Positions 1-64,000 of a stretch of 64,000 bases of DNA are shown piece by piece. Below the pieces are notes generated by a model. It saw only the letters and a list, made by a program, of their open reading frames with translations, made no database searches and was not told where the DNA came from. Position 1 is the first letter of the stretch. Every line of letters begins with the position of its first letter. The position numbers and the translations under genes were made by a program. Origin of the DNA: Bifidobacterium breve. Lineage in GTDB: Bacteria > Actinomycetota > Actinomycetes > Nanopelagicales > Nanopelagicaceae. Location: positions 1-64,000 of the forward strand of contig CAMDBB010000001.1 in the NCBI GenBank assembly GCA_945889195.1, written 5' to 3'.

Positions 1-231
<231 letters not shown>

Positions 232-255
232 ACAAAGTTGCTACGCGTCCACTGT

Positions 256-284
256 GTGGTTCTCGAGATACGGTCGAGAACCAC
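256..284 (+). other. 10-bp hairpin in the 23S-5S spacer
   Basis: A perfect inverted repeat, GTGGTTCTCG (256-265) and CGAGAACCAC (275-284), encloses a 9-base loop in the ~160-base spacer between 23S and 5S. No T-run follows, so it is not an intrinsic terminator. Its position fits an rRNA-processing or spacer structure. The rest of the spacer (285-389) is A/T-rich with no tRNA or ORF that I can support. Confidence 0.6.
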
Positions 285-389
285 GAACAATTCGATGGCT
301 GAATTCTCTTTTGAGAAATCAGCTTGAGAAGATCAGATTAATTTCTGATTTAGAACTTTTCGTAGGTTCATGCCAAAAACTCAATAGCG

Positions 390-508
390 TTTCGGCGACC
401 ATAGCGAGAGGGAAACACCCGGTCCCATTCCGAACCCGGAAGTTAAGCCTCTCAGCGTCGATGGTACTGCACGGGTGACCTTGTGGGAGAGTAGAACGTC
501 GCCGGACT
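390..508 (+). rRNA. rrf: 5S ribosomal RNA
   Basis: The segment has the typical 5S layout. The 5' strand TTCGGCGAC (391-399) pairs with GTCGCCGGA (498-506) as the terminal helix. The conserved internal element CCCGGTCCCATTCCGAACCC lies at about 419-438, followed by GAAGTTAAG. The length of about 119 bases is normal. It lies about 160 bases after the 23S end and is followed directly by a terminator. Confidence 0.95.
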
Positions 509-516
509 TCTTTTAT

Positions 517-551
517 AAAAAGGGGCGCTTATTTTTAAGCGCCCCTTTTTT
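517..551 (+). terminator. Rho-independent terminator of the rRNA operon
   Basis: A perfect 15-bp stem (517-531 with 536-550) around a TTTT loop has a GGGGCGC core and runs into a T-rich tail. It starts eight bases after 5S and is the strongest terminator in the window. Confidence 0.95.
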
Positions 552-626
552 ATTTCCACATCAATTTTTTGATTCAAGGAAGTTAAACTTAAGAAGCTTT
601 TTTGATCTATCTGTCGGGAGTAGTAC

Positions 627-1544
627 ATGGAAGAGCGTCCAAGAAATAGCGATCGGCCAGCGCGACCATCTAACGGTCGCCCTTCCGCACGTCCTGTATC
701 TGGTCGGTCTTCTTCAGGTCGTCCATCATCTTCGGCACGTCCCCAATCCCGAGAAGAACGTCCCGCTCGCGGAGGCCGCTCCGATAGAGCCGGTGCTACA
801 CGCCAAGTTTCTCAAGGTCGTGAAGTCAGCGATCCACGCGGGTTTCGGCCTGCACCTCAAGAGCGCGATCAATCTCGAATTAGACCGCGCATCTTTGAAC
901 CAGATATTCCTGAAGACGTTACTGGCGAAGAGCTCGAGAAGAGCGTTCGCGCTGAACTTTTAAGTTTGTCGGCAGAAAATGCCAAAGTTGTTGCGCGACA
1001 TATGGTCTGCGTCAATCTATACATGGATGTTGATCCAGAGTTATCCCATAAACATGCAGTTGCAGCAGCGCACCATGCAGGACGCCTTGCAGTTGTTCGC
1101 GAGACTGCAGGGTATGCCGCCTACCGCGCCGGCCATTACGAGATCGCTCTCAAAGAGTTACGTGCTGCTAACCGAATTTCAGGTGATGTATCTATGTGGC
1201 CAGTTATGGCAGATTGCGAGAGAGGTCTTGGAAACCCTCTAAAAGCCTTGAATTTGGCTGGTTCCGCAGAGGTCAAGCGCTTAGGTAAGTCAGAAGAGAT
1301 TGAGATGCGCATCGTGGCATCTGGTGCACGACGTGACTTAGGCGAATTCGATGCAGCTGTTGTCACCTTGCAATGTAAAGAGCTAAAGAACGAGACAGAT
1401 GAGTGGGCGCTACGACTTCGCTATGCCTACGCTGATGCCTTATCGGCGGCAGGTCGGAGCGAAGAGGCGCGTGAATGGTTTGCAAAGTGCGCAGATCTAG
1501 ATACTCAAGAAGAGACTGATGCAGCTGATCGGGCCTCCGCGTAA
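627..1544 (+). CDS. TPR-like protein with a disordered Arg/Ser/Pro-rich N-terminus
   Basis: This 305-residue protein has two parts. Residues 1 to about 90 are low-complexity (Arg, Ser, Pro, Gly), with repeated GRPS/ARP-type motifs, probably disordered and basic. Residues ~100-295 are predicted helical with tetratricopeptide-like hairpins, such as AAYRAGHYEIALKELRAA near 165-182 and ADALSAAGRSEEAREWF near the end. Proteins of this layout occur upstream of tlyA in other Actinobacteria, and I know no assigned biochemical function. The ATG at 627 follows a GGGAG Shine-Dalgarno at about 617-621. It is the first gene after the rRNA terminator. The basic tail could contact nucleic acid or ribosomes, which is speculation. 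Confidence 0.85.
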   Translation: MEERPRNSDRPARPSNGRPSARPVSGRSSSGRPSSSARPQSREERPARGGRSDRAGATRQVSQGREVSDPRGFRPAPQERDQSRIRPRIFEPDIPEDVTGEELEKSVRAELLSLSAENAKVVARHMVCVNLYMDVDPELSHKHAVAAAHHAGRLAVVRETAGYAAYRAGHYEIALKELRAANRISGDVSMWPVMADCERGLGNPLKALNLAGSAEVKRLGKSEEIEMRIVASGARRDLGEFDAAVVTLQCKELKNETDEWALRLRYAYADALSAAGRSEEAREWFAKCADLDTQEETDAADRASA

Positions 1545-1646
1545 CGTTTATCCACATTTGATCTCTCTCGCTCATTAATTCGTCAGACCCTTACTCCACT
1601 ATCTGCCAACTCGCGCCTTTAAGTGCGCGCTTAGTTGGAGGTAGAG

Positions 1647-2018
1647 ATGGCAGCGGCGGTAAAGAGCAGTACTAAGAAGAAGATTTCCGAGAAGGTAAAG
1701 AGCGAGATCGAAGAAGTTGATTACTCACTCAACGATGTACTACTTCGCGGTCGAGTATCGGCTGGTGCTACAAGTAAAGAACTTCCTAGTGGGGATAAGG
1801 TTGTTGAATTTCGCCTCATTATTACGCGAGAAGAACGTCAGGGAGTAGACACTCTCGATATCGCTGCTTGGAGCGCCAAATCTCGCAAGATTGCGCTGGC
1901 GTTACAGTCCGATGAATGGGTCGAGATCTCGGGTTCAGTTCATCGCAGGTTCTGGCAGAGCCCAGCGGGGGTAGCGAGCCGTTGGCAGGTGGTTGCCAGT
2001 GAGATAGTGCGCCTGTAA
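1647..2018 (+). CDS. Single-stranded-DNA-binding-like OB-fold protein
   Basis: The 123-residue product resembles the OB-fold of SSB/PriB-type proteins: DVLLRGRVSAGATSKELPSG, then VVEFRLIITREE, TLDIAAWSAKSRKIA and WVEISGSVHRRFW follow the beta-strand pattern of an SSB core. The first ~25 residues are lysine-rich. There is no acidic C-terminal tip like that of a canonical SSB, so this is a paralogue rather than the main replicative SSB. An in-frame TTG exists at 1635, but the GGAGG Shine-Dalgarno at 1637-1641 sits six bases before the ATG at 1647, so the ATG is preferred. The neighbouring genes suggest a nucleic-acid-related role, but function is not established. Confidence 0.75.
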   Translation: MAAAVKSSTKKKISEKVKSEIEEVDYSLNDVLLRGRVSAGATSKELPSGDKVVEFRLIITREERQGVDTLDIAAWSAKSRKIALALQSDEWVEISGSVHRRFWQSPAGVASRWQVVASEIVRL

Positions 2019-2043
2019 TAGCTATTCTCGATACTCTTGCGCC

Positions 2044-2394
2044 ATGGCTAAAGCACCAGTGAACGAGGTTTTCTCCACCCTGAAGAGCTATGCCCGCAAA
2101 CTCTCTGATGGAGAGCGCACACCTGCTGAGATTGCATCTGCGCTCAACGATTGGGCGCACGAGAGTGGACAGACCTTGAAGGCGAAGATCAGCGAAGAGG
2201 TTGAGGCGGCAGTTTTAAAGATGGGCTTTGTAAAGCGCGAAGAGTTTGATGCCCTAGTGCGTGAAGTGAATGCTCTTAAGAAGGGTAGTAAAAGCCCTGC
2301 GAAGAAGAGCGCAACCAAGAAGGCTCCAGTGAAGAAGTCAGCTGCAAAGAAGGCTGCTAAACCAGTTAAGAAGAGTACGAAGAGAGGCCTCTGA
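2044..2394 (+). CDS. Helical protein with a lysine/alanine-rich histone H1-like tail
   Basis: This 116-residue protein has an N-terminal helical part (about 1-80), ending in FVKREEFDALVREVNALKKG. That segment resembles the coiled-coil end of BMFP/UbiK- or phasin-like small proteins. A tail from ~81 to 116 is built of repeated KKS/AKK/PVKK units and looks like the C-terminal tail of histone H1 or AlgP. The tail suggests nucleic-acid binding. The start is ATG 2044, 25 bases after the preceding gene, and its stop overlaps the next start by one base. Function is unknown to me. It could be a nucleoid-associated or phasin-like protein. Confidence 0.8.
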   Translation: MAKAPVNEVFSTLKSYARKLSDGERTPAEIASALNDWAHESGQTLKAKISEEVEAAVLKMGFVKREEFDALVREVNALKKGSKSPAKKSATKKAPVKKSAAKKAAKPVKKSTKRGL

Positions 2395-2543
2395 TGACGA
2401 ATGAAGAAGAGAGCAACCTAGTTTCAGAGGTACGCGCTGAACTCGAAGAAATTGCTGCGAGCGATCTAACTGAACATAGCGCACGCTTTGAAGCGCTCCA
2501 CCAGAAGCTGCAAGAATCTCTCAAGTCAATCGATAACCTTTAG
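2394..2543 (+). CDS. Small acidic conserved protein upstream of tlyA (49 aa)
   Basis: A 49-codon ORF starts at ATG 2394, overlapping the preceding TGA by one base (TGATG), and ends with TAG at 2541-2543, six bases before tlyA. The predicted protein is acidic and helical (starts MTNEEESNLV, ends SLKSIDNL) and resembles small coiled-coil proteins found at this site in other Actinobacteria. The overlap and tight spacing indicate translational coupling inside an operon. No function is known to me. The call rests on position, codon-level integrity and the plausible helical sequence. Confidence 0.7.
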   Translation: MTNEEESNLVSEVRAELEEIAASDLTEHSARFEALHQKLQESLKSIDNL

Positions 2544-2549
2544 TAAAAA

Positions 2550-3338
2550 ATGAAGACTCGACTCGATGCGGAATTAGTTCGACGCGAGCTCGCTCGTTCG
2601 CGCGAGCATGCCGCCGATCTCATTGAGTCACGATCGGTACTTGTTGCTGGAATTCCAGCTACAAAGCCGGCGACGCAGGTAGATGCTGAAACTTCCATCA
2701 CTCTTCAAGGTAAGCGCGATGATTTCGTCTCGCGAGGCGGTCATAAACTTGCTGGTGCGCTCGATGCCTTTACAGGCGTTGTCGTTGAAGGAAAGAAGTG
2801 TCTCGATGCAGGCGCCTCCACCGGTGGTTTTACCGATGTTCTCTTACGTCGGGGCGCCTCTCTCGTTGTCGCAGTCGACGTTGGCTATGGACAACTGGCA
2901 TGGGAGTTGCGCCAAGATGAGCGAGTAAAGATTCTCGATCGCACCAATATTCGCCACCTGACTGGCGAACAAGTTGGTGAAGATATTGATTTGGTTGTTG
3001 CCGACCTCTCCTTTATCTCGCTCTCACTAGTTCTTCCCGCACTCGCTGCAGTATCAAAGCCAGAGGCTGACTTTGTACTGATGGTGAAACCACAATTTGA
3101 GGTAGGGCGCGAAAAGTTAGGCGCTGGGGGAGTCGTGCGCGATCCAGCTCTTCGACGTTCTGCCGTGCTCGATGTTGCAGAGTCTGCCTACGATGTTGGG
3201 CTCGGCACGATGGGAATTGCAGCGAGTCCCCTTCCAGGACCTGCCGGAAATGTTGAATACTTCTTATGGTTGCGACGCGGAGCACCCGCTATAGATGAGC
3301 AATCACTCGATCAAGCGATAGAGATGGGACCGGCGTAA
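2550..3338 (+). CDS. tlyA: TlyA family rRNA (cytidine-2'-O)-methyltransferase
   Basis: TlyA methylates the 2'-OH of cytidines in 16S and 23S rRNA using S-adenosylmethionine; in mycobacteria its loss gives capreomycin resistance. The 262-residue protein has an N-terminal S4 RNA-binding domain (about 1-60, starting RLDAELVRRELARSREHA) and an FtsJ-like Rossmann methyltransferase domain. The SAM motif CLDAGASTGGFTDVLL lies near residues 85-100, VVAVDVGYGQL follows, and the K-D-K-E type residues are represented by DRTNIR, DLVVADLSF and VKPQFE. Length is normal. The stop overlaps the nadK start by one base (TAATG), so the two genes are coupled, as in Mycobacterium. Confidence 0.95.
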   Translation: MKTRLDAELVRRELARSREHAADLIESRSVLVAGIPATKPATQVDAETSITLQGKRDDFVSRGGHKLAGALDAFTGVVVEGKKCLDAGASTGGFTDVLLRRGASLVVAVDVGYGQLAWELRQDERVKILDRTNIRHLTGEQVGEDIDLVVADLSFISLSLVLPALAAVSKPEADFVLMVKPQFEVGREKLGAGGVVRDPALRRSAVLDVAESAYDVGLGTMGIAASPLPGPAGNVEYFLWLRRGAPAIDEQSLDQAIEMGPA

Positions 3339-4187
3339 TGGCAGATAGATCCGTTGCTCTCATCATTAGCCCTTCTCGCGAAGAAGCTATCTCTGCCGCA
3401 CATGAACTTGCACCACTTCTGACCGCTGCAGGTTTCTCACTCTTCACAATCTCTGATGTGGCTATTCCTGGCATTGCCAAGGTCTCACATGATGAGTTAC
3501 CAGAGATCGAAGCTGCCATTGTTCTAGGTGGAGATGGAACCATCTTGCGCGCTGCAGAAGTTACGCTTTCGCGCAACATCCCTCTTCTTGGAATCAATAT
3601 GGGCCATGTCGGCTTTATGGCAGAGGTAAATCGTCCAACAATCTCTGCGATCGCTGAGTGCATTATTGCCTCCAACTATGTCACCGAAAATCGTATGGTC
3701 TTAAGGTTTGCAGTAGAACGAGATGGTAAAGAGATCGGTACTGGCTGGGCGCTCAATGAGGTTACCGTCGAAAGAGATGGAACCACGATGGTTGAACTCT
3801 TTGTAGAGATTGATTCCAGACCTCTCTCTCATTGGGGCTGCGATGGACTTATCTGTTCAACTCCAACTGGTTCCACCGCCTACGCCTTTAGCGCTGGCGG
3901 TCCTGTGCTCTGGCCAGAAGTTGATGCGCTCGTACTTCTTCCGATTTCCGCGCACGCGCTCTTCTCTCGTCCGATGGTGGTTTCACCAAAATCAGAAATC
4001 CTTGTCACTATTGAATCCACTGATGCGCTTCTCTCCGCTGATGCGCTCCGTAAACTTCCGCTAAAAAAGGGCGATAAAGTCCTTATTACACGCGGATCAC
4101 AGACCATCAAGCTTTCTCACGTCTCCAAGACGCTCTTCACAGATAGATTGGTAGCAAAGTTCAAACTTCCCGTTGAAGGTTGGCGCG

Positions 4188-4195
<8 letters not shown>
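3338..4195 (+). CDS. nadK: NAD kinase
   Basis: NAD kinase phosphorylates NAD to NADP, the only route to NADP. The 285-residue protein shows the family hallmarks: LGGDGTILRAAEV (the GGDG motif, near residue 64), then NMGHVGFMAEV, and the conserved substrate-binding segment CDGLICSTPTGSTAYAFSAG around residues 168-187. Length is normal for bacterial NadK (290-300). It overlaps tlyA by one base and recN by eight, giving the tlyA-nadK-recN order seen across Actinobacteria. Confidence 0.97.
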
Positions 4196-7573
<3,378 letters not shown>

Positions 7574-7579
7574 TCGTCT

Positions 7580-8494
7580 ATGAATTTCGAGAGCGCCAAG
7601 AGCAGTTATCTCGATCAACTGCGGATTGAGCGGGGACTCTCCTCAAACTCAATTGCGTCTTACTCGCGTGATCTTGCCAAGTTGGAACGCTTTCTCGTGC
7701 AGAGTAAGCGTGACTATACAAAGCTCTCGACAGGTGACATCACTGAGTTCTCTGTTTTTCTAAAAGGAGAAGGCCTCTCATTATCAAGCGTTAATCGGAG
7801 TATTTCTGGAATAAAAGGTTTCTATAAATATCTTGCCCTAGAAAGTGGACTGACAGATCCAACTACTGATATATCTTCCGCCAAGTTGCCGCGTAAGTTA
7901 CCCAAGGCGCTGACGATAGATGAGGTGACTCGCCTGATCGAGAGCGCAGAGCGTGAAGGAGATCCGATATCTCTAAGGGATAAGGCGATCCTTGAACTGC
8001 TCTACTCAACAGGTGCACGAGTCAGTGAAATTATTGGTTTGAATGTAGTTGATTTCTCTTTGAGTTCGACCAGTGATGGCGACGTTCATATCGTGAAGGT
8101 AAAGGGCAAAGGTTCGAAGGAGAGGTTGGTGCCACTCGGGAAGTTCGCTGTGGTAGCGGTAGAGAACTACCTCACGCGAGTGAGACCAGCTTTGAGTGAG
8201 AAGAACTCAAAGAGTGAGGGCGCGCTCTTCCTTAATTCGCGAGGCAAGCGGCTCTCCAGGCAGAGCACATGGCAGGTAGTACTGGATGCTGCGCAAGCAA
8301 CTGGGCTGACGGGAAAGGTTTCACCCCATGTATTTAGACATTCATTTGCAACGCATCTACTAGATGGAGGCGCAGATATTCGCGTGGTTCAGGAGTTGCT
8401 AGGGCATTCATCAGTGACAACGACGCAGATTTACACCTTGGTTACGATAGATAAAGTGCGCGAGGCTTACAGCACCGCACACCCGCGGGCTTAA
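7580..8494 (+). CDS. xerD: Tyrosine recombinase XerD
   Basis: XerD, with XerC, resolves chromosome dimers at dif. The 304-residue protein has a SAM-like N-terminal core-binding domain (1 to ~95) and a catalytic domain. The catalytic residues are visible: Arg in YSTGARVSEIIGL (~148), HVFRH (H-x-x-R, ~251-254), His in LLGHSS (~277) and the nucleophile Tyr in TTTQIYT (~286). Length and the location between pyrG and parA/scpA match the mycobacterial xerD rather than a phage integrase, and no att-like repeats or phage genes are nearby. The stop codon is separated by one base from that of the convergent gene. Confidence 0.93.
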   Translation: MNFESAKSSYLDQLRIERGLSSNSIASYSRDLAKLERFLVQSKRDYTKLSTGDITEFSVFLKGEGLSLSSVNRSISGIKGFYKYLALESGLTDPTTDISSAKLPRKLPKALTIDEVTRLIESAEREGDPISLRDKAILELLYSTGARVSEIIGLNVVDFSLSSTSDGDVHIVKVKGKGSKERLVPLGKFAVVAVENYLTRVRPALSEKNSKSEGALFLNSRGKRLSRQSTWQVVLDAAQATGLTGKVSPHVFRHSFATHLLDGGADIRVVQELLGHSSVTTTQIYTLVTIDKVREAYSTAHPRA

Positions 8495-8495
8495 T

Positions 8496-8903
8496 TTAGA
8501 TTCCGCGGAGCCTACGAGCCAAGATACTTTGATCGCCCTTGGCCTCAAGGTCGGCAATGATTACCGCAATTGATTCACGAACGATACGACCGCGATCAAC
8601 TGCAAGTCCTAAATCACCACGTAACATAAGTCTGGCTTGATCTAGATCGAAGAGTTCATCTGTTGAAAGATAGACAGTGATCTTCTCTTCATGAAGTTCA
8701 CGACCAGATGGTGATTTTTCTGCCGCAGTAACGCGACGACGTGAGATTGTGCGAACACCCTTCTTCGCCTTTGGGGCTGCAGCTGGTGCGCTCTGTACTG
8801 GAGTTGTCGCAACTGGTTCTGCAACTTGGCGCACGGCGCTTAGCGCTGGGGTATTGGCGCGGAAGAGTTCATCCGCACCTGGCAAGCTAGCTCTACGTGT
8901 CAT
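8496..8903 (-). CDS. Ribbon-helix-helix-like partner of ParA
   Basis: The 135-residue protein has a disordered, Ala/Pro/Lys-rich N-terminal half (1 to ~70). Its C-terminal part looks like a ribbon-helix-helix fold: strand KITVYLS, helix TDELFDLDQARLML, helix RGRIVRESIAVIIADLEAK. Its start overlaps the parA stop by four bases (ATGA), so the two are co-translated. ParA ATPases paired with an RHH DNA-binding protein are known as ParF/ParG-type plasmid partition systems. By analogy this could be the DNA-binding partner, but that is inference. The gene lies convergent to xerD with a one-base gap. Confidence 0.75.
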   Translation of the reverse strand: MTRRASLPGADELFRANTPALSAVRQVAEPVATTPVQSAPAAAPKAKKGVRTISRRRVTAAEKSPSGRELHEEKITVYLSTDELFDLDQARLMLRGDLGLAVDRGRIVRESIAVIIADLEAKGDQSILARRLRGI

Positions 8904-9784
8904 TGTGCGCCTCCTCGGGCAATTAATTCACGGGCGAGTCTTCGGTAAGACTGCGCTCCTCCAGATGATGATGCATAAGCAGTGATGGGTTCTCCTGCAA
9001 CAGTTGTTTCGGCGAAACGAATTGTCTTCGCGATAATCGTTTCAAAGACATCTTCAGGATACTTCTCGAGAATCGCAGTAAGGACTTCGCGGTTATGTAA
9101 AGTCTTACGATCGTACATAGTTGCAAGAATGCCGACCAGCTTTAACTCTGGGTTAAGGAAGCTCTTGACTTTATCGATATTGCCTTTAAGTTCAATAAAT
9201 CCATGGAGAGCGAAGTATTCGCACTGCAGCGGAACAATCACTTCATCAGATGCTACGAGAGCATTGATGGTGAGCTGACCCATGGTTGGCTGGCAATCAA
9301 TCAAGATGACGTCATATTCAGGGCGCAGACGAGCGAGCGCGCGCTTGAGATATTGCTGTCCACCAATTTCAGCGCCCAACGTTGTCTCAGCGGTACCGAG
9401 ATCGCGGTTTGCAGGTAGAAAATCAAGACCTGCTACAGATGACTTAAGAACTATCTCATCGATATTTGCATCCGCTGACATGAGCGCGTAGTAAACAGTA
9501 TTTTCTAGCGGCAAGGTGTGAGCGTTGACGCCCAAGCCAAGTGAGAGGCCACCTTGAGGATCGAAGTCAACAAGAAGTACTCGTCGACCAAGTTCAGCTA
9601 GAGCCGCACCTAGGTTGATAGTTGAAGTTGTCTTACCAACTCCACCCTTCTGATTAAAGATTGAGATGACCTTGGCGTTGCCATGATCTGTGATGGCCGC
9701 CGGGATTGGGAAATTCTGAGGCTCTCGCCCAATGAGAGTGGCGGTAGTAGCCACATCATCATCAAATGTCGATTTAGCGTTCAA
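8900..9784 (-). CDS. parA: ParA/Soj-family ATPase
   Basis: This 294-residue protein has the deviant Walker A motif of ParA ATPases, FNQKGGVGKTTSTINLGAAL (about 44-63), Walker A' VLLVDFDPQGGLSLGLG, and Walker B DVILIDCQPTMGQLTINAL. It corresponds to the ParA paralogue next to scpA in Mycobacterium, not the oriC-linked ParA. The start appears to be TTG at 9784 with an AGAGG Shine-Dalgarno about nine bases upstream. Unlike the mycobacterial arrangement I recall, it is transcribed opposite to xerD and scpA. It is followed by the overlapping RHH-like gene. Likely role: chromosome segregation or positioning with scpAB. Confidence 0.9.
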   Translation of the reverse strand: MNAKSTFDDDVATTATLIGREPQNFPIPAAITDHGNAKVISIFNQKGGVGKTTSTINLGAALAELGRRVLLVDFDPQGGLSLGLGVNAHTLPLENTVYYALMSADANIDEIVLKSSVAGLDFLPANRDLGTAETTLGAEIGGQQYLKRALARLRPEYDVILIDCQPTMGQLTINALVASDEVIVPLQCEYFALHGFIELKGNIDKVKSFLNPELKLVGILATMYDRKTLHNREVLTAILEKYPEDVFETIIAKTIRFAETTVAGEPITAYASSSGGAQSYRRLARELIARGGAQ

Positions 9785-9850
9785 GCGAGAAACCTCTTTT
9801 CAGTTACCGCGACTCTACGCGTATGGAGCGGCGAACTGCAAGTAAGGAAG

Positions 9851-9863
9851 TAGTGTTCCACCG
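9851..9863 (+). promoter_or_regulatory. Leaderless promoter of scpA
   Basis: TAGTGT at 9851-9856 is followed by exactly six bases and the GTG start of scpA at 9863, placing the expected transcription start on the first base of the start codon. No Shine-Dalgarno is present. The 78-base gap to the divergent parA also holds the parA leader. Confidence 0.6.
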
Positions 9864-10765
9864 TGGAAAATATCGTAGAACCGCTTGCGCGAACCGAGGA
9901 GATCACCTCGGAGCAGGCGAGCGATATCGCTCCTGAGAGCGGTTTTAGCGTCCATCTCGATAACTTCGATGGCCCCTTCGACCTGCTGCTGCAGCTGATT
10001 TCTCGCCACAAACTCGATATCACCGAAGTTTCCCTCAGCATGGTGACCGATGAATTTATCTCTTTTATCCGCGCCCTTGAGGCGAGCGGTGAAGGTTGGC
10101 GCCTAGATCAGGCCACTGAGTTTCTAGTAATTGCGGCGACCCTGCTCGATCTCAAGGCTGCCCGACTACTTCCAAGCGGTGAGATTGAGGATGAGGAAGA
10201 TCTCGCCCTCCTTGAAGCTCGAGATATCCTCTTCGCCCGCCTGCTCCAGTACCGCGCCTTCAAGGAGATTGCCGCATCCTTCCAAGATGCAATCGCAGCT
10301 GCCGATAAATCATTCCCACGCGTTGTAGCCCTTGACCCGGCTCTGGCATCGCTACTTCCCGAGGTCCTTATCGGAGTCGGTCCTGAGCGATTTGCAGCCA
10401 TTGCAGAGCGCGTCTTGACCCCTAAAGCACCCCCTGTAGTTGCCGTCGAGCACCTTCATAGCGCGCTCGTGAGCGTAGCCGAAGAGTCTAAACTTGTGGT
10501 TGAGGCTTTACGGAAATCCCGAACCCTCTCCTTTAGATCCCTCATCCAGGGAGCAGATTCCACCTTGGTTGTTGTCGCCCGCTTCCTCGCACTTCTGGAT
10601 CTCTACCGTCAGGGCGCCCTTCGATTTGAACAGGTCATCGCCCTAGGCGAGCTTCAGATTAGCTGGGTTGGCTCCGATGAAGGAGAAGTCGCTATCACCG
10701 ATGAATTTGATATCCCACCGCAATTTGAATCTGAAAATCTAGAAGGTGAGCCGGAAAATGATTGA
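9863..10765 (+). CDS. scpA: Segregation and condensation protein A
   Basis: ScpA is the kleisin subunit bridging SMC heads in the bacterial condensin with ScpB. The 300-residue protein starts its conserved region with FSVHLDNFDGPFDLLLQLI (about 29-47) and continues LDITEVSLSMVTDEFISFIR and TEFLVIAATLLDLKAARLLP, all typical of ScpA. The C-terminal winged-helix part ends with FLALLDLYRQGALRFEQ. The GTG start at 9863 has no Shine-Dalgarno and is probably leaderless. It overlaps scpB by eight bases. Confidence 0.95.
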   Translation: MENIVEPLARTEEITSEQASDIAPESGFSVHLDNFDGPFDLLLQLISRHKLDITEVSLSMVTDEFISFIRALEASGEGWRLDQATEFLVIAATLLDLKAARLLPSGEIEDEEDLALLEARDILFARLLQYRAFKEIAASFQDAIAAADKSFPRVVALDPALASLLPEVLIGVGPERFAAIAERVLTPKAPPVVAVEHLHSALVSVAEESKLVVEALRKSRTLSFRSLIQGADSTLVVVARFLALLDLYRQGALRFEQVIALGELQISWVGSDEGEVAITDEFDIPPQFESENLEGEPEND

Positions 10766-11375
10766 GAACGAGATATCTGCACCTGAGGTTGAGACTTTAC
10801 CGGCTGAGGTAGCGCCGGCCAACTTCGACCTTGCCGCGATAGGCCGCCAGATTGAGGCGATCCTCATGGTTGTGGATGAGCCTGTCACTGAAATTACCCT
10901 CGCCTCGGTCCTTCAGGTTCCGGTCGACCAGATTGTCGGCGCGCTCGAAGCGCTGGCTCCCACCTACGAAGACCGGGGCTTCACCCTCAAGGCCATCAAT
11001 GGGGGATGGCGCTTCTATAGCCACCCTGAATGTAGCGATGTAGTCGAGAAGTTCGTCTTAGATGGCCAGCAGAACCGCCTGACCCAGGCTGCCCTCGAAA
11101 CCCTGGCGGTCATCGCCTACCGTCAACCTATCTCTCGCGCTCGAGTATCAGCTATCCGAGGCGTCAACGTCGAAGCGGTCATGAAGACCCTGGTCACACG
11201 TGGCCTAGTTGAGGAGTATGGTCTCGAGAACGAGACTGGGGCGATCCTCTATAAGACCACCAGCTACTTCCTCGAGCGTCTAGGTCTCAACGCGCTCACC
11301 GATCTGCCGCCTCTTGCTCCTCATCTGCCTGATATCGATGGCCTCGATGAGATCCTCGATTCGCTTACCGACTAA
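10758..11375 (+). CDS. scpB: Segregation and condensation protein B
   Basis: ScpB is the winged-helix partner of ScpA in SMC condensin. The 205-residue product has the family segments IEAILMVVDEPVT, YEDRGFTLKAINGGWRFYSH, RLTQAALETLAVIAYRQPIS (the most conserved block, ~110-129) and RGVNVEAVMKTLVTRGLVEE. The ATG at 10758 overlaps scpA by eight bases and has AAGGTGAG upstream at a suitable distance. An in-frame GTG at 10746 is less likely. It follows scpA and precedes rluB, as across Actinobacteria. Confidence 0.95.
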   Translation: MIENEISAPEVETLPAEVAPANFDLAAIGRQIEAILMVVDEPVTEITLASVLQVPVDQIVGALEALAPTYEDRGFTLKAINGGWRFYSHPECSDVVEKFVLDGQQNRLTQAALETLAVIAYRQPISRARVSAIRGVNVEAVMKTLVTRGLVEEYGLENETGAILYKTTSYFLERLGLNALTDLPPLAPHLPDIDGLDEILDSLTD

Positions 11376-11465
11376 CCAGCCCCGTACACTTCATCTAGCC
11401 CAAGAAATATGGGCGTAGCCCGCACGCTGTGCGGGGGAGTTGACTGTCGAGAATGGATAGCCCTC

Positions 11466-12182
11466 ATGGCCGAGATGCGCCTGAATAAGATTATTGCTGA
11501 CGCTGGAATTACAAGCCGTCGCGGCGCCGATGAACTCATTATGGATGGCCGGGTTACCGTCGATGGAAGACAGATCCGAGAGCTCGGAGCTAAATTTGAC
11601 CCAGAAAAGCATAAAGTCGAGGTTGATGGCGAGACAATTAAACGTTCTTTGTCTAAGACTTATTTAGCACTTCATAAGCCAAGAGGCGTTCTGTCAACTA
11701 TGTTTGACCCAGAGGGTCGCCCCTCTCTCGCCGACTTTATCGACCTTCGAACCGAGCGCTTATTTCACGTAGGGCGGCTAGATAAGGATTCAGAAGGGTT
11801 GATTCTGCTCACCAACGATGGAGATCTGACATTTAGGGCGACCCACCCTTCATACGGGCTAGAAAAGACTTACATCATCGAATTCGATGGAAAGCTCCCG
11901 ACAGGGGTCGATAAGGCCTTACTCAAGGGTGTCGAGCTAGAAGATGGGATGGGGAGAGTTCTCGCCTTCAAGCACCTATCTCCTCAATGGCTTGAGGTAA
12001 CGATCCACGAGGGTCGCTATCACATCATCCGCCGCCTGATGGAGGCTGTCGGAGTCGATGTCTTGCGTTTGATCCGAACCAGGTTTGGTCCAATCTCTCT
12101 GGGGGAGACTCTCGAAGGAAGGTGGCGCGATCTCAATAGCGCTGAATTGATAAACTTGCAAAAGGCTTTAGATTTAAATTAA
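11466..12182 (+). CDS. rluB: 23S rRNA pseudouridine synthase (RluB/RsuA family)
   Basis: This family isomerises a uridine in rRNA to pseudouridine. The 238-residue protein has an N-terminal S4 domain (MRLNKIIADAGITSRRGADE, RVTVDG) and a catalytic domain with LHKPRGVLSTMFDPEGRPSL and the catalytic-Asp motif GRLDKDSEGLILLTNDG (about 110-126). The C-terminal part has EGRYHIIRRLMEAVG, typical of RluB/RluE/RsuA. The frame is open from 11409, but the start is placed at ATG 11466, just before the S4 domain. It follows scpB, as in other Actinobacteria. Confidence 0.92.
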   Translation: MAEMRLNKIIADAGITSRRGADELIMDGRVTVDGRQIRELGAKFDPEKHKVEVDGETIKRSLSKTYLALHKPRGVLSTMFDPEGRPSLADFIDLRTERLFHVGRLDKDSEGLILLTNDGDLTFRATHPSYGLEKTYIIEFDGKLPTGVDKALLKGVELEDGMGRVLAFKHLSPQWLEVTIHEGRYHIIRRLMEAVGVDVLRLIRTRFGPISLGETLEGRWRDLNSAELINLQKALDLN

Positions 12183-12451
12183 CAAATCGGTATCGTGCCT
12201 ATTTAATGTTTTATCTATATATCTATATTTAGTTTTGGTCCACCTAGAAAAGCAGTTTTAACGATAATTGAACGCTCAATCAGTACCCTAAATTGTCGAT
12301 AAATATATCTTCCATAATATGGTTCGGCGCCATGGTATTGAGCTACTGGATCCTTTAGATGGCCAAGAGGGTGTGAAGAGATTCCTCTATATATCGTCAA
12401 AACCATTTATATATATCCGCTGATTGTTGCGACTACGGGTACCATTGCCCC
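12183..12451 (+). other. AT-rich intergenic stretch, content unexplained
   Basis: This 269-base gap is visibly richer in A+T than its surroundings, with runs such as TCTATATATCTATATTTAG near 12213 and TTTATATATATCC near 12407. It contains a small palindrome CCATAATATGG (12312-12322). A 63-codon minus-strand ORF (12215-12406) has protein-like composition, but I cannot match it to any family and it has no clear Shine-Dalgarno. The last 12 bases hold the aroH promoter. I cannot say more from sequence alone. Confidence 0.5.
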
Positions 12452-12452
12452 A
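12440..12452 (+). promoter_or_regulatory. Leaderless promoter of the chorismate mutase gene
   Basis: TACCAT (12440-12445) is followed by six bases and then the ATG at 12452. There is no Shine-Dalgarno, so transcription probably begins at the A of the start codon. Confidence 0.65.
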
Positions 12453-12814
12453 TGTCAGTGCGTGCAATTAGGGGAGCCACTCAGGTGAGCGCCAATTCCG
12501 CCGACTCAATTGCAGCAGGCACTCAAGAGCTCATCTCTGAAATCTTACGTAGTAATGGGATTAGCGCCGAAGAGGTCATCTCAATCCTCTTTACAGCGAG
12601 CCCAGATCTGAACGCCTCATTCCCAGCCGCCGCAGTCCGTAACCTCGGTTTTGAAGGTACCCCGCTCATCTGCGCCGTGGAAATCGATGTACCAGGCGCC
12701 CTAGAACGGACAATTAGAGTGATGGCGCATGTCGAAATTGAGCGAAGTAAGGAAGAAATTAACCATATCTACCTTCATGGCGCTAAGGCACTTCGCGCAG
12801 ATATAGCCCAGTAG
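12452..12814 (+). CDS. aroH: Chorismate mutase, AroH type
   Basis: This enzyme converts chorismate to prephenate, the branch step to tyrosine and phenylalanine. The 120-residue protein matches the trimeric Bacillus AroH fold (127 aa) rather than the helical AroQ type. It has VRAIRGATQVSANSADSI at the N-terminus (active-site Arg), SASPD-like TASPDLNASFPA, CAVEIDVPGALERTIRV (active-site Glu and Arg) and HIYLHGAKALR (active-site Tyr) at the C-terminus. It sits directly upstream of tyrA, which uses its product, with a 12-base gap. Confidence 0.93.
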   Translation: MSVRAIRGATQVSANSADSIAAGTQELISEILRSNGISAEEVISILFTASPDLNASFPAAAVRNLGFEGTPLICAVEIDVPGALERTIRVMAHVEIERSKEEINHIYLHGAKALRADIAQ

Positions 12815-12826
12815 GCGGGCTCAGTT

Positions 12827-13876
12827 ATGTCGCTCTCGCACGTTCGAATCGTGGGCTCTGGCCTCATTGGTTCCTCGATCGGTCTAGCTCTCGTTCAAGA
12901 AGGGGTCGCCGTCACAATGGTCGACTCAGATCCACGAGCCCAAGCCCTTGCTCGGGATCTAGTAAAGAGCGCACCATCAGGAGATCCTGACCTAGTCATC
13001 TTGGCTTCTCCAATCAGTACCATCTCGGAGGCCCTTAAGAGCGAGCTAACCTCACCTGTGAAGTCAGGGTTTATGGATATCAGCTCAGTTAAAACTAAAG
13101 TTAAAGCTGAGGTATCAACTTCGCCACTTGAGGCGGGTCGTTTCCTTCCCAGCCATCCAATGGCCGGGCGCGAGGTCGGGGGAGCAGAGTCAGCGCGAGC
13201 AGATCTATTCCGCGCAAGGCCGTGGATTCTCGATAGCGCCGGGGTCGATCCTGATCTTCGACTAGCAGGGCTAGAGCTCATCTCACTTTTGGGAGCGGTT
13301 GCCATTGAGATGGATAGCAGATCGCACGATGAGGCCGTGGCTCTTCTTTCTCATCTTCCACAACTGGTCGCATCTCTTCTCGCCAGCCAACTTGAGGGCG
13401 CAGATGAAGCCTGGCTCGATCTGGCAGGAGCTGGACTTAGAGACACCATCAGAATTGCTGGTTCAAGCCCTGAACTCTGGAAAGAGATCGTTGCGGCAAA
13501 TAGTTCGGCGATAGCGCCGCTACTTACCCGCTTGATTGAAGATTCGCAGCGCCTACTTAGAGGGTTAAGTGATGAGAAAGTGGTTGCTGAGGTAATTGCA
13601 GCTGGGCAACGCGGAAGAGATTTGATTCCAGGTAAGCATGGTGGACAACAACGCAGCTATACCTATCTGCCAATTGTTATTGAAGATAAGCCCGGACAAC
13701 TTGCTGCGCTCTTTGATGAGTGCGCCAAAGCAGAAGTTAACGTGGAAGATCTAACAATCGAACATAGCCCAGGCCAATTCACAGGTCTTATCACGCTCGC
13801 TCTCTCTGAAGAGGGAGCTGCGAAATTATCTTCTCATCTACAAGAAAAGGGATGGAGCGTTCACGTTCCACGTTAG
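12827..13876 (+). CDS. tyrA: Prephenate dehydrogenase
   Basis: TyrA oxidatively decarboxylates prephenate to 4-hydroxyphenylpyruvate for tyrosine. The 349-residue protein starts with the Rossmann motif VRIVGSGLIGSSIGLAL (GxGxxG, ~6-22). It carries the catalytic-His region SHPMAGREVGG (~107), and ends with an ACT-like regulatory domain (about 285-349, starting YLPIVIEDKPGQLAALF), which suggests amino-acid feedback control. It follows aroH in the same unit. Confidence 0.94.
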   Translation: MSLSHVRIVGSGLIGSSIGLALVQEGVAVTMVDSDPRAQALARDLVKSAPSGDPDLVILASPISTISEALKSELTSPVKSGFMDISSVKTKVKAEVSTSPLEAGRFLPSHPMAGREVGGAESARADLFRARPWILDSAGVDPDLRLAGLELISLLGAVAIEMDSRSHDEAVALLSHLPQLVASLLASQLEGADEAWLDLAGAGLRDTIRIAGSSPELWKEIVAANSSAIAPLLTRLIEDSQRLLRGLSDEKVVAEVIAAGQRGRDLIPGKHGGQQRSYTYLPIVIEDKPGQLAALFDECAKAEVNVEDLTIEHSPGQFTGLITLALSEEGAAKLSSHLQEKGWSVHVPR

Positions 13877-13931
13877 GTAACGGCTGCTGTAAACGAATAG
13901 AATTAACTAACTTAAAGATGGGCTCATTGAA

Positions 13932-15899
13932 ATGATTGTTGTAGCGCTAGATGGCCCAAGTGGTTCTGGCAAATCAAGCACATCTAAAGAGATTGCTATT
14001 CGCGCTGGCTGGAATTATTTAGATACTGGCGCGTTGTATCGCGCCGTTACATTCATTGCTTTATCGATAAATAGTGAAAAAGCAGAGGATATTCTCAACA
14101 AGCTTGCACTCCAACCAATTACCTTTAATTCAGATCCACGCGACCCTAAGATCTTTATCGGCGATTTAGATATCACTGAAGAGATTCGTTCTCATGACGT
14201 TACTGAGAAAGTTTCAATTGTTAGCGCGCTACCAGAAGTTCGCGCTGAACTCTTGCAATTGCAGCGCAAGATCATTTCCAAAGCCAATAGAGGAATAGTT
14301 GTTGAAGGTCGCGATATAGGAACTGTTGTCTGTCCAGATGCAGCCCTTAAAGTCTTCCTGACTGCAGATATTGCAGCTCGCGCTCAACGCCGAGATGCAG
14401 AGTTAGCAGCAGAATCCAAGGGTCTTGACTCTGTAGGAGCATCACTTTCAGCGCGAGATGAGATTGATTCAACGAGAAAAGTTTCACCTCTTGCTCCCGC
14501 ATTCGATGCAGTCCATATCGATTCAACCGAGCTCAATCTCACTGAAACCGTCGATCGCATATGGGAGTTACTCTCTGAGCGTTCACTTCTGGGTCTGCCG
14601 ATTGTTGCCATCTTAGGAAGACCAAACGTTGGAAAATCAACTCTTATCAACCGATTCATTGGTCGTCGTGAAGCAATTGTCGAAGATACCCCGGGTGTAA
14701 CGCGAGATCGTGTTCAGTACGAATGCGAATGGGGCGGACGCCGCTTCATCATCATGGATACGGGTGGCTGGGAATCTAAACCAGATGGTATTTCAGTACA
14801 GGTAAGTGCCAGCGCTGAATTGGCGATGCAAGAAGCAGATGTCCTCTGCTTTGTAGTTGATGCTCAAGTTGGCGCACTCGATGAAGATGATATTTTGGTT
14901 CAGGAACTTCGCAAGGCAAAGAAACCAACTCTCCTTGTTGCAAATAAAGTTGATGGCGATAGCGATGAGTCAGATGCGCACGCGCTCTGGAATATTGGCT
15001 TAGGCGAACCTCATTTTGTTTCAGCTCTTCACGGACGTGGCAGTGGAGATCTACTAGATGCAATCGTGACCTTGATTCCTGAAGTTGGCGCGGCTCAAGT
15101 GCAGGATGGTTATCGCCGTATCGCACTGATTGGTCGCCCAAATGTTGGTAAGTCCAGTCTGCTCAACGCTTTAGCTGGCGAGAATCGTTCAATTGTTGAT
15201 GATGTAGCAGGTACTACTCGCGACCCAGTTGATGAACTAATCGAATTTGGTGGAAGCATTTGGCGCTTTGTTGATACTGCAGGCCTGAAGAAGCGGGCAA
15301 ATCAGGCGAGCGGCACTGACTACTACGCGACGCTTCGCACACAGACAGCGCTGGAAAGGTGTGAGTGTGCCGTGGTTGTACTAGATGCCTCAGTGCCTAT
15401 CTCGGAACAAGATCTAAGAATTATCACGATGGTGGAAGAGGCCGGCAAAGCGATGGTCATCGTGATGAATAAGTGGGATCTGGTTGATGAAGATCGCCGC
15501 GATCAGTTGGATAAAGAGATTGACCGCCACCTGGATCAGGTGGAATGGGCGCAGCGGGTAAATGTCGCAGCAAAGACCGGTTGGCATAGAGATCGTTTAG
15601 CTCCGGCCCTGCGAACTGCAATCGATTCATGGGAGCGACGCGTTCCAACCTCAAAGCTCAACTCATTCTTGGGAGCGCTTATCGGAGCAACACCACCTCC
15701 AGTGCGTGGTGGCAAGCAGCCAAAGGTGTACTACGCGACCCAGGCCGGAATTGCGCCTCCAAAATTTGTTATCTTCTCCAGTGGCTGGATCGAAGCCTCA
15801 TATCGTCGCTTTATCGAAAGGCGCCTGCGCGAGGAGTTCAAATTCCCTGGCACGCCGGTTCAAGTAGCGATCCGTGTGAAGGAAAGGGATAAGGAGTAG
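13932..15899 (+). CDS. cmk-der: Bifunctional cytidylate kinase / GTPase Der fusion
   Basis: One 655-residue protein joins two enzymes. Residues 1 to ~217 are CMP kinase (P-loop [17 protein letters not shown] at 6-22; [11 protein letters not shown] near 123), which phosphorylates CMP and dCMP. Residues ~223-655 are Der/EngA, a ribosome-assembly GTPase. Its first G domain has [13 protein letters not shown] (~229), DTPGVTRDR and NKVD; its second has [14 protein letters not shown] (~400), [16 protein letters not shown] and NKWD; a KH-like C-terminal domain follows. In Mycobacterium the two genes are separate neighbours. Fused forms are known in several other Actinobacteria. No stop or internal Shine-Dalgarno separates the halves. 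Confidence 0.95.
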
Positions 15900-15901
15900 A
15901 A

Positions 15902-16465
15902 ATGTTGACGGTTCCCAATGCTCTGACCTTCGCTCGCTTTCTGGGAATTCCACTCTTTATCTATCTCGCGCTCGACCTTGAAGCAGATGGTTGGGCAATT
16001 CTCGTTCTTGCTATCGGGGGAGCCACCGATTACTTCGATGGAAAGCTCGCTCGCGCTTGGGGACAAGAATCTAAGTTCGGTGAGATCGCAGATCCAACTA
16101 TCGATCGTCTCTATATTGCAGCAACTCTGGTGGTTCTCTATCTTCGGGATGCGGTTCCGATCTGGCTCATTGCAGTTCTGGTTATCCGAGATATTTTCAT
16201 GGCGCTAGTTGCAGCAATTCTTGCGCTAAAAGGTTTTGCGCCACTTAAAGTTACTTATCTTGGAAAGGCTGCGACCTTTAACTTGCTTTACGCCTTTCCA
16301 TTTCTTCTCCTCGCTCTCAATGAGAGCTGGTACGGGACGCTTGCATTTATCTTTGGCTGGGCCTTTGCAATCTGGGGGGTCTGCCTCTACATCGGCACAG
16401 CCGTGGGTTATTTCCGTACTGCGCTCTTGACCATTACAGTTCGACCACACATCATCGAAGGGTAA
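15902..16465 (+). CDS. CDP-alcohol phosphatidyltransferase family membrane protein
   Basis: These enzymes transfer a phosphatidyl group from CDP-diacylglycerol to an alcohol, making phosphatidylglycerol phosphate, cardiolipin or phosphatidylinositol phosphate. The 187-residue protein has the diagnostic motif D-G-x2-A-R-x8-G-x3-D-x3-D, spanning TDYFDGKLARAWGQ to GEIADPTIDR (residues ~42-71), and several transmembrane helices (for example 9-24, 36-41, 72-83, 88-106 and 130-160). Substrate cannot be decided here; PgsA/cardiolipin synthase is likely. It starts two bases after cmk-der with AAGGAG just upstream, so it is coupled. Confidence 0.9.
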   Translation: MLTVPNALTFARFLGIPLFIYLALDLEADGWAILVLAIGGATDYFDGKLARAWGQESKFGEIADPTIDRLYIAATLVVLYLRDAVPIWLIAVLVIRDIFMALVAAILALKGFAPLKVTYLGKAATFNLLYAFPFLLLALNESWYGTLAFIFGWAFAIWGVCLYIGTAVGYFRTALLTITVRPHIIEG

Positions 16466-16469
16466 TTCC

Positions 16470-16850
16470 ATGTCGCAGATTCCAGCTGATCTTCAGTACA
16501 CCAAGGAACATGAATGGGTTGCGCCAACTTCAACGCCCCTTCGAATCCGTATGGGAATTACCGACTACGCCCAAGGTGCGCTCGGAGATATCGTCTATGT
16601 GCAGATGCCTAAGGTGGGAGAGGCAGTAACTGCAGATAAGGTCTGTGGTGAAGTTGAATCTACTAAGAGCGTCTCTGAAATTTTTGCTCCAGTCTCTGGA
16701 ACGGTGGTAGCGATCAATAGTGACTTGGATAACGCCCCAGAGTTGATTAACTCAGACCCATATGGAGCTGGCTGGCTCGTTGAGATTGAAGTTCCACAAG
16801 AGCCACAGGGGTTGCTCAGCGCCGCCCAATATGGCGAAATTACCGCTTAA
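16470..16850 (+). CDS. gcvH: Glycine cleavage system H protein
   Basis: GcvH carries the lipoyl group that shuttles the aminomethyl intermediate between GcvP, GcvT and the L protein. The 126-residue protein shows YTKEHEWV at the N-terminus, GALGDIVYVQMP, and the lipoylation site GEVESTKSVSEIFAPVSG, with Lys at about residue 69. Length is normal. The cluster from here to gcvP matches Rv1826-Rv1832 of M. tuberculosis. It starts four bases after the phosphatidyltransferase gene, with GAAGGG upstream. Confidence 0.97.
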   Translation: MSQIPADLQYTKEHEWVAPTSTPLRIRMGITDYAQGALGDIVYVQMPKVGEAVTADKVCGEVESTKSVSEIFAPVSGTVVAINSDLDNAPELINSDPYGAGWLVEIEVPQEPQGLLSAAQYGEITA

Positions 16851-16908
16851 ACCTCCACTTGATTTATCAAAAGTAACTCTCTAGTGTCACCCTTAAGTTG
16901 ATGTCCAA

Positions 16909-16927
16909 GGTCGAGAGTTCTTCGACC
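16909..16927 (+). promoter_or_regulatory. Inverted repeat overlapping a predicted -35 of the garA-like gene
   Basis: GGTCGA (16909-16914) and TCGACC (16922-16927) form a perfect 6-bp inverted repeat around GAGTTCT. It is flanked by a direct repeat of CCAAGG (16905-16910 and 16926-16931). A plausible promoter overlaps it: TTCGAC (16921-16926), a 16-base spacer, and TATAGC (16943-16948), upstream of the FHA gene at 16976. This arrangement fits an operator, perhaps for one of the adjacent MerR regulators. The regulator assignment is a guess. Confidence 0.45.
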
Positions 16928-16975
16928 AAGGCGTGAAGCTTTTATAGCGCAGGAATCGAGAGCAAGGGGTGGGCC

Positions 16976-17443
16976 ATGGCTGCAGCAGATGCAGATCGCG
17001 AACTCACCAGCACTCTCCACCTGGGACTTCGTTCGGTAGTCGGATCTTCCCCATCCACTCTGATTGAAGATTTCTACAACCAAGCCTCAGATGAAGAGAA
17101 GTCAGTCATTGATAGCGCTCTCTCTTCTACCGGCGAAAATGCGATGATTTTCATCCATCGCGGAGCTCAGAAAGGTTCACGTTTTCTCGTTACACCTGAA
17201 GGTGTCACGATTGGACGCGCCCCTGAAAGCTCGATCTTTCTCAACGATGTCACGGTATCCCGTAAGCATGCATCTATTGAGAGAACAGGAACTGGCTTCA
17301 CCTTTAGAGATTCTGGAAGTCTTAACGGTTCCTATGTAAATAACGAATCTGTCGCCGAAAAGAAGTTAGTTACTGGCGACGAAATCCAGATTGGAAAATT
17401 TCATCTGCTCTTTATCGGAGCATCAAACGCGGGGGAGAAGTAA
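16976..17443 (+). CDS. garA: FHA-domain protein, GarA/OdhI-like
   Basis: GarA (OdhI in Corynebacterium) binds and inhibits 2-oxoglutarate dehydrogenase and activates glutamate synthase, controlled by phosphorylation near its N-terminus. The 155-residue protein has a C-terminal FHA domain (about 55-150) with VTIGRAPESSIFLNDVTVSR, KHASIE and SGSLNGSYVN. The phosphopeptide-binding Arg, Ser and Asn positions are all present. The usual ETTS phosphorylation motif is not recognisable in the N-terminal 50 residues, so control may differ. The ATG is preceded by AAGGGGTGGG. It sits between gcvH and ftsR, as in Mycobacterium. Confidence 0.88.
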   Translation: MAAADADRELTSTLHLGLRSVVGSSPSTLIEDFYNQASDEEKSVIDSALSSTGENAMIFIHRGAQKGSRFLVTPEGVTIGRAPESSIFLNDVTVSRKHASIERTGTGFTFRDSGSLNGSYVNNESVAEKKLVTGDEIQIGKFHLLFIGASNAGEK

Positions 17444-17444
17444 G

Positions 17445-18161
17445 TTGAGCGTTCCAGCACGTGCCTACTTAAGTATCGGCGAAGTCTTAACAAAGTTGCG
17501 CGGCGATTTCGCTGACATCACAATCTCGAAGATCCGCTTCCTTGAATCTGAAGGGCTGATCGAACCTCAGCGCACCCCATCTGGATATCGTAAATTCACA
17601 ACGACAGATTTAGAGCGTCTTCGCTATGTTCTCCTGGCGCAGCGCGATCAATATCTACCACTTAAGGTTATTAAAGAGAACCTTGATGCGCTCGATCGCG
17701 GCCTTCAGCCAGCTCCAGCTGGTGGAATGGCGTCTCCACGTCCAACCCTTGCGACAATCGATGGTGAATTCGCTCCTTCTACCTTTGCTGAACAATCTGA
17801 GATGCGCCTTAGCCGAGATGAACTTCTCAAGGCTTCAGGGCTTGATGATGCGCAGCTGGTAGAACTTGAATCATTTGGTCTTATCGCAATCCGTGGTCGT
17901 CATTACGATGGAGATGCTCTCTCAGTTGCCAAGGCAGTTGCCGAGATGGCTGGTTTCGGAATTGAACCGCGCCACCTTCGATCATTTAAGTCAGCGGCGG
18001 ACCGTGAGATCGGTTTAATCGAACAGGTCATCACGCCATTTACTCGACAGAAGAGCACTGAAGCGAAGGCTCGCGCAGAGGAAGTTCAGAAAGAGATTGC
18101 ATCCCTTTCAGTTCGCCTCCATGCGGCTTTGGTTCGCGGTGGACTTAATCGCCCCCGTTAG
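17445..18161 (+). CDS. ftsR: MerR-family transcriptional regulator FtsR (Rv1828-like)
   Basis: FtsR of Corynebacterium activates ftsZ; the mycobacterial homologue is Rv1828. The 238-residue protein has an N-terminal MerR winged helix: LSIGEVLTKLRGDFADITIS, then KIRFLESEGLIEPQRTPSGY and RKFTTTDLERLRYVLLAQRD. A long C-terminal region ends in a helical stretch. I place the start at TTG 17445, one base after the stop of the FHA gene, because GGGGGAG at 17431-17437 is correctly spaced. The open frame extends to 17391 inside garA. Position immediately after garA matches Rv1827-Rv1828. Confidence 0.9.
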   Translation: MSVPARAYLSIGEVLTKLRGDFADITISKIRFLESEGLIEPQRTPSGYRKFTTTDLERLRYVLLAQRDQYLPLKVIKENLDALDRGLQPAPAGGMASPRPTLATIDGEFAPSTFAEQSEMRLSRDELLKASGLDDAQLVELESFGLIAIRGRHYDGDALSVAKAVAEMAGFGIEPRHLRSFKSAADREIGLIEQVITPFTRQKSTEAKARAEEVQKEIASLSVRLHAALVRGGLNRPR

Positions 18162-18208
18162 GTTTCCCACGTTAATCGAGGCAGTTCACTCACAATGCTG
18201 ATTTCACT

Positions 18209-18712
18209 ATGTTGATCCCAGTCGAAGTAGTTGGGGTTCGCATTGAGATGCCCTCCAATCAACCCATCGTCCTGCTCAAGGAGATCGAGGGAACTCGCTT
18301 TCTTCCAATCTGGGTTGGTGCGGTTGAGGCGACAGCGATTGCATTTGCCCAGCAAGGGCTAGAGGCGAGTAGGCCGTTGACCCATGACCTGCTGCGAGAC
18401 TTACTTGATCGGGTAGACATAACGTTGACCTCTGTCCACATTACCTCGATTAAAGATGGCGTCTTCTTCGCCGAGATGAATCTGCGTGGCAAGGATGGAG
18501 CGCTAGAACCGCTCTCTGCTCGCCCTTCTGATGCGATCGCTATAGCTCTTCGGACCAAGAGCAACATCATGGTGAACAACGATCTTCTGGATGAGGTCGG
18601 AATCGATATCCCTGAGCAGGTTGCTGGCTACGCGAGCGCTGCGGGGGACCAGGAGCTTGAGGCCTTCCGCGAGTTTCTTGAGGGGATTAACCCGGAAGAC
18701 TTTGCGGGATAA
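18209..18712 (+). CDS. Bifunctional nuclease domain protein (DUF151, Rv1829-like)
   Basis: This 167-residue protein matches the BFN/DUF151 family: VEVVGVRIEMPSNQPIVLLK at the start, RFLPIWVGAVEATAIAFAQQ (~30-49), RPLTHDLLRDLLDRV, then FFAEMNL and LSARPSDAIAIALRT. Bifunctional nucleases of this family have RNase and DNase activity in plants; the bacterial role is poorly defined. The mycobacterial homologue Rv1829 occupies the same position between two MerR genes. The ATG at 18209 has no strong Shine-Dalgarno. Confidence 0.9.
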   Translation: MLIPVEVVGVRIEMPSNQPIVLLKEIEGTRFLPIWVGAVEATAIAFAQQGLEASRPLTHDLLRDLLDRVDITLTSVHITSIKDGVFFAEMNLRGKDGALEPLSARPSDAIAIALRTKSNIMVNNDLLDEVGIDIPEQVAGYASAAGDQELEAFREFLEGINPEDFAG

Positions 18713-18726
18713 CGCTCAAAAGTCTC

Positions 18727-18743
18727 AACCTCAACCTGAGGTT
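18727..18743 (+). promoter_or_regulatory. Perfect 7-bp inverted repeat, candidate MerR operator
   Basis: AACCTCA (18727-18733) and TGAGGTT (18737-18743) are separated by ACC. The repeat lies in the 113-base gap between the nuclease gene and the next MerR-family gene. A few T follow, but the stem is short and not GC-rich, so an intrinsic terminator is less likely than a dyad operator. Its shape resembles MerR-family dyads such as the SoxR box. Autoregulation by the downstream gene is an inference. Confidence 0.45.
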
Positions 18744-18825
18744 TTACCCGTGTCGCTCATCGATTTAGCGAGGCTGCGGGCGTAGCCTTAGCGCATCCCC
18801 ACTACCTGAAGGCGAGCCCCCTCTC

Positions 18826-19326
18826 GTGACAGAACAAGAATTCGAAATCGGTTATCGCGGCGCAACTGCATGTTCTGCTGCGGGAATTTCCTACCGTCAA
18901 CTCGATTATTGGGCGCGTACAGGTTTAGTAGAACCTTCGATCCGTACTGCAACGGGATCAGGTAGCGCACGCCTCTATGGTTTCCGCGATATTTTAGTTC
19001 TCAAAATAGTTAAGCGCCTTCTTGATGCGGGCGTATCGCTTCAAAACATTCGCACCGCCGTCAATTACCTTCGTAACCGTGGCGTCACTGAGCTTGAGAG
19101 CATCACCCTTATGAGCGATGGCGCTTCTATCTACGAATGCGCAAGCCCGGATGAGATCGTCGACTTACTTGCGGGTGGGCAAGGCGTCTTTGGAATCGCC
19201 GTTGGCAAGGTTTGGCATGAGGTTGAGGGTTCGCTGGCATCGCTACAAGGCGAGGTAAATGGCGAAGTCGTTGGTGGCGAAAATAGCGATGAACTCTCGC
19301 TTCGTCGAAAGGCGAAAGGCGCGTAA
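18826..19326 (+). CDS. MerR-family transcriptional regulator (Rv1830-like)
   Basis: The 166-residue protein has an N-terminal MerR helix-turn-helix, ACSAAGISYRQLDYWARTGL then VEPSIRTATGSGSARLYGFR (~13-52), and the second helix RDILVLKIVKRLLDAGVSL. A C-terminal region contains SIYECASPDEIVDLLAGGQG. It corresponds to Rv1830, located between the DUF151 nuclease and gcvP in Mycobacterium. The start is GTG at 18826, with no clear Shine-Dalgarno. The inverted repeat at 18727-18743 upstream may be its operator. The effector is unknown. Confidence 0.88.
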   Translation: MTEQEFEIGYRGATACSAAGISYRQLDYWARTGLVEPSIRTATGSGSARLYGFRDILVLKIVKRLLDAGVSLQNIRTAVNYLRNRGVTELESITLMSDGASIYECASPDEIVDLLAGGQGVFGIAVGKVWHEVEGSLASLQGEVNGEVVGGENSDELSLRRKAKGA

Positions 19327-19369
19327 CAGTCATATATTTCCTTCCCTAAGTAACTAGGGGAGTGGTGTC

Positions 19370-22216
19370 GTGGCAGATTATCAAGGCTTTGAAGATCGCC
19401 ATATCGGACCTTCGGCTTCTCAAGAAGAAGAGATGTTACGTGTTCTCGGTTATGACAACCTCAAGACCTTTATCTCAGATGTAGTTCCTTCAAATATCGC
19501 AATCGAGAAATCTCTTGCTAAGACGCTAGATGCGGCAAAGAGCGAAGTTGAAGTCATTGCCGAACTGCGCGAGTTAGCCGATCAGAATCAGGTATTTACC
19601 TCACTCATTGGTTCTGGATACTACGGAACTATCACTCCACCTGTCATCAAACGAAATGTTCTTGAAAATCCGGCTTGGTATACCGCTTACACGCCATATC
19701 AACCAGAGATTTCACAAGGTCGCCTAGAAGCGCTCTTCGCATTTCAGACTGTTATCTGTGACATGACAGCGCTTGCGCTCTCTAATGCATCAATGCTCGA
19801 TGAAGGAACAGCAGCAGCTGAAGCGATGACGCTTGCGCGACGTAGTTCCAAGGCTGCCGATTCAGCGGTCTTTGTTATCGATTCACATCTGCATGCACAG
19901 ACAAAGGCAGTTGTTGCCACACGCGCTAAGCCGCTTGGAATTGAAATCCTGGAATGCGATGCGCTCAATATTCCAAGCGGTACCGAATACTTCGGTGTTC
20001 TCGTGCAGTATCCAGATACCACCGGTGCAATAACTGATTACTCATCCCTTTCTGAGAGCGCACATGCAATTGGTGCGCTCGTCATTGCAGCGACAGATTT
20101 ATTGGCACTGACGTTGATCGCTCCTCCAGGGGAATGGGGTGCAGATATCGCAGTAGGTAGCGCGCAACGCTTTGGTGTACCGATGGGCTTTGGTGGACCG
20201 CATGCAGGTTTTATGGCGGTGCGTACAGGTCTTGAGAGATCTTTGCCTGGTCGTTTAGTTGGTCAGAGCGTGGATGCACATGGCAATCCAGCATTTCGCT
20301 TGGCGTTACAGACTCGCGAACAACATATTCGTCGCGATAAGGCGACCTCAAATATTTGTACCGCTCAAGTACTGCTCGCCAATATGAGCGCCTTCTACGC
20401 GATGTGGCATGGTCCAAAGGGGCTGAAGAGGATTGCAGAACGAGTTCACAATTACGCAGCTCAATTGGCGGCGGTTGTTGAGACTGAAAATAGAAGCTAC
20501 TTCGATACCCTGACAGTCAAGGTTGCAGATGCTGATGCAATTCATCAAGCAGCGCGTACCCTACGAATCAATCTAGGTGTAGTTGATTCACACCACGTAA
20601 GAATCTCCTTTGATGAGACTGTCACCGATTCACTCTTTGCAACGATCTCATCTCTTTTCGGCGTGCAGGTTAAGCCGGCACAGGGGAGTGGTATCGCAAC
20701 TAAGTTAGCTCGCACTTCAACGTATCTTCAGCACCCTGTCTTCAACACTTATTTCTCAGAGACTTCCATGTTGCGCTATCTGCGCACCTTGGCCGATCGC
20801 GATTTAGCGTTAGACCGCACCATGATTCCGCTCGGTTCGTGCACGATGAAGCTCAATGCAACGACCGAGATGGAAGCAGTGACCTGGCCAGAGTTTGCAT
20901 CCCTTCACCCATTTGCACCAGCAGATCAGAGCAAGGGAACGCGCATACTTATTGACCAACTCTCTAAGTGGCTTGTGGAAATTACTGGCTATGACGCAGT
21001 CTCGTTGCAACCAAATGCAGGTAGCCAAGGTGAATTTGCCGGACTGCTGGCAATCCGCAATTATCACGATTCACGCGGTGACCAGAACCGAAATATCTGC
21101 CTCATTCCTTCCAGCGCGCATGGAACCAATGCTGCCAGCGCTGTGATGGCAGGCATGAAAGTTGTCGTTATTGAGTGCGATGAACATGGAAATGTCAGCG
21201 TTGCTGATCTCAAAGCCAAGATTGCAGAATATGGTTCGGCGCTAGCGGCGTTGATGGTTACCTATCCTTCAACTCACGGCGTCTTTGAATCGGCCATCTC
21301 TGAAATTTGTGCAGCGGTTCACGAGGCAGGTGGTCAGGTTTATGTTGATGGCGCAAACCTCAACGCACTTGTTGGAACATCACAACCTGGAAAATTTGGT
21401 GCAGATGTTTCACACCTCAATCTCCATAAAACTTTCTGTATTCCACACGGTGGTGGGGGACCGGGTGTTGGACCCGTGATTGCGAAATCGCATCTGGCTC
21501 CGTTTTTACCTAGCCACCCACTCGATGCCAGCGCAGGACCTGCAACTGGTCCTGGACCAATCTCTGCAGCACCCTTTGGATCTGCCAGTATCTTGCCAAT
21601 TTCTTGGGCATATATTCGCCTCATGGGGGGAGCAGGGCTCACTCATGCAACAGAGGTTGCAATTCTTAATGCGAATTACATGGCGGTAAGGTTGCGCGAC
21701 TCTTTCCCAATTCTCTACACAGGGGATAAGGGATTGATTGCCCATGAATGCATCCTTGATGTTCGTGAGATCACCAAAGTTTCAGGTGTAACAGTCGATG
21801 ATATTGCTAAGCGCTTGATGGACTTTGGCTTCCATGCTCCAACGATGTCTTTCCCGGTCGCTGGAACCTTAATGATTGAACCGACAGAATCTGAGGACAT
21901 CATCGAGATGAACCGATTTATCGATGCGATGGTTGCGATTCGCTACGAAATCCAAGAGATCATGGATGGCAAGGTAGCGGTTGAAGAATCAGCTCTTCGC
22001 AACGCACCTCATACAATCGGGGCTATTGCGGCTACTGAGTGGAACCGTAGTTATTCACGTGAGCGCGGCGCATTCCCAGCAACGCTGACAGGTTTGATTC
22101 CAGGTGAACTCATCGGCATGAAGGGCAAGTACTGGCCCACCAGCGGCCGTATAGACGGGGCATATGGGGATAGGAACCTTGTCTGTTCCTGCCCACCCGT
22201 CGAAGCCTTCGCCTGA
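19370..22216 (+). CDS. gcvP: Glycine dehydrogenase (aminomethyl-transferring), P protein
   Basis: GcvP is the PLP-dependent decarboxylating subunit of the glycine cleavage system. It releases CO2 from glycine and loads the aminomethyl group onto lipoyl-GcvH. At 948 residues it is the fused, full-length type, with both halves: an N-terminal half with [18 protein letters not shown], and a C-terminal half carrying the PLP lysine in [18 protein letters not shown], followed by GVGPV. GTG at 19370 is preceded by GGGGAGTGG. gcvH lies 2.5 kb upstream in the same direction; gcvT is not in the window. The convergent gene begins six bases after the stop. Confidence 0.97.
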
Positions 22217-22222
22217 TTCCTT

Positions 22223-22966
22223 TTACTTTACATAATGTAACTTATCGGCGTTAGGCCTTAAGCGTCGAGATAGCCCCCAGAGCGTCGTCTGCCAGAGAGC
22301 TTCTATAACGATCGCTCTACTCATCTTGGAGACTCCGTTAATGCGCTCTACAAAGGTAATGGGAACTTCAACGAGTTTTGCACCAGCAAGCGTTGCTGCC
22401 ATCGCCATCTCAATTTGAAAACAATATCCAGTGGCGGTCATCTGCGTTAACTTCAACTTATTCAATAAGTCGGCGCTGTAGACGCGAAAGCCTCCGGTGA
22501 GATCGTTAAGTGGAATGCCAAGTGCGATACGAGCATATTTCGTTCCAGATTTAGATAACAATTGTCGACTCTTAGGCCAATTAACGACCGAACCACCAGG
22601 CATCCATCTCGTGCCTAAGGTGATGGAAAGTTTATCGTCTGTGGCATCTAACATCGCTGGAAGATCTGCAACGCGGTGCGAACCATCAGCATCCATCGTC
22701 ACAATCTTTGAATATTTTCCAAGGGGTAGAACATGAGCGAATCCCGCTCGATAGGCCGCACCTAATCCTGCTTTGCCGGGACGGCGGAGAATTTCGACCC
22801 ACGGAAGTTTGAGCGATTGCACGATATCTGCAGTCTTATCGGGTGAATTATCGTCAAGTATGACTACATCAAAATCTCGTTTTTGGTGAAGCTCTTCAAG
22901 AGAGCGCAGCAGTTCGACGATAGAAGTTGATTCGTTGTACGTTGGAATCAAGATTACTGGCTTCAT
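22223..22966 (-). CDS. Polyprenol monophosphomannose synthase-like glycosyltransferase (GT2)
   Basis: The 247-residue protein is a GT-A family 2 glycosyltransferase of the dolichol/polyprenol-phosphate mannosyltransferase type. It has VILIPTYNESTSIVELLRSL, VVILDDNSPDKTADIV, GKAGLGAAYRAGF, the DxD-like MDADGSH (~93) and NDLTGGFRVY. It probably makes polyprenyl-phosphate-mannose from GDP-mannose, the donor for lipoglycan or protein mannosylation. In mycobacteria this domain is part of Ppm1; no C-terminal membrane domain is present here. The ATG has GGGAG just upstream. It is downstream of the exonuclease gene by 13 bases. Confidence 0.88.
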   Translation of the reverse strand: MKPVILIPTYNESTSIVELLRSLEELHQKRDFDVVILDDNSPDKTADIVQSLKLPWVEILRRPGKAGLGAAYRAGFAHVLPLGKYSKIVTMDADGSHRVADLPAMLDATDDKLSITLGTRWMPGGSVVNWPKSRQLLSKSGTKYARIALGIPLNDLTGGFRVYSADLLNKLKLTQMTATGYCFQIEMAMAATLAGAKLVEVPITFVERINGVSKMSRAIVIEALWQTTLWGLSRRLRPNADKLHYVK

Positions 22967-22979
22967 CGCTCTCCCTTGC

Positions 22980-23882
22980 CTACCAATTCAGAGCCGATAT
23001 TAATCTATCGACGCTCGCTCCCAAACCGTACTCCTCTTTCATGGCGTAGATTTTTGAGAGATCCTTTGGAGCTTTCGGCATAGCAATATCTAATTGAGGA
23101 ATTGCTACATCCTTGGCACAGTGAACGAGCGTTGGGGCAATTTTAAGATAATCCGCACCTTCGCTAATTTTCTTAGCAAGATTTGCAGTCAGGGCGGTAT
23201 GGCCCGTACGAGCACCTTCTAGGGCCTCATCAACGGTGGCGAAATGGTTAGCGATAATCGCAGCGCCCTTCTCGCCTATCCCCTTAACCCCCGGCAACCC
23301 ATCCGATGGATCTCCACGGAACATCGCAAAAAGTGCGTAACGATCACCGGGAATTGAATACTTTTCAGCAACCCATTTGGTATCCACCAAATCATGTTGC
23401 GAAACACCTCGCGCAAGATAAACAACTTTTACATCACGTCGATCATCTACGAGTTGAAAGAGATCCCTATCCCCCGTGACAATGCGGATTGGCCCCTTCT
23501 CTTGCACTGCAAAAGTTGCCATCACATCATCTGCCTCGTAATCATCTACGCCGACCATTGGGATGCCGAATTCATCAAGGAGATCGAGTAGAACTGGAAT
23601 CTGCGGCGTAAGAGTTTCTGGCTCTTCCTCCTCATCGCCTTCTTCCTCCAAACGGTTAGCTTTGTAATCAGGAAAGAGATCGACTCTCCAAGAGGGGCGC
23701 CAATCCCCCTCGATGCAAGCGACGATTCGATTAGGTGAATACATGCCGATAAGTCGCGCAGTCATATCGAGATAACCGCGTATTGCATTTACAGGCATAC
23801 CAGATGGAGAGAGAAGAGTGTCAGGCATTCCGTAGTAGGCGCGATACCAGAGAGAGGCGCTATCTAAGAGCATCAGTGTCAT
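22980..23882 (-). CDS. 5'-3' exonuclease (flap endonuclease-like)
   Basis: The 300-residue protein matches the stand-alone 5'-3' exonuclease family related to the N-terminal domain of DNA polymerase I. It starts LMLLDSASLWYRAYYGMP, has VACIEGDWRPSWRVDLFPDY, the metal-binding acidic cluster VDDYEADDVMA (~115) and IVTGDRDLFQLVDD, and the helix-hairpin-helix DGLPGVKGIGEKGAA (~190-204). It probably removes RNA primers and flaps or takes part in repair. Its start overlaps the end of the helicase gene by four bases, so the two are coupled, as in other Actinobacteria. Confidence 0.92.
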   Translation of the reverse strand: MTLMLLDSASLWYRAYYGMPDTLLSPSGMPVNAIRGYLDMTARLIGMYSPNRIVACIEGDWRPSWRVDLFPDYKANRLEEEGDEEEEPETLTPQIPVLLDLLDEFGIPMVGVDDYEADDVMATFAVQEKGPIRIVTGDRDLFQLVDDRRDVKVVYLARGVSQHDLVDTKWVAEKYSIPGDRYALFAMFRGDPSDGLPGVKGIGEKGAAIIANHFATVDEALEGARTGHTALTANLAKKISEGADYLKIAPTLVHCAKDVAIPQLDIAMPKAPKDLSKIYAMKEEYGLGASVDRLISALNW

Positions 23883-26263
23883 ACATCCGCCAACATATCT
23901 GAAATAACTCCGCGATCCAATCGCCTAATTCCTTCTCGACAAAACGGCCTTAACTCCTCAGATGCGCCACCAATCTGAGTAAGTAAATCAATCAGTTGAC
24001 GAATACTGCGCACAAAATCACCTACGGTCATATCCGTACCCTTCAATACATTACTAAGCGAGTGCCCATTTGCCCAGCGATATGCGGGATAGCAGAATCC
24101 AAAGTCTGGTTCTCTCTGAGTCTTTACATCAAACTCATTCTCTATATCTTCGAGTTCAACCCAAATTTTTGCCACCGCAGCAAGTGAACTAGCCACATTT
24201 TGATTTGGCATCTTGGGTGCATAGTTTTCAGCGCTGCGACTTTCGTAGATCATCCCCGATGCGACAGAGAGAAGCTCTGGAGCGTTGAGATCTCGCAGCA
24301 CTCCCCTACGAATTGATTCTGTGAGAAGCAGATCTGATTCGGCATAAATCTTCGCCAGAATCTTGCCTTGCTCTAGTGGCTTCTCTCCTTCGATATAACC
24401 AAGATGTGTTAGCACATTGCAGATGCGATCGAATGTCTTAGCAATCACGTGGGTGCGATTTTCTACTCGCGCTCGTAGGCCATCGGACTCACGATTTAGG
24501 CGATCTGCACGTTCTGCGATGCGGGCATGCGTTTCGCGATCGTTACAAGGGTGGCAGGCATGTTGACGTAGCCCACGTCGCATTCCATCGAGCTCATTCT
24601 CCATATGCAATCTCTGGCGCTGATCAAAGGTGCGCCGGCCATCTCGCTTGCTCAGCAACTTCTCTAGCTCTTTAATCTCAATTCGAATACGTGAGTACTC
24701 GTTGAAGTCACCGAGGTGGCATTGCGCAGAATCAGTAAGTTCTGCGGCAAGTGATTCATTCTTTCTGATCTGTCTGACCAACCCCACTACCGCTCGGTCT
24801 GCCTGGAACTGGGCGAAAGATGATTCCAAAGAACCTCGGGCGCGCTCACGACCAAAACGAGCAATGAGATTGATAGACATGTTGTAACTGGGTGTAAATG
24901 AAGAACGCAAGGGATAGGTACGAGTGGATGCAAGTCCTGCAGCAGTTGCTGAATCAACCGTTGGAGACCATTGCACGACAGCGTTACCTTCAATATCGAT
25001 ACCACGACGACCAGCGCGACCAGTTAATTGGGTGTATTCACCTGGAGTGATTGAGACATGAGCCTCACCATTCCACTTCGTTAACTTCTCAAGGACCACA
25101 GTTCTAGCTGGCATATTAATTCCCAGCGCAAGCGTCTCGGTGGCGAAGACCGCTTTGACCAAACCGCGCTTAAAGAGATCTTCCACAGCTCCTTTAAAGC
25201 TAGGAAGTAGGCCGGCATGGTGTGCTGCAATTCCGCGTTCTAAAGCAAGTAACCAGTCGCGATATCCGAGAACTTCTAGATCTTCTTCCGCTAAGTTCTG
25301 GGTATATCTCTGCGCTGTAGTAATTATCTCCAGACGTTCTTCAGCGCTCGTTAACTTAATACCCGCTTGCAGGCATTGCTTAACAGCCGCATCACAACCA
25401 GCTCTTGAGAAGATAAAGGTGATTGCTGGAAGCAGATTCTCGCGCTGCAACTTATCGATGATATCTGCGCGGGTCAGGCGATTTTCGGTGTCGCCATATC
25501 TATCGCGACGCCCACGAGGTGACTTCACTCGGCGAAGAGCTTCGCGTTCGAGACCAAGAATTTCGGGGTTTACTCGCCCAGGTTCAACAAAGAGATCAAT
25601 CAAGCGATTGCCAATCAAAACGTGCTGATAGAGCGGAATAGGACGAATTTCGGAGACTATGACTTCAGTACTCCCCCGGACCTCGCCGAGCCATTCACCG
25701 AACTCTTCTGCGTTAGATACCGTTGCAGAGAGTGAAATAACCTGAACGCTCTCCATCAGATGGATGAGAACTTCTTCCCAGACCGCACCTCTGAACTTAT
25801 CTGCCAAATAGTGAACCTCATCCATCACGACCGAACCGAGATTAGTGAGGGTAGACGAGTTGGCATAGAGCATGTTGCGAAGTACCTCTGTCGTCATCAC
25901 CAGCACATCGGCATCGGAGTTGATGTTGGTATCTCCGGTAAGTAGCCCAACTCGATCTTCGCCAAAGCGTTCTACAAATTCAAAGTACTTCTGATTCGAT
26001 AACGCTTTAATGGGGGTTGTATAGAAGCATTTCTTCCCACGTGAGAGCGAGGAGAATGCGGCAAATTCGCCTACAACTGTCTTTCCTGCCCCAGTGGGTG
26101 CTGCTACAAGAACAGCCTTGCCATCTTCAACAGCTTGGCAGGCTTGGATTTGAAACTCATCAAACCCGAATTCAAATTGGCTGATGAATTCAGTTGTAAG
26201 AGGGTGGGTTCCTCTCTTCTTAGCCGCTGCGAATCTCTCGGCGGGGGTAGCTACAGACTCCAC
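23879..26263 (-). CDS. helY: DEAD/DEAH-box helicase, Ski2/HelY-like
   Basis: This ~794-residue superfamily 2 helicase has Walker A VAAPTGAGKTVVGEFA (~50-65), YTTPIKALSNQKY, the Walker B MDEVHYLADKFRG, SATVSNAEEFGEW (motif III), FATETLALGINMPARTVV and QLTGRAGRRGID (motif VI). A C-terminal domain continues to residue ~794, as in HelY (Rv2092c). It likely unwinds RNA or DNA in turnover or repair. I prefer GTG 26263, which has AGGGG about ten bases upstream; the in-frame ATG at 26287 would overlap the lipid-kinase gene by 37 bases. It overlaps the exonuclease gene at its 3' end. Confidence 0.92.
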   Translation of the reverse strand: MESVATPAERFAAAKKRGTHPLTTEFISQFEFGFDEFQIQACQAVEDGKAVLVAAPTGAGKTVVGEFAAFSSLSRGKKCFYTTPIKALSNQKYFEFVERFGEDRVGLLTGDTNINSDADVLVMTTEVLRNMLYANSSTLTNLGSVVMDEVHYLADKFRGAVWEEVLIHLMESVQVISLSATVSNAEEFGEWLGEVRGSTEVIVSEIRPIPLYQHVLIGNRLIDLFVEPGRVNPEILGLEREALRRVKSPRGRRDRYGDTENRLTRADIIDKLQRENLLPAITFIFSRAGCDAAVKQCLQAGIKLTSAEERLEIITTAQRYTQNLAEEDLEVLGYRDWLLALERGIAAHHAGLLPSFKGAVEDLFKRGLVKAVFATETLALGINMPARTVVLEKLTKWNGEAHVSITPGEYTQLTGRAGRRGIDIEGNAVVQWSPTVDSATAAGLASTRTYPLRSSFTPSYNMSINLIARFGRERARGSLESSFAQFQADRAVVGLVRQIRKNESLAAELTDSAQCHLGDFNEYSRIRIEIKELEKLLSKRDGRRTFDQRQRLHMENELDGMRRGLRQHACHPCNDRETHARIAERADRLNRESDGLRARVENRTHVIAKTFDRICNVLTHLGYIEGEKPLEQGKILAKIYAESDLLLTESIRRGVLRDLNAPELLSVASGMIYESRSAENYAPKMPNQNVASSLAAVAKIWVELEDIENEFDVKTQREPDFGFCYPAYRWANGHSLSNVLKGTDMTVGDFVRSIRQLIDLLTQIGGASEELRPFCREGIRRLDRGVISDMLADV

Positions 26264-27117
26264 GTTAACCCAGCCCCTCGAATGCATTCGGCCGAGATCG
26301 GCGCAGGCCCTACTCTCTCGCCATCTGCGTAAGCGATCGCCGTTGCTGTGAGTTTCACCTTTGAGCTGCGCATCATTTTTACCTTGGGATGAGAAATATG
26401 CGAACCTGAGTAGACCTTGGGAAAGACTTTCAGGAACTCGACCTTGCTGACAGGCTCAAGAATCATGACATCGAAGAGCCCATCGTTGATTTGAGCTTGT
26501 GGGCATACATACATGCCGCCGCCATAGGAGCGACCATTACCTATGGCGATCAACATCGCCTCTGTCGAAATCTTGTCTGTATCTAGCTCGATTTCATAAC
26601 GTAGCGGTTGAAATCTCGGTAACTCCATTGCGATAGCCACGTTGTAACGTTGCGGACCCTTAGGCCAAGAGAGCGAGTTGGCTCGTTCATTAACGACTGA
26701 ATCAAAGCCTGTACTTAAGATGGCTGCGAACCACTCTGAATCAACATTTCCTAGATCAATGGGTTGCGCAGCCTCTTGCGTAACGCGATCTAGGTAAGAG
26801 GAGATGTCATCGAGAGACCATCCCAGCGTTCTAACTATGTCATTGCCGGTACCTGCTGGCATCGGCGCAAAGGGAATTTTTCTGGGGACTACCAATTGGA
26901 GAACTAGATGAGCGAGTCCATCTCCCCCGACGCTGATAACCCCCTGGCACTCATTGGCGTTCAGGAAACTCTCGAGATCTCTCTTGAGTTCATCGGCGCT
27001 CGCGCCTGAAAAAGTTTGGTATTGAATCTGGCGTCTGGAAAAGTACTCAACAACTTCCTGTCCGACGACCGAACCCTTACCCCGTCCAGATTGAGGATTG
27101 ATTGCGATCGCCCACAT
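26251..27117 (-). CDS. Diacylglycerol kinase family (YegS/DgkB-like) lipid kinase
   Basis: The 288-residue protein has IAINPQSGRGKG at the N-terminus, the nucleotide-binding VISVGGDGLAHLVLQLV (~61-77) and APMPAGTGNDIVRTLG (~83-98), the core motifs of the diacylglycerol-kinase catalytic domain, and a C-terminal MLIAIGNGRSYGGGMYVCP. It phosphorylates diacylglycerol or a related lipid. The position after GGDG usually holds Thr and here is Leu. The ATG at 27117 has a -10-like TAGGGT exactly six bases upstream, suggesting a promoter of its own. It overlaps the helicase start. Confidence 0.9.
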   Translation of the reverse strand: MWAIAINPQSGRGKGSVVGQEVVEYFSRRQIQYQTFSGASADELKRDLESFLNANECQGVISVGGDGLAHLVLQLVVPRKIPFAPMPAGTGNDIVRTLGWSLDDISSYLDRVTQEAAQPIDLGNVDSEWFAAILSTGFDSVVNERANSLSWPKGPQRYNVAIAMELPRFQPLRYEIELDTDKISTEAMLIAIGNGRSYGGGMYVCPQAQINDGLFDVMILEPVSKVEFLKVFPKVYSGSHISHPKVKMMRSSKVKLTATAIAYADGERVGPAPISAECIRGAGLTWSL

Positions 27118-27129
27118 GGGACGACCCTA
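27117..27129 (-). promoter_or_regulatory. Leaderless promoter of the lipid kinase gene
   Basis: On the minus strand TAGGGT (27129-27124) precedes the ATG at 27117 by six bases. It lies between the tatC stop and the kinase start, and there is no Shine-Dalgarno. Confidence 0.6.
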
Positions 27130-27133
27130 TCGG

Positions 27134-27949
27134 CTATTCGCTAATTGAGGTTGGTGCGGCAATCTCGGTGCTGCCAGTTTCTATCGCATCTGCTTTTTTA
27201 TCGCGCTTCCTATCTACAAGTAGCGCTATTCCGCCAGCCATAAAGTAGAAGAGAATCAAAGGCGCAGAGAGCAGGACCATACTGAGCGGATCAGCTGTTG
27301 GTGAGAAAGCTGCCACAACAAGACAGATAGAGAAAATCCAAGCACGCCAAGGTTTAAGGATTGTGCTTCCTCTTAAAAAACCGATGAGATTAAAGGTGAG
27401 AAGAAAAATCGGAAGTTCAAAGGCAAGGCCAACAAGCAATATGAGTCGCAATACAAAATCTAGATAATCATCGAAGCGGACCAAGTTACTGACTGAATCT
27501 GGGGTGAATCCAAAGAGCGCTGTGATCGCAACAGGCAAAATCAAATAGCCAAGAGCTGCTCCCATAACGAAGAAAGGCGTCGCAGCTGTTACAAAGAGAA
27601 CGCTATTCCTCTTCTCTTTTCTATGGAGGGCAGGAGCGATGAATGCCCAAAGTTGATAGAGCCAGAATGGAGCAGAGACGATAACTGCAGTCATGAGAGC
27701 TACCTTGATCTGCAGATCGAGTGGACCTAAGACGCCGCTTATATAGAGCGCGCCACAACTTTCCGCACCTGATGCTTGAGCAGCGCGAAGGTCACAGACA
27801 GGTTTAGCTAAGGTGACGATGATTGAATTGTAAAAATACCATCCCCCACCAAAAGCCACGACGATTGCGATTGCAGAACTAAGAACTCGCTTCCTGAGTT
27901 CTCGTAAGTGGTCGATGAGCGGCATCTGTCCTTGTGGTGAAGATGCCAT
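27134..27949 (-). CDS. tatC: Sec-independent protein translocase TatC
   Basis: TatC is the receptor of the twin-arginine translocase, which exports folded proteins. The 271-residue protein has the conserved N-terminus PLIDHLRELRKRVLSSA and six predicted membrane helices, including FYNSIIVTLAKP, SAPFWLYQLWAFIAPALHRK, VMGAALGYLILPVAI, LVGLAFELPIFLLTF and CLVVAAFSPTADPLSMVLL. The start is placed at ATG 27949 (MASSPQGQMP), four bases after the tatA stop; an in-frame upstream ATG at 27982 would overlap tatA. It is downstream of tatA, as in Actinobacteria. No tatB is nearby. Confidence 0.95.
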   Translation of the reverse strand: MASSPQGQMPLIDHLRELRKRVLSSAIAIVVAFGGGWYFYNSIIVTLAKPVCDLRAAQASGAESCGALYISGVLGPLDLQIKVALMTAVIVSAPFWLYQLWAFIAPALHRKEKRNSVLFVTAATPFFVMGAALGYLILPVAITALFGFTPDSVSNLVRFDDYLDFVLRLILLVGLAFELPIFLLTFNLIGFLRGSTILKPWRAWIFSICLVVAAFSPTADPLSMVLLSAPLILFYFMAGGIALLVDRKRDKKADAIETGSTEIAAPTSISE

Positions 27950-27953
27950 CAGA

Positions 27954-28136
27954 TTACTTCTCTTTTTTGCCGTCTTCTTCAATTACTGAGTCGTCGGCCT
28001 TCATCTCTTTCATCTCACTTTTAAAGATTCGCATGGAACGGCCGAGAGAACGGGCAGAATCAGGAAGACGCTTTGCGCCGAAAAGAACCAGTACAACAAC
28101 AAGCAGGATGACGATTTCTCTTGGACCTAAATTCAT
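27954..28136 (-). CDS. tatA: Sec-independent protein translocase TatA
   Basis: TatA forms the pore-like assembly of the twin-arginine system. The 60-residue protein has the short N-terminal membrane helix REIVILLVVVLVLFGAKRLP, with the conserved FG hinge, then an amphipathic helix (SARSLGRSMRIFKSEMKEM) and a charged tail. It is typical of TatA in size. The ATG at 28136 has AAGGGG nine bases upstream. The promoter appears to lie at 28169-28176, with an SD-led leader of about 26 nt. Confidence 0.95.
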   Translation of the reverse strand: MNLGPREIVILLVVVLVLFGAKRLPDSARSLGRSMRIFKSEMKEMKADDSVIEEDGKKEK

Positions 28137-28168
28137 CTTGTGAACCCCTTAAAGTCAGATTTGACCCA

Positions 28169-28176
28169 AGATTACA
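28169..28176 (-). promoter_or_regulatory. Extended -10 promoter of tatAC
   Basis: On the minus strand TG-TAATCT (28176-28169) forms an extended -10 element in the 71-base gap between pafC and tatA. The predicted leader of about 26 nt contains AAGGGG before tatA, so this one is not leaderless. Confidence 0.45.
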
Positions 28177-28207
28177 CCAGGACCCTTTGAATGGGTAGAC
28201 GGGGAAG

Positions 28208-29134
28208 TTACCCCTGATAACGATTGAGTATCGATTGCGCCCTGTTTGCGAGTTCACTTCGGATTTCTGCTGGTGAGAGTAGCTCCACTGCCCCGCCGGC
28301 TGCCGAGACAGATCGCGCAATCCAATGTTGTGAAAAGGATGAACCTTTAAAGATATCTCCTGCTTGTAAATCACCTTGTTCGAAACGTTCAGCAACATCT
28401 CTTGTGGGTCTGACTACCTGCAATTCGAAGTCAATCTTCTCTGGAGTTTGCGCTGGCGCACTCGATGGTCGCTCAACTTCAGCGCTTTCGGCTGACTGAA
28501 TTCTATCTACTCGAAAATGTCTGAAATCACACACCGCATAGCAATAGGCATGTAAATACAGATATCCCTGGCTCTCGATCATTTCTAGCGGAAGGATTAC
28601 TCTCGATGAGATCTCATCTTTGTAGAGCGAGTGATATGAAATCTTGAGTCCACCTCGCTGAACAATTGCGTCAGCAATGAGAGATGTTACTTGTGGGCTG
28701 AAATTACTGGTTGCCGATAGCGCTAAAGGAAGATTAATAAGGTCGGCAATTCGATGTGAGAGTGAGCTAATTGCCTCGATCAGATCTGCTCTCTCAGTAG
28801 CTATTGTCGAACGCAGCACATCTAGTCCAAGTACTAGCGCAACGCCCTCTTCATGTGTGATGGAGCGCGGCCTTGCCAGTGTGGGCGCATTTCTAATCGT
28901 GACATAACCAGATTCAAAATCCAGATCCATGAGTTCTAGCGGTGTGTAGCCGGGAAGCCCACACATCCATAGCGTTGTTAAATCACTCGCCATCTGGTCC
29001 GCGGAGACTTCGAAAACTTCAGCCAGTTCCACAAGCGAGATTCCCTGGTGTGTATTGATGTAGGGAACAAGATCAAGCAGTCGAGCAGTGTGTTCTAAAG
29101 GGTTGGTCGCCTTTCTTGCATCCTTCTTAACCAT
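28208..29134 (-). CDS. pafC: WYL-domain transcriptional regulator PafC
   Basis: PafC pairs with PafB as the transcriptional activator of the SOS-independent DNA damage response in mycobacteria. The 308-residue protein has an N-terminal winged helix (ARLLDLVPYINTHQGISLVE, EVFEVSADQMASDLTTLW) and a WYL domain (LKISYHSLYKDEISSRVILP, then YLYLHAYCYAVCDFRHFRVD) with a WCX-like C-terminus. The start at ATG 29134 (MVKKDARK) overlaps pafB by eight bases. The frame is open to 29206, but that would overlap pafB by 80 bases. tatA follows, as in Mycobacterium. Confidence 0.9.
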   Translation of the reverse strand: MVKKDARKATNPLEHTARLLDLVPYINTHQGISLVELAEVFEVSADQMASDLTTLWMCGLPGYTPLELMDLDFESGYVTIRNAPTLARPRSITHEEGVALVLGLDVLRSTIATERADLIEAISSLSHRIADLINLPLALSATSNFSPQVTSLIADAIVQRGGLKISYHSLYKDEISSRVILPLEMIESQGYLYLHAYCYAVCDFRHFRVDRIQSAESAEVERPSSAPAQTPEKIDFELQVVRPTRDVAERFEQGDLQAGDIFKGSSFSQHWIARSVSAAGGAVELLSPAEIRSELANRAQSILNRYQG

Positions 29135-30065
29135 GTGCCCGGGCCAAATCTTTGAGGCTTTCGATAATGATTTCGCGTAGCTCGGGCGGTGATTGAACGT
29201 AGACATCGTCTCCGTGCCAGAGAACTAAAGCGGCAAGGCTCTTCATATCCAGGATCGGTACTTGAATCTGATCCCATTCCCCTAAAGGTTTCGTCGATGA
29301 TGCCAGCGCTCGTAACGAGGCGCCCTTGCCTCGACGGACATCAATAACGGCGCCTGTATTACTAAGCGTTTCAAAGATTCGCTTGGAGTCAAAGTTCTCC
29401 GGAGTTTCAAAGCCCTTCGGTCCTCGTTTGATAACAAAGTTTCCAATCACGCGATCAAAGCGAAAGGTACGAATCTCTTCAATACTTTGATCGACCCCAG
29501 TGAAATACCAGAGCCCAGAACGAGTCGATAGCCCAATGGGCACAATGCGTCTTTCATCCTCTGACAAATCAAAGTTCCGGTATGTGAACTCAAGTATTTG
29601 ATGTTCAGCGATAGCTCGAGTAATCATTGGCAGGTCAAAGCCTGCATCAGAGAAGGCGGGGACGGAGTCAAGCAAATTTGCATCGTCAACTGCAATACCC
29701 AGTGAATGCAACTTTACGAGCGCCCGTTGCGCAGCATCATCTAAAGAGGCGCCTTGCCAGGCTGTTGCCGCTAGAGATAAGAGTGAGATTTCAAGAGCAG
29801 TTACTTCGCCAAGGTCGAGTTGATACTTCTCTTGCTTGATGCGATACCCGGCTTCATCGTTAAAGAGTGGATCAAAGGATCCGACTTCAATCTCTATTCC
29901 AAGTGAGCGCAAATCATCCTTATCTCGCTCGAACATTCTCTCTTTGGATTCATCGCTACCTTCATAGCCCTCTACGGTCTTAAATAACTCTGATTTGGTG
30001 ATGAATCTCTTCGTTGCTAAGAGCGCAATGGTGAGATTGATGAGCCTCTCACTCTTCCGGGACAC
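29127..30065 (-). CDS. pafB: WYL-domain transcriptional regulator PafB
   Basis: PafB is the partner of PafC. The 312-residue protein starts SRKSERLINLTIALLATKRF, matching the usual PafB N-terminus, with a winged helix to ~75 (ERMFERDKDDLRSLGIEI) and a WYL domain around residues 165-220 (EFTYRNFDLSEDERRIVPIG, LWYFTGVDQ, IRTFRFDRV). GTG 30065 is chosen because it aligns with the family start; an in-frame start at 30107 is possible. It overlaps the trmI end by 17 bases. The proteasome and Pup-ligase genes that lie here in many Actinobacteria are absent. Confidence 0.9.
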   Translation of the reverse strand: MSRKSERLINLTIALLATKRFITKSELFKTVEGYEGSDESKERMFERDKDDLRSLGIEIEVGSFDPLFNDEAGYRIKQEKYQLDLGEVTALEISLLSLAATAWQGASLDDAAQRALVKLHSLGIAVDDANLLDSVPAFSDAGFDLPMITRAIAEHQILEFTYRNFDLSEDERRIVPIGLSTRSGLWYFTGVDQSIEEIRTFRFDRVIGNFVIKRGPKGFETPENFDSKRIFETLSNTGAVIDVRRGKGASLRALASSTKPLGEWDQIQVPILDMKSLAALVLWHGDDVYVQSPPELREIIIESLKDLARAHG

Positions 30066-30927
30066 CGTATGCGCCCTTTGCTGGTCGACGTCTTCGTGCC
30101 AGTACATCTACTCCGGGCGCCATTCGCCTGCTCTGAATCAGAAATCCAGTATGGCCAATCATTCGCTGTTGCGGGCGCACCGCTAAACCTTCGTGGTGCC
30201 AGCCTCGAACTATTGTTTCGGAACTTTCTGGCTCTGTGAAGTGGCCATCTTCCTTAAGCGCTTCCGCTGTCGCAGATAGTTGAGTTGTAGTTGCTACATA
30301 AGCGAGGAATACTCCGCCAGGTCTTAGAACTTCGGCAGCCTTTGCTACGCACTCCCAAGGGGCGAGCATGTCGAGAATAACTCTGTCGTACTGTGTTGAT
30401 AACTCTTGATCTTGCAAGGAGCCAACATCGAGGCGCCAATTCTCTGGTTTTCTTCCAAAGTAATCCACAACATTTGCTGTCGCATTATCGGCAAAGTCTT
30501 CGCGTCTTTCGACAGAGTGAACACTGCCTTCAGTTCCTACGGCTCGAAGAAGGGAGAGAGTAAGTGCGCCACTTCCAACCCCAGCTTCAAGAACTCGAGA
30601 TCCCGGATAGATATCAGCAACTCCGACAATCATCGCCGCATCCTTGGGATAGACAATCGTTGCACCTCGAGGCATCGAGAGAACGTAATCAGCAAGAAGT
30701 GGGATGAAGGCTGTGAACTTCAAGCCTGCGGTAGTTGAGACGACTGAACCCTCGGGCAGGCCAACAAAATCATCATGGTTAATCCATCCTTTATGAGTGT
30801 GCCACTCCTTACCGGGCGTAATTGTGAAGCTATATAACTTTCCCTTTGGATCGGTAAGTTGAACGCGATCGCCAATTTGGAAGAAACCTGGAGTAGACCC
30901 AGAACCTTGAATAGACACAGGGGGCAT
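30049..30927 (-). CDS. trmI: tRNA (adenine(58)-N1)-methyltransferase
   Basis: TrmI methylates adenine 58 in the T-loop of tRNA with S-adenosylmethionine. The ~292-residue protein has an N-terminal beta domain (FQIGDRVQLTDPKGKLYSFT) with a small GKEWHTHKGWINHDDFVG segment, and a Rossmann domain with GATIVYPKDAAMIV then SRVLEAGVGSGALTLSLLRA (~109-128), and DRVILDMLAPWE as the catalytic D-P-like motif. The start at ATG 30927 (MPPVSIQ) avoids overlap with the divergent RecB-like gene. Homologue: Rv2118c. It overlaps pafB by 17 bases. Confidence 0.93.
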   Translation of the reverse strand: MPPVSIQGSGSTPGFFQIGDRVQLTDPKGKLYSFTITPGKEWHTHKGWINHDDFVGLPEGSVVSTTAGLKFTAFIPLLADYVLSMPRGATIVYPKDAAMIVGVADIYPGSRVLEAGVGSGALTLSLLRAVGTEGSVHSVERREDFADNATANVVDYFGRKPENWRLDVGSLQDQELSTQYDRVILDMLAPWECVAKAAEVLRPGGVFLAYVATTTQLSATAEALKEDGHFTEPESSETIVRGWHHEGLAVRPQQRMIGHTGFLIQSRRMAPGVDVLARRRRPAKGAYGVPEE

Positions 30928-30966
30928 CTTAGGTGAAAGGCGCCACCTTTGTTCAGGGCTGCGCTG

Positions 30967-30980
30967 TATCGTGCGCACAA
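30967..30980 (+). promoter_or_regulatory. Leaderless promoter of the RecB-like nuclease
   Basis: TATCGT (30967-30972) lies seven bases before the ATG at 30980. The gap to the divergent trmI start is only 52 bases. An in-frame GTG at 30971 overlaps the -10 and is therefore unlikely to be the start. Confidence 0.55.
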
Positions 30981-31738
30981 TGGAGATGTTGCGGTTATCC
31001 CCCAGTCGAATCAACGATTTCACCAACTGTCCGCAGCTCTATAAATATCGTGCGATTGATCAACTACCCGAACCGCCTAGCGTTGATGCCGAGCGAGGAA
31101 AACTCGTGCATGCAGTGTTGGAAGACCTTTTTGAGCTCCCTGCAGCAGAGCGAACTATAGATTCGGCCCGCGCGGCCCTGCCTATTCGCTGGCAAGAAGC
31201 GCTTGCAGAAAAGCCAGAACTTTCTACCTTGGTTCTAGATGAGAAAGAGTGGATGGATCGCGCAACCTCACTCTTACAGAATTACTTTGGCTTAGAACAG
31301 CCGCATACCTTTGAATCGACCTATCGCGAATTGCATCTAGAACGAAATTTGAGTGATGAGATGTATCTACATGGGTATGTCGACCGCATCGATGTTGCGC
31401 CAACCGGACAAGTTCGCATCGTTGATTACAAGACAGGTAAATCACCCAAGCCTGGCTGGGAAGAGAAGGCGCTCTTTCAACTGCGCGTCTATGCCCTCCT
31501 CTACTGGCAGAATGAAGGAGTACTCCCCTCGCTGCTGCAGCTGATCTATCTCGGAGATTCACAACTAGTGAAGAGCTCACCCACTGAAGCTCAACTGCTT
31601 TCTACCGAGAAGATTCTAAAGAATATCGGTGCTGAAATTCTCACTGCGATTGAGACCAATCACTTTCCAACTAAAAAATCACGGCTCTGTGACTGGTGCT
31701 TCTTTAAGACAATCTGCCCAGCGCATGTAAAGCCTTAA
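30980..31738 (+). CDS. RecB-family exonuclease (PD-(D/E)XK, Fe-S type)
   Basis: The 252-residue protein starts LRLSPSRINDFTNCPQLYKY and has the PD-(D/E)XK nuclease core GYVDRIDVAPTGQVRIVDYK (~130-149; Asp, Asp and Lys). The C-terminal LCDWCFFKTICPAH, with the Cys near residue 18, gives the four cysteines that bind a 4Fe-4S cluster in AddB/Cas4-type nucleases. It corresponds to Rv2119, next to trmI in Mycobacterium. It is a stand-alone nuclease without a helicase domain, probably a repair enzyme. ATG 30980 is chosen from the -10 position. No Cas genes are nearby. Confidence 0.9.
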   Translation: MEMLRLSPSRINDFTNCPQLYKYRAIDQLPEPPSVDAERGKLVHAVLEDLFELPAAERTIDSARAALPIRWQEALAEKPELSTLVLDEKEWMDRATSLLQNYFGLEQPHTFESTYRELHLERNLSDEMYLHGYVDRIDVAPTGQVRIVDYKTGKSPKPGWEEKALFQLRVYALLYWQNEGVLPSLLQLIYLGDSQLVKSSPTEAQLLSTEKILKNIGAEILTAIETNHFPTKKSRLCDWCFFKTICPAHVKP

Positions 31739-31741
31739 CGG

Positions 31742-34700
31742 CTAATTTGCGTTAAAGTACTTCGCTTCTGGGTGATGAACAATAATCGCAGAGGTGGATT
31801 GCTCTGGGTGAAGTTGGAACTCTTCAGATAGCTCTACGCCGATACGACCTGGTTCGAGCAGTTCACATAACTGAGTCTGCTGTTCAATGTCGGGGCAGGC
31901 CGGATATCCAAATGAGTAGCGAGATCCTCTGTAGCCTTGATCAAGAATTCCCTGAATATCTGGCGCATCATCGCCACGAACAGCCATCTCTTCGCGAATG
32001 CGAGCGTGCCAATGTTCTGCCAAAGCTTCTGTGAGCTGTACCGATAAACCGTGAAGTTCGAGATATTCGCGATAAGCGTTCGCCGCGAAGAGTTCATTCG
32101 CCGCCTTACTGACTGTATTTCCCATGGTGACAACATGGAAGGCGACAGCGTCTATCTTTCCTGATTCACGAGAGGCGAAGAAGTCTGAGAGACAGAGTCT
32201 GCGATCTCGTCTCTGTCGTGGGAATGAGAAGCGCACGCGCTCTTTTCCTTTCTCGGGACCTTCGTGATGCAGAATGACTAGATCATTTCCTTCGGAGACG
32301 CATGGGAAATATCCATAAACAACAGCTGCTTCCAACCAACCCTTAGATTGAACTTCATTGAGAAGTGCGCGAAGGCGAGGACGACCTTCAGTCTCAGCCA
32401 TCGCTTCGTACTCACCGCGTGCGCCTTTGAGCCCCCATTGACCCATAAAGAGTGCGCGTTCATCGAGCATGCCGACATAGTCAGCGAGCGGAATACCTTT
32501 CACAATACGTGAGCCAAAGAATGGAGCCTTTGGAATATCTACATCCACTGCTACATCGCTGCGAACGGTATCTATCTCTGTTGGTTCATCAAGACGTGAT
32601 ACTGCCTTTACTCTTCTTTCGCGAAGCGCAGGTAGTGCAGCGCCTTCATCGCCTCGCTTCACCGCCATGATTGCATCCATTAGGCGTAGACCTTCAAAGG
32701 CATCACGTGCGTAGCGAACTTCACCCGGGAATACACCTGCTAGATCTTGTTCTACGAAAGCGCGCGTCAGCGCTGCTCCCCCAAGAACAATCGGCCACTT
32801 CTGATCAAGCCCTCGAGAAGTTAACTCTTCCAAGTTCTCCTTCATGATGACTGTAGATTTCACAAGTAGCCCAGACATTCCAATGGCATCTACTTCACTT
32901 TCTTGAGCAGCATCAATAATCTGATTAATGGTCTGCTTAATTCCGATGTTGACGACTTGATAGCCGTTATTTGAAAGAATGATGTCAACCAGGTTCTTTC
33001 CAATGTCGTGAACATCTCCCTTAACAGTTGCAAGCAGCATTCTGCCGCGCCCTGCATCGCTGGTCTTCTCCATATGAGGTTCAAGATAGGCAACCGCTGA
33101 TTTCATTACCTCAGCGCTCTGTAGAACGAATGGCAATTGCATCTCGCCCTTACCAAAGAGCTCTCCCACCTCTTTCATACCTTCAAGCAAGTGATCATTG
33201 ATGATTGCTAGCGGCTTAATCCCCTCAGCCATCGCTGTATCTAAATCATCGGTCAGACCCACCTTTTCACCATCAATGATTCGACGTTCAAGGCGTTGCT
33301 TCAGCGGCAAGGCAGCAAGTTCAGAGGCGCGGATATTTCTTGAGGCGGCGAGTTCTACGCCTTCAAAGAGTTGGAGGAATTCGCTCAGAGGATCGTATGT
33401 GCAATTTTCGCCGTCAAAGGTGCGGCAATCGTAGATCAGGTCGAGGGCAACCTCTTTCTGACGGGCATCGATGCGAGCCATGGGAGTAATTTTCGAGGGA
33501 TGAACAATCGCTGAATCAAGTCCTGCTTCTACACATTCATGTAAGAAGACAGAGTTGAGCACTACGCGCGCTGCAGGATTTAACCCGAAAGAAACGTTGC
33601 TGACTCCAAGAGTGGTCTGCACTTCAGGGAACTCTTCTTTCAGCGCTTTAATAGCGAAAATTGTCTCGAGTCCATCACGACGAGTCTCTTCTTGCCCCGT
33701 TGCGATTGGGAAGGTAAGGGTGTCGATCAAAATATCCCCAACGTGCATTCCCCAGTTCTCAGTCAAATCCTTAATCAGTCGACGCGCTACCCGTAGCTTC
33801 CATTCAGCAGTACGAGCTTGACCCTCTTCATCGATGGTCAAAGCAACCACCGATGCGCCATGTTCCTGAACGAGCGGCATGATGCGCGCGAATCGAGAAG
33901 TTGGTCCATCGCCATCTTCATAATTGACTGAGTTAATAATGCATCGTCCGCCGAGTGATTCCAGTCCTGCCTTCAGAACAGCTGGCTCAGTCGAATCGAG
34001 AACAATTGGCAAGGTAGATGATGTTGCAAAGCGCGATGCAATCTCGGTCATATCTCGAACGCCATCACGACCCACGTAATCAACAGAGAGATCGAGCATA
34101 TGTGCGCCATCTCGAATCTGATCGCGGGCTATCTCGACACACGTAGACCAATCTTCTGCGACGAGAGCATCTCTAAAGGCGCGAGAGCCGTTGGCATTGG
34201 TGCGCTCACCGATTGCCAGATAAGTCTTATCTTGCCTAAAGGGAACATATTGATAGAGAGATGAAGCACCTGGCTCAATCTCAATGGCGCGCTTCTTCAC
34301 GTTGTGTCCGGCAAGACGATTGACGACAGCTGCAAGGTGGGCCGGAGTGGTTCCGCAGCAGCCACCGATTAAAGTGATGCCATAGTCATTAACAAATGTC
34401 TCTAGCGCAGTTGCTAACTCTTCAGGTCCAAGTGGATATTCGGCGCCTTTTGGTCCAAGCAGCGGCAAGCCCGCATTTGGCATCACTGAGATAGCAGTGT
34501 GTGAATTCTTCGAGAGGTATCGCAAATGTTCCGACATCTCTGCAGGTCCTGTCGCGCAGTTCAATCCAATCAAGTCGATATTAAGTGGCTCAAGCGCGTT
34601 AAGCGCCGCCCCAATTTCAGAACCCAACAACATGGTTCCAGTAGTTTCAACAGTTACCTGCGCGATAACAATGACATCGCGACCTGATTCAGTCACTGCT

Positions 34701-35248
34701 AGGCGAGCACCATTTACCGCAGCTTTAGCTTGCAATAAATCTTGTGTTGTCTCAATCAGGAGCGCATCGCTTCCTGCATCCACTAGACCCTTTGACGCTG
34801 TGTAATAAGCATCTTTCAACTTTTGGTATGAGGTGTGGCCAAGGCTGGGAAGTTTAGTTCCGGGACCCAAGGATCCAAGTACGAAGCGTGGTTTGTCGGG
34901 CGTACTAAAGGCATCAGCAGCCTCGCGCGCAATCTTTCCGCCTGCAAAAGCTAGTTCGTAGATGCGATCTTCAATTCCGTATTCCGCGAGATTGGCCCAG
35001 TTGGCGCCAAAGGTATTTGTCTCAATCGCATCAACACCAACTTCGAGGTAGGCATCATGCACTGAACGAACGAGATCTGGTCGAGTGACATTAAGAATCT
35101 CGTTACAGCCTTCGTGGTTTTGAAAATCTTCTAGAGATGGATCGGCGGCTTGCAACATCGTGCCCATTGCGCCATCGGCGATAACGGTCATTTGGGCTAA
35201 AGCCTGACGAAGAAGGCCAGGGTTGCTATGGCTCTTATCTCTCGTCAC
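31742..35248 (-). CDS. metH: Cobalamin-dependent methionine synthase
   Basis: MetH transfers the methyl group from methyl-tetrahydrofolate to homocysteine via cobalamin. The 1168-residue protein has all four modules: the homocysteine domain (1 to ~300) with zinc Cys in IGLNCATGP and GGCCGTTPAH; the pterin domain (~330-590); the cobalamin cap and DVHDIGKN (His ligand near residue 745); and the C-terminal activation domain. GTG 35248 has a -10-like TAACCT seven bases upstream and no room for a cobalamin riboswitch. It implies that the cell uses B12; no synthesis genes are in the window. It ends three bases from the convergent nuclease gene. Confidence 0.97.
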   Translation of the reverse strand: MTRDKSHSNPGLLRQALAQMTVIADGAMGTMLQAADPSLEDFQNHEGCNEILNVTRPDLVRSVHDAYLEVGVDAIETNTFGANWANLAEYGIEDRIYELAFAGGKIAREAADAFSTPDKPRFVLGSLGPGTKLPSLGHTSYQKLKDAYYTASKGLVDAGSDALLIETTQDLLQAKAAVNGARLAVTESGRDVIVIAQVTVETTGTMLLGSEIGAALNALEPLNIDLIGLNCATGPAEMSEHLRYLSKNSHTAISVMPNAGLPLLGPKGAEYPLGPEELATALETFVNDYGITLIGGCCGTTPAHLAAVVNRLAGHNVKKRAIEIEPGASSLYQYVPFRQDKTYLAIGERTNANGSRAFRDALVAEDWSTCVEIARDQIRDGAHMLDLSVDYVGRDGVRDMTEIASRFATSSTLPIVLDSTEPAVLKAGLESLGGRCIINSVNYEDGDGPTSRFARIMPLVQEHGASVVALTIDEEGQARTAEWKLRVARRLIKDLTENWGMHVGDILIDTLTFPIATGQEETRRDGLETIFAIKALKEEFPEVQTTLGVSNVSFGLNPAARVVLNSVFLHECVEAGLDSAIVHPSKITPMARIDARQKEVALDLIYDCRTFDGENCTYDPLSEFLQLFEGVELAASRNIRASELAALPLKQRLERRIIDGEKVGLTDDLDTAMAEGIKPLAIINDHLLEGMKEVGELFGKGEMQLPFVLQSAEVMKSAVAYLEPHMEKTSDAGRGRMLLATVKGDVHDIGKNLVDIILSNNGYQVVNIGIKQTINQIIDAAQESEVDAIGMSGLLVKSTVIMKENLEELTSRGLDQKWPIVLGGAALTRAFVEQDLAGVFPGEVRYARDAFEGLRLMDAIMAVKRGDEGAALPALRERRVKAVSRLDEPTEIDTVRSDVAVDVDIPKAPFFGSRIVKGIPLADYVGMLDERALFMGQWGLKGARGEYEAMAETEGRPRLRALLNEVQSKGWLEAAVVYGYFPCVSEGNDLVILHHEGPEKGKERVRFSFPRQRRDRRLCLSDFFASRESGKIDAVAFHVVTMGNTVSKAANELFAANAYREYLELHGLSVQLTEALAEHWHARIREEMAVRGDDAPDIQGILDQGYRGSRYSFGYPACPDIEQQTQLCELLEPGRIGVELSEEFQLHPEQSTSAIIVHHPEAKYFNAN

Positions 35249-35261
35249 AGAGCGCAGGTTA
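35248..35261 (-). promoter_or_regulatory. Leaderless promoter of metH
   Basis: On the minus strand TAACCT (35261-35256) is seven bases before the GTG at 35248. The divergent PAC2 promoter has its -10 four bases away (35265-35270), so the two promoters are nearly back to back in a 28-base gap. Confidence 0.6.
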
Positions 35262-35264
35262 CCC

Positions 35265-35277
35265 TAAGGTATCGATA
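35265..35277 (+). promoter_or_regulatory. Leaderless promoter of the PAC2 gene
   Basis: TAAGGT (35265-35270) is followed by six bases and then the ATG at 35277. Any -35 element would lie at or inside the start of metH. Confidence 0.6.
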
Positions 35278-36140
35278 TGGAGATTCTGAAAATTCCAGTT
35301 CTGCGCTCACCCGTGATGGTTATCGCCTTCTCAGGTTGGAATGATGCAGGAGAAGCAGCATCTGGTGCAGCCTCTCACTTACTTGGCTGTTGGACTGACC
35401 CTGAATTTGATGTTGTTCCCGAACTCATCGCTGAAGTCGATCCGGAAGAGTTCTATGACTTTCAGGTAAATCGCCCCATGGTCTATGTCGATGACTCAAG
35501 TATTCGAAACCTCACCTGGCCTGGAACTCAAGTCTTTGCACTGGCAACTCCATCACTCGACCACGATTTCATCGTTGTTCGCGGCGTTGAACCATCTATG
35601 AAATGGAAAACTTTCGCCTCTGACTTGTTGGATTTAGCCGATGATTGCGAAGTTGATCTAGTCATCACTCTCGGCTCAATGTTGGCAGATACTCCGCACA
35701 CCAGACCCATCACAGTCAGTGGCAGCGGAGCGCATCCAGATATCGCAAAGCGTTTAGGTGTCGAGATCAGCAAGTACGAAGGCCCTACGGGAATTCTTGG
35801 AGTTATTCAGGATGCCTGCATCCGCCGCGGAATTGACGCCATATCTCTATGGGCAGCCATCCCCCATTACGCATCTAACTCACCTTCACCCAAAGCTTCT
35901 CTCGCCCTTGTCAACGCCTTAGAAGATTTCCTCGAACTCTCTATCCCGCAAGGTGAACTCCCTGATGATGCAGTGGAATGGGAGGAAGAGGTAACTGAAC
36001 TCGCGAAGGAAGATACCGATGTCGCCGAGTATGTGAAGGCGCTGGAAGAGAGTAAAGATGCTGTCGATTTACCTGAAGCAACAGGTGAGTCAATTGCGCG
36101 AGAGCTAGAGAGATTCTTACGAAGGCAGACTGATAAGTAA
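35277..36140 (+). CDS. PAC2-family protein (proteasome-assembly-chaperone-like fold)
   Basis: The 287-residue protein matches the actinobacterial PAC2 family (Rv2125-like): PVMVIAFSGWNDAGEAASGA at residues 12-31, VDPEEFYDFQVNRPMV, VDLVITLGSMLADTPHTRP, ISKYEGPTGILGVIQDAC and SLWAAIPHYASNSPSPKA. The C-terminal ~80 residues are acidic and helical. Archaeal and eukaryotic relatives help proteasome assembly, but the actinobacterial role is unknown, and no proteasome genes are present here. The order metH-PAC2-mshC matches Mycobacterium. It is convergent with mshC, three bases apart. Confidence 0.9.
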   Translation: MEILKIPVLRSPVMVIAFSGWNDAGEAASGAASHLLGCWTDPEFDVVPELIAEVDPEEFYDFQVNRPMVYVDDSSIRNLTWPGTQVFALATPSLDHDFIVVRGVEPSMKWKTFASDLLDLADDCEVDLVITLGSMLADTPHTRPITVSGSGAHPDIAKRLGVEISKYEGPTGILGVIQDACIRRGIDAISLWAAIPHYASNSPSPKASLALVNALEDFLELSIPQGELPDDAVEWEEEVTELAKEDTDVAEYVKALEESKDAVDLPEATGESIARELERFLRRQTDK

Positions 36141-36143
36141 GTC

Positions 36144-37385
36144 TTAGAGAGCGATTCCTAAGAGCGTATCTAAAGCCCTGGAAAGTTCCCCAGCGTTTCC
36201 ACCGCTTGCACCCGCCTCTGTTTCATCCATCCAACTCGAGAGAACCCGAAGGGCGCGTTCGGTATCTAGATCTTCAGAGAGCGCTCCAATTATCTGGGTG
36301 ATTACAACATCAGTGGGAGCCACTTCCATCTTTGCCAAATTCAATTGCAATCTATCAACAGCCAACATTGAATCGTTCAAAACTTCACCGCTCCACATCG
36401 CATCTTCGCGATAGCGTCGATTAAGTAACGCCCAGCGAATGGCCATCGGATTGACCCCTTGAGAAATTAACTTTGAAACAAATACAAGATTGCCAAGAGA
36501 CTTGCTCATCTTCTCGCCATCGAGGCCAATCATTCCGGCATGGACGTAATGTCGCGCGAATGGCTTACCGGTCATCACGGCGCTCTGCGCAGCAGACATT
36601 TCGTGGTGAGGGAACATCAGATCTGATCCTCCCCCTTGGATATCGAGTGAGAACTCCGAATTAGAGCTAGGTTGCAAATAGTGAAGAGCGATTGCGCTGC
36701 ATTCGATATGCCAACCAGGTCTTCCGCTACCAAAGCTACTTGGCCAGGTTGGTTGTTTCGGCTTAGAGGTGAGCCAGACCAAAGCATCTAAAGGATGCTC
36801 TTTCCCATCTCTTTGAGGATCTCCGCCACGTTCGGCAAAGATCTTCAACGCATCGCTCTCATTAAGATGAGAACGCTCACCAAAATGGGGATCTGCGTGA
36901 ACTCGAAAATACTTATCGCCTTCGACTAAGTAGGTGCTCTTCTTCTCATCCAATTTAGCGACTGCATCGATAACAAGTGGCATCGCTTCAGCTACGCCGA
37001 TGTAGTGATCAGGGGGTATCACGTGTAGGTCGCTCATATCGCCACGAAAGAGATCGATCTGTGAATCACCCAGCGCTTTCCAATCAACTCCATCACGATC
37101 GGCTCGTTCAAATAGTGGATCATCAATATCGGTAACGTTTTGAACGAATTTAACATCTGCACCAGTTGCCTTGAGATAACGGATGATGAGATCGAAGGTG
37201 AGGTAGGTGGCGGCGTGCCCAAGATGCGTAGCGTCATAGGGCGTGATGCCGCATACGTAGATTCGATAGGTATCTTGCTGTGGAAGAACCTTGAGCGCTG
37301 CATCGCTTGAGTCAAAGAGCGAAAGCGGTGGAAGTCTAAAGCGCTCAGAGAGATCAGGGATATATACCGTAGGCCACGAGCGCAT
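36144..37385 (-). CDS. mshC: Cysteine-1-D-myo-inosityl-glucosamine ligase (mycothiol synthesis)
   Basis: MshC joins cysteine to GlcN-inositol in the ATP-dependent third step of mycothiol synthesis, so the organism probably makes mycothiol. The 413-residue protein is a class I cysteinyl-tRNA-synthetase-like enzyme: YVCGITPYDATHLGHAATYL (HIGH region, ~44), FVQNVTDIDDPLFERA, RPGWHIECSAIA, and DGEKMSKSLGN (KMSKS). Compared with CysRS it lacks the C-terminal anticodon-binding domain. The start is ATG 37385, with TAAGGT exactly six bases upstream; a TTG at 37391 would overlap that element. Order with SCO1664 and DUF3090 matches other Actinobacteria. Confidence 0.94.
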   Translation of the reverse strand: MRSWPTVYIPDLSERFRLPPLSLFDSSDAALKVLPQQDTYRIYVCGITPYDATHLGHAATYLTFDLIIRYLKATGADVKFVQNVTDIDDPLFERADRDGVDWKALGDSQIDLFRGDMSDLHVIPPDHYIGVAEAMPLVIDAVAKLDEKKSTYLVEGDKYFRVHADPHFGERSHLNESDALKIFAERGGDPQRDGKEHPLDALVWLTSKPKQPTWPSSFGSGRPGWHIECSAIALHYLQPSSNSEFSLDIQGGGSDLMFPHHEMSAAQSAVMTGKPFARHYVHAGMIGLDGEKMSKSLGNLVFVSKLISQGVNPMAIRWALLNRRYREDAMWSGEVLNDSMLAVDRLQLNLAKMEVAPTDVVITQIIGALSEDLDTERALRVLSSWMDETEAGASGGNAGELSRALDTLLGIAL

Positions 37386-37397
37386 GAACAAACCTTA
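37385..37397 (-). promoter_or_regulatory. Leaderless promoter of mshC
   Basis: On the minus strand TAAGGT (37397-37392) precedes the ATG at 37385 by six bases, two bases after the stop of the upstream SCO1664-like gene. Confidence 0.6.
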
Positions 37398-37399
37398 CT

Positions 37400-38110
37400 T
37401 TAGAAGGGCGGCCAAGGCACTGCTGGCCAATCTTCACTGGGTGAAGGAAATTCGGAAGTGCTTAACAGTTGCACTATTCGCGCCAAGAGCGCCTGGAATT
37501 CAATCTCTGTAATCAGTTGCGAAATCTCGATTTCTTCACTCTCTAACGTGCTTAAGAGCTTTCGAAGATCAGCCTTTTCACTTTCATCAAGGGGTAAACC
37601 CGCCCATTGCCACAAGACAGTTCGTAACTTATCTTCCTCGTGGAATGTAACTCCGTGATCACAGCCAAGGAGTCGCCCATCTTGAGTTGGAAGTAGATGG
37701 CCAATCTTTCTATCAGTGTTATTAATTACCGCATCAAAGAGCGCCATGCGTCGCAGGCGCGGGTCATCAGTGCGATAGAAGAGCGCCAGATCAATACTCT
37801 CGTCGATATCTATCCATTGCTGAACCATTCCCTCGCCGAAGGGTCCGTCGCGCAGAACTGTGACAGGTATGAGGTTCCAACCAAGGAGTTCTGAGATTAA
37901 GTAGCTGGCATATTCGCGAGAAGCGAGATTGCCTTCTGCAAAATCCCAGAGCGGGCGCTCCCCTGCAATCGGTTTATAGATGATTGAGAGAGCGCTCTCT
38001 TGATACGTGCAACTTCCGAAGAGAGTCGCATTTGATGCATCGACGAGCCTTCCCGAAATCTCTATCTCCCCCAGCAAAAGATGGTTGCGAATCTCCTCCG
38101 TATTTTGCAT
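37400..38110 (-). CDS. SCO1664-family protein (PI3/PI4-kinase-like fold)
   Basis: The 236-residue protein belongs to an actinobacterial family annotated SCO1664. It shows ALSIIYKPIAGERPLWDF (putative nucleotide-binding Lys), VNGDxx-like RRMALFDAVINNTDRKIGH (~121-139) and LLGCDHGVTFHEEDKLRTVL, which resemble the catalytic loop and DFG-like segment of PI3/4-kinase or HipA folds. Substrate and role are unknown. It is in an operon with DUF3090 (one-base overlap) and the phosphatase-like gene, an arrangement conserved across Actinobacteria near mshC. Confidence 0.85.
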   Translation of the reverse strand: MQNTEEIRNHLLLGEIEISGRLVDASNATLFGSCTYQESALSIIYKPIAGERPLWDFAEGNLASREYASYLISELLGWNLIPVTVLRDGPFGEGMVQQWIDIDESIDLALFYRTDDPRLRRMALFDAVINNTDRKIGHLLPTQDGRLLGCDHGVTFHEEDKLRTVLWQWAGLPLDESEKADLRKLLSTLESEEIEISQLITEIEFQALLARIVQLLSTSEFPSPSEDWPAVPWPPF

Positions 38111-38661
38111 CAGCGTCGATAACCATTAGCGCGCGGGCATAGATGTCCTCGTGGATCTATCGGACCACCACAGAATGGACATGGTAGACGACCGGCGCCA
38201 ACAACTGAGTTGCAACGCTTGCTAAAGCGATCAGCTTCAGATGGTGAGATGAGAACACGCAAAATATCTTGATCCCCGGTGAGGTCATCCACATCGATGA
38301 ACTCAGGGTTATCACTCTCGTTCTCCGAAACAGCCTGAAGGTCTACCTGGATCAGCTGCTGGTCAGCATCGAAGGCAAGGCCTATGACTCCAACCCGGAA
38401 CTCTTCCTCAATGGGTGTATCAAGTGGCGCATCATCACGCTGAAGCTTTGTGATTACTACCGTCGGATCGCTCTGCTTGATTTCACGAACCATGTAAAGC
38501 AGACGCTCTGAGAGCGCCTGAACTTGAGCTTTCTCCAATGAGATTGATATCAAACGCGTTCTATCGCGGGCTTGAATGAAGAAGGTGCGTTCTCCTGGTT
38601 GCCCCACGGTGCCCACCGTGAATCTTTCAGGCTCTTCAAAGAGGAGAACTCTCGATGTCAT
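38110..38661 (-). CDS. DUF3090 family protein with a C-terminal zinc-finger-like motif
   Basis: The 183-residue protein has the DUF3090 hallmarks: FTVGTVGQPGERTFFIQARD (~15-34), LSERLLYMVREI, then FRVGVIGLAFDADQQLIQV, and the C-terminal LPCPFCGGPIDPRGHLCPRA followed by NGYRR, a likely zinc knuckle (C-x2-C ... C). Function is unknown. It overlaps the upstream phosphatase gene by four bases and the SCO1664-like gene by one base, indicating a tight operon. Confidence 0.9.
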   Translation of the reverse strand: MTSRVLLFEEPERFTVGTVGQPGERTFFIQARDRTRLISISLEKAQVQALSERLLYMVREIKQSDPTVVITKLQRDDAPLDTPIEEEFRVGVIGLAFDADQQLIQVDLQAVSENESDNPEFIDVDDLTGDQDILRVLISPSEADRFSKRCNSVVGAGRLPCPFCGGPIDPRGHLCPRANGYRR

Positions 38662-39350
38662 CGCTTTCGCCCCTTAAGGACTCCACTACCTCCACCGATA
38701 AGAGCCTTTCCAACTTTCTTAGTAGCTAAAAGTGGCGCTATGCAAGAGTGGGTGTCGTTATAAGAGAGCAACCGTCCGGAGTTTCCGTCGAAATCGATAA
38801 CTGTTAAGGATGCAGGATTTACGATCAGATTTTGAAATGAATCTAACGGCAGCCCTATGAGTGCGGCAACAGCTGATTTAATGATGTCGCCGTGGCTTAC
38901 AAAGAGGTAAGACCCTGACTTCTTCTTAGCATGTGCTTCGTGGATAGAGGTGAGCGCTCTCTTCTGCGCTGTCTTGATTCTCTCTCCTTCCGGAAACTGC
39001 ACCTTACTCGGCGTACTTTGGATGACTTTCCAGAGTGGATCTTTAGAGAGCTTGGAGAGCTTCCGTCCACTCCACAGACCGTAATCGACCTCGTTGAGAT
39101 TGTCCTCGAGTCGGTACTCACCGACGCCCTTGGAGTACTTGGATTGCAACCATGGTGAGATTGTTTGAGAACAACGTTCCATGGGACTTACGAGTATTTC
39201 ATCGAATGAACTAGCACCTAAGCGCTCTACCAATGATTCCGCCTGCGTGAAACCACTCTTGCTCAGAGAAATTCCGGGTAGTCGACCAGATAGAACCCCT
39301 TGATCATTTGCCATCGAATGCGCATGACGTAGAAACACTAATCGACTCAT
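38658..39350 (-). CDS. Histidine phosphatase family protein (MSMEG_4193-like)
   Basis: The 230-residue protein carries the phosphoglycerate-mutase-like catalytic motif LVFLRHAHSMAND (RHG-type, with the catalytic His at about residue 9). It also has ILVSPMERCSQTISPWL, DYGLWSGRKLSKLSK and the second catalytic His in YLFVSHGDIIKSAV. Substrate is unknown. The start at ATG 39350 has TAATCT seven bases upstream; the frame is open to 39449, but that would overlap the divergent gene. It heads the phosphatase-DUF3090-SCO1664 operon. Confidence 0.9.
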   Translation of the reverse strand: MSRLVFLRHAHSMANDQGVLSGRLPGISLSKSGFTQAESLVERLGASSFDEILVSPMERCSQTISPWLQSKYSKGVGEYRLEDNLNEVDYGLWSGRKLSKLSKDPLWKVIQSTPSKVQFPEGERIKTAQKRALTSIHEAHAKKKSGSYLFVSHGDIIKSAVAALIGLPLDSFQNLIVNPASLTVIDFDGNSGRLLSYNDTHSCIAPLLATKKVGKALIGGGSGVLKGRKR

Positions 39351-39363
39351 AGAGACAAGATTA
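39350..39363 (-). promoter_or_regulatory. Leaderless promoter of the histidine phosphatase gene
   Basis: On the minus strand TAATCT (39363-39358) is seven bases before the ATG at 39350. The divergent aldo/keto reductase starts 41 bases away. Confidence 0.55.
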
Positions 39364-39377
39364 GCGGTGATTATTGC

Positions 39378-39391
39378 TAAGGTCCCTCTCA
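39378..39391 (+). promoter_or_regulatory. Leaderless promoter of the aldo/keto reductase gene
   Basis: TAAGGT (39378-39383) is seven bases before the ATG at 39391. An in-frame GTG at 39367 lies upstream of this -10 and is unlikely to be the start. Confidence 0.5.
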
Positions 39392-40335
39392 TGGAAATGC
39401 GCAGAGCTGGCAAGAGCGGTCTTACTCTCTCTCGCTTGGGCCTTGGCACAATGACATGGGGTCGCGATACCGATACTCATGAAGCGGCAGATCAATGCCG
39501 CGCCTACATAGAGGCTGGTGGAAATTTCTTCGATACCTCCTCTACCTACGGAGATGGAGATAGTGAACGCGTTCTCGGCGGTCTTGTCGGAACTCTCTTC
39601 AAGCGTGAAGATGTTGCAATTGCGACCAAGGCCGGGGCAACCTTTCCTGACGGTGTGCGCACAATCAATAATTCGCGCCACTCACTTATTGCAGAACTTG
39701 ATAAATCACTCGCTCGCCTGGAAACCGATTACATCGATCTCTGGCAGGTTCATTCTTGGGATTCGGCCACTCCCCTTGAAGATACGCTCTCAGCTCTTGA
39801 TTACGCCTATTCATCGGGTAAGGCGCGTTACGTTGGAATCTGCAATTTCTCTGGATGGCAGAGTGCGCGAGCAACAACTATTCAAGAGAGCAACACGGCA
39901 AAAGCGCCGATCGCTTCACTCCAAGTTGAGTACTCATTACTGAATAGAAGCGCCGAAGATGAAGTACTCCCCTGTGCCGATGCAACTGGCTTAGGATTTC
40001 TAGCGTGGGCGCCAATGGGTCGCGGTGTTCTCACTGGCAAATACCGAAAAGGAATTCCCATCGACTCTCGCGCAGCTGCGCCTCACTTTGTAAAGCATGT
40101 GGAGCCATATCTGACAGAGAGTTCTTCCAGAATCGTTGAAGCCGTAGCAGCTGCCGCAGAAGGTCTTGGCTTTTCGCCTCTTGAAGTAGCCCTTGCTTGG
40201 GTGCGAGATACAGCTGGCGTTACATCGGCGATTGTTGGCGCTCGAACCGGTGCTCAACTTCGCGGTGTGCTAAAAAGCGAAGAGATCACACTTCCTGCCG
40301 TTGTGAGACAAGCGCTAGATGAGATTTCTCGCTAG
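39391..40335 (+). CDS. Aldo/keto reductase
   Basis: The 314-residue protein is an NADPH-dependent aldo/keto reductase: KSGLTLSRLGLGTMTWGRDT (~8-27), FFDTSSTYGDGDSERVLGG (catalytic Asp and Tyr at ~48-53), VAIATKAGATFPDG (Lys), IDLWQVHSWD (His) and the C-terminal cofactor loop TSAIVGARTGAQLRGVLKSE. Substrate is unknown. It is alone on the plus strand. Its stop codon shares the tetranucleotide CTAG with the stop of the convergent peptidase gene. Confidence 0.93.
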   Translation: MEMRRAGKSGLTLSRLGLGTMTWGRDTDTHEAADQCRAYIEAGGNFFDTSSTYGDGDSERVLGGLVGTLFKREDVAIATKAGATFPDGVRTINNSRHSLIAELDKSLARLETDYIDLWQVHSWDSATPLEDTLSALDYAYSSGKARYVGICNFSGWQSARATTIQESNTAKAPIASLQVEYSLLNRSAEDEVLPCADATGLGFLAWAPMGRGVLTGKYRKGIPIDSRAAAPHFVKHVEPYLTESSSRIVEAVAAAAEGLGFSPLEVALAWVRDTAGVTSAIVGARTGAQLRGVLKSEEITLPAVVRQALDEISR

Positions 40336-41627
40336 CAATTCTCTAGGAAGTTCTCGAGTACCTTCACGCCAAATTCAAGTCCGCTGATCGGAACTCTCTC
40401 GTCAACGCCGTGAAAGAGCGCCATAAAATCTAGATCTGCAGGCAGTTGTAGCGGACTAAATCCATAGCCAATGATTCCGAGCTCTGATAAAGCCTTGTTA
40501 TCTGTGCCGCCACTCATGAGATATGGAACCGGTATGCCTTCGGGATCAAAGGTTGTAATCGCCTTACACATCGCTTCCACCAAATCCCCCTCAAACTCAA
40601 TTTCAAGGGCGATATCTCGAGAAATAGTCTCGATCAAAATATCTGGTCCGATAATCTCTCTAATCGTCTTATTTAACTCATCTTCATACCCCGGCAAGAA
40701 ACGTCCATCAATCACCGCGCTAGCACTTCCAGGAATGACATTCGCCTTGTAACCAGCCTCCAACATCGTTGGATTGGCTGTGTTCTGCAGAGTCGCGCCA
40801 ATCATCCTTGCCGTTGGCCCAATCTCCGAAAGAAGCGGCCTCAAATCTGATTCATCATATTTCTTGCCTGTTACCTGCGCGATCTTTGAGAAAAGCGCCT
40901 TTACTGTTTTTGTGTATCTCTGCGGCCATTCATAGCGACCAATCTTTGCAACCGCTTCTGCGATAGACGTCAGCGCATTCTCATCATTCATCATCGATCC
41001 ATGGCCTGCACGTCCATGGGCAGTTAACTTCATCCAATGGATGCCCTTCTGGGCGGCCTCTACAAAATAGAGTCGCTTGCCGTCAGCGACAGTTACGGAG
41101 AATCCCCCGACTTCAGATATCGCCTCAGAACATCCAGCAAATACTTCAGGGTGTTCAGCAGCCATCCATCGTGAACCGAAAGTCATACCTGCCTCTTCAT
41201 CTGCAAAGAAGGCTAGGACAATATCCCGCGGTGGTTTGTATCCGGTACGCGCCCACTTTCGTACAATGGCAAGAATCATCGCATCCATATTCTTCATATC
41301 AACAGCGCCGCGACCCCAGATCGCGCCGTCACGAATCTCTGCTGCAAAAGGATCCACTGACCAGTCATCAGCGTTCGCCGGAACAACGTCAATATGTCCA
41401 TGTACAACTAATCCGGGACGGGTTGCATCTCTTCCAGGTAGTCGCGCGATCACATTGCAACGGTTCGGTGCTGATTCAAATATTTCAGATGCAATACCGA
41501 CCTCCGCAAGTGAGGAAACGATGTACTTGGCAACAGCTTTCTCGTCGCCTCTACCCTCACCAAAGTTGACCGAAGGGATACGGATTAAATCTTGGCAAAT
41601 CTTTACAACTTCGGCTTCGAGGTTCAT
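40332..41627 (-). CDS. M20-family metallopeptidase (ArgE/DapE/ACY1-like)
   Basis: The 431-residue protein is a di-zinc M20 peptidase or deacylase: VVHGHIDVVPANADDWSVDP (metal His and Asp, ~73-92), GRGAVDMKNMDAMILAIV (bridging Asp), FFADEEAGMTFGSRW (catalytic and metal Glu), TAHGRAGHGSM (dimerisation-domain His), and C-terminal LMSGGTDNKA and LFHGVDERVPIS (metal His). It resembles mycobacterial Rv2141c (annotated DapE2). Substrate is not decidable. A -10-like CAGAAT lies six bases before the ATG. Confidence 0.92.
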   Translation of the reverse strand: MNLEAEVVKICQDLIRIPSVNFGEGRGDEKAVAKYIVSSLAEVGIASEIFESAPNRCNVIARLPGRDATRPGLVVHGHIDVVPANADDWSVDPFAAEIRDGAIWGRGAVDMKNMDAMILAIVRKWARTGYKPPRDIVLAFFADEEAGMTFGSRWMAAEHPEVFAGCSEAISEVGGFSVTVADGKRLYFVEAAQKGIHWMKLTAHGRAGHGSMMNDENALTSIAEAVAKIGRYEWPQRYTKTVKALFSKIAQVTGKKYDESDLRPLLSEIGPTARMIGATLQNTANPTMLEAGYKANVIPGSASAVIDGRFLPGYEDELNKTIREIIGPDILIETISRDIALEIEFEGDLVEAMCKAITTFDPEGIPVPYLMSGGTDNKALSELGIIGYGFSPLQLPADLDFMALFHGVDERVPISGLEFGVKVLENFLENC

Positions 41628-41639
41628 GGGGCAATTCTG
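41627..41639 (-). promoter_or_regulatory. Possible leaderless promoter of the M20 peptidase gene
   Basis: On the minus strand CAGAAT (41639-41634) is six bases before the ATG at 41627. The first base deviates from TANNNT, so confidence is lower. Confidence 0.35.
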
Positions 41640-41707
41640 CCTTTAATTGCTTGTAAAAAACGCTCTTTTGCGTGAGAGCCTTCGCATTGCTATCGTTACC
41701 CAGTTAT

Positions 41708-41736
41708 TTCGACCCAAACGCGTAAGATATTACTTA
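41708..41736 (+). promoter_or_regulatory. Promoter of tRNA-Leu
   Basis: TTCGAC (41708-41713) and TACTTA (41731-41736) are separated by 17 bases. This predicts a transcription start near 41743, about ten bases before the tRNA. The -35 hexamer equals the one proposed for the garA-like gene. Confidence 0.45.
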
Positions 41737-41752
41737 TAGCGAGCGGGTACTC

Positions 41753-41836
41753 GTCCGGGTGGCGGAATTGGCAGACGCGCTAGCTTGAGGTGCTAGTGCC
41801 CGCAAGGGCTTCGGGGTTCAAGTCCCCGTTCGGACA
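41753..41836 (+). tRNA. tRNA-Leu (anticodon GAG)
   Basis: The 84-nt class II tRNA has acceptor strands GTCCGGG (41753-41759) and TTCGGAC (41829-41835), discriminator A, D-arm with AATTGGCAGAC, anticodon stem CTAGC/GCTAG around loop TTGAGGT (anticodon GAG, reading CUC and CUU), the long variable arm TGCCCGCAAGGGC typical of leucine tRNA, and T-arm GGGGTTCAAGTCCCC. The CCA end is not encoded (CAG follows). The downstream apt gene starts 38 bases later and may be partly transcribed by read-through. Confidence 0.96.
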
Positions 41837-41874
41837 CAGTTACGGTGGTAATTAGATATGGCGAGATACAAGTC

Positions 41875-42402
41875 GTGAAGCTAGATAACGCCTTGTCACT
41901 CATTCGTGAGATACCCGATTATCCCCAACCAGGAATCCTCTTTCGCGACATCACTCCTCTTTTAGCCAATCAAGAAGCTTTTGCAGTTGTCACTGAGTCA
42001 CTTCTTTCATGTGACAACTCCGCTTCTCATATCGCAGGGATTGAGGCGCGCGGATTTATCCTCGCTAGCGCCATGGCTATAAAAGCTGGCGCCGGATTTG
42101 TGCCGATTAGAAAAGCAGGCAAGCTTCCTCATGCTGTTTTCGCAGAGAGTTACTCGCTTGAATATGGAGACGCGACGCTGGAGATTCACCAAGATGCCCT
42201 TTCGGATTCAGAGAGAGTGCTTCTCGTCGATGACGTTCTGGCAACTGGCGGCACAATTCTTGCGGCTCTCAGACTTATTCAAAAAGCGGGAGGAAATATC
42301 TCTCACCTCTGCGTACTCCTTGAGATCGCAGCCCTCGATGGACGAGCGCGCATATTAAGTGAATTCCCTGGCGTTCAGATAAGCGCATTGGTACAAGTGT
42401 GA
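41875..42402 (+). CDS. apt: Adenine phosphoribosyltransferase
   Basis: Apt salvages adenine to AMP using PRPP. The 175-residue protein has the family N-terminus IREIPDYPQPGILFRDITPL, AGIEARGFILASAMA (~53-67), then FVPIRKAGKLPHAV and the PRPP-binding VLLVDDVLATGGTILAAL (~116-133). Length is normal. GTG 41875 is chosen to give the usual N-terminus; an in-frame GTG at 41845 is possible. The stop overlaps the start of the acyltransferase gene by four bases (GTGA). It lies just after tRNA-Leu. Confidence 0.93.
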   Translation: MKLDNALSLIREIPDYPQPGILFRDITPLLANQEAFAVVTESLLSCDNSASHIAGIEARGFILASAMAIKAGAGFVPIRKAGKLPHAVFAESYSLEYGDATLEIHQDALSDSERVLLVDDVLATGGTILAALRLIQKAGGNISHLCVLLEIAALDGRARILSEFPGVQISALVQV

Positions 42403-44246
42403 ACCGTATTCCACAAATTCAAGCGCTGCGCGCCCTTGCTGCAGTTCTCGTTGTCATTTATCACGCCAAGGTCACATCGGGTGGTTATATTGGCGTCGAT
42501 ATCTTCTATGTCATCTCTGGTTTTTTGATCACCGGTCTTCTACTACGAGAGCTCGACGGTAGCGGTTCACTCAACCTCAAGGCCTTCTATCTCAGAAGAA
42601 TCAAACGGCTACTTCCCACCTCATTTTTCGTTCTCTTTGTCACCGCAATAATCACCTGGATTGTCTATCCATCCACGCTACGTCACGATTTAGGAAAAGA
42701 TGTTGCAGCAGCGGGGGCATACGTCTCCAACTATCTCTTTGCGCTCTGGCAGATGGATTACCAGAATCTCAATGCCACTCCTTCTGTTGTGATCCATTAT
42801 TGGTCTCTCGCGGTCGAAGAACAGTTCTATCTATTTTGGCCCTTCATTATTCTTGCCCTATACAGATATGGCGCACGGAGAGCGGTCTTCTACGGCGTAA
42901 CCGGAATGACTGCAGTTTCATTTTCGCTAAGTCTCTATCTCACCTCTCGTGAACCTATCTGGTCCTTTTACTCACTTCCAACGAGAGCATGGGAACTTGG
43001 CATAGGCGCCTTGCTTCTCTTTATTCCGAGGCGGATTAGATTCTCATCAAACTACGGATGGATTGCCTTAGCTCTCATTCTCTACGGAACTCTCGCCTTC
43101 ACTGACAAGACACCATTCCCAGGAACGGCAGCTCTCGTTCCTGTGCTCGGTACAGCTTTCGCGATTGCATCTTTCAGTAACTGGCCGAAAGCAATGAATC
43201 GCGTTGGCAATCTAAAGGTTGTGCAATGGCTGGGAGAGATTTCTTACCCGCTCTACCTATGGCATTGGCCAGTATTGGTGATCCCTTCCGTAGCGTGGGG
43301 ACGTTCGCTGCAGGCATATGAACTTCTATTCTGCGTACTTCTCACAGCGTTGCTAGCAGACCTCACTCACCGTTTTATTGAAGATCCCATCAGATACTCG
43401 AAGCCACAACCGCGTCTTATCGTTAAGTCAGGAGCTACAGCTACAGCCGTCTCCTTAGCTTTAGGAGCTTCCATCTACTTCTCATTTGATGACTCAATTA
43501 CACTCGATAATGGACGTGCCTACTCCGTAGGCGAAATAATCAAAAGACCCGCGATTTATGACGATAACTGCCATGTAAATAACGGCCAAACACTTTCTCC
43601 AGAATGTACATATGGTGAACGAGGAGCCAAGAAGAAGATCGTTCTCTTTGGTGACTCGCACGCCGCTCAATGGTTTCCAGCCATGGAACGCCTCGCTAGT
43701 GAGTACAAATTTGAACTGATATCTCTCACCAAGTCTGCTTGTCCGGGGCCTGCTGTACAGAAAGTCGATTCAGGCGAGTACAAGAACGCCGATTGCTTCG
43801 CCTGGCGCGACAACTCCTTTGATCGAATTGCAGAGCTCAAGCCATATGCGGTGATCTTCTCAGGTTTCCAGCACTTTGAAGTTCCTGATGGCTACTCAAC
43901 GAGACGAGAGTGGTGGCAGGCAGGGCAGCGCCGTACCCTAGATGCACTACGTGGAAATGCAACTCATATTGTCTACATCACTGATACGCCACATCCACAA
44001 CAAGATATCCCTGCCTGCTTAGCTGGTGGAGTTATCTCTGATTGTGACGACACCGAACGTTCAGAACCAATTTCAATTCCAGGGCTGAAGGCGATTGATC
44101 CCACACCTTGGTTATGTACGAGCAAGTGTTCAAGTGTCATTAACGAGCTAGTTGCATATCGTGATGGTTCTCATATATCAATTGCGATGAGTGAGTCACT
44201 GACGCAGCCACTGAGCGCAGCTCTTAAACGTCTAGGCGTGCTCTAG
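42399..44246 (+). CDS. OafA-type acyltransferase 3 with a C-terminal SGNH domain
   Basis: The 615-residue protein has an N-terminal acyltransferase-3 membrane domain (1 to ~360) with RALAAVLVVIYHAKVTSGGY (catalytic His), GVDIFYVISGFLITGLLLRE, WSLAVEEQFYLFWPF and SYPLYLWHWPVLV, about ten membrane helices. A linker and a periplasmic SGNH hydrolase domain follow: IVLFGDSHAAQWFPAMERLA (~409-428) and YRDGSHISIAM at the C-terminus (Asp and His). Such proteins acetylate cell-surface polysaccharides. The neighbours (apt, tdk) do not help assign the acceptor. GTG start overlaps apt by four bases. Confidence 0.92.
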   Translation: MNRIPQIQALRALAAVLVVIYHAKVTSGGYIGVDIFYVISGFLITGLLLRELDGSGSLNLKAFYLRRIKRLLPTSFFVLFVTAIITWIVYPSTLRHDLGKDVAAAGAYVSNYLFALWQMDYQNLNATPSVVIHYWSLAVEEQFYLFWPFIILALYRYGARRAVFYGVTGMTAVSFSLSLYLTSREPIWSFYSLPTRAWELGIGALLLFIPRRIRFSSNYGWIALALILYGTLAFTDKTPFPGTAALVPVLGTAFAIASFSNWPKAMNRVGNLKVVQWLGEISYPLYLWHWPVLVIPSVAWGRSLQAYELLFCVLLTALLADLTHRFIEDPIRYSKPQPRLIVKSGATATAVSLALGASIYFSFDDSITLDNGRAYSVGEIIKRPAIYDDNCHVNNGQTLSPECTYGERGAKKKIVLFGDSHAAQWFPAMERLASEYKFELISLTKSACPGPAVQKVDSGEYKNADCFAWRDNSFDRIAELKPYAVIFSGFQHFEVPDGYSTRREWWQAGQRRTLDALRGNATHIVYITDTPHPQQDIPACLAGGVISDCDDTERSEPISIPGLKAIDPTPWLCTSKCSSVINELVAYRDGSHISIAMSESLTQPLSAALKRLGVL

Positions 44247-44291
44247 GAAAAGTTGCCCGAGCCGCCGGGAGCGAAAAGACAAGAACCATGG

Positions 44292-44304
44292 CAGGATTCG
44301 ACCG
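44292..44304 (+). promoter_or_regulatory. Possible leaderless promoter of tdk
   Basis: CAGGAT (44292-44297) is six bases before GTG 44304. The same bases include AGGA, a possible Shine-Dalgarno, so either reading supports this start. Confidence 0.3.
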
Positions 44305-44960
44305 TGGCTGAATTGGTGTATTACTGCGGAACTATGGATAGCGGTAAATCTACTCTCGCCTTACAAACTGCACATAACCACAAGAGCCGTGGCCGCTCTG
44401 GTCTGATCTTCACCAATAAGGATCGTGCAGGAACTGGCGTCATAAGTTCACGACTCGGTCTGCAATCAGAGGCCCTTGAAGTTGAAGTTGATCTTGATAT
44501 CCATCGCCTCGTGGTGGAACGTTTATCTATGGGTGAGCGTATCGATTACATCATCTGTGATGAAGCTCAGTTCTACCAGCCCATCCAAATCGATCAGTTA
44601 GCCAAGATTGTTGACGGCCTCGGAATAGATGTCTATGCCTTCGGCATTCTGGCTGATTTCCGGACCAAGCTCTTCCCTGGCTCGGCTCGACTCGTTGAGC
44701 TTGCTGACCGAGTGAACACTCTCCAAGTTGAAGCTCTCTGTTGGTGTGGTTCGCGGGCTACTCATAATGCACGTACCGTCAACGGAGTTATGGTTACTGA
44801 AGGCGAGCAAGTTGTCGTGGGCGATGTTGGAAAGAGTGATGAGATTGCCTACGAAGTTCTCTGTCGCCGCCACCATATGCGCCAAGTAACGGCTCGAGCC
44901 TCACGTGCCGGACATATCTCATCAGATCCACTCCCCTTTATCGAACCAACAAGTAAATAG
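44304..44960 (+). CDS. tdk: Thymidine kinase (type II, zinc-binding)
   Basis: Thymidine kinase salvages thymidine to dTMP. The 218-residue protein has the P-loop YYCGTMDSGKSTLALQ (~6-21), the lasso/Walker B region IICDEAQFYQPIQIDQL (~89), YAFGILADFRTKLFPGS, and zinc-binding Cys and His residues (CWCG ... CRRHH). In many actinobacteria tdk is absent, so it adds to the salvage set with apt. GTG 44304 gives the normal N-terminus; the frame is open to 44253. Confidence 0.9.
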   Translation: MAELVYYCGTMDSGKSTLALQTAHNHKSRGRSGLIFTNKDRAGTGVISSRLGLQSEALEVEVDLDIHRLVVERLSMGERIDYIICDEAQFYQPIQIDQLAKIVDGLGIDVYAFGILADFRTKLFPGSARLVELADRVNTLQVEALCWCGSRATHNARTVNGVMVTEGEQVVVGDVGKSDEIAYEVLCRRHHMRQVTARASRAGHISSDPLPFIEPTSK

Positions 44961-44982
44961 AGAACCAAGGAGCACTAAGAAA

Positions 44983-46029
44983 ATGACAAAGAACACCAAG
45001 GGTTACGCAGCGATGGGTGCGAAAGAGAAGCTTGTGCCATACGAGTTTGATCGTCGCGAATTAGGTGCACATGATGTTGCTCTTGATGTTCTCTATGCAG
45101 GAATTTGCCACTCAGATATCCATCAAGTTCGCGAGGAATGGGGCCCTGCTCTCTTTCCTATGGTGCCAGGGCATGAGATCGCTGGAATCGTTTCGAAAGT
45201 TGGAACCGGAGTAACAAAGTTTAAAGTCGGAGACAAGATTGGAATTGGAGTCTTTATCGATTCCTGTCGTAAGTGCTCTTCCTGTCAACGCGGCTTACAG
45301 CAATACTGTCTCGAAGGAATGACCGGAACCTATAACGGACTCGAGCGAAATGGAGTAACTCCCGCTATGGGTGGTTACTGTGACTACTTCGTTATTAACG
45401 AAGATTACGCAGTTCATATCCCAGAAAATCTGCCGCTTGAAGGTGTAGCTCCTTTAATGTGTGCCGGAATAACTCTGTATTCACCAATTAAACATTGGGA
45501 CGTTGGATCTGGAAAGAAAGTTGCAGTCATGGGCCTCGGCGGTTTAGGTCACATGGGCGTTAAATTTGCGGCAGCTCTTGGCGCTGATGTCACAGTTCTA
45601 TCGCACTCCCCAGGTAAGAAAGGCGATGCTCTCGCGATGGGAGCCCATCACTTCGTCGACACAAGCTCAGAAGCCGCTTTCGCAGAATGTGCGGGAACAT
45701 TTGATGTCATTCTCAATACTGTCAGCGCAGAGCTCGATATCAACAAGTATCTCAACCTGCTTAAGTTAGATGGCACACTGGTCGTTATCGGTCTACCTGG
45801 TAAGCCATATGCGGTTCATGTTGGTTCGCTCTTGAGCGGACGTCGCTCTATTGGTGGCTCAATGATCGGCGGGATCCCCGAACTGCAAGAGATGCTTAAC
45901 CTCTGCGGAGAGAAATCAATCGTGAGCGATGTCGAAGTCATTAAGGCCGATTACATCAATGAAGCTTACGAGCGCACCGTCGCGAGTGATGTGAAATATC
46001 GCTTCGTTATCGATGCTAAAACCTTTTAG
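44983..46029 (+). CDS. Zinc-dependent alcohol dehydrogenase (MDR superfamily)
   Basis: The 348-residue protein is a medium-chain Zn alcohol dehydrogenase, close to the YahK/cinnamyl type: AGICHSDIHQVREEWGPALF (catalytic Zn Cys), PMVPGHEIAGIVSKVGTGVT, structural Zn Cys in DSCRKCSSCQRGLQQYC (~93-109), and NAD(P)-binding VAVMGLGGLGHMGVKFA (~179-195). Substrate is unknown. ATG 44983 has AAGGAG at 44967-44972. It follows tdk by 22 bases. The convergent DUF554 gene ends 15 bases downstream. Confidence 0.92.
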   Translation: MTKNTKGYAAMGAKEKLVPYEFDRRELGAHDVALDVLYAGICHSDIHQVREEWGPALFPMVPGHEIAGIVSKVGTGVTKFKVGDKIGIGVFIDSCRKCSSCQRGLQQYCLEGMTGTYNGLERNGVTPAMGGYCDYFVINEDYAVHIPENLPLEGVAPLMCAGITLYSPIKHWDVGSGKKVAVMGLGGLGHMGVKFAAALGADVTVLSHSPGKKGDALAMGAHHFVDTSSEAAFAECAGTFDVILNTVSAELDINKYLNLLKLDGTLVVIGLPGKPYAVHVGSLLSGRRSIGGSMIGGIPELQEMLNLCGEKSIVSDVEVIKADYINEAYERTVASDVKYRFVIDAKTF

Positions 46030-46044
46030 TAATCCCTTAAGGAA

Positions 46045-46782
46045 TTAGCCGAGTAGCGCCACTATCAGCGGTGCTATGACAAGTGCTGGCAAGAGATTTG
46101 CCACTGAAATCTTCTTAATATCGAGCAGGCGCAGCGCTATGCCTACGAGCATCAACCCTCCGGTTATGGTCATCGCATCGATCTGAGTTTGCGTAAGAAT
46201 TTGACCAAGAAATAGGCCGATAAAGGTCCAGAAGAGTTGATAAATAGCAACCGGTATCGCTGAGGCGGCTACTCCCCAACCTAAGGTTGATGCAAAGGCC
46301 ATAGCGGCAAAGAAGTCGAGCGCTGACTTCAGGATGAGTTGATCTAAACCTTGCGACATTCCATCGCTGACGCTTCCCAGAATTGCTAACGGGCCAATGA
46401 CAAAGAGCAGAGAGGCTGAGACAAATCCCTCTACGAATGGGCTTTCCGCTGATGCCTTGAATCTTTTACGAAGATTTTCTCCGAATGAATCCAATCGAGA
46501 TTCTAGAGATAGCAGTGAACCAATGAGTCCGCCTATAAGCATCGCTGCCAAAATTACCAAGAGAGATGAGCTATCAGGCAGAGCGTTATTGAAGTCGCTC
46601 GACCATAAAGGTCTCAGAGCGGTGGCCGCACCAAGAAGCGTAATGAGCCCAAGAATATCTGTGATAAGAGATTGCGATTTAGTGGAGAGTTTTGATCCTG
46701 CTGCAATTCCCAGAGATGCGCCAGCAAGAATGGCTAGAACATTGATGAGCGTTCCTGCTCCTACAAACTCTAGGTTCGACAT
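46045..46782 (-). CDS. DUF554 family membrane protein
   Basis: The 245-residue protein is a DUF554 (YdfK-like) membrane protein with about seven hydrophobic helices. It has VGAGTLINVLAILAGASLGI at the start, LGLITLLGAATALRPLW, LVILAAMLIGGLIGSLLSLE, then FVIGPLAILGSVSDGMSQGL and LKSALDFFAAMAFAST, a well-conserved block of the family (~134-166). Function is unknown; a small-solute transport role is often assumed. A TATAGT -10 lies exactly six bases before the ATG. Confidence 0.9.
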   Translation of the reverse strand: MSNLEFVGAGTLINVLAILAGASLGIAAGSKLSTKSQSLITDILGLITLLGAATALRPLWSSDFNNALPDSSSLLVILAAMLIGGLIGSLLSLESRLDSFGENLRKRFKASAESPFVEGFVSASLLFVIGPLAILGSVSDGMSQGLDQLILKSALDFFAAMAFASTLGWGVAASAIPVAIYQLFWTFIGLFLGQILTQTQIDAMTITGGLMLVGIALRLLDIKKISVANLLPALVIAPLIVALLG

Positions 46783-46794
46783 TGTTCAACTATA
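46782..46794 (-). promoter_or_regulatory. Leaderless promoter of the DUF554 gene
   Basis: On the minus strand TATAGT (46794-46789) precedes the ATG at 46782 by six bases. It is the most consensus-like -10 in the set. Confidence 0.65.
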
Positions 46795-46809
46795 TCGTGC
46801 AAAAATATG

Positions 46810-46822
46810 TAGACTCATCAAG
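46810..46822 (+). promoter_or_regulatory. Leaderless promoter of the yczE-like gene
   Basis: TAGACT (46810-46815) precedes the GTG at 46822 by six bases. The same hexamer and spacing are found at def. Confidence 0.65.
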
Positions 46823-47490
46823 TGAGATTTAGTTCATTGCTTAAGGCCTTTAAGCCTCATAAAACTGTCCCCCTCACACCTTGGCGTGCGAATTCACGTT
46901 GGGATCTCTCACCCTTAAGAGTGCTTATCCTCTTCTTTGGCTTAGCGATATTTGGATTAGGTGACTCACTCTTTATTCAGGCAGGAATCGGTAATGCCCC
47001 TTGGACCGTCTTCGCTGAAGGACTGACGTATAAGACGGGTATGAGTATCGGCTTTGCGACTTTCGTCATAAGTGTCTTTGTACTTCTCTTATGGATCCCT
47101 TTAAAAGAGCGCCCAGGGTTTGGAACAATCTCAAATATCGTTCTGATCGCAACCTTCATCGAACTAGGAACACATATATTTCCTGAAGCGAACTCCTTCG
47201 CAGTCGGAGCCATTTATAACTTCATCGGAATCTCACTCGTCGGCATTGGTTCTGCTCTCTACATAACCTGTGGCCTAGGACCTGGCCCACGCGATGGTGC
47301 GATGACGGGGCTGCACTACCGAACTGGCGTCCGCGTCGGCCGAGTCAGAATGGCTATTGAAGTGACTGTCCTCGCCATTGGCTTCCTTATGGGTGGCACC
47401 GTTGGGGTGGGAACCGCCCTCTTCGCCCTCTTTATTGGCCAATCTGTCGCTATTTCTCTCGGAATTCTCGCGCGCCTGACCCATCAGTAA
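46822..47490 (+). CDS. YczE/YitT-like integral membrane protein
   Basis: The 222-residue protein has about five membrane helices and the YczE-type repeats: FGLAIFGLGDSLFIQAGIGN (~38-57), APWTVFAEGLTYKTGMSIG, and the second half-repeat LYITCGLGPGPRDGAMTGLH (~147-166), then YRTGVRVG. Function is unknown; it is sometimes annotated with YitT/DUF161 proteins. It is divergent from DUF554 with a 39-base gap, both apparently leaderless. Confidence 0.88.
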   Translation: MRFSSLLKAFKPHKTVPLTPWRANSRWDLSPLRVLILFFGLAIFGLGDSLFIQAGIGNAPWTVFAEGLTYKTGMSIGFATFVISVFVLLLWIPLKERPGFGTISNIVLIATFIELGTHIFPEANSFAVGAIYNFIGISLVGIGSALYITCGLGPGPRDGAMTGLHYRTGVRVGRVRMAIEVTVLAIGFLMGGTVGVGTALFALFIGQSVAISLGILARLTHQ

Positions 47491-47530
47491 TCCAGGTCTC
47501 CTCTAGATTTTCATCTATCTTCCCTCGGTC

Positions 47531-47570
47531 TGTGAGCCGTCATTTCACACGGGGTCGCAACCACCCCCGT
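47531..47570 (+). promoter_or_regulatory. Two-hairpin leader upstream of the purine permease
   Basis: Hairpin 1 pairs TGTGA (47531-47535) with TCACA (47545-47549). Hairpin 2 pairs ACGGGG (47549-47554) with CCCCGT (47565-47570) around a ten-base loop. They share A47549, so they may be exclusive or nearly stacked. A -10-like TAGATT lies upstream (about 47504) and an AGGAAGG Shine-Dalgarno follows. I do not recognise a known riboswitch class. Confidence 0.35.
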
Positions 47571-47592
47571 CAACAAAATTAGGAAGGTCGTC

Positions 47593-49029
47593 ATGCTCGA
47601 TACGTACTTCAAAATATCTGAACGCGGCTCAACTATAGGTCGTGAAGTCAGAGGTGGCCTCGTCACCTTCTTCACCATGGCTTATATCGTCGCGCTTAAT
47701 CCACTGATCATCGGCTTAGCAAAAGATGCTGATGGAAAATACATTGGCGGAGGAGATGCACCTAATCTCGCACTCGTAGCCGCAATGACAGCTCTCATGG
47801 CTGGTGTTCTCACCATTCTTATGGGGCTGGTCGGAAATTATCCACTCGCACTTGCTACAGGTCTTGGACTCAATACTTTCGTAGCAGTCGGTATTGCATC
47901 CCAAATGACTTGGGCAGATGCGATGGGTCTTGTCGTACTCGAAGGCATAATCATTACCGTCTTGGTTCTCACAGGCTTTAGAACTGCAGTCTTTAGGGCA
48001 GTTCCTGCTCAGTTAAAGATTGCGATATCAGTAGGTATCGGCCTCTTTATCGCACTCATTGGCCTCGTTGATGCTGGTTTTGTTCGCCGTACCGGCGCTG
48101 GTCCAGTTCCAGTAACTCTTGGCGATGGTGGAACACTCGTTGGTTGGCCAGTGATTGTTTTTGCCTTCGGTCTCTTTCTCACCATCGCACTGATGGTCAA
48201 GAAGACTAAGGGCGCTATCTTGATCGGAATCGTGCTCTCTACAGTTCTCGCGGTAGTTATCGAAACAACGCTCAAGATTGGTCCGCTATTTAATGGCGCC
48301 ACTGGAGATGTAAATCCAAAGGGTTGGAACCTCAACGTTCCAGCTGTACCAGAGAAGGTCGTTGCAACCCCTGACTTCAGCCTCTTCGGCGACTTTAATC
48401 TCTTCGGTTCACTCGATCGAATTCCACTCATCACTGTCATCCTACTTGTCTTCACACTCCTTCTCTCTGACTTCTTCGACACAGTCGGAACAGTCACTGC
48501 AATCGGACACGAAGCTGGATTGATCGATAAGGATGGAAACATTCCTAACAACGATCGCATCCTTCTCGTTGACTCACTTGCAGCTGTCGCAGGCGGTGCT
48601 GGAAGCATCTCCTCAAATACCAGCTACATCGAATCTGCTTCAGGTGTAGGTGAAGGTGCACGCACTGGCCTTGCCTCGATCGTTACAGGGCTCTGCTTCT
48701 TGTTAACAACGTTCCTGGCTCCGCTAGTAGCTGTGATTCCTTACGAGGCAGCAACTCCTGCGCTCATCATCGTTGGCTTCTTGATGATGACCCAGATCAA
48801 GGCAATTGATTGGGAAGATTATGGAATCGCTATTCCTGCCTTCCTCACAATCATCTTGATGCCATTTACTTACAACATCTCTGTAGGTATCGGCGCAGGG
48901 TTCGTAACTCACGTAGTAATCAGATATATCCAGGGTCGTCGCAAGGAAGTACATCCTTTGCTTCTTCTCGTTGCTGGATTGTTCATGGTCTACTTCTTAT
49001 CATCACCAATTAACACTTGGGTTGGTTAA
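47593..49029 (+). CDS. NCS2/AzgA-type hypoxanthine-guanine-adenine permease
   Basis: The 478-residue membrane protein belongs to the AzgA branch of NCS2 purine transporters: TFFTMAYIVALNPLIIGLAK (~26-45), YPLALATGLGLNTFVAVGI (the NxN-containing core, ~83-101), VGIGLFIALIGLVDAGFV, LLLSDFFDTVGTVTAIG (~293-309) and SISSNTSYIESASGVGEGAR (the QS-like substrate site). It imports purine bases as proton symport substrates, fitting with apt nearby. SD AGGAAGG precedes the ATG. It ends at a strong terminator. Confidence 0.93.
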   Translation: MLDTYFKISERGSTIGREVRGGLVTFFTMAYIVALNPLIIGLAKDADGKYIGGGDAPNLALVAAMTALMAGVLTILMGLVGNYPLALATGLGLNTFVAVGIASQMTWADAMGLVVLEGIIITVLVLTGFRTAVFRAVPAQLKIAISVGIGLFIALIGLVDAGFVRRTGAGPVPVTLGDGGTLVGWPVIVFAFGLFLTIALMVKKTKGAILIGIVLSTVLAVVIETTLKIGPLFNGATGDVNPKGWNLNVPAVPEKVVATPDFSLFGDFNLFGSLDRIPLITVILLVFTLLLSDFFDTVGTVTAIGHEAGLIDKDGNIPNNDRILLVDSLAAVAGGAGSISSNTSYIESASGVGEGARTGLASIVTGLCFLLTTFLAPLVAVIPYEAATPALIIVGFLMMTQIKAIDWEDYGIAIPAFLTIILMPFTYNISVGIGAGFVTHVVIRYIQGRRKEVHPLLLLVAGLFMVYFLSSPINTWVG

Positions 49030-49048
49030 ACTGCCAAGACTGAACTAG

Positions 49049-49087
49049 AAGTAAGCCCGCATCGAAAGGTGCGGGCTTACTTTTTTT
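49049..49087 (+). terminator. Rho-independent terminator after the purine permease
   Basis: A 12-bp stem (AAGTAAGCCCGC at 49049-49060 with GCGGGCTTACTT at 49071-49082) surrounds a 10-base loop and leads into a seven-T run (49081-49087). It separates the permease from the convergent ung gene. It overlaps the ung stop region by a few bases. Confidence 0.93.
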
Positions 49088-49706
49088 ACAAGCTCCAATC
49101 AATCGGCTCTCTACCTTGCGCCACCAGTAACTCATTTGCTCGAGAAAATGGTTTTGACCCAAAGAATCCTCGATAGGCGCTCAGTGGACTTGGGTGGGCC
49201 GAGCTCATTTGATACTCAAAGTACTGCGATAACTCTTGGGCGCTCTTTCCCCAAAGAATTGCAACTACGCCACGAGAACCTAGCTCTTTTGCGATGAAGT
49301 CAGTGATGCGTTGCCAACCAAGATTTGCATGCGCAGCGCTCTCGCCAACTCGTGTAGTGAGAACACGATTAAGAAGTAGCACACCAGATCTTTCCCAGGA
49401 TGAGAGATCCCCACTTACAGGTTTCTCTACTCCAAGATCGCTCTCTAACTCTTGGAATATGTTACGAAGAGATGCCGGTAATCGAACTATCTCAGGTGGA
49501 ATCGAGAATGCCATACCCATCGCATTACCTGGGGTCGGATATGGATCTTGACCAAAGATGACCACCTTTATCTTCTCAAGATCAAGCTCCAGCGCCCTAA
49601 AAATTAACTCACGAGATGGTGCCGTGTTCTCGCCTTCAATCTGCCCGAGAATTCGATCAATCTCAGGCGCCAGTGGTTCAAGGAGGCGTTGCCAACTAAC
49701 GTGCAC
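49086..49706 (-). CDS. ung: Uracil-DNA glycosylase (family 1)
   Basis: UNG removes uracil from DNA to start base excision repair. The ~206-residue protein has the catalytic KVVIFGQDPYPTPGNAMGMA (with the water-activating Asp), RLPASLRNIFQELESDLG, then VLLLNRVLTTR, WGKSAQEL and the C-terminal SSAHPSPLSAYRGFFGSKPF (the His-Pro-Ser loop). The ORF is open to 49739, which would overlap the ABC gene by 44 bases. I prefer GTG 49706 (overlap 11), just before the conserved WQRLLEP. Start codon remains uncertain. Confidence 0.93.
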   Translation of the reverse strand: MHVSWQRLLEPLAPEIDRILGQIEGENTAPSRELIFRALELDLEKIKVVIFGQDPYPTPGNAMGMAFSIPPEIVRLPASLRNIFQELESDLGVEKPVSGDLSSWERSGVLLLNRVLTTRVGESAAHANLGWQRITDFIAKELGSRGVVAILWGKSAQELSQYFEYQMSSAHPSPLSAYRGFFGSKPFSRANELLVAQGREPIDWSL

Positions 49707-50484
49707 GGGCGAAGAAGCGCGAACCATCGAAGTTGACATCCATCGCCAACTCGAAGACTGCAGACATATGTTCGGAGGTAATCACATCACCAATCGGTCC
49801 AGATACCGCGACCTGACCATCTTTGAGTATGAGTGCGTGCGTGGTCCCAGTAGGTATCTCTTCAATGTGATGAGTGACCAGAATTGATGCAGGGGCTGCT
49901 GGATCGGAGGCAAATATTGAGAATCGCTTCAACAAATCTTCTCGCCCACCTAAATCCAACCCTGCAGCTGGTTCATCTAGGAGCAAGAGTTCCGGATCTG
50001 CCATCAGAGCTCGAGAAATCTGTACGCGCTTTCGTTCACCTTCACTCAGTGTTCCATATTCGCGATCGGCGAGATCACGAACACCGAAGGTAGTTAATAG
50101 CGCAACCGCTCGCGACTCATCCCAGAGGTCATAAGCCTCGTTCCAACGACCTAAGACTGCATATGCTGCAGTGAGCACCACATCGCGAACCTTCTCTTCA
50201 TAGGGAATATCTTCGGCGACGAGAGCGCCACAAATACCGATGCGAGTACGAAGTTCGAAGAGATCCACTCTGCCCATAGTCTTATCAAGAATTGAAACGG
50301 TGCCAGTCGTCGGAAAGGTGCGTGTGGCTAAAATCTGAATAAGAGTGGATTTACCAGCGCCGTTCGGTCCGAGAACAACCCAGCGCTCCCCTGCCGTTAT
50401 TGAAAAATTGATTGGTCCGAGAATCGTCCGCTGACCTCTGCGCACTGAGACATCGCGCAACTCCAAGACAATCTGGCCACTCAT
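49696..50484 (-). CDS. ABC transporter ATP-binding protein
   Basis: The 262-residue protein is a stand-alone ABC ATPase: Walker A VVLGPNGAGKSTLIQIL (~35-51), signature TLSEGERKRVQISRAL, Walker B ELLLLDEPAAGLD and H-loop SILVTHHIEEIP. It resembles YlmA/ModF-type ATPases; no permease gene is nearby, so the partner is unknown. The start at ATG 50484 (MSGQIVLELRDV) fits the usual N-terminus; the frame is open to 50514. A -10-like TATCTT lies eight bases upstream. It overlaps ung. Confidence 0.88.
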   Translation of the reverse strand: MSGQIVLELRDVSVRRGQRTILGPINFSITAGERWVVLGPNGAGKSTLIQILATRTFPTTGTVSILDKTMGRVDLFELRTRIGICGALVAEDIPYEEKVRDVVLTAAYAVLGRWNEAYDLWDESRAVALLTTFGVRDLADREYGTLSEGERKRVQISRALMADPELLLLDEPAAGLDLGGREDLLKRFSIFASDPAAPASILVTHHIEEIPTGTTHALILKDGQVAVSGPIGDVITSEHMSAVFELAMDVNFDGSRFFARAR

Positions 50485-50553
50485 AGGGTCACAAGATATA
50501 TCTTTCACAATCAAATCGAGGGAAATTATCGCCTCGCCTCTAGTGATTCGCGA

Positions 50554-50566
50554 TAACCTCGCTCAG
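50554..50566 (+). promoter_or_regulatory. Leaderless promoter of serB
   Basis: TAACCT (50554-50559) is followed by exactly six bases and the GTG at 50566. No Shine-Dalgarno is present. Confidence 0.65.
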
Positions 50567-51768
50567 TGAGCACAGATACCAGGCGTTATACGGGGCTCAT
50601 ATTGGTCTCCGGAATAGATAGCCCCGGAATCACGCAAGCGCTCTTTGAGACCTTAGCTCCCTTCGCCATCACCGTTCTAGATATTGAACAGGTAGTTATT
50701 CGCGAACGTCTGATACTTACAATCTTGATAGACCTCAACCCAGATCACGCCCAAGCTATTGAACAAGACCTCACTGCCTGCGCCGAACGATTGGGCGTTG
50801 ATATCGCTACCTCTTTCCAGACGCAAGAGATGGCTTCCATTGCAGCCAAATCTGGTTTGCTCCATGTTGTAGCCCTTGGGTCGCCTCTTGCTCCGCAAGC
50901 AATCGCAGAAATTGCCAGCACAATCGCATCTCTTTCCGGCAATATCGAACGGATACATCGCACCGCGAGTTATCCCGTTACAGCTATCGAATTTATCGTA
51001 TCGGGTGCTGATCAGAGCGTACTTCGCCAAAACCTTGCAGTTGTATCAGCTGATCAGAACGTAGATATCGCTGTCTCCCCTGGCGGTCTTATGCGCTGGG
51101 CAAAGAAGTTGGTTGTCATGGATGTTGATTCAACCCTCATCCAACAAGAAGTCATTGAGCTACTTGCTGCGAAGGCGGGCGCTCTCAAAGAGGTTCAGGA
51201 GATAACGAGCGCTGCCATGCGTGGAGATCTGGATTTCTCCCAAAGCCTTGTTGCGCGAGTTGCCCTACTTAAAGGCTTGCCTGAATCAGCACTAGATGAG
51301 GTGAGGGGCGAGATAACACTTACTCCAGGAGCTAGAACGCTGGTGCAGACGCTTAAGAAATTAGGTCATAGCGTCGCAGTTGTCTCAGGTGGTTTCACCT
51401 CTGTGATTGAGCCTCTCATTAAAGAACTTGGAATAACGCACTATCGAGCAAATACTCTTGAAGTCAAAAATGGCGCCTTGACTGGAAAGGTTCTAGGAAC
51501 AATTATCGACCGGGCTGGCAAGGCAACTGCGCTCCGTGACTTTGCACAGATTGAAGGCGTTGATCTCGAACAAACTATCGCGATCGGAGATGGAGCAAAC
51601 GATCTCGACATGATTGCTATTGCAGGACTTGGAATCGCATTTAATGCAAAGCCTGCTGTGAAAGCGGCAGCAGATAGTTCAGTGAGTGCTCCATATCTTG
51701 ATTCAGTTCTATATCTGCTGGGTATTACTCGCGAAGAGATTGAAGAAGCTGGAGCTCTTCGCAAGTAG
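50566..51768 (+). CDS. serB: Phosphoserine phosphatase
   Basis: SerB dephosphorylates phosphoserine in the last step of serine synthesis. The 400-residue protein has two N-terminal ACT-like regulatory domains (about 8-80 and 96-170) and a C-terminal HAD domain with the nucleophile LVVMDVDSTLIQQEVIELLA (~183-202), VAVVSGGFTSVIEPL, then KATALRDFA and AIGDGANDLDMIAIAGLGIA. The layout matches the ACT-containing SerB2 of Mycobacterium. It is divergent from the ABC gene and convergent with hisG, eight bases apart. Confidence 0.95.
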   Translation: MSTDTRRYTGLILVSGIDSPGITQALFETLAPFAITVLDIEQVVIRERLILTILIDLNPDHAQAIEQDLTACAERLGVDIATSFQTQEMASIAAKSGLLHVVALGSPLAPQAIAEIASTIASLSGNIERIHRTASYPVTAIEFIVSGADQSVLRQNLAVVSADQNVDIAVSPGGLMRWAKKLVVMDVDSTLIQQEVIELLAAKAGALKEVQEITSAAMRGDLDFSQSLVARVALLKGLPESALDEVRGEITLTPGARTLVQTLKKLGHSVAVVSGGFTSVIEPLIKELGITHYRANTLEVKNGALTGKVLGTIIDRAGKATALRDFAQIEGVDLEQTIAIGDGANDLDMIAIAGLGIAFNAKPAVKAAADSSVSAPYLDSVLYLLGITREEIEEAGALRK

Positions 51769-51776
51769 GTAAAGTT

Positions 51777-52622
51777 TTAAAGGCGACAAGCGTGGATATC
51801 AGTTACCAAAATTCCACGCGCACCGAGCGCCCAGAGCTCATCCATAAGGCGATTGGTATCTTTTCGTAAGACCATCGCACGAACTGCAACCCAATCCTTC
51901 TTTTGAAGTGGTGAAATTGTTGGTGACTCTAGGCCAGGAGTAATGGCACATGCCTTATCTACGCTGACCAGTGGAATGTCGTAATCCAAGAGAACATATT
52001 GTCGAGCTGTGACAACACCTTGCAGACGCCTCATGAGAATTTCCAGCTCTGGATTGAGAACACCACCTGCGCGCTTAATCAGAACTGCCTCAGAGATCAA
52101 AATTGCATCGCCAAAGATTTCAAGGCCTGCCTGCTTGAGAGTATTGCCAGTGCTCACTACATCGGCGATGAGATCGGCTACCCCTAACCTGACGCTGCTC
52201 TCTACTGCACCATCTAACCTGACAACAGATGCAGTCAGCGCATTCTTTCTCAAGAAATCTTCCACTAAGCCGGGATAGGCGGTGGCAACTCTCTTACCTG
52301 AAATATCTGCCAACTTCATATTGGTGCTCACGGGAGCTGCGAATCTAAAGGTAGAGCGACCAAAGTCAAGAGAGAGGATCTCCTCCGATGTGGCGCCTGA
52401 ATCAATCAAGAGATCGCGACCAGTAATGCCCGCCTCTAGCTCTCCTGTACCAACATAGATAGCGATATCGCGTGGTCGCAGGTAATAAAACTCAACGCTA
52501 TTTTCTGGATCGATCAGAACTAAGTCGCGCGAATCGCTTCTCTGTCGGTAGCCGGCTTCCTTAAGGATTGAGATTGATGAGTCAGCTAGGGAACCTTTGT
52601 TAGGAACGGCTATCCGTAACAT
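51777..52622 (-). CDS. hisG: ATP phosphoribosyltransferase (long form)
   Basis: HisG starts histidine synthesis by joining ATP and PRPP. The 281-residue protein is the long form with a C-terminal regulatory domain (about 210-281), so no HisZ is needed and histidine feedback is expected. The N-terminus is MLRIAVPNKGSLADSSI, with DIAIYVGTGELEAGITGRDL (~53-72) and VADLIADVVSTGNTLKQAGL (~148-167, PRPP site). It has an SD TAGGAG seven bases before ATG 52622. It follows hisE by 27 bases. Confidence 0.96.
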   Translation of the reverse strand: MLRIAVPNKGSLADSSISILKEAGYRQRSDSRDLVLIDPENSVEFYYLRPRDIAIYVGTGELEAGITGRDLLIDSGATSEEILSLDFGRSTFRFAAPVSTNMKLADISGKRVATAYPGLVEDFLRKNALTASVVRLDGAVESSVRLGVADLIADVVSTGNTLKQAGLEIFGDAILISEAVLIKRAGGVLNPELEILMRRLQGVVTARQYVLLDYDIPLVSVDKACAITPGLESPTISPLQKKDWVAVRAMVLRKDTNRLMDELWALGARGILVTDIHACRL

Positions 52623-52649
52623 TATTCAACTCCTAAAGTAGAAAGGTAA

Positions 52650-52913
52650 CTAGAGGTAACGGTAGATATCTTCGGGCTTGAGTCCACGAGCGAGCATTAA
52701 GGTTTGTAGATGGTAGATAAGCTGACTGATTTCTTCAGCTAGCGCCTCATCTGACTCATGCTCTGCAGCGAGCCAGACCTCACCCGCCTCTTCCAAAATC
52801 TTCTTACCAATCTGGTGAACTCCGCCGTCAAGGGCTGCAACGGTCGAGGAGACGGCTGGGCGGGATATAGCTTTCTCAGCTAGCTCGGCCCACAGTTCAT
52901 CAAAGCTCTTCAC
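52650..52913 (-). CDS. hisE: Phosphoribosyl-ATP diphosphatase
   Basis: HisE hydrolyses phosphoribosyl-ATP to phosphoribosyl-AMP, the second step of histidine synthesis. The 87-residue protein is a MazG-like all-alpha NTP pyrophosphatase with [20 protein letters not shown] (metal-binding Glu, ~30-49) and [20 protein letters not shown]. It is a stand-alone HisE, not fused to HisI, as in Actinobacteria. GTG start, with TAAACT six bases upstream overlapping the rpe stop codon. It precedes hisG. Confidence 0.94.
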
Positions 52914-52925
52914 GGGTTGAGTTTA
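52913..52925 (-). promoter_or_regulatory. Leaderless promoter of hisE overlapping the rpe stop codon
   Basis: On the minus strand TAAACT (52925-52920) is six bases before GTG 52913. Its first three bases are the TAA stop of rpe. Confidence 0.6.
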
Positions 52926-53582
52926 CAGTCCCATGGCACGAGCGCGCAGAGCATTTACCATCTGCGCGGGATCACTCGATGAGAAGACGGCGCTTCCTGC
53001 AACAAAGGTATCTGCGCCAGCGCTTCGGGCTATTTCAATCGTTTCGAGCGAAACTCCCCCATCAACTTGTAGCCAAATATCACGTGAACCAATCAACTTC
53101 TTCGTCTCGGCAACCTTGGTCATCATCTCGACCATAAACTTCTGCCCACCGAATCCTGGTTCGACAGTCATAATCAAGACCATATCTACCTCATCGAAGA
53201 ACTCTGCATAATCCGAGATTGGAGTTCCTGGCTTGAGGGCCAAAGAGGCTCTTGAACCGTGGGCTTTGATACTGCGTAGGGTTTGGCGAATATTGGCGCA
53301 CGCTTCCGCATGCACAGTTACGCTAGCCGAACCCACCTCCGCATACGCGACCGCTATCTGATCCACGTCGGCAACCATGAGATGCGAATCGACAGGTAGA
53401 GGACTCCCTTTAATTATCGCGTGAGCCGCATCAAAATCCCACGTCAGATTCGGTACAAATTGATTATCCATAATATCTAGATGCAATAGATCGCTCACTG
53501 CGGCAATCTTTGCAATCTCTTCTTGCAGATGTGACTTGTCGGCATTAAGAATGCTTGGAGTAATTCGAACCTCGCCCAACAT
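52923..53582 (-). CDS. rpe: Ribulose-phosphate 3-epimerase
   Basis: Rpe interconverts ribulose 5-phosphate and xylulose 5-phosphate in the pentose phosphate pathway. The 219-residue TIM barrel has ITPSILNADKSHLQEEIAKI, LLHLDIMDNQFVPNLTWDFD (metal His and catalytic Asp, ~33-52), PVDSHLMVAD, VLIMTVEPGFGGQKFMVEM and LQVDGGVSLETIEIARSAGA, then DTFVAGSAVF. It lies between rsmB and hisE. The -10 TAGGGT overlaps the rsmB stop. Confidence 0.96.
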   Translation of the reverse strand: MLGEVRITPSILNADKSHLQEEIAKIAAVSDLLHLDIMDNQFVPNLTWDFDAAHAIIKGSPLPVDSHLMVADVDQIAVAYAEVGSASVTVHAEACANIRQTLRSIKAHGSRASLALKPGTPISDYAEFFDEVDMVLIMTVEPGFGGQKFMVEMMTKVAETKKLIGSRDIWLQVDGGVSLETIEIARSAGADTFVAGSAVFSSSDPAQMVNALRARAMGL

Positions 53583-53594
53583 GGTTAAACCCTA
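53582..53594 (-). promoter_or_regulatory. Leaderless promoter of rpe overlapping the rsmB stop codon
   Basis: On the minus strand TAGGGT (53594-53589) is six bases before ATG 53582. Its first three bases are the TAG stop of rsmB. Confidence 0.6.
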
Positions 53595-54959
53595 ATCCAT
53601 CTTCTTACGAAAGAGAGCGAGATACATTGAATCTGTATTATGAACGCTCGCCCAGAGCGAGAGAGCGCCATCTCGCGTGGCTCCCTCAAGGTTTTCTGGC
53701 AGGTATGACGTGATATCAATCTGCTCCAGCTCAGGATGCTTCTTAAGTACCGCCTTCACCTGTGCACTTGTCTCAGCGTAATGGGGGCTACACGTGGCAT
53801 AGCCAAAGATGCCTCCTGCGCGCAGAACTGAAAGTGCGCCTTCGACTAACTCTGATTGCAACTCTGTGAGTTCTCTCAAATCTTGCAAGGTGCGACGCCA
53901 CCTCACTTCAGGTCTACGTCGCAGCGCACCCAATCCAGTGCACGGAACATCTGCGAGAACTGCATCAAAACTTTCTCCGTGTTCCTTTACTTGACGTCCA
54001 TCACCAACCCAAACCTCGGCACCTTTCACAACCTTCTTCACCAGCGCAGCCCTCGCCTCTGAAACTTCATTGGCTATAAAGGTATGACCAGCCTGCCTTG
54101 CGATACTCGAGAGCAGCGCTGCCTTTCCGCCAGGACCTGCGCACAGATCCAAAACTCGTTCTGAATCGCGTGCAGCCAACGAGAAGATATGAGCCACTAA
54201 TTGCGAGCCCTCATCTTGCACACCCGCTAAGCGATGGCGAATCAACTCAATTGATGCCGGTGGTGAATCAACTTTGGCTCCGTATGGGGAGTATGTTGTT
54301 GCAACGCCACCAAGTTCAATCAAATCTTCTTGTGTAGATAACCCTGGCCATGAAACTAGCGTCGGTTGTGCCGGCGTGTTATTCGCAATTAACTCAGCTT
54401 CAACCTTGTGAAGATCTTTAAGTAGATCAAAGTAGGCAGAGACTATCCACTCTGGATGCGAGTGAATAATCGCAAGTCGCGATATATCGTCGGTGGTCTC
54501 CTGGGCTGGCGCTAACCAATGCGAGAGCTCCTGCGCGCTCACCTTGCGCAGAATTGCATTGACATATGAGGCTTTGGATTCTCCTATCGCCTTTCGCGCC
54601 AATTCAACTGTCGCTGAGACTGCAGCATGTGTTGCGACCCGCATCTCAAAGAGCTGATGAACGCCGAGGCGACAAATATCGACGATTCCGGGATCAACTT
54701 CATCGATGGGGCGATCGAAGACCTGACTCAGAATGTAATCGTGCCTCCCCTGCATACGGATCGTTCCATAGAGCAATTCCGTTGCAAATCCTCTATCACG
54801 AAGATCAAGAGTCGATGCCGCTAGAGCGCTTGGGAGAAGGAGGTTTGAGTAACCCTCTCTTCGATTAACTTCTGTCAGAACATCAAAGACAAGTACGCGC
54901 ACCGCATCCGGCTTCGGCGATTTAAAGCTATCTCGTCTCGCCTTAACCAAGGCGTTCAC
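53592..54959 (-). CDS. rsmB: 16S rRNA (cytosine(967)-C5)-methyltransferase
   Basis: RsmB (Fmu/Sun) methylates C967 of 16S rRNA. The ~455-residue protein has an N-terminal NusB-like domain (VRVLVFDVLTEVNRREGYSN, RDRGFATELLYGTIR) and a SAM-dependent domain: VLDLCAGPGGKAALLSSIAR (~275-294), DAVLADVPCTGLGALRRRPE with the catalytic Cys, and FGYATCSPHYAET with the second Cys. The ORF is open to ATG 54980; I use GTG 54959 (overlap of 17 with fmt), but the start is uncertain. Confidence 0.93.
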   Translation of the reverse strand: MNALVKARRDSFKSPKPDAVRVLVFDVLTEVNRREGYSNLLLPSALAASTLDLRDRGFATELLYGTIRMQGRHDYILSQVFDRPIDEVDPGIVDICRLGVHQLFEMRVATHAAVSATVELARKAIGESKASYVNAILRKVSAQELSHWLAPAQETTDDISRLAIIHSHPEWIVSAYFDLLKDLHKVEAELIANNTPAQPTLVSWPGLSTQEDLIELGGVATTYSPYGAKVDSPPASIELIRHRLAGVQDEGSQLVAHIFSLAARDSERVLDLCAGPGGKAALLSSIARQAGHTFIANEVSEARAALVKKVVKGAEVWVGDGRQVKEHGESFDAVLADVPCTGLGALRRRPEVRWRRTLQDLRELTELQSELVEGALSVLRAGGIFGYATCSPHYAETSAQVKAVLKKHPELEQIDITSYLPENLEGATRDGALSLWASVHNTDSMYLALFRKKMD

Positions 54960-55848
54960 CAGAATCCAATCTGACTCCATTTACCCAGGAGCTAGCTGGC
55001 ATCAACGCTTTGCCGGATGGTTGAACTTCGCCTATTTCAATAGCAAAGGTTGATGTTCCAATATAGAGCTTCTTCTCTTTAAGGAGCAGCTCACCCGGTG
55101 GCAGTGGAAAATCGGTGATTGTTGGAGTGAAAACTTTTAGCGTTGATTCGCGAAAGTTGGTCCAAGCGCCTGGGTTAGATGTGAAGGCTCGAATCTTCTG
55201 TGAAATAACTTCTGCTGACTGGTTCCAATCAATTTGTGCATCGCCCTTAGATATCTTCATCGCCCGGGTGGCACCCTCCGAGCTCTGTGCATGCGGGCGA
55301 ACCCCTTGTTCAATAAGTGTCAGCGTTTGTGCAACAGCTTCAACTCCAAGGTCTGCAAGTTCGTTTAATAACTCATCACTCGTAATATCTGCGTCTAACG
55401 CAAATCGCTTCTCTAGGTAGATCGGTCCTGTATCCATTCCCTCATCAAGGGCAAAGACAGTTACTCCTGAGACAGAATCCCCTGCTTCGATCGCTCGTTG
55501 AACAGGTGCCGCTCCTCGCCAGCGAGGTAGCAGTGAGAAATGAAGATTGATTGAGCCATGAGTTGGTAGAGAGATCACCGAGGTAGGAAGAATGACTCCA
55601 TAGCCAATAGTGAGCAGTAGATCAGCGTCGATTAAAGCCGCGAGCGTTTCTTGCTCACCTTGCGGTTTATGGAAGGTGACGTTGTTCTGTGCGGCCCACT
55701 GCGAAACTTCTGACTCGCGGCTCTTCTGTCCTCTACCCGAAGGTCTATCTGGTTGGGTGATTACCGAGATAAGTTCATGGTTGCTTAAGAGAAGATAATC
55801 CAGCGTCGGTATCGCTACCTTGGGAGTAGCCGCGACACATAGACGCAT
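54943..55848 (-). CDS. fmt: Methionyl-tRNA formyltransferase
   Basis: Fmt formylates initiator Met-tRNA with 10-formyl-tetrahydrofolate. The 301-residue protein has LCVAATPKVAIPTLDYLL at the start, VITQPDRPSGRGQKS, the catalytic HGSINLHFSLLPRWRGAAPV (Asn and His, ~106-125), and GVTVFALDEGMDTGPIY with the catalytic Asp. A C-terminal OB-like domain follows. Length is typical (about 310). It begins directly after the def stop with AAAGGG upstream, so deformylase and formyltransferase are coupled. Confidence 0.96.
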   Translation of the reverse strand: MRLCVAATPKVAIPTLDYLLLSNHELISVITQPDRPSGRGQKSRESEVSQWAAQNNVTFHKPQGEQETLAALIDADLLLTIGYGVILPTSVISLPTHGSINLHFSLLPRWRGAAPVQRAIEAGDSVSGVTVFALDEGMDTGPIYLEKRFALDADITSDELLNELADLGVEAVAQTLTLIEQGVRPHAQSSEGATRAMKISKGDAQIDWNQSAEVISQKIRAFTSNPGAWTNFRESTLKVFTPTITDFPLPPGELLLKEKKLYIGTSTFAIEIGEVQPSGKALMPASSWVNGVRLDSGERLG

Positions 55849-56409
55849 CTATAACCCTTTGCCAAAAGGACCATGAGGTGAAACCTTAATTGTCGGAGCC
55901 GCGCCATTACTTGCGGCCAACCCAAACCATTCAGAGTCGCGAATCTCCTTCATGGCCAATTTGCGATCGGCATCGCTTAAGCGATCAATAAAGAGAATTC
56001 CATTGAGATGATCGGTCTCGTGCTGCAGAGCCCGCGCCAAGAGTTCAGTACCTTCGACTGTGATGGGTTCACCGTGCATATTAAATCCTTTGGCGACAGC
56101 TCTCCATGCGCGAGGTGTTGGGTAGACCAGGTCAGGAAAACTTAAGCATCCTTCATCGCCCTCTTGGATCTCTTCACTCAAATCAAGGGTTGGGTTAATC
56201 AGATGTCCTAGGGCTTCATCAACATCCCAGACGAATACACGGAGTGGAACTCCGATTTGAGGTGCGGCAAGTCCAGCTCCTGGGGCATCGAGCATCGTCT
56301 CAGTTAAATCTTGAACTAGCTTTCGCAACTCCTTATCAAAGTCAACAACTTCAGAGGCAGGAGTTACTAGAACTGGATCTCCAAAGTGGCGAATGGGTTG
56401 CACGGACAT
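55849..56409 (-). CDS. def: Peptide deformylase
   Basis: Def removes the formyl group from new proteins. The 186-residue protein has the three family motifs: GAGLAAPQIGVPL (~44), EGCLSFPDLVYP (metal Cys, ~87) and QHETDHLNGILFIDRL (metal His and catalytic Glu, ~129). ATG 56409 has TAGACT exactly six bases upstream. It lies between priA and fmt and probably starts its own transcript with fmt. Confidence 0.96.
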   Translation of the reverse strand: MSVQPIRHFGDPVLVTPASEVVDFDKELRKLVQDLTETMLDAPGAGLAAPQIGVPLRVFVWDVDEALGHLINPTLDLSEEIQEGDEGCLSFPDLVYPTPRAWRAVAKGFNMHGEPITVEGTELLARALQHETDHLNGILFIDRLSDADRKLAMKEIRDSEWFGLAASNGAAPTIKVSPHGPFGKGL

Positions 56410-56421
56410 GGGACAAGTCTA
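56409..56421 (-). promoter_or_regulatory. Leaderless promoter of def
   Basis: On the minus strand TAGACT (56421-56416) is six bases before ATG 56409, in the 38-base gap after priA. The hexamer and spacing are identical to those of the yczE-like gene. Confidence 0.65.
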
Positions 56422-56447
56422 CCCAATCCCCATGCGAGAAAGAGCTA

Positions 56448-58313
56448 TTACGAAAGCGAGTAAGGGTCTATCCGCAATGCGGCTAAGGTCTTTTTGGAGA
56501 TACTTCTCTTTCTCTGAAATTCATGGATAAGTGAGACGAGTTCTTCGCCATCATCGATAGGAACGAGGAGTAATAGTCGTGACTTTCCTGATGCAGCTTG
56601 CGAGGGCCCCAGTATTCGTGTTGATGCAGGTAACCTTCCTGAACTCTGCGCACTCTTGAGCCCGCGAATAAGAGCAGGTGCTTCGCCGGACTCGATCTCT
56701 AGAGAGAGTGAACGAGTAAATGGTGGAAAGCCAACTTCCTCGCGATCTCGTAGCTCCCTCGAAGTGATGAGGGAAGGTTTCCACGCGGATAGCGCACTTA
56801 TTACTGGATGGCTGTGAGAAATAACTAGAAGAAGTTCTGCGCCTATTGCCAAAGTACCGGCCGAACTAAAGAGTATTCCCCGAGCCCGCTCCTGTGAGCG
56901 AACATCTGACTGCGAGAACAATCGCTCGCACTCCAAGAGGATTACTGCGCTAAAACCTTTTGAAGATTTCGGTATCGCACCGGGCGTAGCGATGACGATT
57001 CCTTCGTCTAGCAAGAAGCTATCTAAAATCTTCTCACCACTAGATTCAGTTACTGTGAAACCCGGAAAAGCACGACCTATCTCCTGTGCGAATCGCTCTG
57101 AGCCACGGCCCATGAGAAAGAACTTTTGAGATTGGCACCAGGCACAGCGCCAGTCCATCTGCTTCTTCTGGCAGAGCGAACATTCGATCGCTCGCCCGAC
57201 TCCACGTTGTAGAACTTTTCCTCCACATTCACAGAGCGAAACGTTTCTGCATTGTGTGCAGAGAATCGATTGAGAGTAGCCCTTTCGTGGGGCGACAAAG
57301 AGAACAGGTCCCTTCTTTAGCGCACTTCGGATCGGAGTAAATATGCCCGATGGGAGAAGTTCGCCTGACGATGCCTGGAAACTCTTGACTGTCAGCGACG
57401 CCTTTACCGGTTGATACTTTATCCAACCAATTTCAATGAGCCTGGCAACCTCAGCGCTCGGCGAATAGCCCATCAGAGTTAGCGAGATTGAGCCCAGCTC
57501 ACTTCGTAGCGCCGCGACATCGCGTGCATTCCAACCAGGAGATCTCTGTTCATAGTAACTCTCAGAGCCATCATCGACGAGAATGATTTCAGCCAAATCG
57601 GGAAGTGGAGCAAAAACGCTACTTCGAGTGCCGAGCACTACCAGTTCGCGCTCATGCATAGTCTTGAGATAGTTTCGATAACGTTCTGACTTATCTAGGT
57701 TGGAATCCAACACCGTGGCGCCTGAGATAAATTCTCGTAGACGTTCGATTGACCTGGAGTCAGGAAGTAGCACTAGAACAGAACCAGCGGTACCTCTTGC
57801 TGCTACATACTCGGCAATCAGACGATATGCATCCTGAGCCGGTGGAAACTGCAGGTATTTACGTACAAGTTTCCTCGAGGGAGCTGGCCCTTTCTCGCTG
57901 ACAACAGACTCTTTATCAACTGCTGCAGACCGTGGAGGTATCGCAGATCTAAGAACGTCATACGGGTGCGCCGCCCATCTCTTCGAAACCTCAGCAATCA
58001 AGTGTAGAGATTCGGTTGTAGCTACAGGAAAGGCGGAGAGGACCTTGATTATCTGCTTAAGCCCGGCCTGATTTTCAATGACAGCGCGCGAGAGAACAAT
58101 CGCTTCGCACTCACGATTGCCAAAGGGAACAACTATTCGAACACCGATTTCGATAACCGAATCAAGGCTTGTGGGGATCGCATAATCAAACTCGCTATCG
58201 AGATGATAAACACCAGAGTCCACCCACACTCGCGCTATGCCGGTGTTGTCTGAAGGGAGAGAACGGTTACGGAATACCTCGGCCTTGAGTTTTAGTGGCC
58301 GCGCTACCGCCAC
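56448..58313 (-). CDS. priA: PriA-like primosomal protein, probably without helicase activity
   Basis: PriA restarts stalled replication forks. The 621-residue protein keeps the N-terminal 3'-OH-binding domain (ARVWVDSGVYHLDSEFDYAI, VRIVVPFGNRECEAIVL) and the zinc cysteines in LCTQCRNVSLCECGG and CSLCQKKQMDWRCAWCQ. The helicase core is degenerate: the Walker A region reads ARGTAGSVLVLLPDSRS with no GKT, and the DEEH box reads LVDDGSESYYEQ. Loss of these motifs is known in actinobacterial PriA, so a structural role is likely. GTG start, 16 bases after metK. Confidence 0.88.
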   Translation of the reverse strand: MAVARPLKLKAEVFRNRSLPSDNTGIARVWVDSGVYHLDSEFDYAIPTSLDSVIEIGVRIVVPFGNRECEAIVLSRAVIENQAGLKQIIKVLSAFPVATTESLHLIAEVSKRWAAHPYDVLRSAIPPRSAAVDKESVVSEKGPAPSRKLVRKYLQFPPAQDAYRLIAEYVAARGTAGSVLVLLPDSRSIERLREFISGATVLDSNLDKSERYRNYLKTMHERELVVLGTRSSVFAPLPDLAEIILVDDGSESYYEQRSPGWNARDVAALRSELGSISLTLMGYSPSAEVARLIEIGWIKYQPVKASLTVKSFQASSGELLPSGIFTPIRSALKKGPVLFVAPRKGYSQSILCTQCRNVSLCECGGKVLQRGVGRAIECSLCQKKQMDWRCAWCQSQKFFLMGRGSERFAQEIGRAFPGFTVTESSGEKILDSFLLDEGIVIATPGAIPKSSKGFSAVILLECERLFSQSDVRSQERARGILFSSAGTLAIGAELLLVISHSHPVISALSAWKPSLITSRELRDREEVGFPPFTRSLSLEIESGEAPALIRGLKSAQSSGRLPASTRILGPSQAASGKSRLLLLVPIDDGEELVSLIHEFQRKRSISKKTLAALRIDPYSLS

Positions 58314-58329
58314 AGTTACTTTCTCGTTC

Positions 58330-59520
58330 CTATTTAACAGCTGCTTGTAGCTCAGCTACGCGATTGGTAACTTCCCATGTGAAGTTAGGAAGCTCGCGTC
58401 CAAAGTGTCCATAGGCAGCTGTCTGTGAGTAAATAGGTCGCTTGAGATTCAAATCTCGAATAATTGCAGCAGGTCGGAGATCGAATACCGTAGTAACAGC
58501 GCTCTGAATCTTCTGAACTGGAACAGTCTCTGTGCCAAATGTTTCGACAAATACTCCAACTGGCTGCGCCTTACCTATGGCGTAGGCAACCTGTACCTCG
58601 CAGCGGCGAGCGAGTCCGGCGGCAACTACATTCTTTGCGACCCAACGCATCGCATAGGCAGCAGAACGGTCAACCTTAGATGGATCTTTACCTGAGAAGG
58701 CGCCTCCGCCGTGTCGAGCCATTCCACCATAGGTGTCAACGATAATTTTTCTCCCTGTAAGACCGGCATCTCCCATTGGACCACCGATCACAAAGCGTCC
58801 CGTCGGATTAATCAAGGTTCGCAAATCTTTTCGCGGCAGATCAATCTTGGCGAGAATTGGGTCAATGACATGTTCAATAATTTCAGGGGTTAACTGCTTT
58901 GCAACATCCACATCTTCTGAGTGCTGGCTTGAAATAACGACTGTATCAAGAGCAACAGCTTTATCTCCGTCGTATTCAATCGTCACCTGAGTCTTTCCAT
59001 CGGGGCGAAGATAGGCAAGCGCGCCTGATTTACGCACCTTAGAGAGTTGCTGCGCTAACTCGTGGGCCAACCAGATAGGAAGTGGCATCAGCTCTTTTGT
59101 GTCATCGCAGGCGTAACCGAACATCAAACCTTGGTCGCCAGCTCCTTGTAGATCGAGCGGATCTACCGCAGCGGAGACTCGATGCTCGAAAGCATCATCT
59201 ACGCCTTGAGCAATGTCAGGAGATTGTTGTCCGATTGAGATTGATACGCCACAGCTATTTCCATCAAAGCCTTTTACAGATGAGTCATATCCAATTCCGA
59301 TAACGGTGTCACGGACGATTCCCATGACATCTGCGTAACCGTTGGTCGTTACTTCACCAGCAACGTGGACTTGGCCAGTTGTAATGAGGGTCTCAACAGC
59401 AACTCGGCTGGTGGGATCCTGCGAAAGTAACGAGTCAAGAATTGCATCAGAGATTTGATCTGCAATTTTATCTGGGTGTCCTTCTGTGACGGACTCGGAT
59501 GTGAAGAGGCGCTTTGACAT
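58330..59520 (-). CDS. metK: S-adenosylmethionine synthetase
   Basis: MetK makes S-adenosylmethionine from methionine and ATP. The 396-residue protein starts [20 protein letters not shown] (ATP-binding His and Asp, ~5-24), then [16 protein letters not shown] (~118), [20 protein letters not shown] and [19 protein letters not shown] (P-loop-like). Length is normal. It is downstream of coaBC with a four-base gap (TAGGGCAATG). It supplies the SAM used by tlyA, trmI and rsmB in the window. Confidence 0.97.
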
Positions 59521-59524
59521 TGCC

Positions 59525-60709
59525 CTAACCTAACTTATGTAGTGCTTCTGAGAGTAACTGATGAGCAAGCGTGTCTTTGGTGGTCTCTGCCACTTCTATG
59601 ACTTTTCCGTCGCGGGTAATGATCTGACCATGGGTTGTCTCGCTATTGAAGATATCTCCTCCAGAAACATCGTTGAGATAGAGAATATCCGCGCTCTTGC
59701 GGACCATCTTCTCTTTCGCACCTTCTGTATCGAGCTTAGTCTCTGCGGCGAAGGCGATGATTACCTGGGACGTCTTCGCAGCGGCGATGGATGCCAGCAA
59801 ATCAGGGTTCTCGATCAATTCAATAGCGGTGAAATCCTTCTTCCTAATCTTTCCATCAGCGTTATGCAAAGGACGTGCATCTGCAACAGCTGCCGACATT
59901 ACCAATACGTTCGTTGCAGCAAAGTTTTCGTTGAGCGCTTGGTGCATCTGCGCCGCAGTTTCAACCTTGATTGTTTCAACGCCTGGGATATCTGAGAGAT
60001 GAACATTGGCCGAGATGAGGGTTACATCAGCTCCTCGCGACAGAGCTGCGCGAGCTACTGCATATCCTTGTTTGCCTGAGGAACGGTTTCCAATAAATCG
60101 CACTGGATCGATCGGTTCACGGGTTCCACCTGCGGTAATCAGAATCTTGCGACCCTTAAAATCTTCGCTCTCTCCAATTACTGACTTAAAGGCGCTGATG
60201 ATATTGGGAGTGCTCGGGAATCTTCCTTGTCCGATGTCACCTGATGTGAGCGCGCCTATTTCTGGATCGAGAACGGTATAACCGCGTGCCCGTAGCGTTG
60301 CAACGTTCTCCAGCGTTGCCGGGTTGCTCCACATCTGAGGGTGCATTGCTGGAACTATCAGAGTCGGAACGCTTGCTGCGAGGACGACGTTGGTAAGGAG
60401 ATCATCTGCTCTACCCGCTGCGATGCGCGCCATCAAATCTGCTGTTGCAGGCGCGATGATGAGAAAGTCGGCCTTCTTGGCTAAGGATACGTGGCGAACT
60501 TCCTCAACTGATTGAAAAACTTCAGTTGTTACACGCCGCCCTGAGAGCGCCTCCCATGTTGCAGCGCCCACAAAATTTAAACTTGAAGGGGTTGGAACGA
60601 CAGTTACTTTGAAATCAAGATCCAGTAACCGCCGCAGAAGGTCACAGGATTTATAGGCTGCAATTCCCCCACCGACTCCGAGAACAATCTCGCGTCCCAA
60701 GCCTTGCAT
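59525..60709 (-). CDS. coaBC: Bifunctional phosphopantothenoylcysteine decarboxylase/synthetase
   Basis: CoaBC makes 4'-phosphopantetheine in two steps of coenzyme A synthesis. The 394-residue protein has the N-terminal CoaC flavoprotein domain ([59 protein letters not shown]) and the C-terminal CoaB domain ([20 protein letters not shown] at ~185-204, [26 protein letters not shown]). The motif AMHxxMW replaces AMNxxMW, as also in Mycobacterium. A -10-like TAAATT lies five bases upstream. It sits between rpoZ and metK. Confidence 0.95.
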
Positions 60710-60730
60710 GGCTGAATTTAAGTGAGTGAG

Positions 60731-60991
60731 TTACGCGGTTGGTTCGAGATTTTCGATGGTGAGCAGGCCCTCGTTGATTTCGCGTAGCGCGATAGAGAGC
60801 GGCTTCTCGTGAACATGTGTATCCACTAGTGGACCTACGTATTCAAGGAGACCTTCGCCAAGCTGTGAGTAATAAGCATTGATCTGACGAGCGCGCTTTG
60901 CAGCATAGAGAACGAGGCTGTACTTAGATCCAGCCTTATCGAGAAGTTCATCGATTGGTGGATTTGTGATTCCGTCCATATGTACGCTCAT
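60731..60991 (-). CDS. rpoZ: DNA-directed RNA polymerase omega subunit
   Basis: The omega subunit stabilises RNA polymerase. The 86-residue protein has [20 protein letters not shown] (~8-27), [16 protein letters not shown] with the conserved KRARQI motif, and a C-terminal [17 protein letters not shown]. It follows the mIHF-gmk gene with GGAG seven bases before the ATG. Between the two genes, a short stem TGGGT/ACCCA (about 61012-61025) may be a weak attenuator. Order gmk-rpoZ-coaBC-metK matches Mycobacterium. Confidence 0.96.
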
Positions 60992-61028
60992 CTAAAGACT
61001 CCATCAAATAATTGGGTCTAAACCCAGG

Positions 61029-61904
61029 CTAATTAGCAGATGCCCATTCTATCAGGGTTGCAGCAACCTGCTCGACCTGCTGATTTATCAGAACTTTATC
61101 GAAGAATGGAGCCTGCGCCATCTCCTCCTGGGCTAACGCCAATCGCGCCGCTCTGCGTTCGGGGCTATCTGTGCCACGGCCTTCAAGGCGTGAGACCAAC
61201 TCTTCCCAAGTAGGAGGCTCTAAAAAGACGAGCAAGGCATCTGGAACCTTAGCTTTGACTTGCTTTGCACCAGAGATCTCAATTTCTAGAAGAACGCTCT
61301 TTCCAGAACGCAACGCATCCTCCACTGCCTTTCGCGGAGTACCGTAACGATTGCCGGCGAAGGCTGCCCACTCTAAGAATTCGTCCTCTTTAATGCAGCG
61401 ATCAAATTCTTCATCTGAAAGAAAATGATAATCAACGCCTTCGCGTTCATTAAAGCGCGGTGAACGGGTAGTTGCCGAAACAGATACGTGGAATGGAGAT
61501 GATCGGCGAAGTTCGTGAGCGACCGTGCTCTTTCCAACTCCCCCTGGACCTGAAAGTACAATCAGTTTTCCACGTGTGAGTGGAGATGGAGAAATAAATT
61601 CCTGCGCAAGAGCTTTTGCTTGTCGAGATCCCAGACCTTGTAATCGCCGCGTCAAAGAGATCTCTAACTTCTCTAGCAGCACCTTTGCTCGAATCTTCCC
61701 TACACCTGCTATCGATTCCACCAACTCCAGAACTCGCATCTTTGCAACTGCCTCATCGCTCTTAGCTAATTCAAGGACATCGGTGATAGATAGCTCGCCA
61801 CTTTTTACTCGAGATTTGATGCCTGCACGGACTAAGCGAGATTGCTTAGCCTTCGCCAGAGCTCGCGCCCGCTCTTCTGGAGTTAATTGAGGAGGTGCGC
61901 CCAT
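61029..61904 (-). CDS. gmk: Fusion of actinobacterial integration host factor (mIHF) and guanylate kinase
   Basis: One 291-residue ORF carries two units. Residues 1 to ~105 match mIHF (Rv1388), a DNA-bending nucleoid protein with a helix-two-turns-helix: EAVAKMRVLELVESIAGVGK (~51-70), then IRAKVLLEKLEISLTRRL and GLGSRQAKAL. Residues ~112-291 are guanylate kinase (GMP to GDP): KLIVLSGPGGVGKSTVAHEL (P-loop ~119-127), SVSATTRSPRFNEREGVDYH and GNRYGTPRKAVEDAL. In Mycobacterium these are adjacent separate genes. There is no stop, Shine-Dalgarno or ATG between the halves. The ATG at 61904 follows pyrF by nine bases. Confidence 0.92.
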   Translation of the reverse strand: MGAPPQLTPEERARALAKAKQSRLVRAGIKSRVKSGELSITDVLELAKSDEAVAKMRVLELVESIAGVGKIRAKVLLEKLEISLTRRLQGLGSRQAKALAQEFISPSPLTRGKLIVLSGPGGVGKSTVAHELRRSSPFHVSVSATTRSPRFNEREGVDYHFLSDEEFDRCIKEDEFLEWAAFAGNRYGTPRKAVEDALRSGKSVLLEIEISGAKQVKAKVPDALLVFLEPPTWEELVSRLEGRGTDSPERRAARLALAQEEMAQAPFFDKVLINQQVEQVAATLIEWASAN

Positions 61905-61913
61905 GAGGTAAAT

Positions 61914-62615
61914 CTAGTTGAGAATTTCATCTGCGATGGAACGTGCCTTAGCTGACATCTCATCCGCACCCTTGAGCCATGCCTGCGTAATCGGACGGCC
62001 AATGACCACTAGTGATGCGCCCGCTGCGATGGCATCTCGTGGCGTCATGGTTCGCTTCTGATCATCTGTGCCGACCTCAGATAGCGGTCTTACTCCCGGT
62101 GTGATGATTAAGGTTTCATCGCCCACGGCAGAGCGAATCGCCGAGATTTCAAGTGGGGAGCAGACGATCGCCTTCGCCCCAGAATCCACAGACATCTTCG
62201 CGAGTGCGACTGCGCTCTCAAGGGCTGCATTTGCAAAACCAATTTGAAAGAGATCCTCTTCAGATAGCGAAGTCAGAATTGTTACAGCGGTCACCTTTGA
62301 ATTCGGAAGCGCCTCAACAGCTGCCTTTACCATCGAAGCTCCACCTGAAGCATGAACGGTGAGAAAGGTAGGTGCTAAATCTGCAATAGCTCGCGCAGCG
62401 CCAGCAACAGTGTGTGGAATGTCGTGTAGTTTGAGATCCACAAAAATATCCGCATCAGTCTCGTTCTTAATGGCGCGAACACCCTGGTGGCCAAAGGTGA
62501 GAAAGAATTCAAGGCCCAATTTATAGACGCTTACCGAACTCTGAGTTGCGCTTACCCAACGCTTTGCAATCTCAAGATCGGGGGTATCAACGGCTAAAAC
62601 TATGGGAGCTTTCAT
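61914..62615 (-). CDS. pyrF: Orotidine 5'-phosphate decarboxylase
   Basis: PyrF makes UMP from OMP, the last step of de novo UMP synthesis. The 233-residue protein has IVLAVDTPDLEIAKRWV at the start, the catalytic DIFVDLKLHDIPHTVAGAAR (Asp-x-Lys-x-x-Asp, ~55-74), and C-terminal LIITPGVRPL and ASLVVIGRPITQAW (phosphate loop). It is the short bacterial type 1 form, not the longer mycobacterial type 2. The ATG overlaps the pyrD stop by four bases (ATGA). Confidence 0.95.
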   Translation of the reverse strand: MKAPIVLAVDTPDLEIAKRWVSATQSSVSVYKLGLEFFLTFGHQGVRAIKNETDADIFVDLKLHDIPHTVAGAARAIADLAPTFLTVHASGGASMVKAAVEALPNSKVTAVTILTSLSEEDLFQIGFANAALESAVALAKMSVDSGAKAIVCSPLEISAIRSAVGDETLIITPGVRPLSEVGTDDQKRTMTPRDAIAAGASLVVIGRPITQAWLKGADEMSAKARSIADEILN

Positions 62616-63553
62616 GGGCCTTCCTCTCGATGAGCATAACCAACTGCTTGTGAAAGGGTTGCAAATCCGCGAGCAGCAAGCAAGGTCTGCAACTCATCTC
62701 GGATCTGGATAAGAGCTGTTGGATTTCCAAAACTTGCAGTCCCCACTGAGACACCTGATGCGCCAGCAAGAATGAGTTCGAGAGCGTCGCGTCCGGTAGA
62801 AACTCCGCCCATACCTAGTATCGGAACCTGCGGAAGCGCTGCATGTACCTGATAGATCGCACGGACTGCTACCGGTTTAATGGCAGGACCTGAGAGTCCA
62901 CCAGTTTTTCCACCAAGATGTGGTCTCATCGAGTCAATGTTGATGACCATTCCAAGAACAGTATTAATCAGCGCTAGCGCATCAGCTCCCGCATCAACTA
63001 CCCCACGAGCAATAGCCGGTAGATCTGTGACGTCGGGAGAAAGTTTTGCGATGATCGGCAGTTCGCCACCAATAGTCTTTCGTACGCCATCAATCACGCG
63101 ACGAGATGCATCCGGGTCGCAGGCGAAGACTAGACCGCGATTTTCAACATTGGGACAGCTGATGTTCACTTCAACTGCGCTAATTCCAGAGATTGATCGT
63201 AACTTGCGAGCCAGAGTTGAATACTCTTCAATTGTTTCACCAGCAATTGAGACAATCACGCGTGCTTTCTGTTCTAGTAACCAAGGAACATCATTGGCTA
63301 GAAAGGCATCTATTCCAGGGCCTTGTAGCCCGATTGAGTTGAGCATTCCTGATGGAGTCTCGGCCATACGCGGTGTCGGACGACCGTGACGTGGCTTGGT
63401 CATCACCGATTTAGTGACAACTGCGCCGATATCTTTCAGAGGAAAGAACTGAGCGAGCTCTTTACCGCTACTTGCGCAACCACTTGCTGTAAAAATGGGA
63501 GATGGAAACCAAGCATTTCCAAGGGTTGTAGACATATCTACTGGCATCGTCAT
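62612..63553 (-). CDS. pyrD: Dihydroorotate dehydrogenase, class 1B-like
   Basis: PyrD oxidises dihydroorotate to orotate with FMN. The 313-residue protein has NAWFPSPIFTASGCASSGKE, VVTKSVMTKPRHGRPTPRMA, MLNSIGLQGPGIDAFL, AVEVNISCPNVENRG (with the catalytic Cys region), PIIAKLSPDVTDL and GGVSTGRDALELILAGASGV then SVGTASFGNP. With pyrK directly upstream it forms the NAD-dependent class 1B enzyme. ATG 63553 overlaps the pyrK stop by four bases (ATGA); the frame is open to 63586. Overlap with pyrF indicates coupling. Confidence 0.95.
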   Translation of the reverse strand: MTMPVDMSTTLGNAWFPSPIFTASGCASSGKELAQFFPLKDIGAVVTKSVMTKPRHGRPTPRMAETPSGMLNSIGLQGPGIDAFLANDVPWLLEQKARVIVSIAGETIEEYSTLARKLRSISGISAVEVNISCPNVENRGLVFACDPDASRRVIDGVRKTIGGELPIIAKLSPDVTDLPAIARGVVDAGADALALINTVLGMVINIDSMRPHLGGKTGGLSGPAIKPVAVRAIYQVHAALPQVPILGMGGVSTGRDALELILAGASGVSVGTASFGNPTALIQIRDELQTLLAARGFATLSQAVGYAHREEGP

Positions 63554-64000
63554 AGTGAATCTGGAACCTTTCCAACCAAGTCCCAACGAACACTTGATCC
63601 ATCCATCACTGGCCCATCAATGCACGAGCGCAGCATCGACGTTGTTCCATCAGCTTTTGTCACAGGCAGAACACACGTCATGCAGATACCAATCCCGCAG
63701 GCCATCGATTCCTCAACCGCACATTGGTGAATGACCTCTGTTGCTGAAACCAACTCAGTGATTGCCTGCAACATACCCATCGGACCGCACGAGTAGATAA
63801 CATCAATGTTTCGGTTTTCAATAATTTCGAGAAGGCTCTGAGTTACTCGCCCGGTCTCCCCCATTGAGCCATCCTCGGTATAGATCTTTAGGGAGTTAAC
63901 TGATCTCTTGCCTTCCATTGGCGCATAAATCTTTGAGCCAACGCTTGCACCCAACAACATATCAACCTTGCATCCGCGAGATTTCAGTAAATCGGCAAGT
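63550..64000 (-). CDS. pyrK: Dihydroorotate dehydrogenase electron-transfer subunit PyrK (5' part outside the window)
   Basis: PyrK carries FAD and a 2Fe-2S cluster and passes electrons from PyrD to NAD. The visible ~150 codons are the C-terminal half. They contain the NAD-domain segment VIYSCGPMGMLQAITELV and the cluster cysteines in ESMACGIGICMTCVLPVTK and MLRSCIDGPVMDG. The frame stays open to the window edge (first full codon ending at 63999), so the start lies beyond 64000. It overlaps pyrD by four bases. Confidence 0.93.
   Translation of the reverse strand, partial: LADLLKSRGCKVDMLLGASVGSKIYAPMEGKRSVNSLKIYTEDGSMGETGRVTQSLLEIIENRNIDVIYSCGPMGMLQAITELVSATEVIHQCAVEESMACGIGICMTCVLPVTKADGTTSMLRSCIDGPVMDGSSVRWDLVGKVPDSL

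Follow-up and report, generated by a model that had tools for sequence, protein, structure and literature searches.

The question raised by this locus is whether a nucleoid protein, mIHF, and an enzyme, guanylate kinase (Gmk), are really encoded by one gene, and if so, what such a joint protein would do. The initial annotation of the window, by which we mean the whole stretch of 64,000 nucleotides that was analysed, had placed both domains in one reading frame. This was borne out, with the addition that the gene lies on the minus strand: the ORF list and the translation give a single ORF of 291 aa, which begins with ATG and has no internal stop, and both domains score above the curated cut-offs. 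The first half matches NCBIfam NF041260 (actino_IHF) at residues 5–103, with 111.2 bits (cut-off 60) and over positions 3–101 of the 102 in the profile. The second half matches the equivalog model TIGR03263 (guanyl_kin) at residues 112–286, with 211.5 bits (cut-off 160.45) and over positions 1–176 of 180. Pfam places H2TH_5 at 33–103 and Guanylate_kin at 112–285, and the E. coli-type IHF/HU domain, PF00216 (Bac_DNA_binding), had no match in the ORF at E values up to 0.1. Profile searches of the assembly, 1.43 Mb in 19 contigs and 97.6% complete, gave one mIHF match and one gmk match, both of them this ORF. A second copy of either gene, which the initial annotation had proposed to look for, was not found anywhere in this assembly, and the single-copy state stands. 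The ORF is thus confirmed as a genuine mIHF-Gmk fusion. The same genome has one HU-type match (C1:220512-220778) and no Lsr2 match, and its set of nucleoid proteins is perhaps small.

The gene order mihF-gmk-rpoZ of Mycobacterium tuberculosis is also that of the window (Table 1), the difference being two genes there and one here. The initial annotation was right that mihF and gmk are separate neighbours in Mycobacterium, as they are so in both records seen from that genus (L209 and L257). Deletion of mihF in M. tuberculosis is described, in the excerpted text of PMC6155035, as polar on gmk and rpoZ, both of which had to be supplied. In the window, co-transcription at the locus is likely; a scan of the fusion-gene region for promoters and terminators gave matches not above chance. 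A hairpin, TGGGT-TTAG-ACCCA, lies between the fusion gene and rpoZ at 61013–61026 on the minus strand, and such matches are not above chance here.

Table 1. Features of the mIHF-Gmk locus and the evidence for each; positions are those of the window.
Feature	Position	Strand	Evidence
pyrF (OMP decarboxylase), upstream, 9 nt before the fusion gene	61914..62615	-	Pfam OMPdecase
mIHF-Gmk fusion gene, 291 aa	61029..61904	-	single ORF; NF041260 and TIGR03263 both above cut-off; sole genome match to each
Actinobacterial IHF domain, residues 1-104 (N-terminal helix and S13-like H2TH)	61593..61904	-	NF041260/Pfam and model
Interdomain linker, residues 105-111	61572..61592	-	low pLDDT; without start codon
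Guanylate kinase domain, residues 112-291 and stop codon	61029..61571	-	TIGR03263/Pfam and model
rpoZ (RNA polymerase omega), downstream, 37 nt after the fusion gene	60731..60991	-	Pfam RNA_pol_Rpb6, NCBIfam rpoZ
coaBC-like flavoprotein, next downstream of rpoZ	59525..60709	-	Pfam DFP and Flavoprotein

The two halves resemble their stand-alone counterparts closely. The mIHF half shares profile, fold and basic residues with mIHF (Rv1388 of M. tuberculosis) and sIHF (SCO1480 of Streptomyces), and its nearest solved structures by sequence are 6tob (mIHF) and 4itq (sIHF). Among 130 unfused reference loci, part of which had been fetched for high mIHF scores, there are 12 columns with K or R in at least 90% of the loci, and the window has K or R at every one of them. 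The known structures are of separate chains, 107–109 aa long, whereas the C-terminus in the window continues into Gmk, so that what is found is one ORF with Gmk and not a stand-alone protein of about 105 aa. NF041260 is typed by NCBI as an equivalog_domain, and the window mIHF is therefore a member domain and not a stand-alone mIHF. The Gmk half shares profile, P-loop, near-invariant residues and fold with bacterial Gmk (TIGR03263; 1s4q of M. tuberculosis), to which it adds an N-terminal nucleoid-protein domain. Its P-loop reads GPGGVGKST, and S141, S143, T145, R147, R150, E153, Y159, E178, R239, R243 and R254 are all present, each of them at 100% (rounded) in the 130 unfused loci. We take these residues and the P-loop to belong to the GMP/ATP site.

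The reading that we consider probable is that two adjacent genes were joined to encode one bifunctional protein, in which each domain keeps its own task, and that no new function came from the merger. The N-terminal domain would bind and bend DNA like mIHF and sIHF, the C-terminal domain would be the only GMP kinase of the cell, and a short flexible linker would let each work largely independently of the other. Such a fusion would have arisen by in-frame merger of adjacent mihF and gmk genes, whose junction already abuts or overlaps in several unfused relatives. The merger may have been tolerated because neither fold is disturbed when the C-terminus of mIHF is connected to the N-terminus of Gmk, and because streamlined genomes lose intergenic sequence.

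The fusion is not special to the window organism. At the DNA level we classified 248 genomes and records with both domains, 99 as fused and 149 as separate. At the level of loci, the window and 260 others (261 sources) had been examined, and all were assigned to one of the two states except two placeholders of 20 bases and one locus with gmk only. The set is not random, since loci from the family of the window (here f1) were drawn mainly by their likeness to the window, six of the seven loci from f9 (a family that mixes with Microbacteriaceae on the tree) were selected from full-length matches, and the named records came from a scan with fused proteins. The units counted were genome handles and record titles, so that one organism may count twice, as IMCC26103 apparently does (G535 and L222). 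With this in mind, the genus of the window (g1) is fused in 43/43, its own genome included, and the family f1 in 67/82, with ten fused genera and six separate ones (g241, g243, g244, g362, g364 and g366). The suggestion in the initial annotation that other actinobacterial families may have similar long Gmk proteins also held: Microbacteriaceae are fused in 22/22, namely 15/15 of the named records and 7/7 of f9, one of the latter (G529) being cut by the contig end, and in family f103 the fusion is found in 2/5, in genus g316 only. In a class-wide search, 18 of 20 f9 genomes had a stop-free full-length match among the matches listed; of the other two, G529 is the fused one that its contig end cuts, and G747 was not among the matches listed. 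Among seven records that name no family, six carry the fusion, of which five are closest to f1 loci and one, L234, to f9/Microbacterium loci. All other families in the DNA-level count have no fusion (0/130), and the same is true of 30 further genomes from 8 families that served as a control. Across the phylum, mIHF was matched in 354 and gmk in 378 of 396 genomes.

The fused Microbacteriaceae (Microbacterium, Curtobacterium, Leucobacter, Pseudoclavibacter and others) have the same domain order in one ORF as the window. They differ from it in forming a separate clade, in a more diverged IHF half, and in the distance between the matched domains, 36–48 nt as compared to 27–36 nt in the named acI-like loci. 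Almost throughout the fused groups, the near-invariant Gmk residues are retained, as are the lysine and the glycines of the P-loop; at P-loop position 121, S is replaced by G in most of f1 and by T in Microbacteriaceae. Frames of 278–306 aa with gmk in f19, a family of another class, also looked fused, but at the DNA level mIHF and gmk were in different frames in 6/6.

From this one protein, g1 appears to be the acI-A/Planktophila lineage and f1 Candidatus Nanopelagicaceae. Over the domains compared, the g1 genome G535 (locus L073) and the complete genome of the acI isolate IMCC26103 encode identical proteins; the excerpted text of PMC5301498 places IMCC26103 in tribe acI-A4. The 'Candidatus Planktophila' record L260, recorded under Candidatus Nanopelagicaceae, is fused, and its closest locus belongs to g1 (85%). 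A record labelled Bifidobacterium breve MAG MsH-30apr19-344 (L216) also has an acI-like mIHF-Gmk fusion, 70% identical to g1 loci; its species label looks wrong.

A sequencing error that hides a stop between the domains, which the initial annotation had named as the result that would overturn the fusion, is excluded because the junction is open in independent genomes. An error of sequencing or assembly is likewise ruled out by the 43/43 fused in g1, by the 96%-identical genome G911 and by the identical domains of IMCC26103 and G535. In two g1 genomes, G832 and G862, the protein search flagged a stop within the match, but in the DNA itself the fused ORF is open in each (L136 and L137). Two other g1 genomes, G869 and G890, are 76–77% complete and had no match at all.

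The distribution of the fusion on trees bears on its origin. A tree built from both domains together (98 rows, 275 columns) requires at least five changes between the fused and the separate state. Two short-domain loci were left out of it; thinning at 80% identity took the remaining 256 rows to 122, and removal of 24 from other classes left 98. The fusions of Microbacteriaceae form one clade (100/99), next to the unfused Micrococcaceae, and those of g316 in f103 form a second (100/99), with the unfused g330 next to it. Within f1 the earliest branches are four genera without the fusion, and the fused genera are found in a third clade (100/98) that also contains the unfused g362 and g243. For f1, a tree of rpoB from 27 genomes agrees with this: it needs at least three changes and rejects a single clade of all fused rows (AU p 0.0025). 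Thirty genomes had been queried for rpoB; G868, G893 and G817 gave none and G691 a partial one, which leaves g364 and g367 off the tree. Within f1, one gain with two splits ties with three gains, and g243 and g362 may thus have been split again or may never have been fused.

Several unfused junctions are close to a fusion. In three g243 genomes (L132, L133 and L134) the mIHF stop codon TAG is followed directly by an in-frame gmk ATG, a junction that is one substitution from a fusion, or else a fresh split. The genes overlap by ATGA in three further genomes, two from g243 and one from g362. Abutting and overlapping junctions in unfused f1 imply that a fusion is mutationally close in this neighbourhood.

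At least five changes of state could hint at some further benefit, against plain tolerance of the merger. We considered whether the fusion was selected, because tethering of Gmk to the nucleoid, or a tie between mIHF and GMP/GTP metabolism, is useful. Three separate fused lineages on the tree (f1, Microbacteriaceae and g316 of f103), all kept through long divergence, are in line with this, as is the pyrF junction of f1, which is only 9 nt away and remained unfused. The longest fused ORF in f1 is 344 aa from stop to stop, which is too short to include pyrF too. On the other hand, unfused genera are found within f1, two of them nested among fused ones, which suggests that tethering is dispensable, and a fusion by chance would be cheap, given that several relatives without it have the two genes directly adjoining or overlapping. 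Selection for the joint protein appears very doubtful to us. The strongest form of the idea is a nucleoid-bound GMP kinase, in which DNA binding by the mIHF half would position or tune Gmk and so couple the supply of guanine nucleotides to the state of the chromosome, and which would have been reached independently in freshwater acI, Microbacteriaceae and a third lineage; this we regard as about equally improbable.

Both activities probably persist in the fusion, and dN/dS is low in both halves. The median dN/dS of 14 close pairs from 74 fused f1 genomes and records was 0.037 for mIHF and 0.023 for Gmk, and between the window and its nearest relative the values were 0.042 and 0.036. The mIHF half diverges 1.5–2.06 times as fast as the Gmk half in the fused lineages. 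The same ratio is 0.91–1.37 in the unfused genera of f1, 2.05 in those of f103 (3 genomes), and 0.17–2.23, or 0.95 when pooled, in eight other unfused families (30 genomes, picked regardless of mIHF score). A strong relaxation of mIHF after fusion had been indicated by our first sample, with 0.05–0.75 in unfused as compared to 1.5–2.0 in fused lineages, and was overturned by the control range of 0.17–2.23; unfused f1 (about 1.1) and f103 (2.05) were exceptions already in that sample, which had been fetched partly for the best mIHF scores. The fused lineages are at the upper end of the mIHF/Gmk rate ratio, and no more.

The rates are of interest for another explanation, that the IHF half is no longer a nucleoid protein and persists as a remnant, or has become an accessory part of Gmk. 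The faster divergence of mIHF than of Gmk in fused lineages fits this, although the values reached in unfused families imply that a fast mIHF is not peculiar to fusions. Microbacteriaceae have mostly lost 4 of the 12 basic columns (K18, K34, K55 and K70 in the window), and in six f9 genomes the match to the mIHF family is weaker, with E values of about 1e-18 to 1e-20. Against a remnant stand the window itself, basic at 12/12 columns and with a dN/dS of about 0.04, and a structural model that superposes on DNA-bound sIHF at 0.8 Å. Moreover, g243 and g362, nested among fused genera, have a free mIHF, an argument that counts only if they were split again. A remnant is in our opinion rather improbable, and an IHF half that still works as mIHF does is what we would expect in the window. 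The ratio of 1.5–2.06 nevertheless leaves room for an altered function of mIHF, and most so in Microbacteriaceae with their lost columns. In 11 of 40 genomes mIHF was unmatched: G307 (f6), G450, G545, G578, G596, G638 and G654 (f103), G397, G421 and G464 (f78) and G505 (f106). Ten of these genomes are 93–100% complete and G464 is 70% complete, and mIHF seems to have been lost in some actinobacteria.

The AlphaFold2 model of the fusion has a mean pLDDT of 94.3 and a pTM of 0.69. The lows are residues 101–110, with a mean of 70 between flanking blocks of 97 and 96, and the last residue, 64. In a structure comparison that was a second look at Foldseek matches, residues 16–104 of the model superposed on DNA-bound sIHF (6bek) with a Z of 17.0 and an rmsd of 0.8 Å over 89 residues, and the model superposed on sIHF 4itq with Z 16.5 and rmsd 1.0 over 90 residues, and on M. 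tuberculosis Gmk (1s4q) with Z 25.7 and rmsd 2.1 over 180 residues. A pTM of 0.69 does not fix how the two domains are arranged relative to each other.

The low-scoring block between the domains is also where one product could become two, if the protein is cleaved or if free Gmk is initiated within the gene as well, so that the domains act apart. At pLDDT 70 this predicted linker could be sensitive to proteases. As for internal initiation, an in-frame ATG at the position of residue 104, near the start of unfused gmk and perhaps the old gmk start itself, is found in 20 of the 74 fused f1 genomes and records, and in 8/74 a linker ATG has a Shine-Dalgarno-like tetramer upstream. The window has no ATG, GTG or TTG codon at residues 95–118, a stretch that lacks a start codon in eight of the 74, the window included; its nearest in-frame candidates, GTG75 and TTG84, are both within the H2TH domain, and no linker ATG position is common to more than those 20/74. 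The absence of a motif inside the gene proves little, because 73 of the 74 fused genes have no Shine-Dalgarno-like motif at their own, mechanically assigned, start either, which gives the test little power there. Starts in these genomes may depend on coupling or on another signal. The window gene likewise has no Shine-Dalgarno-like tetramer in the preceding 61905–61925 on the minus strand. Two products are on balance unlikely, and we infer that a full-length, stable protein is made.

If this full-length protein is indeed the product, it would follow that Gmk is tethered to DNA or that mIHF is held at the levels of Gmk. According to the excerpted text of PMC6155035, mIHF of M. tuberculosis is an essential protein and belongs to the top ten by abundance. 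At such an abundance a 291-aa fusion per copy would be costly, which implies that the abundance must differ or that the fusion may be cleaved. The excerpts of PMC10028186, by contrast, describe growth of M. smegmatis as requiring just a small amount of mIHF, and a fusion made at the level of an enzyme could then suffice. The same excerpts only postulate why mIHF is essential in mycobacteria. A 1:1 fusion would thus imply either that mIHF is far scarcer, or that Gmk is far more abundant, or that the protein is cut.

The domain families, their adjacency and the domain-type NCBI model were already known, and the merger is ordinary in its mechanism unless tethering proves functional. We found no paper on an mIHF-Gmk fusion in the open-access literature that we searched; a text search found no mention of guanylate or gmk in PMC3724605 and PMC10028186, nor of guanylate kinase or gmk in PMC4255298. 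The importance of the fusion lies in the limits that it sets on models of mIHF. Unless the fusion is cleaved, mIHF in these bacteria would be tied 1:1 to Gmk in one chain, and would have to fill its role without a separately set level and without a free C-terminus.
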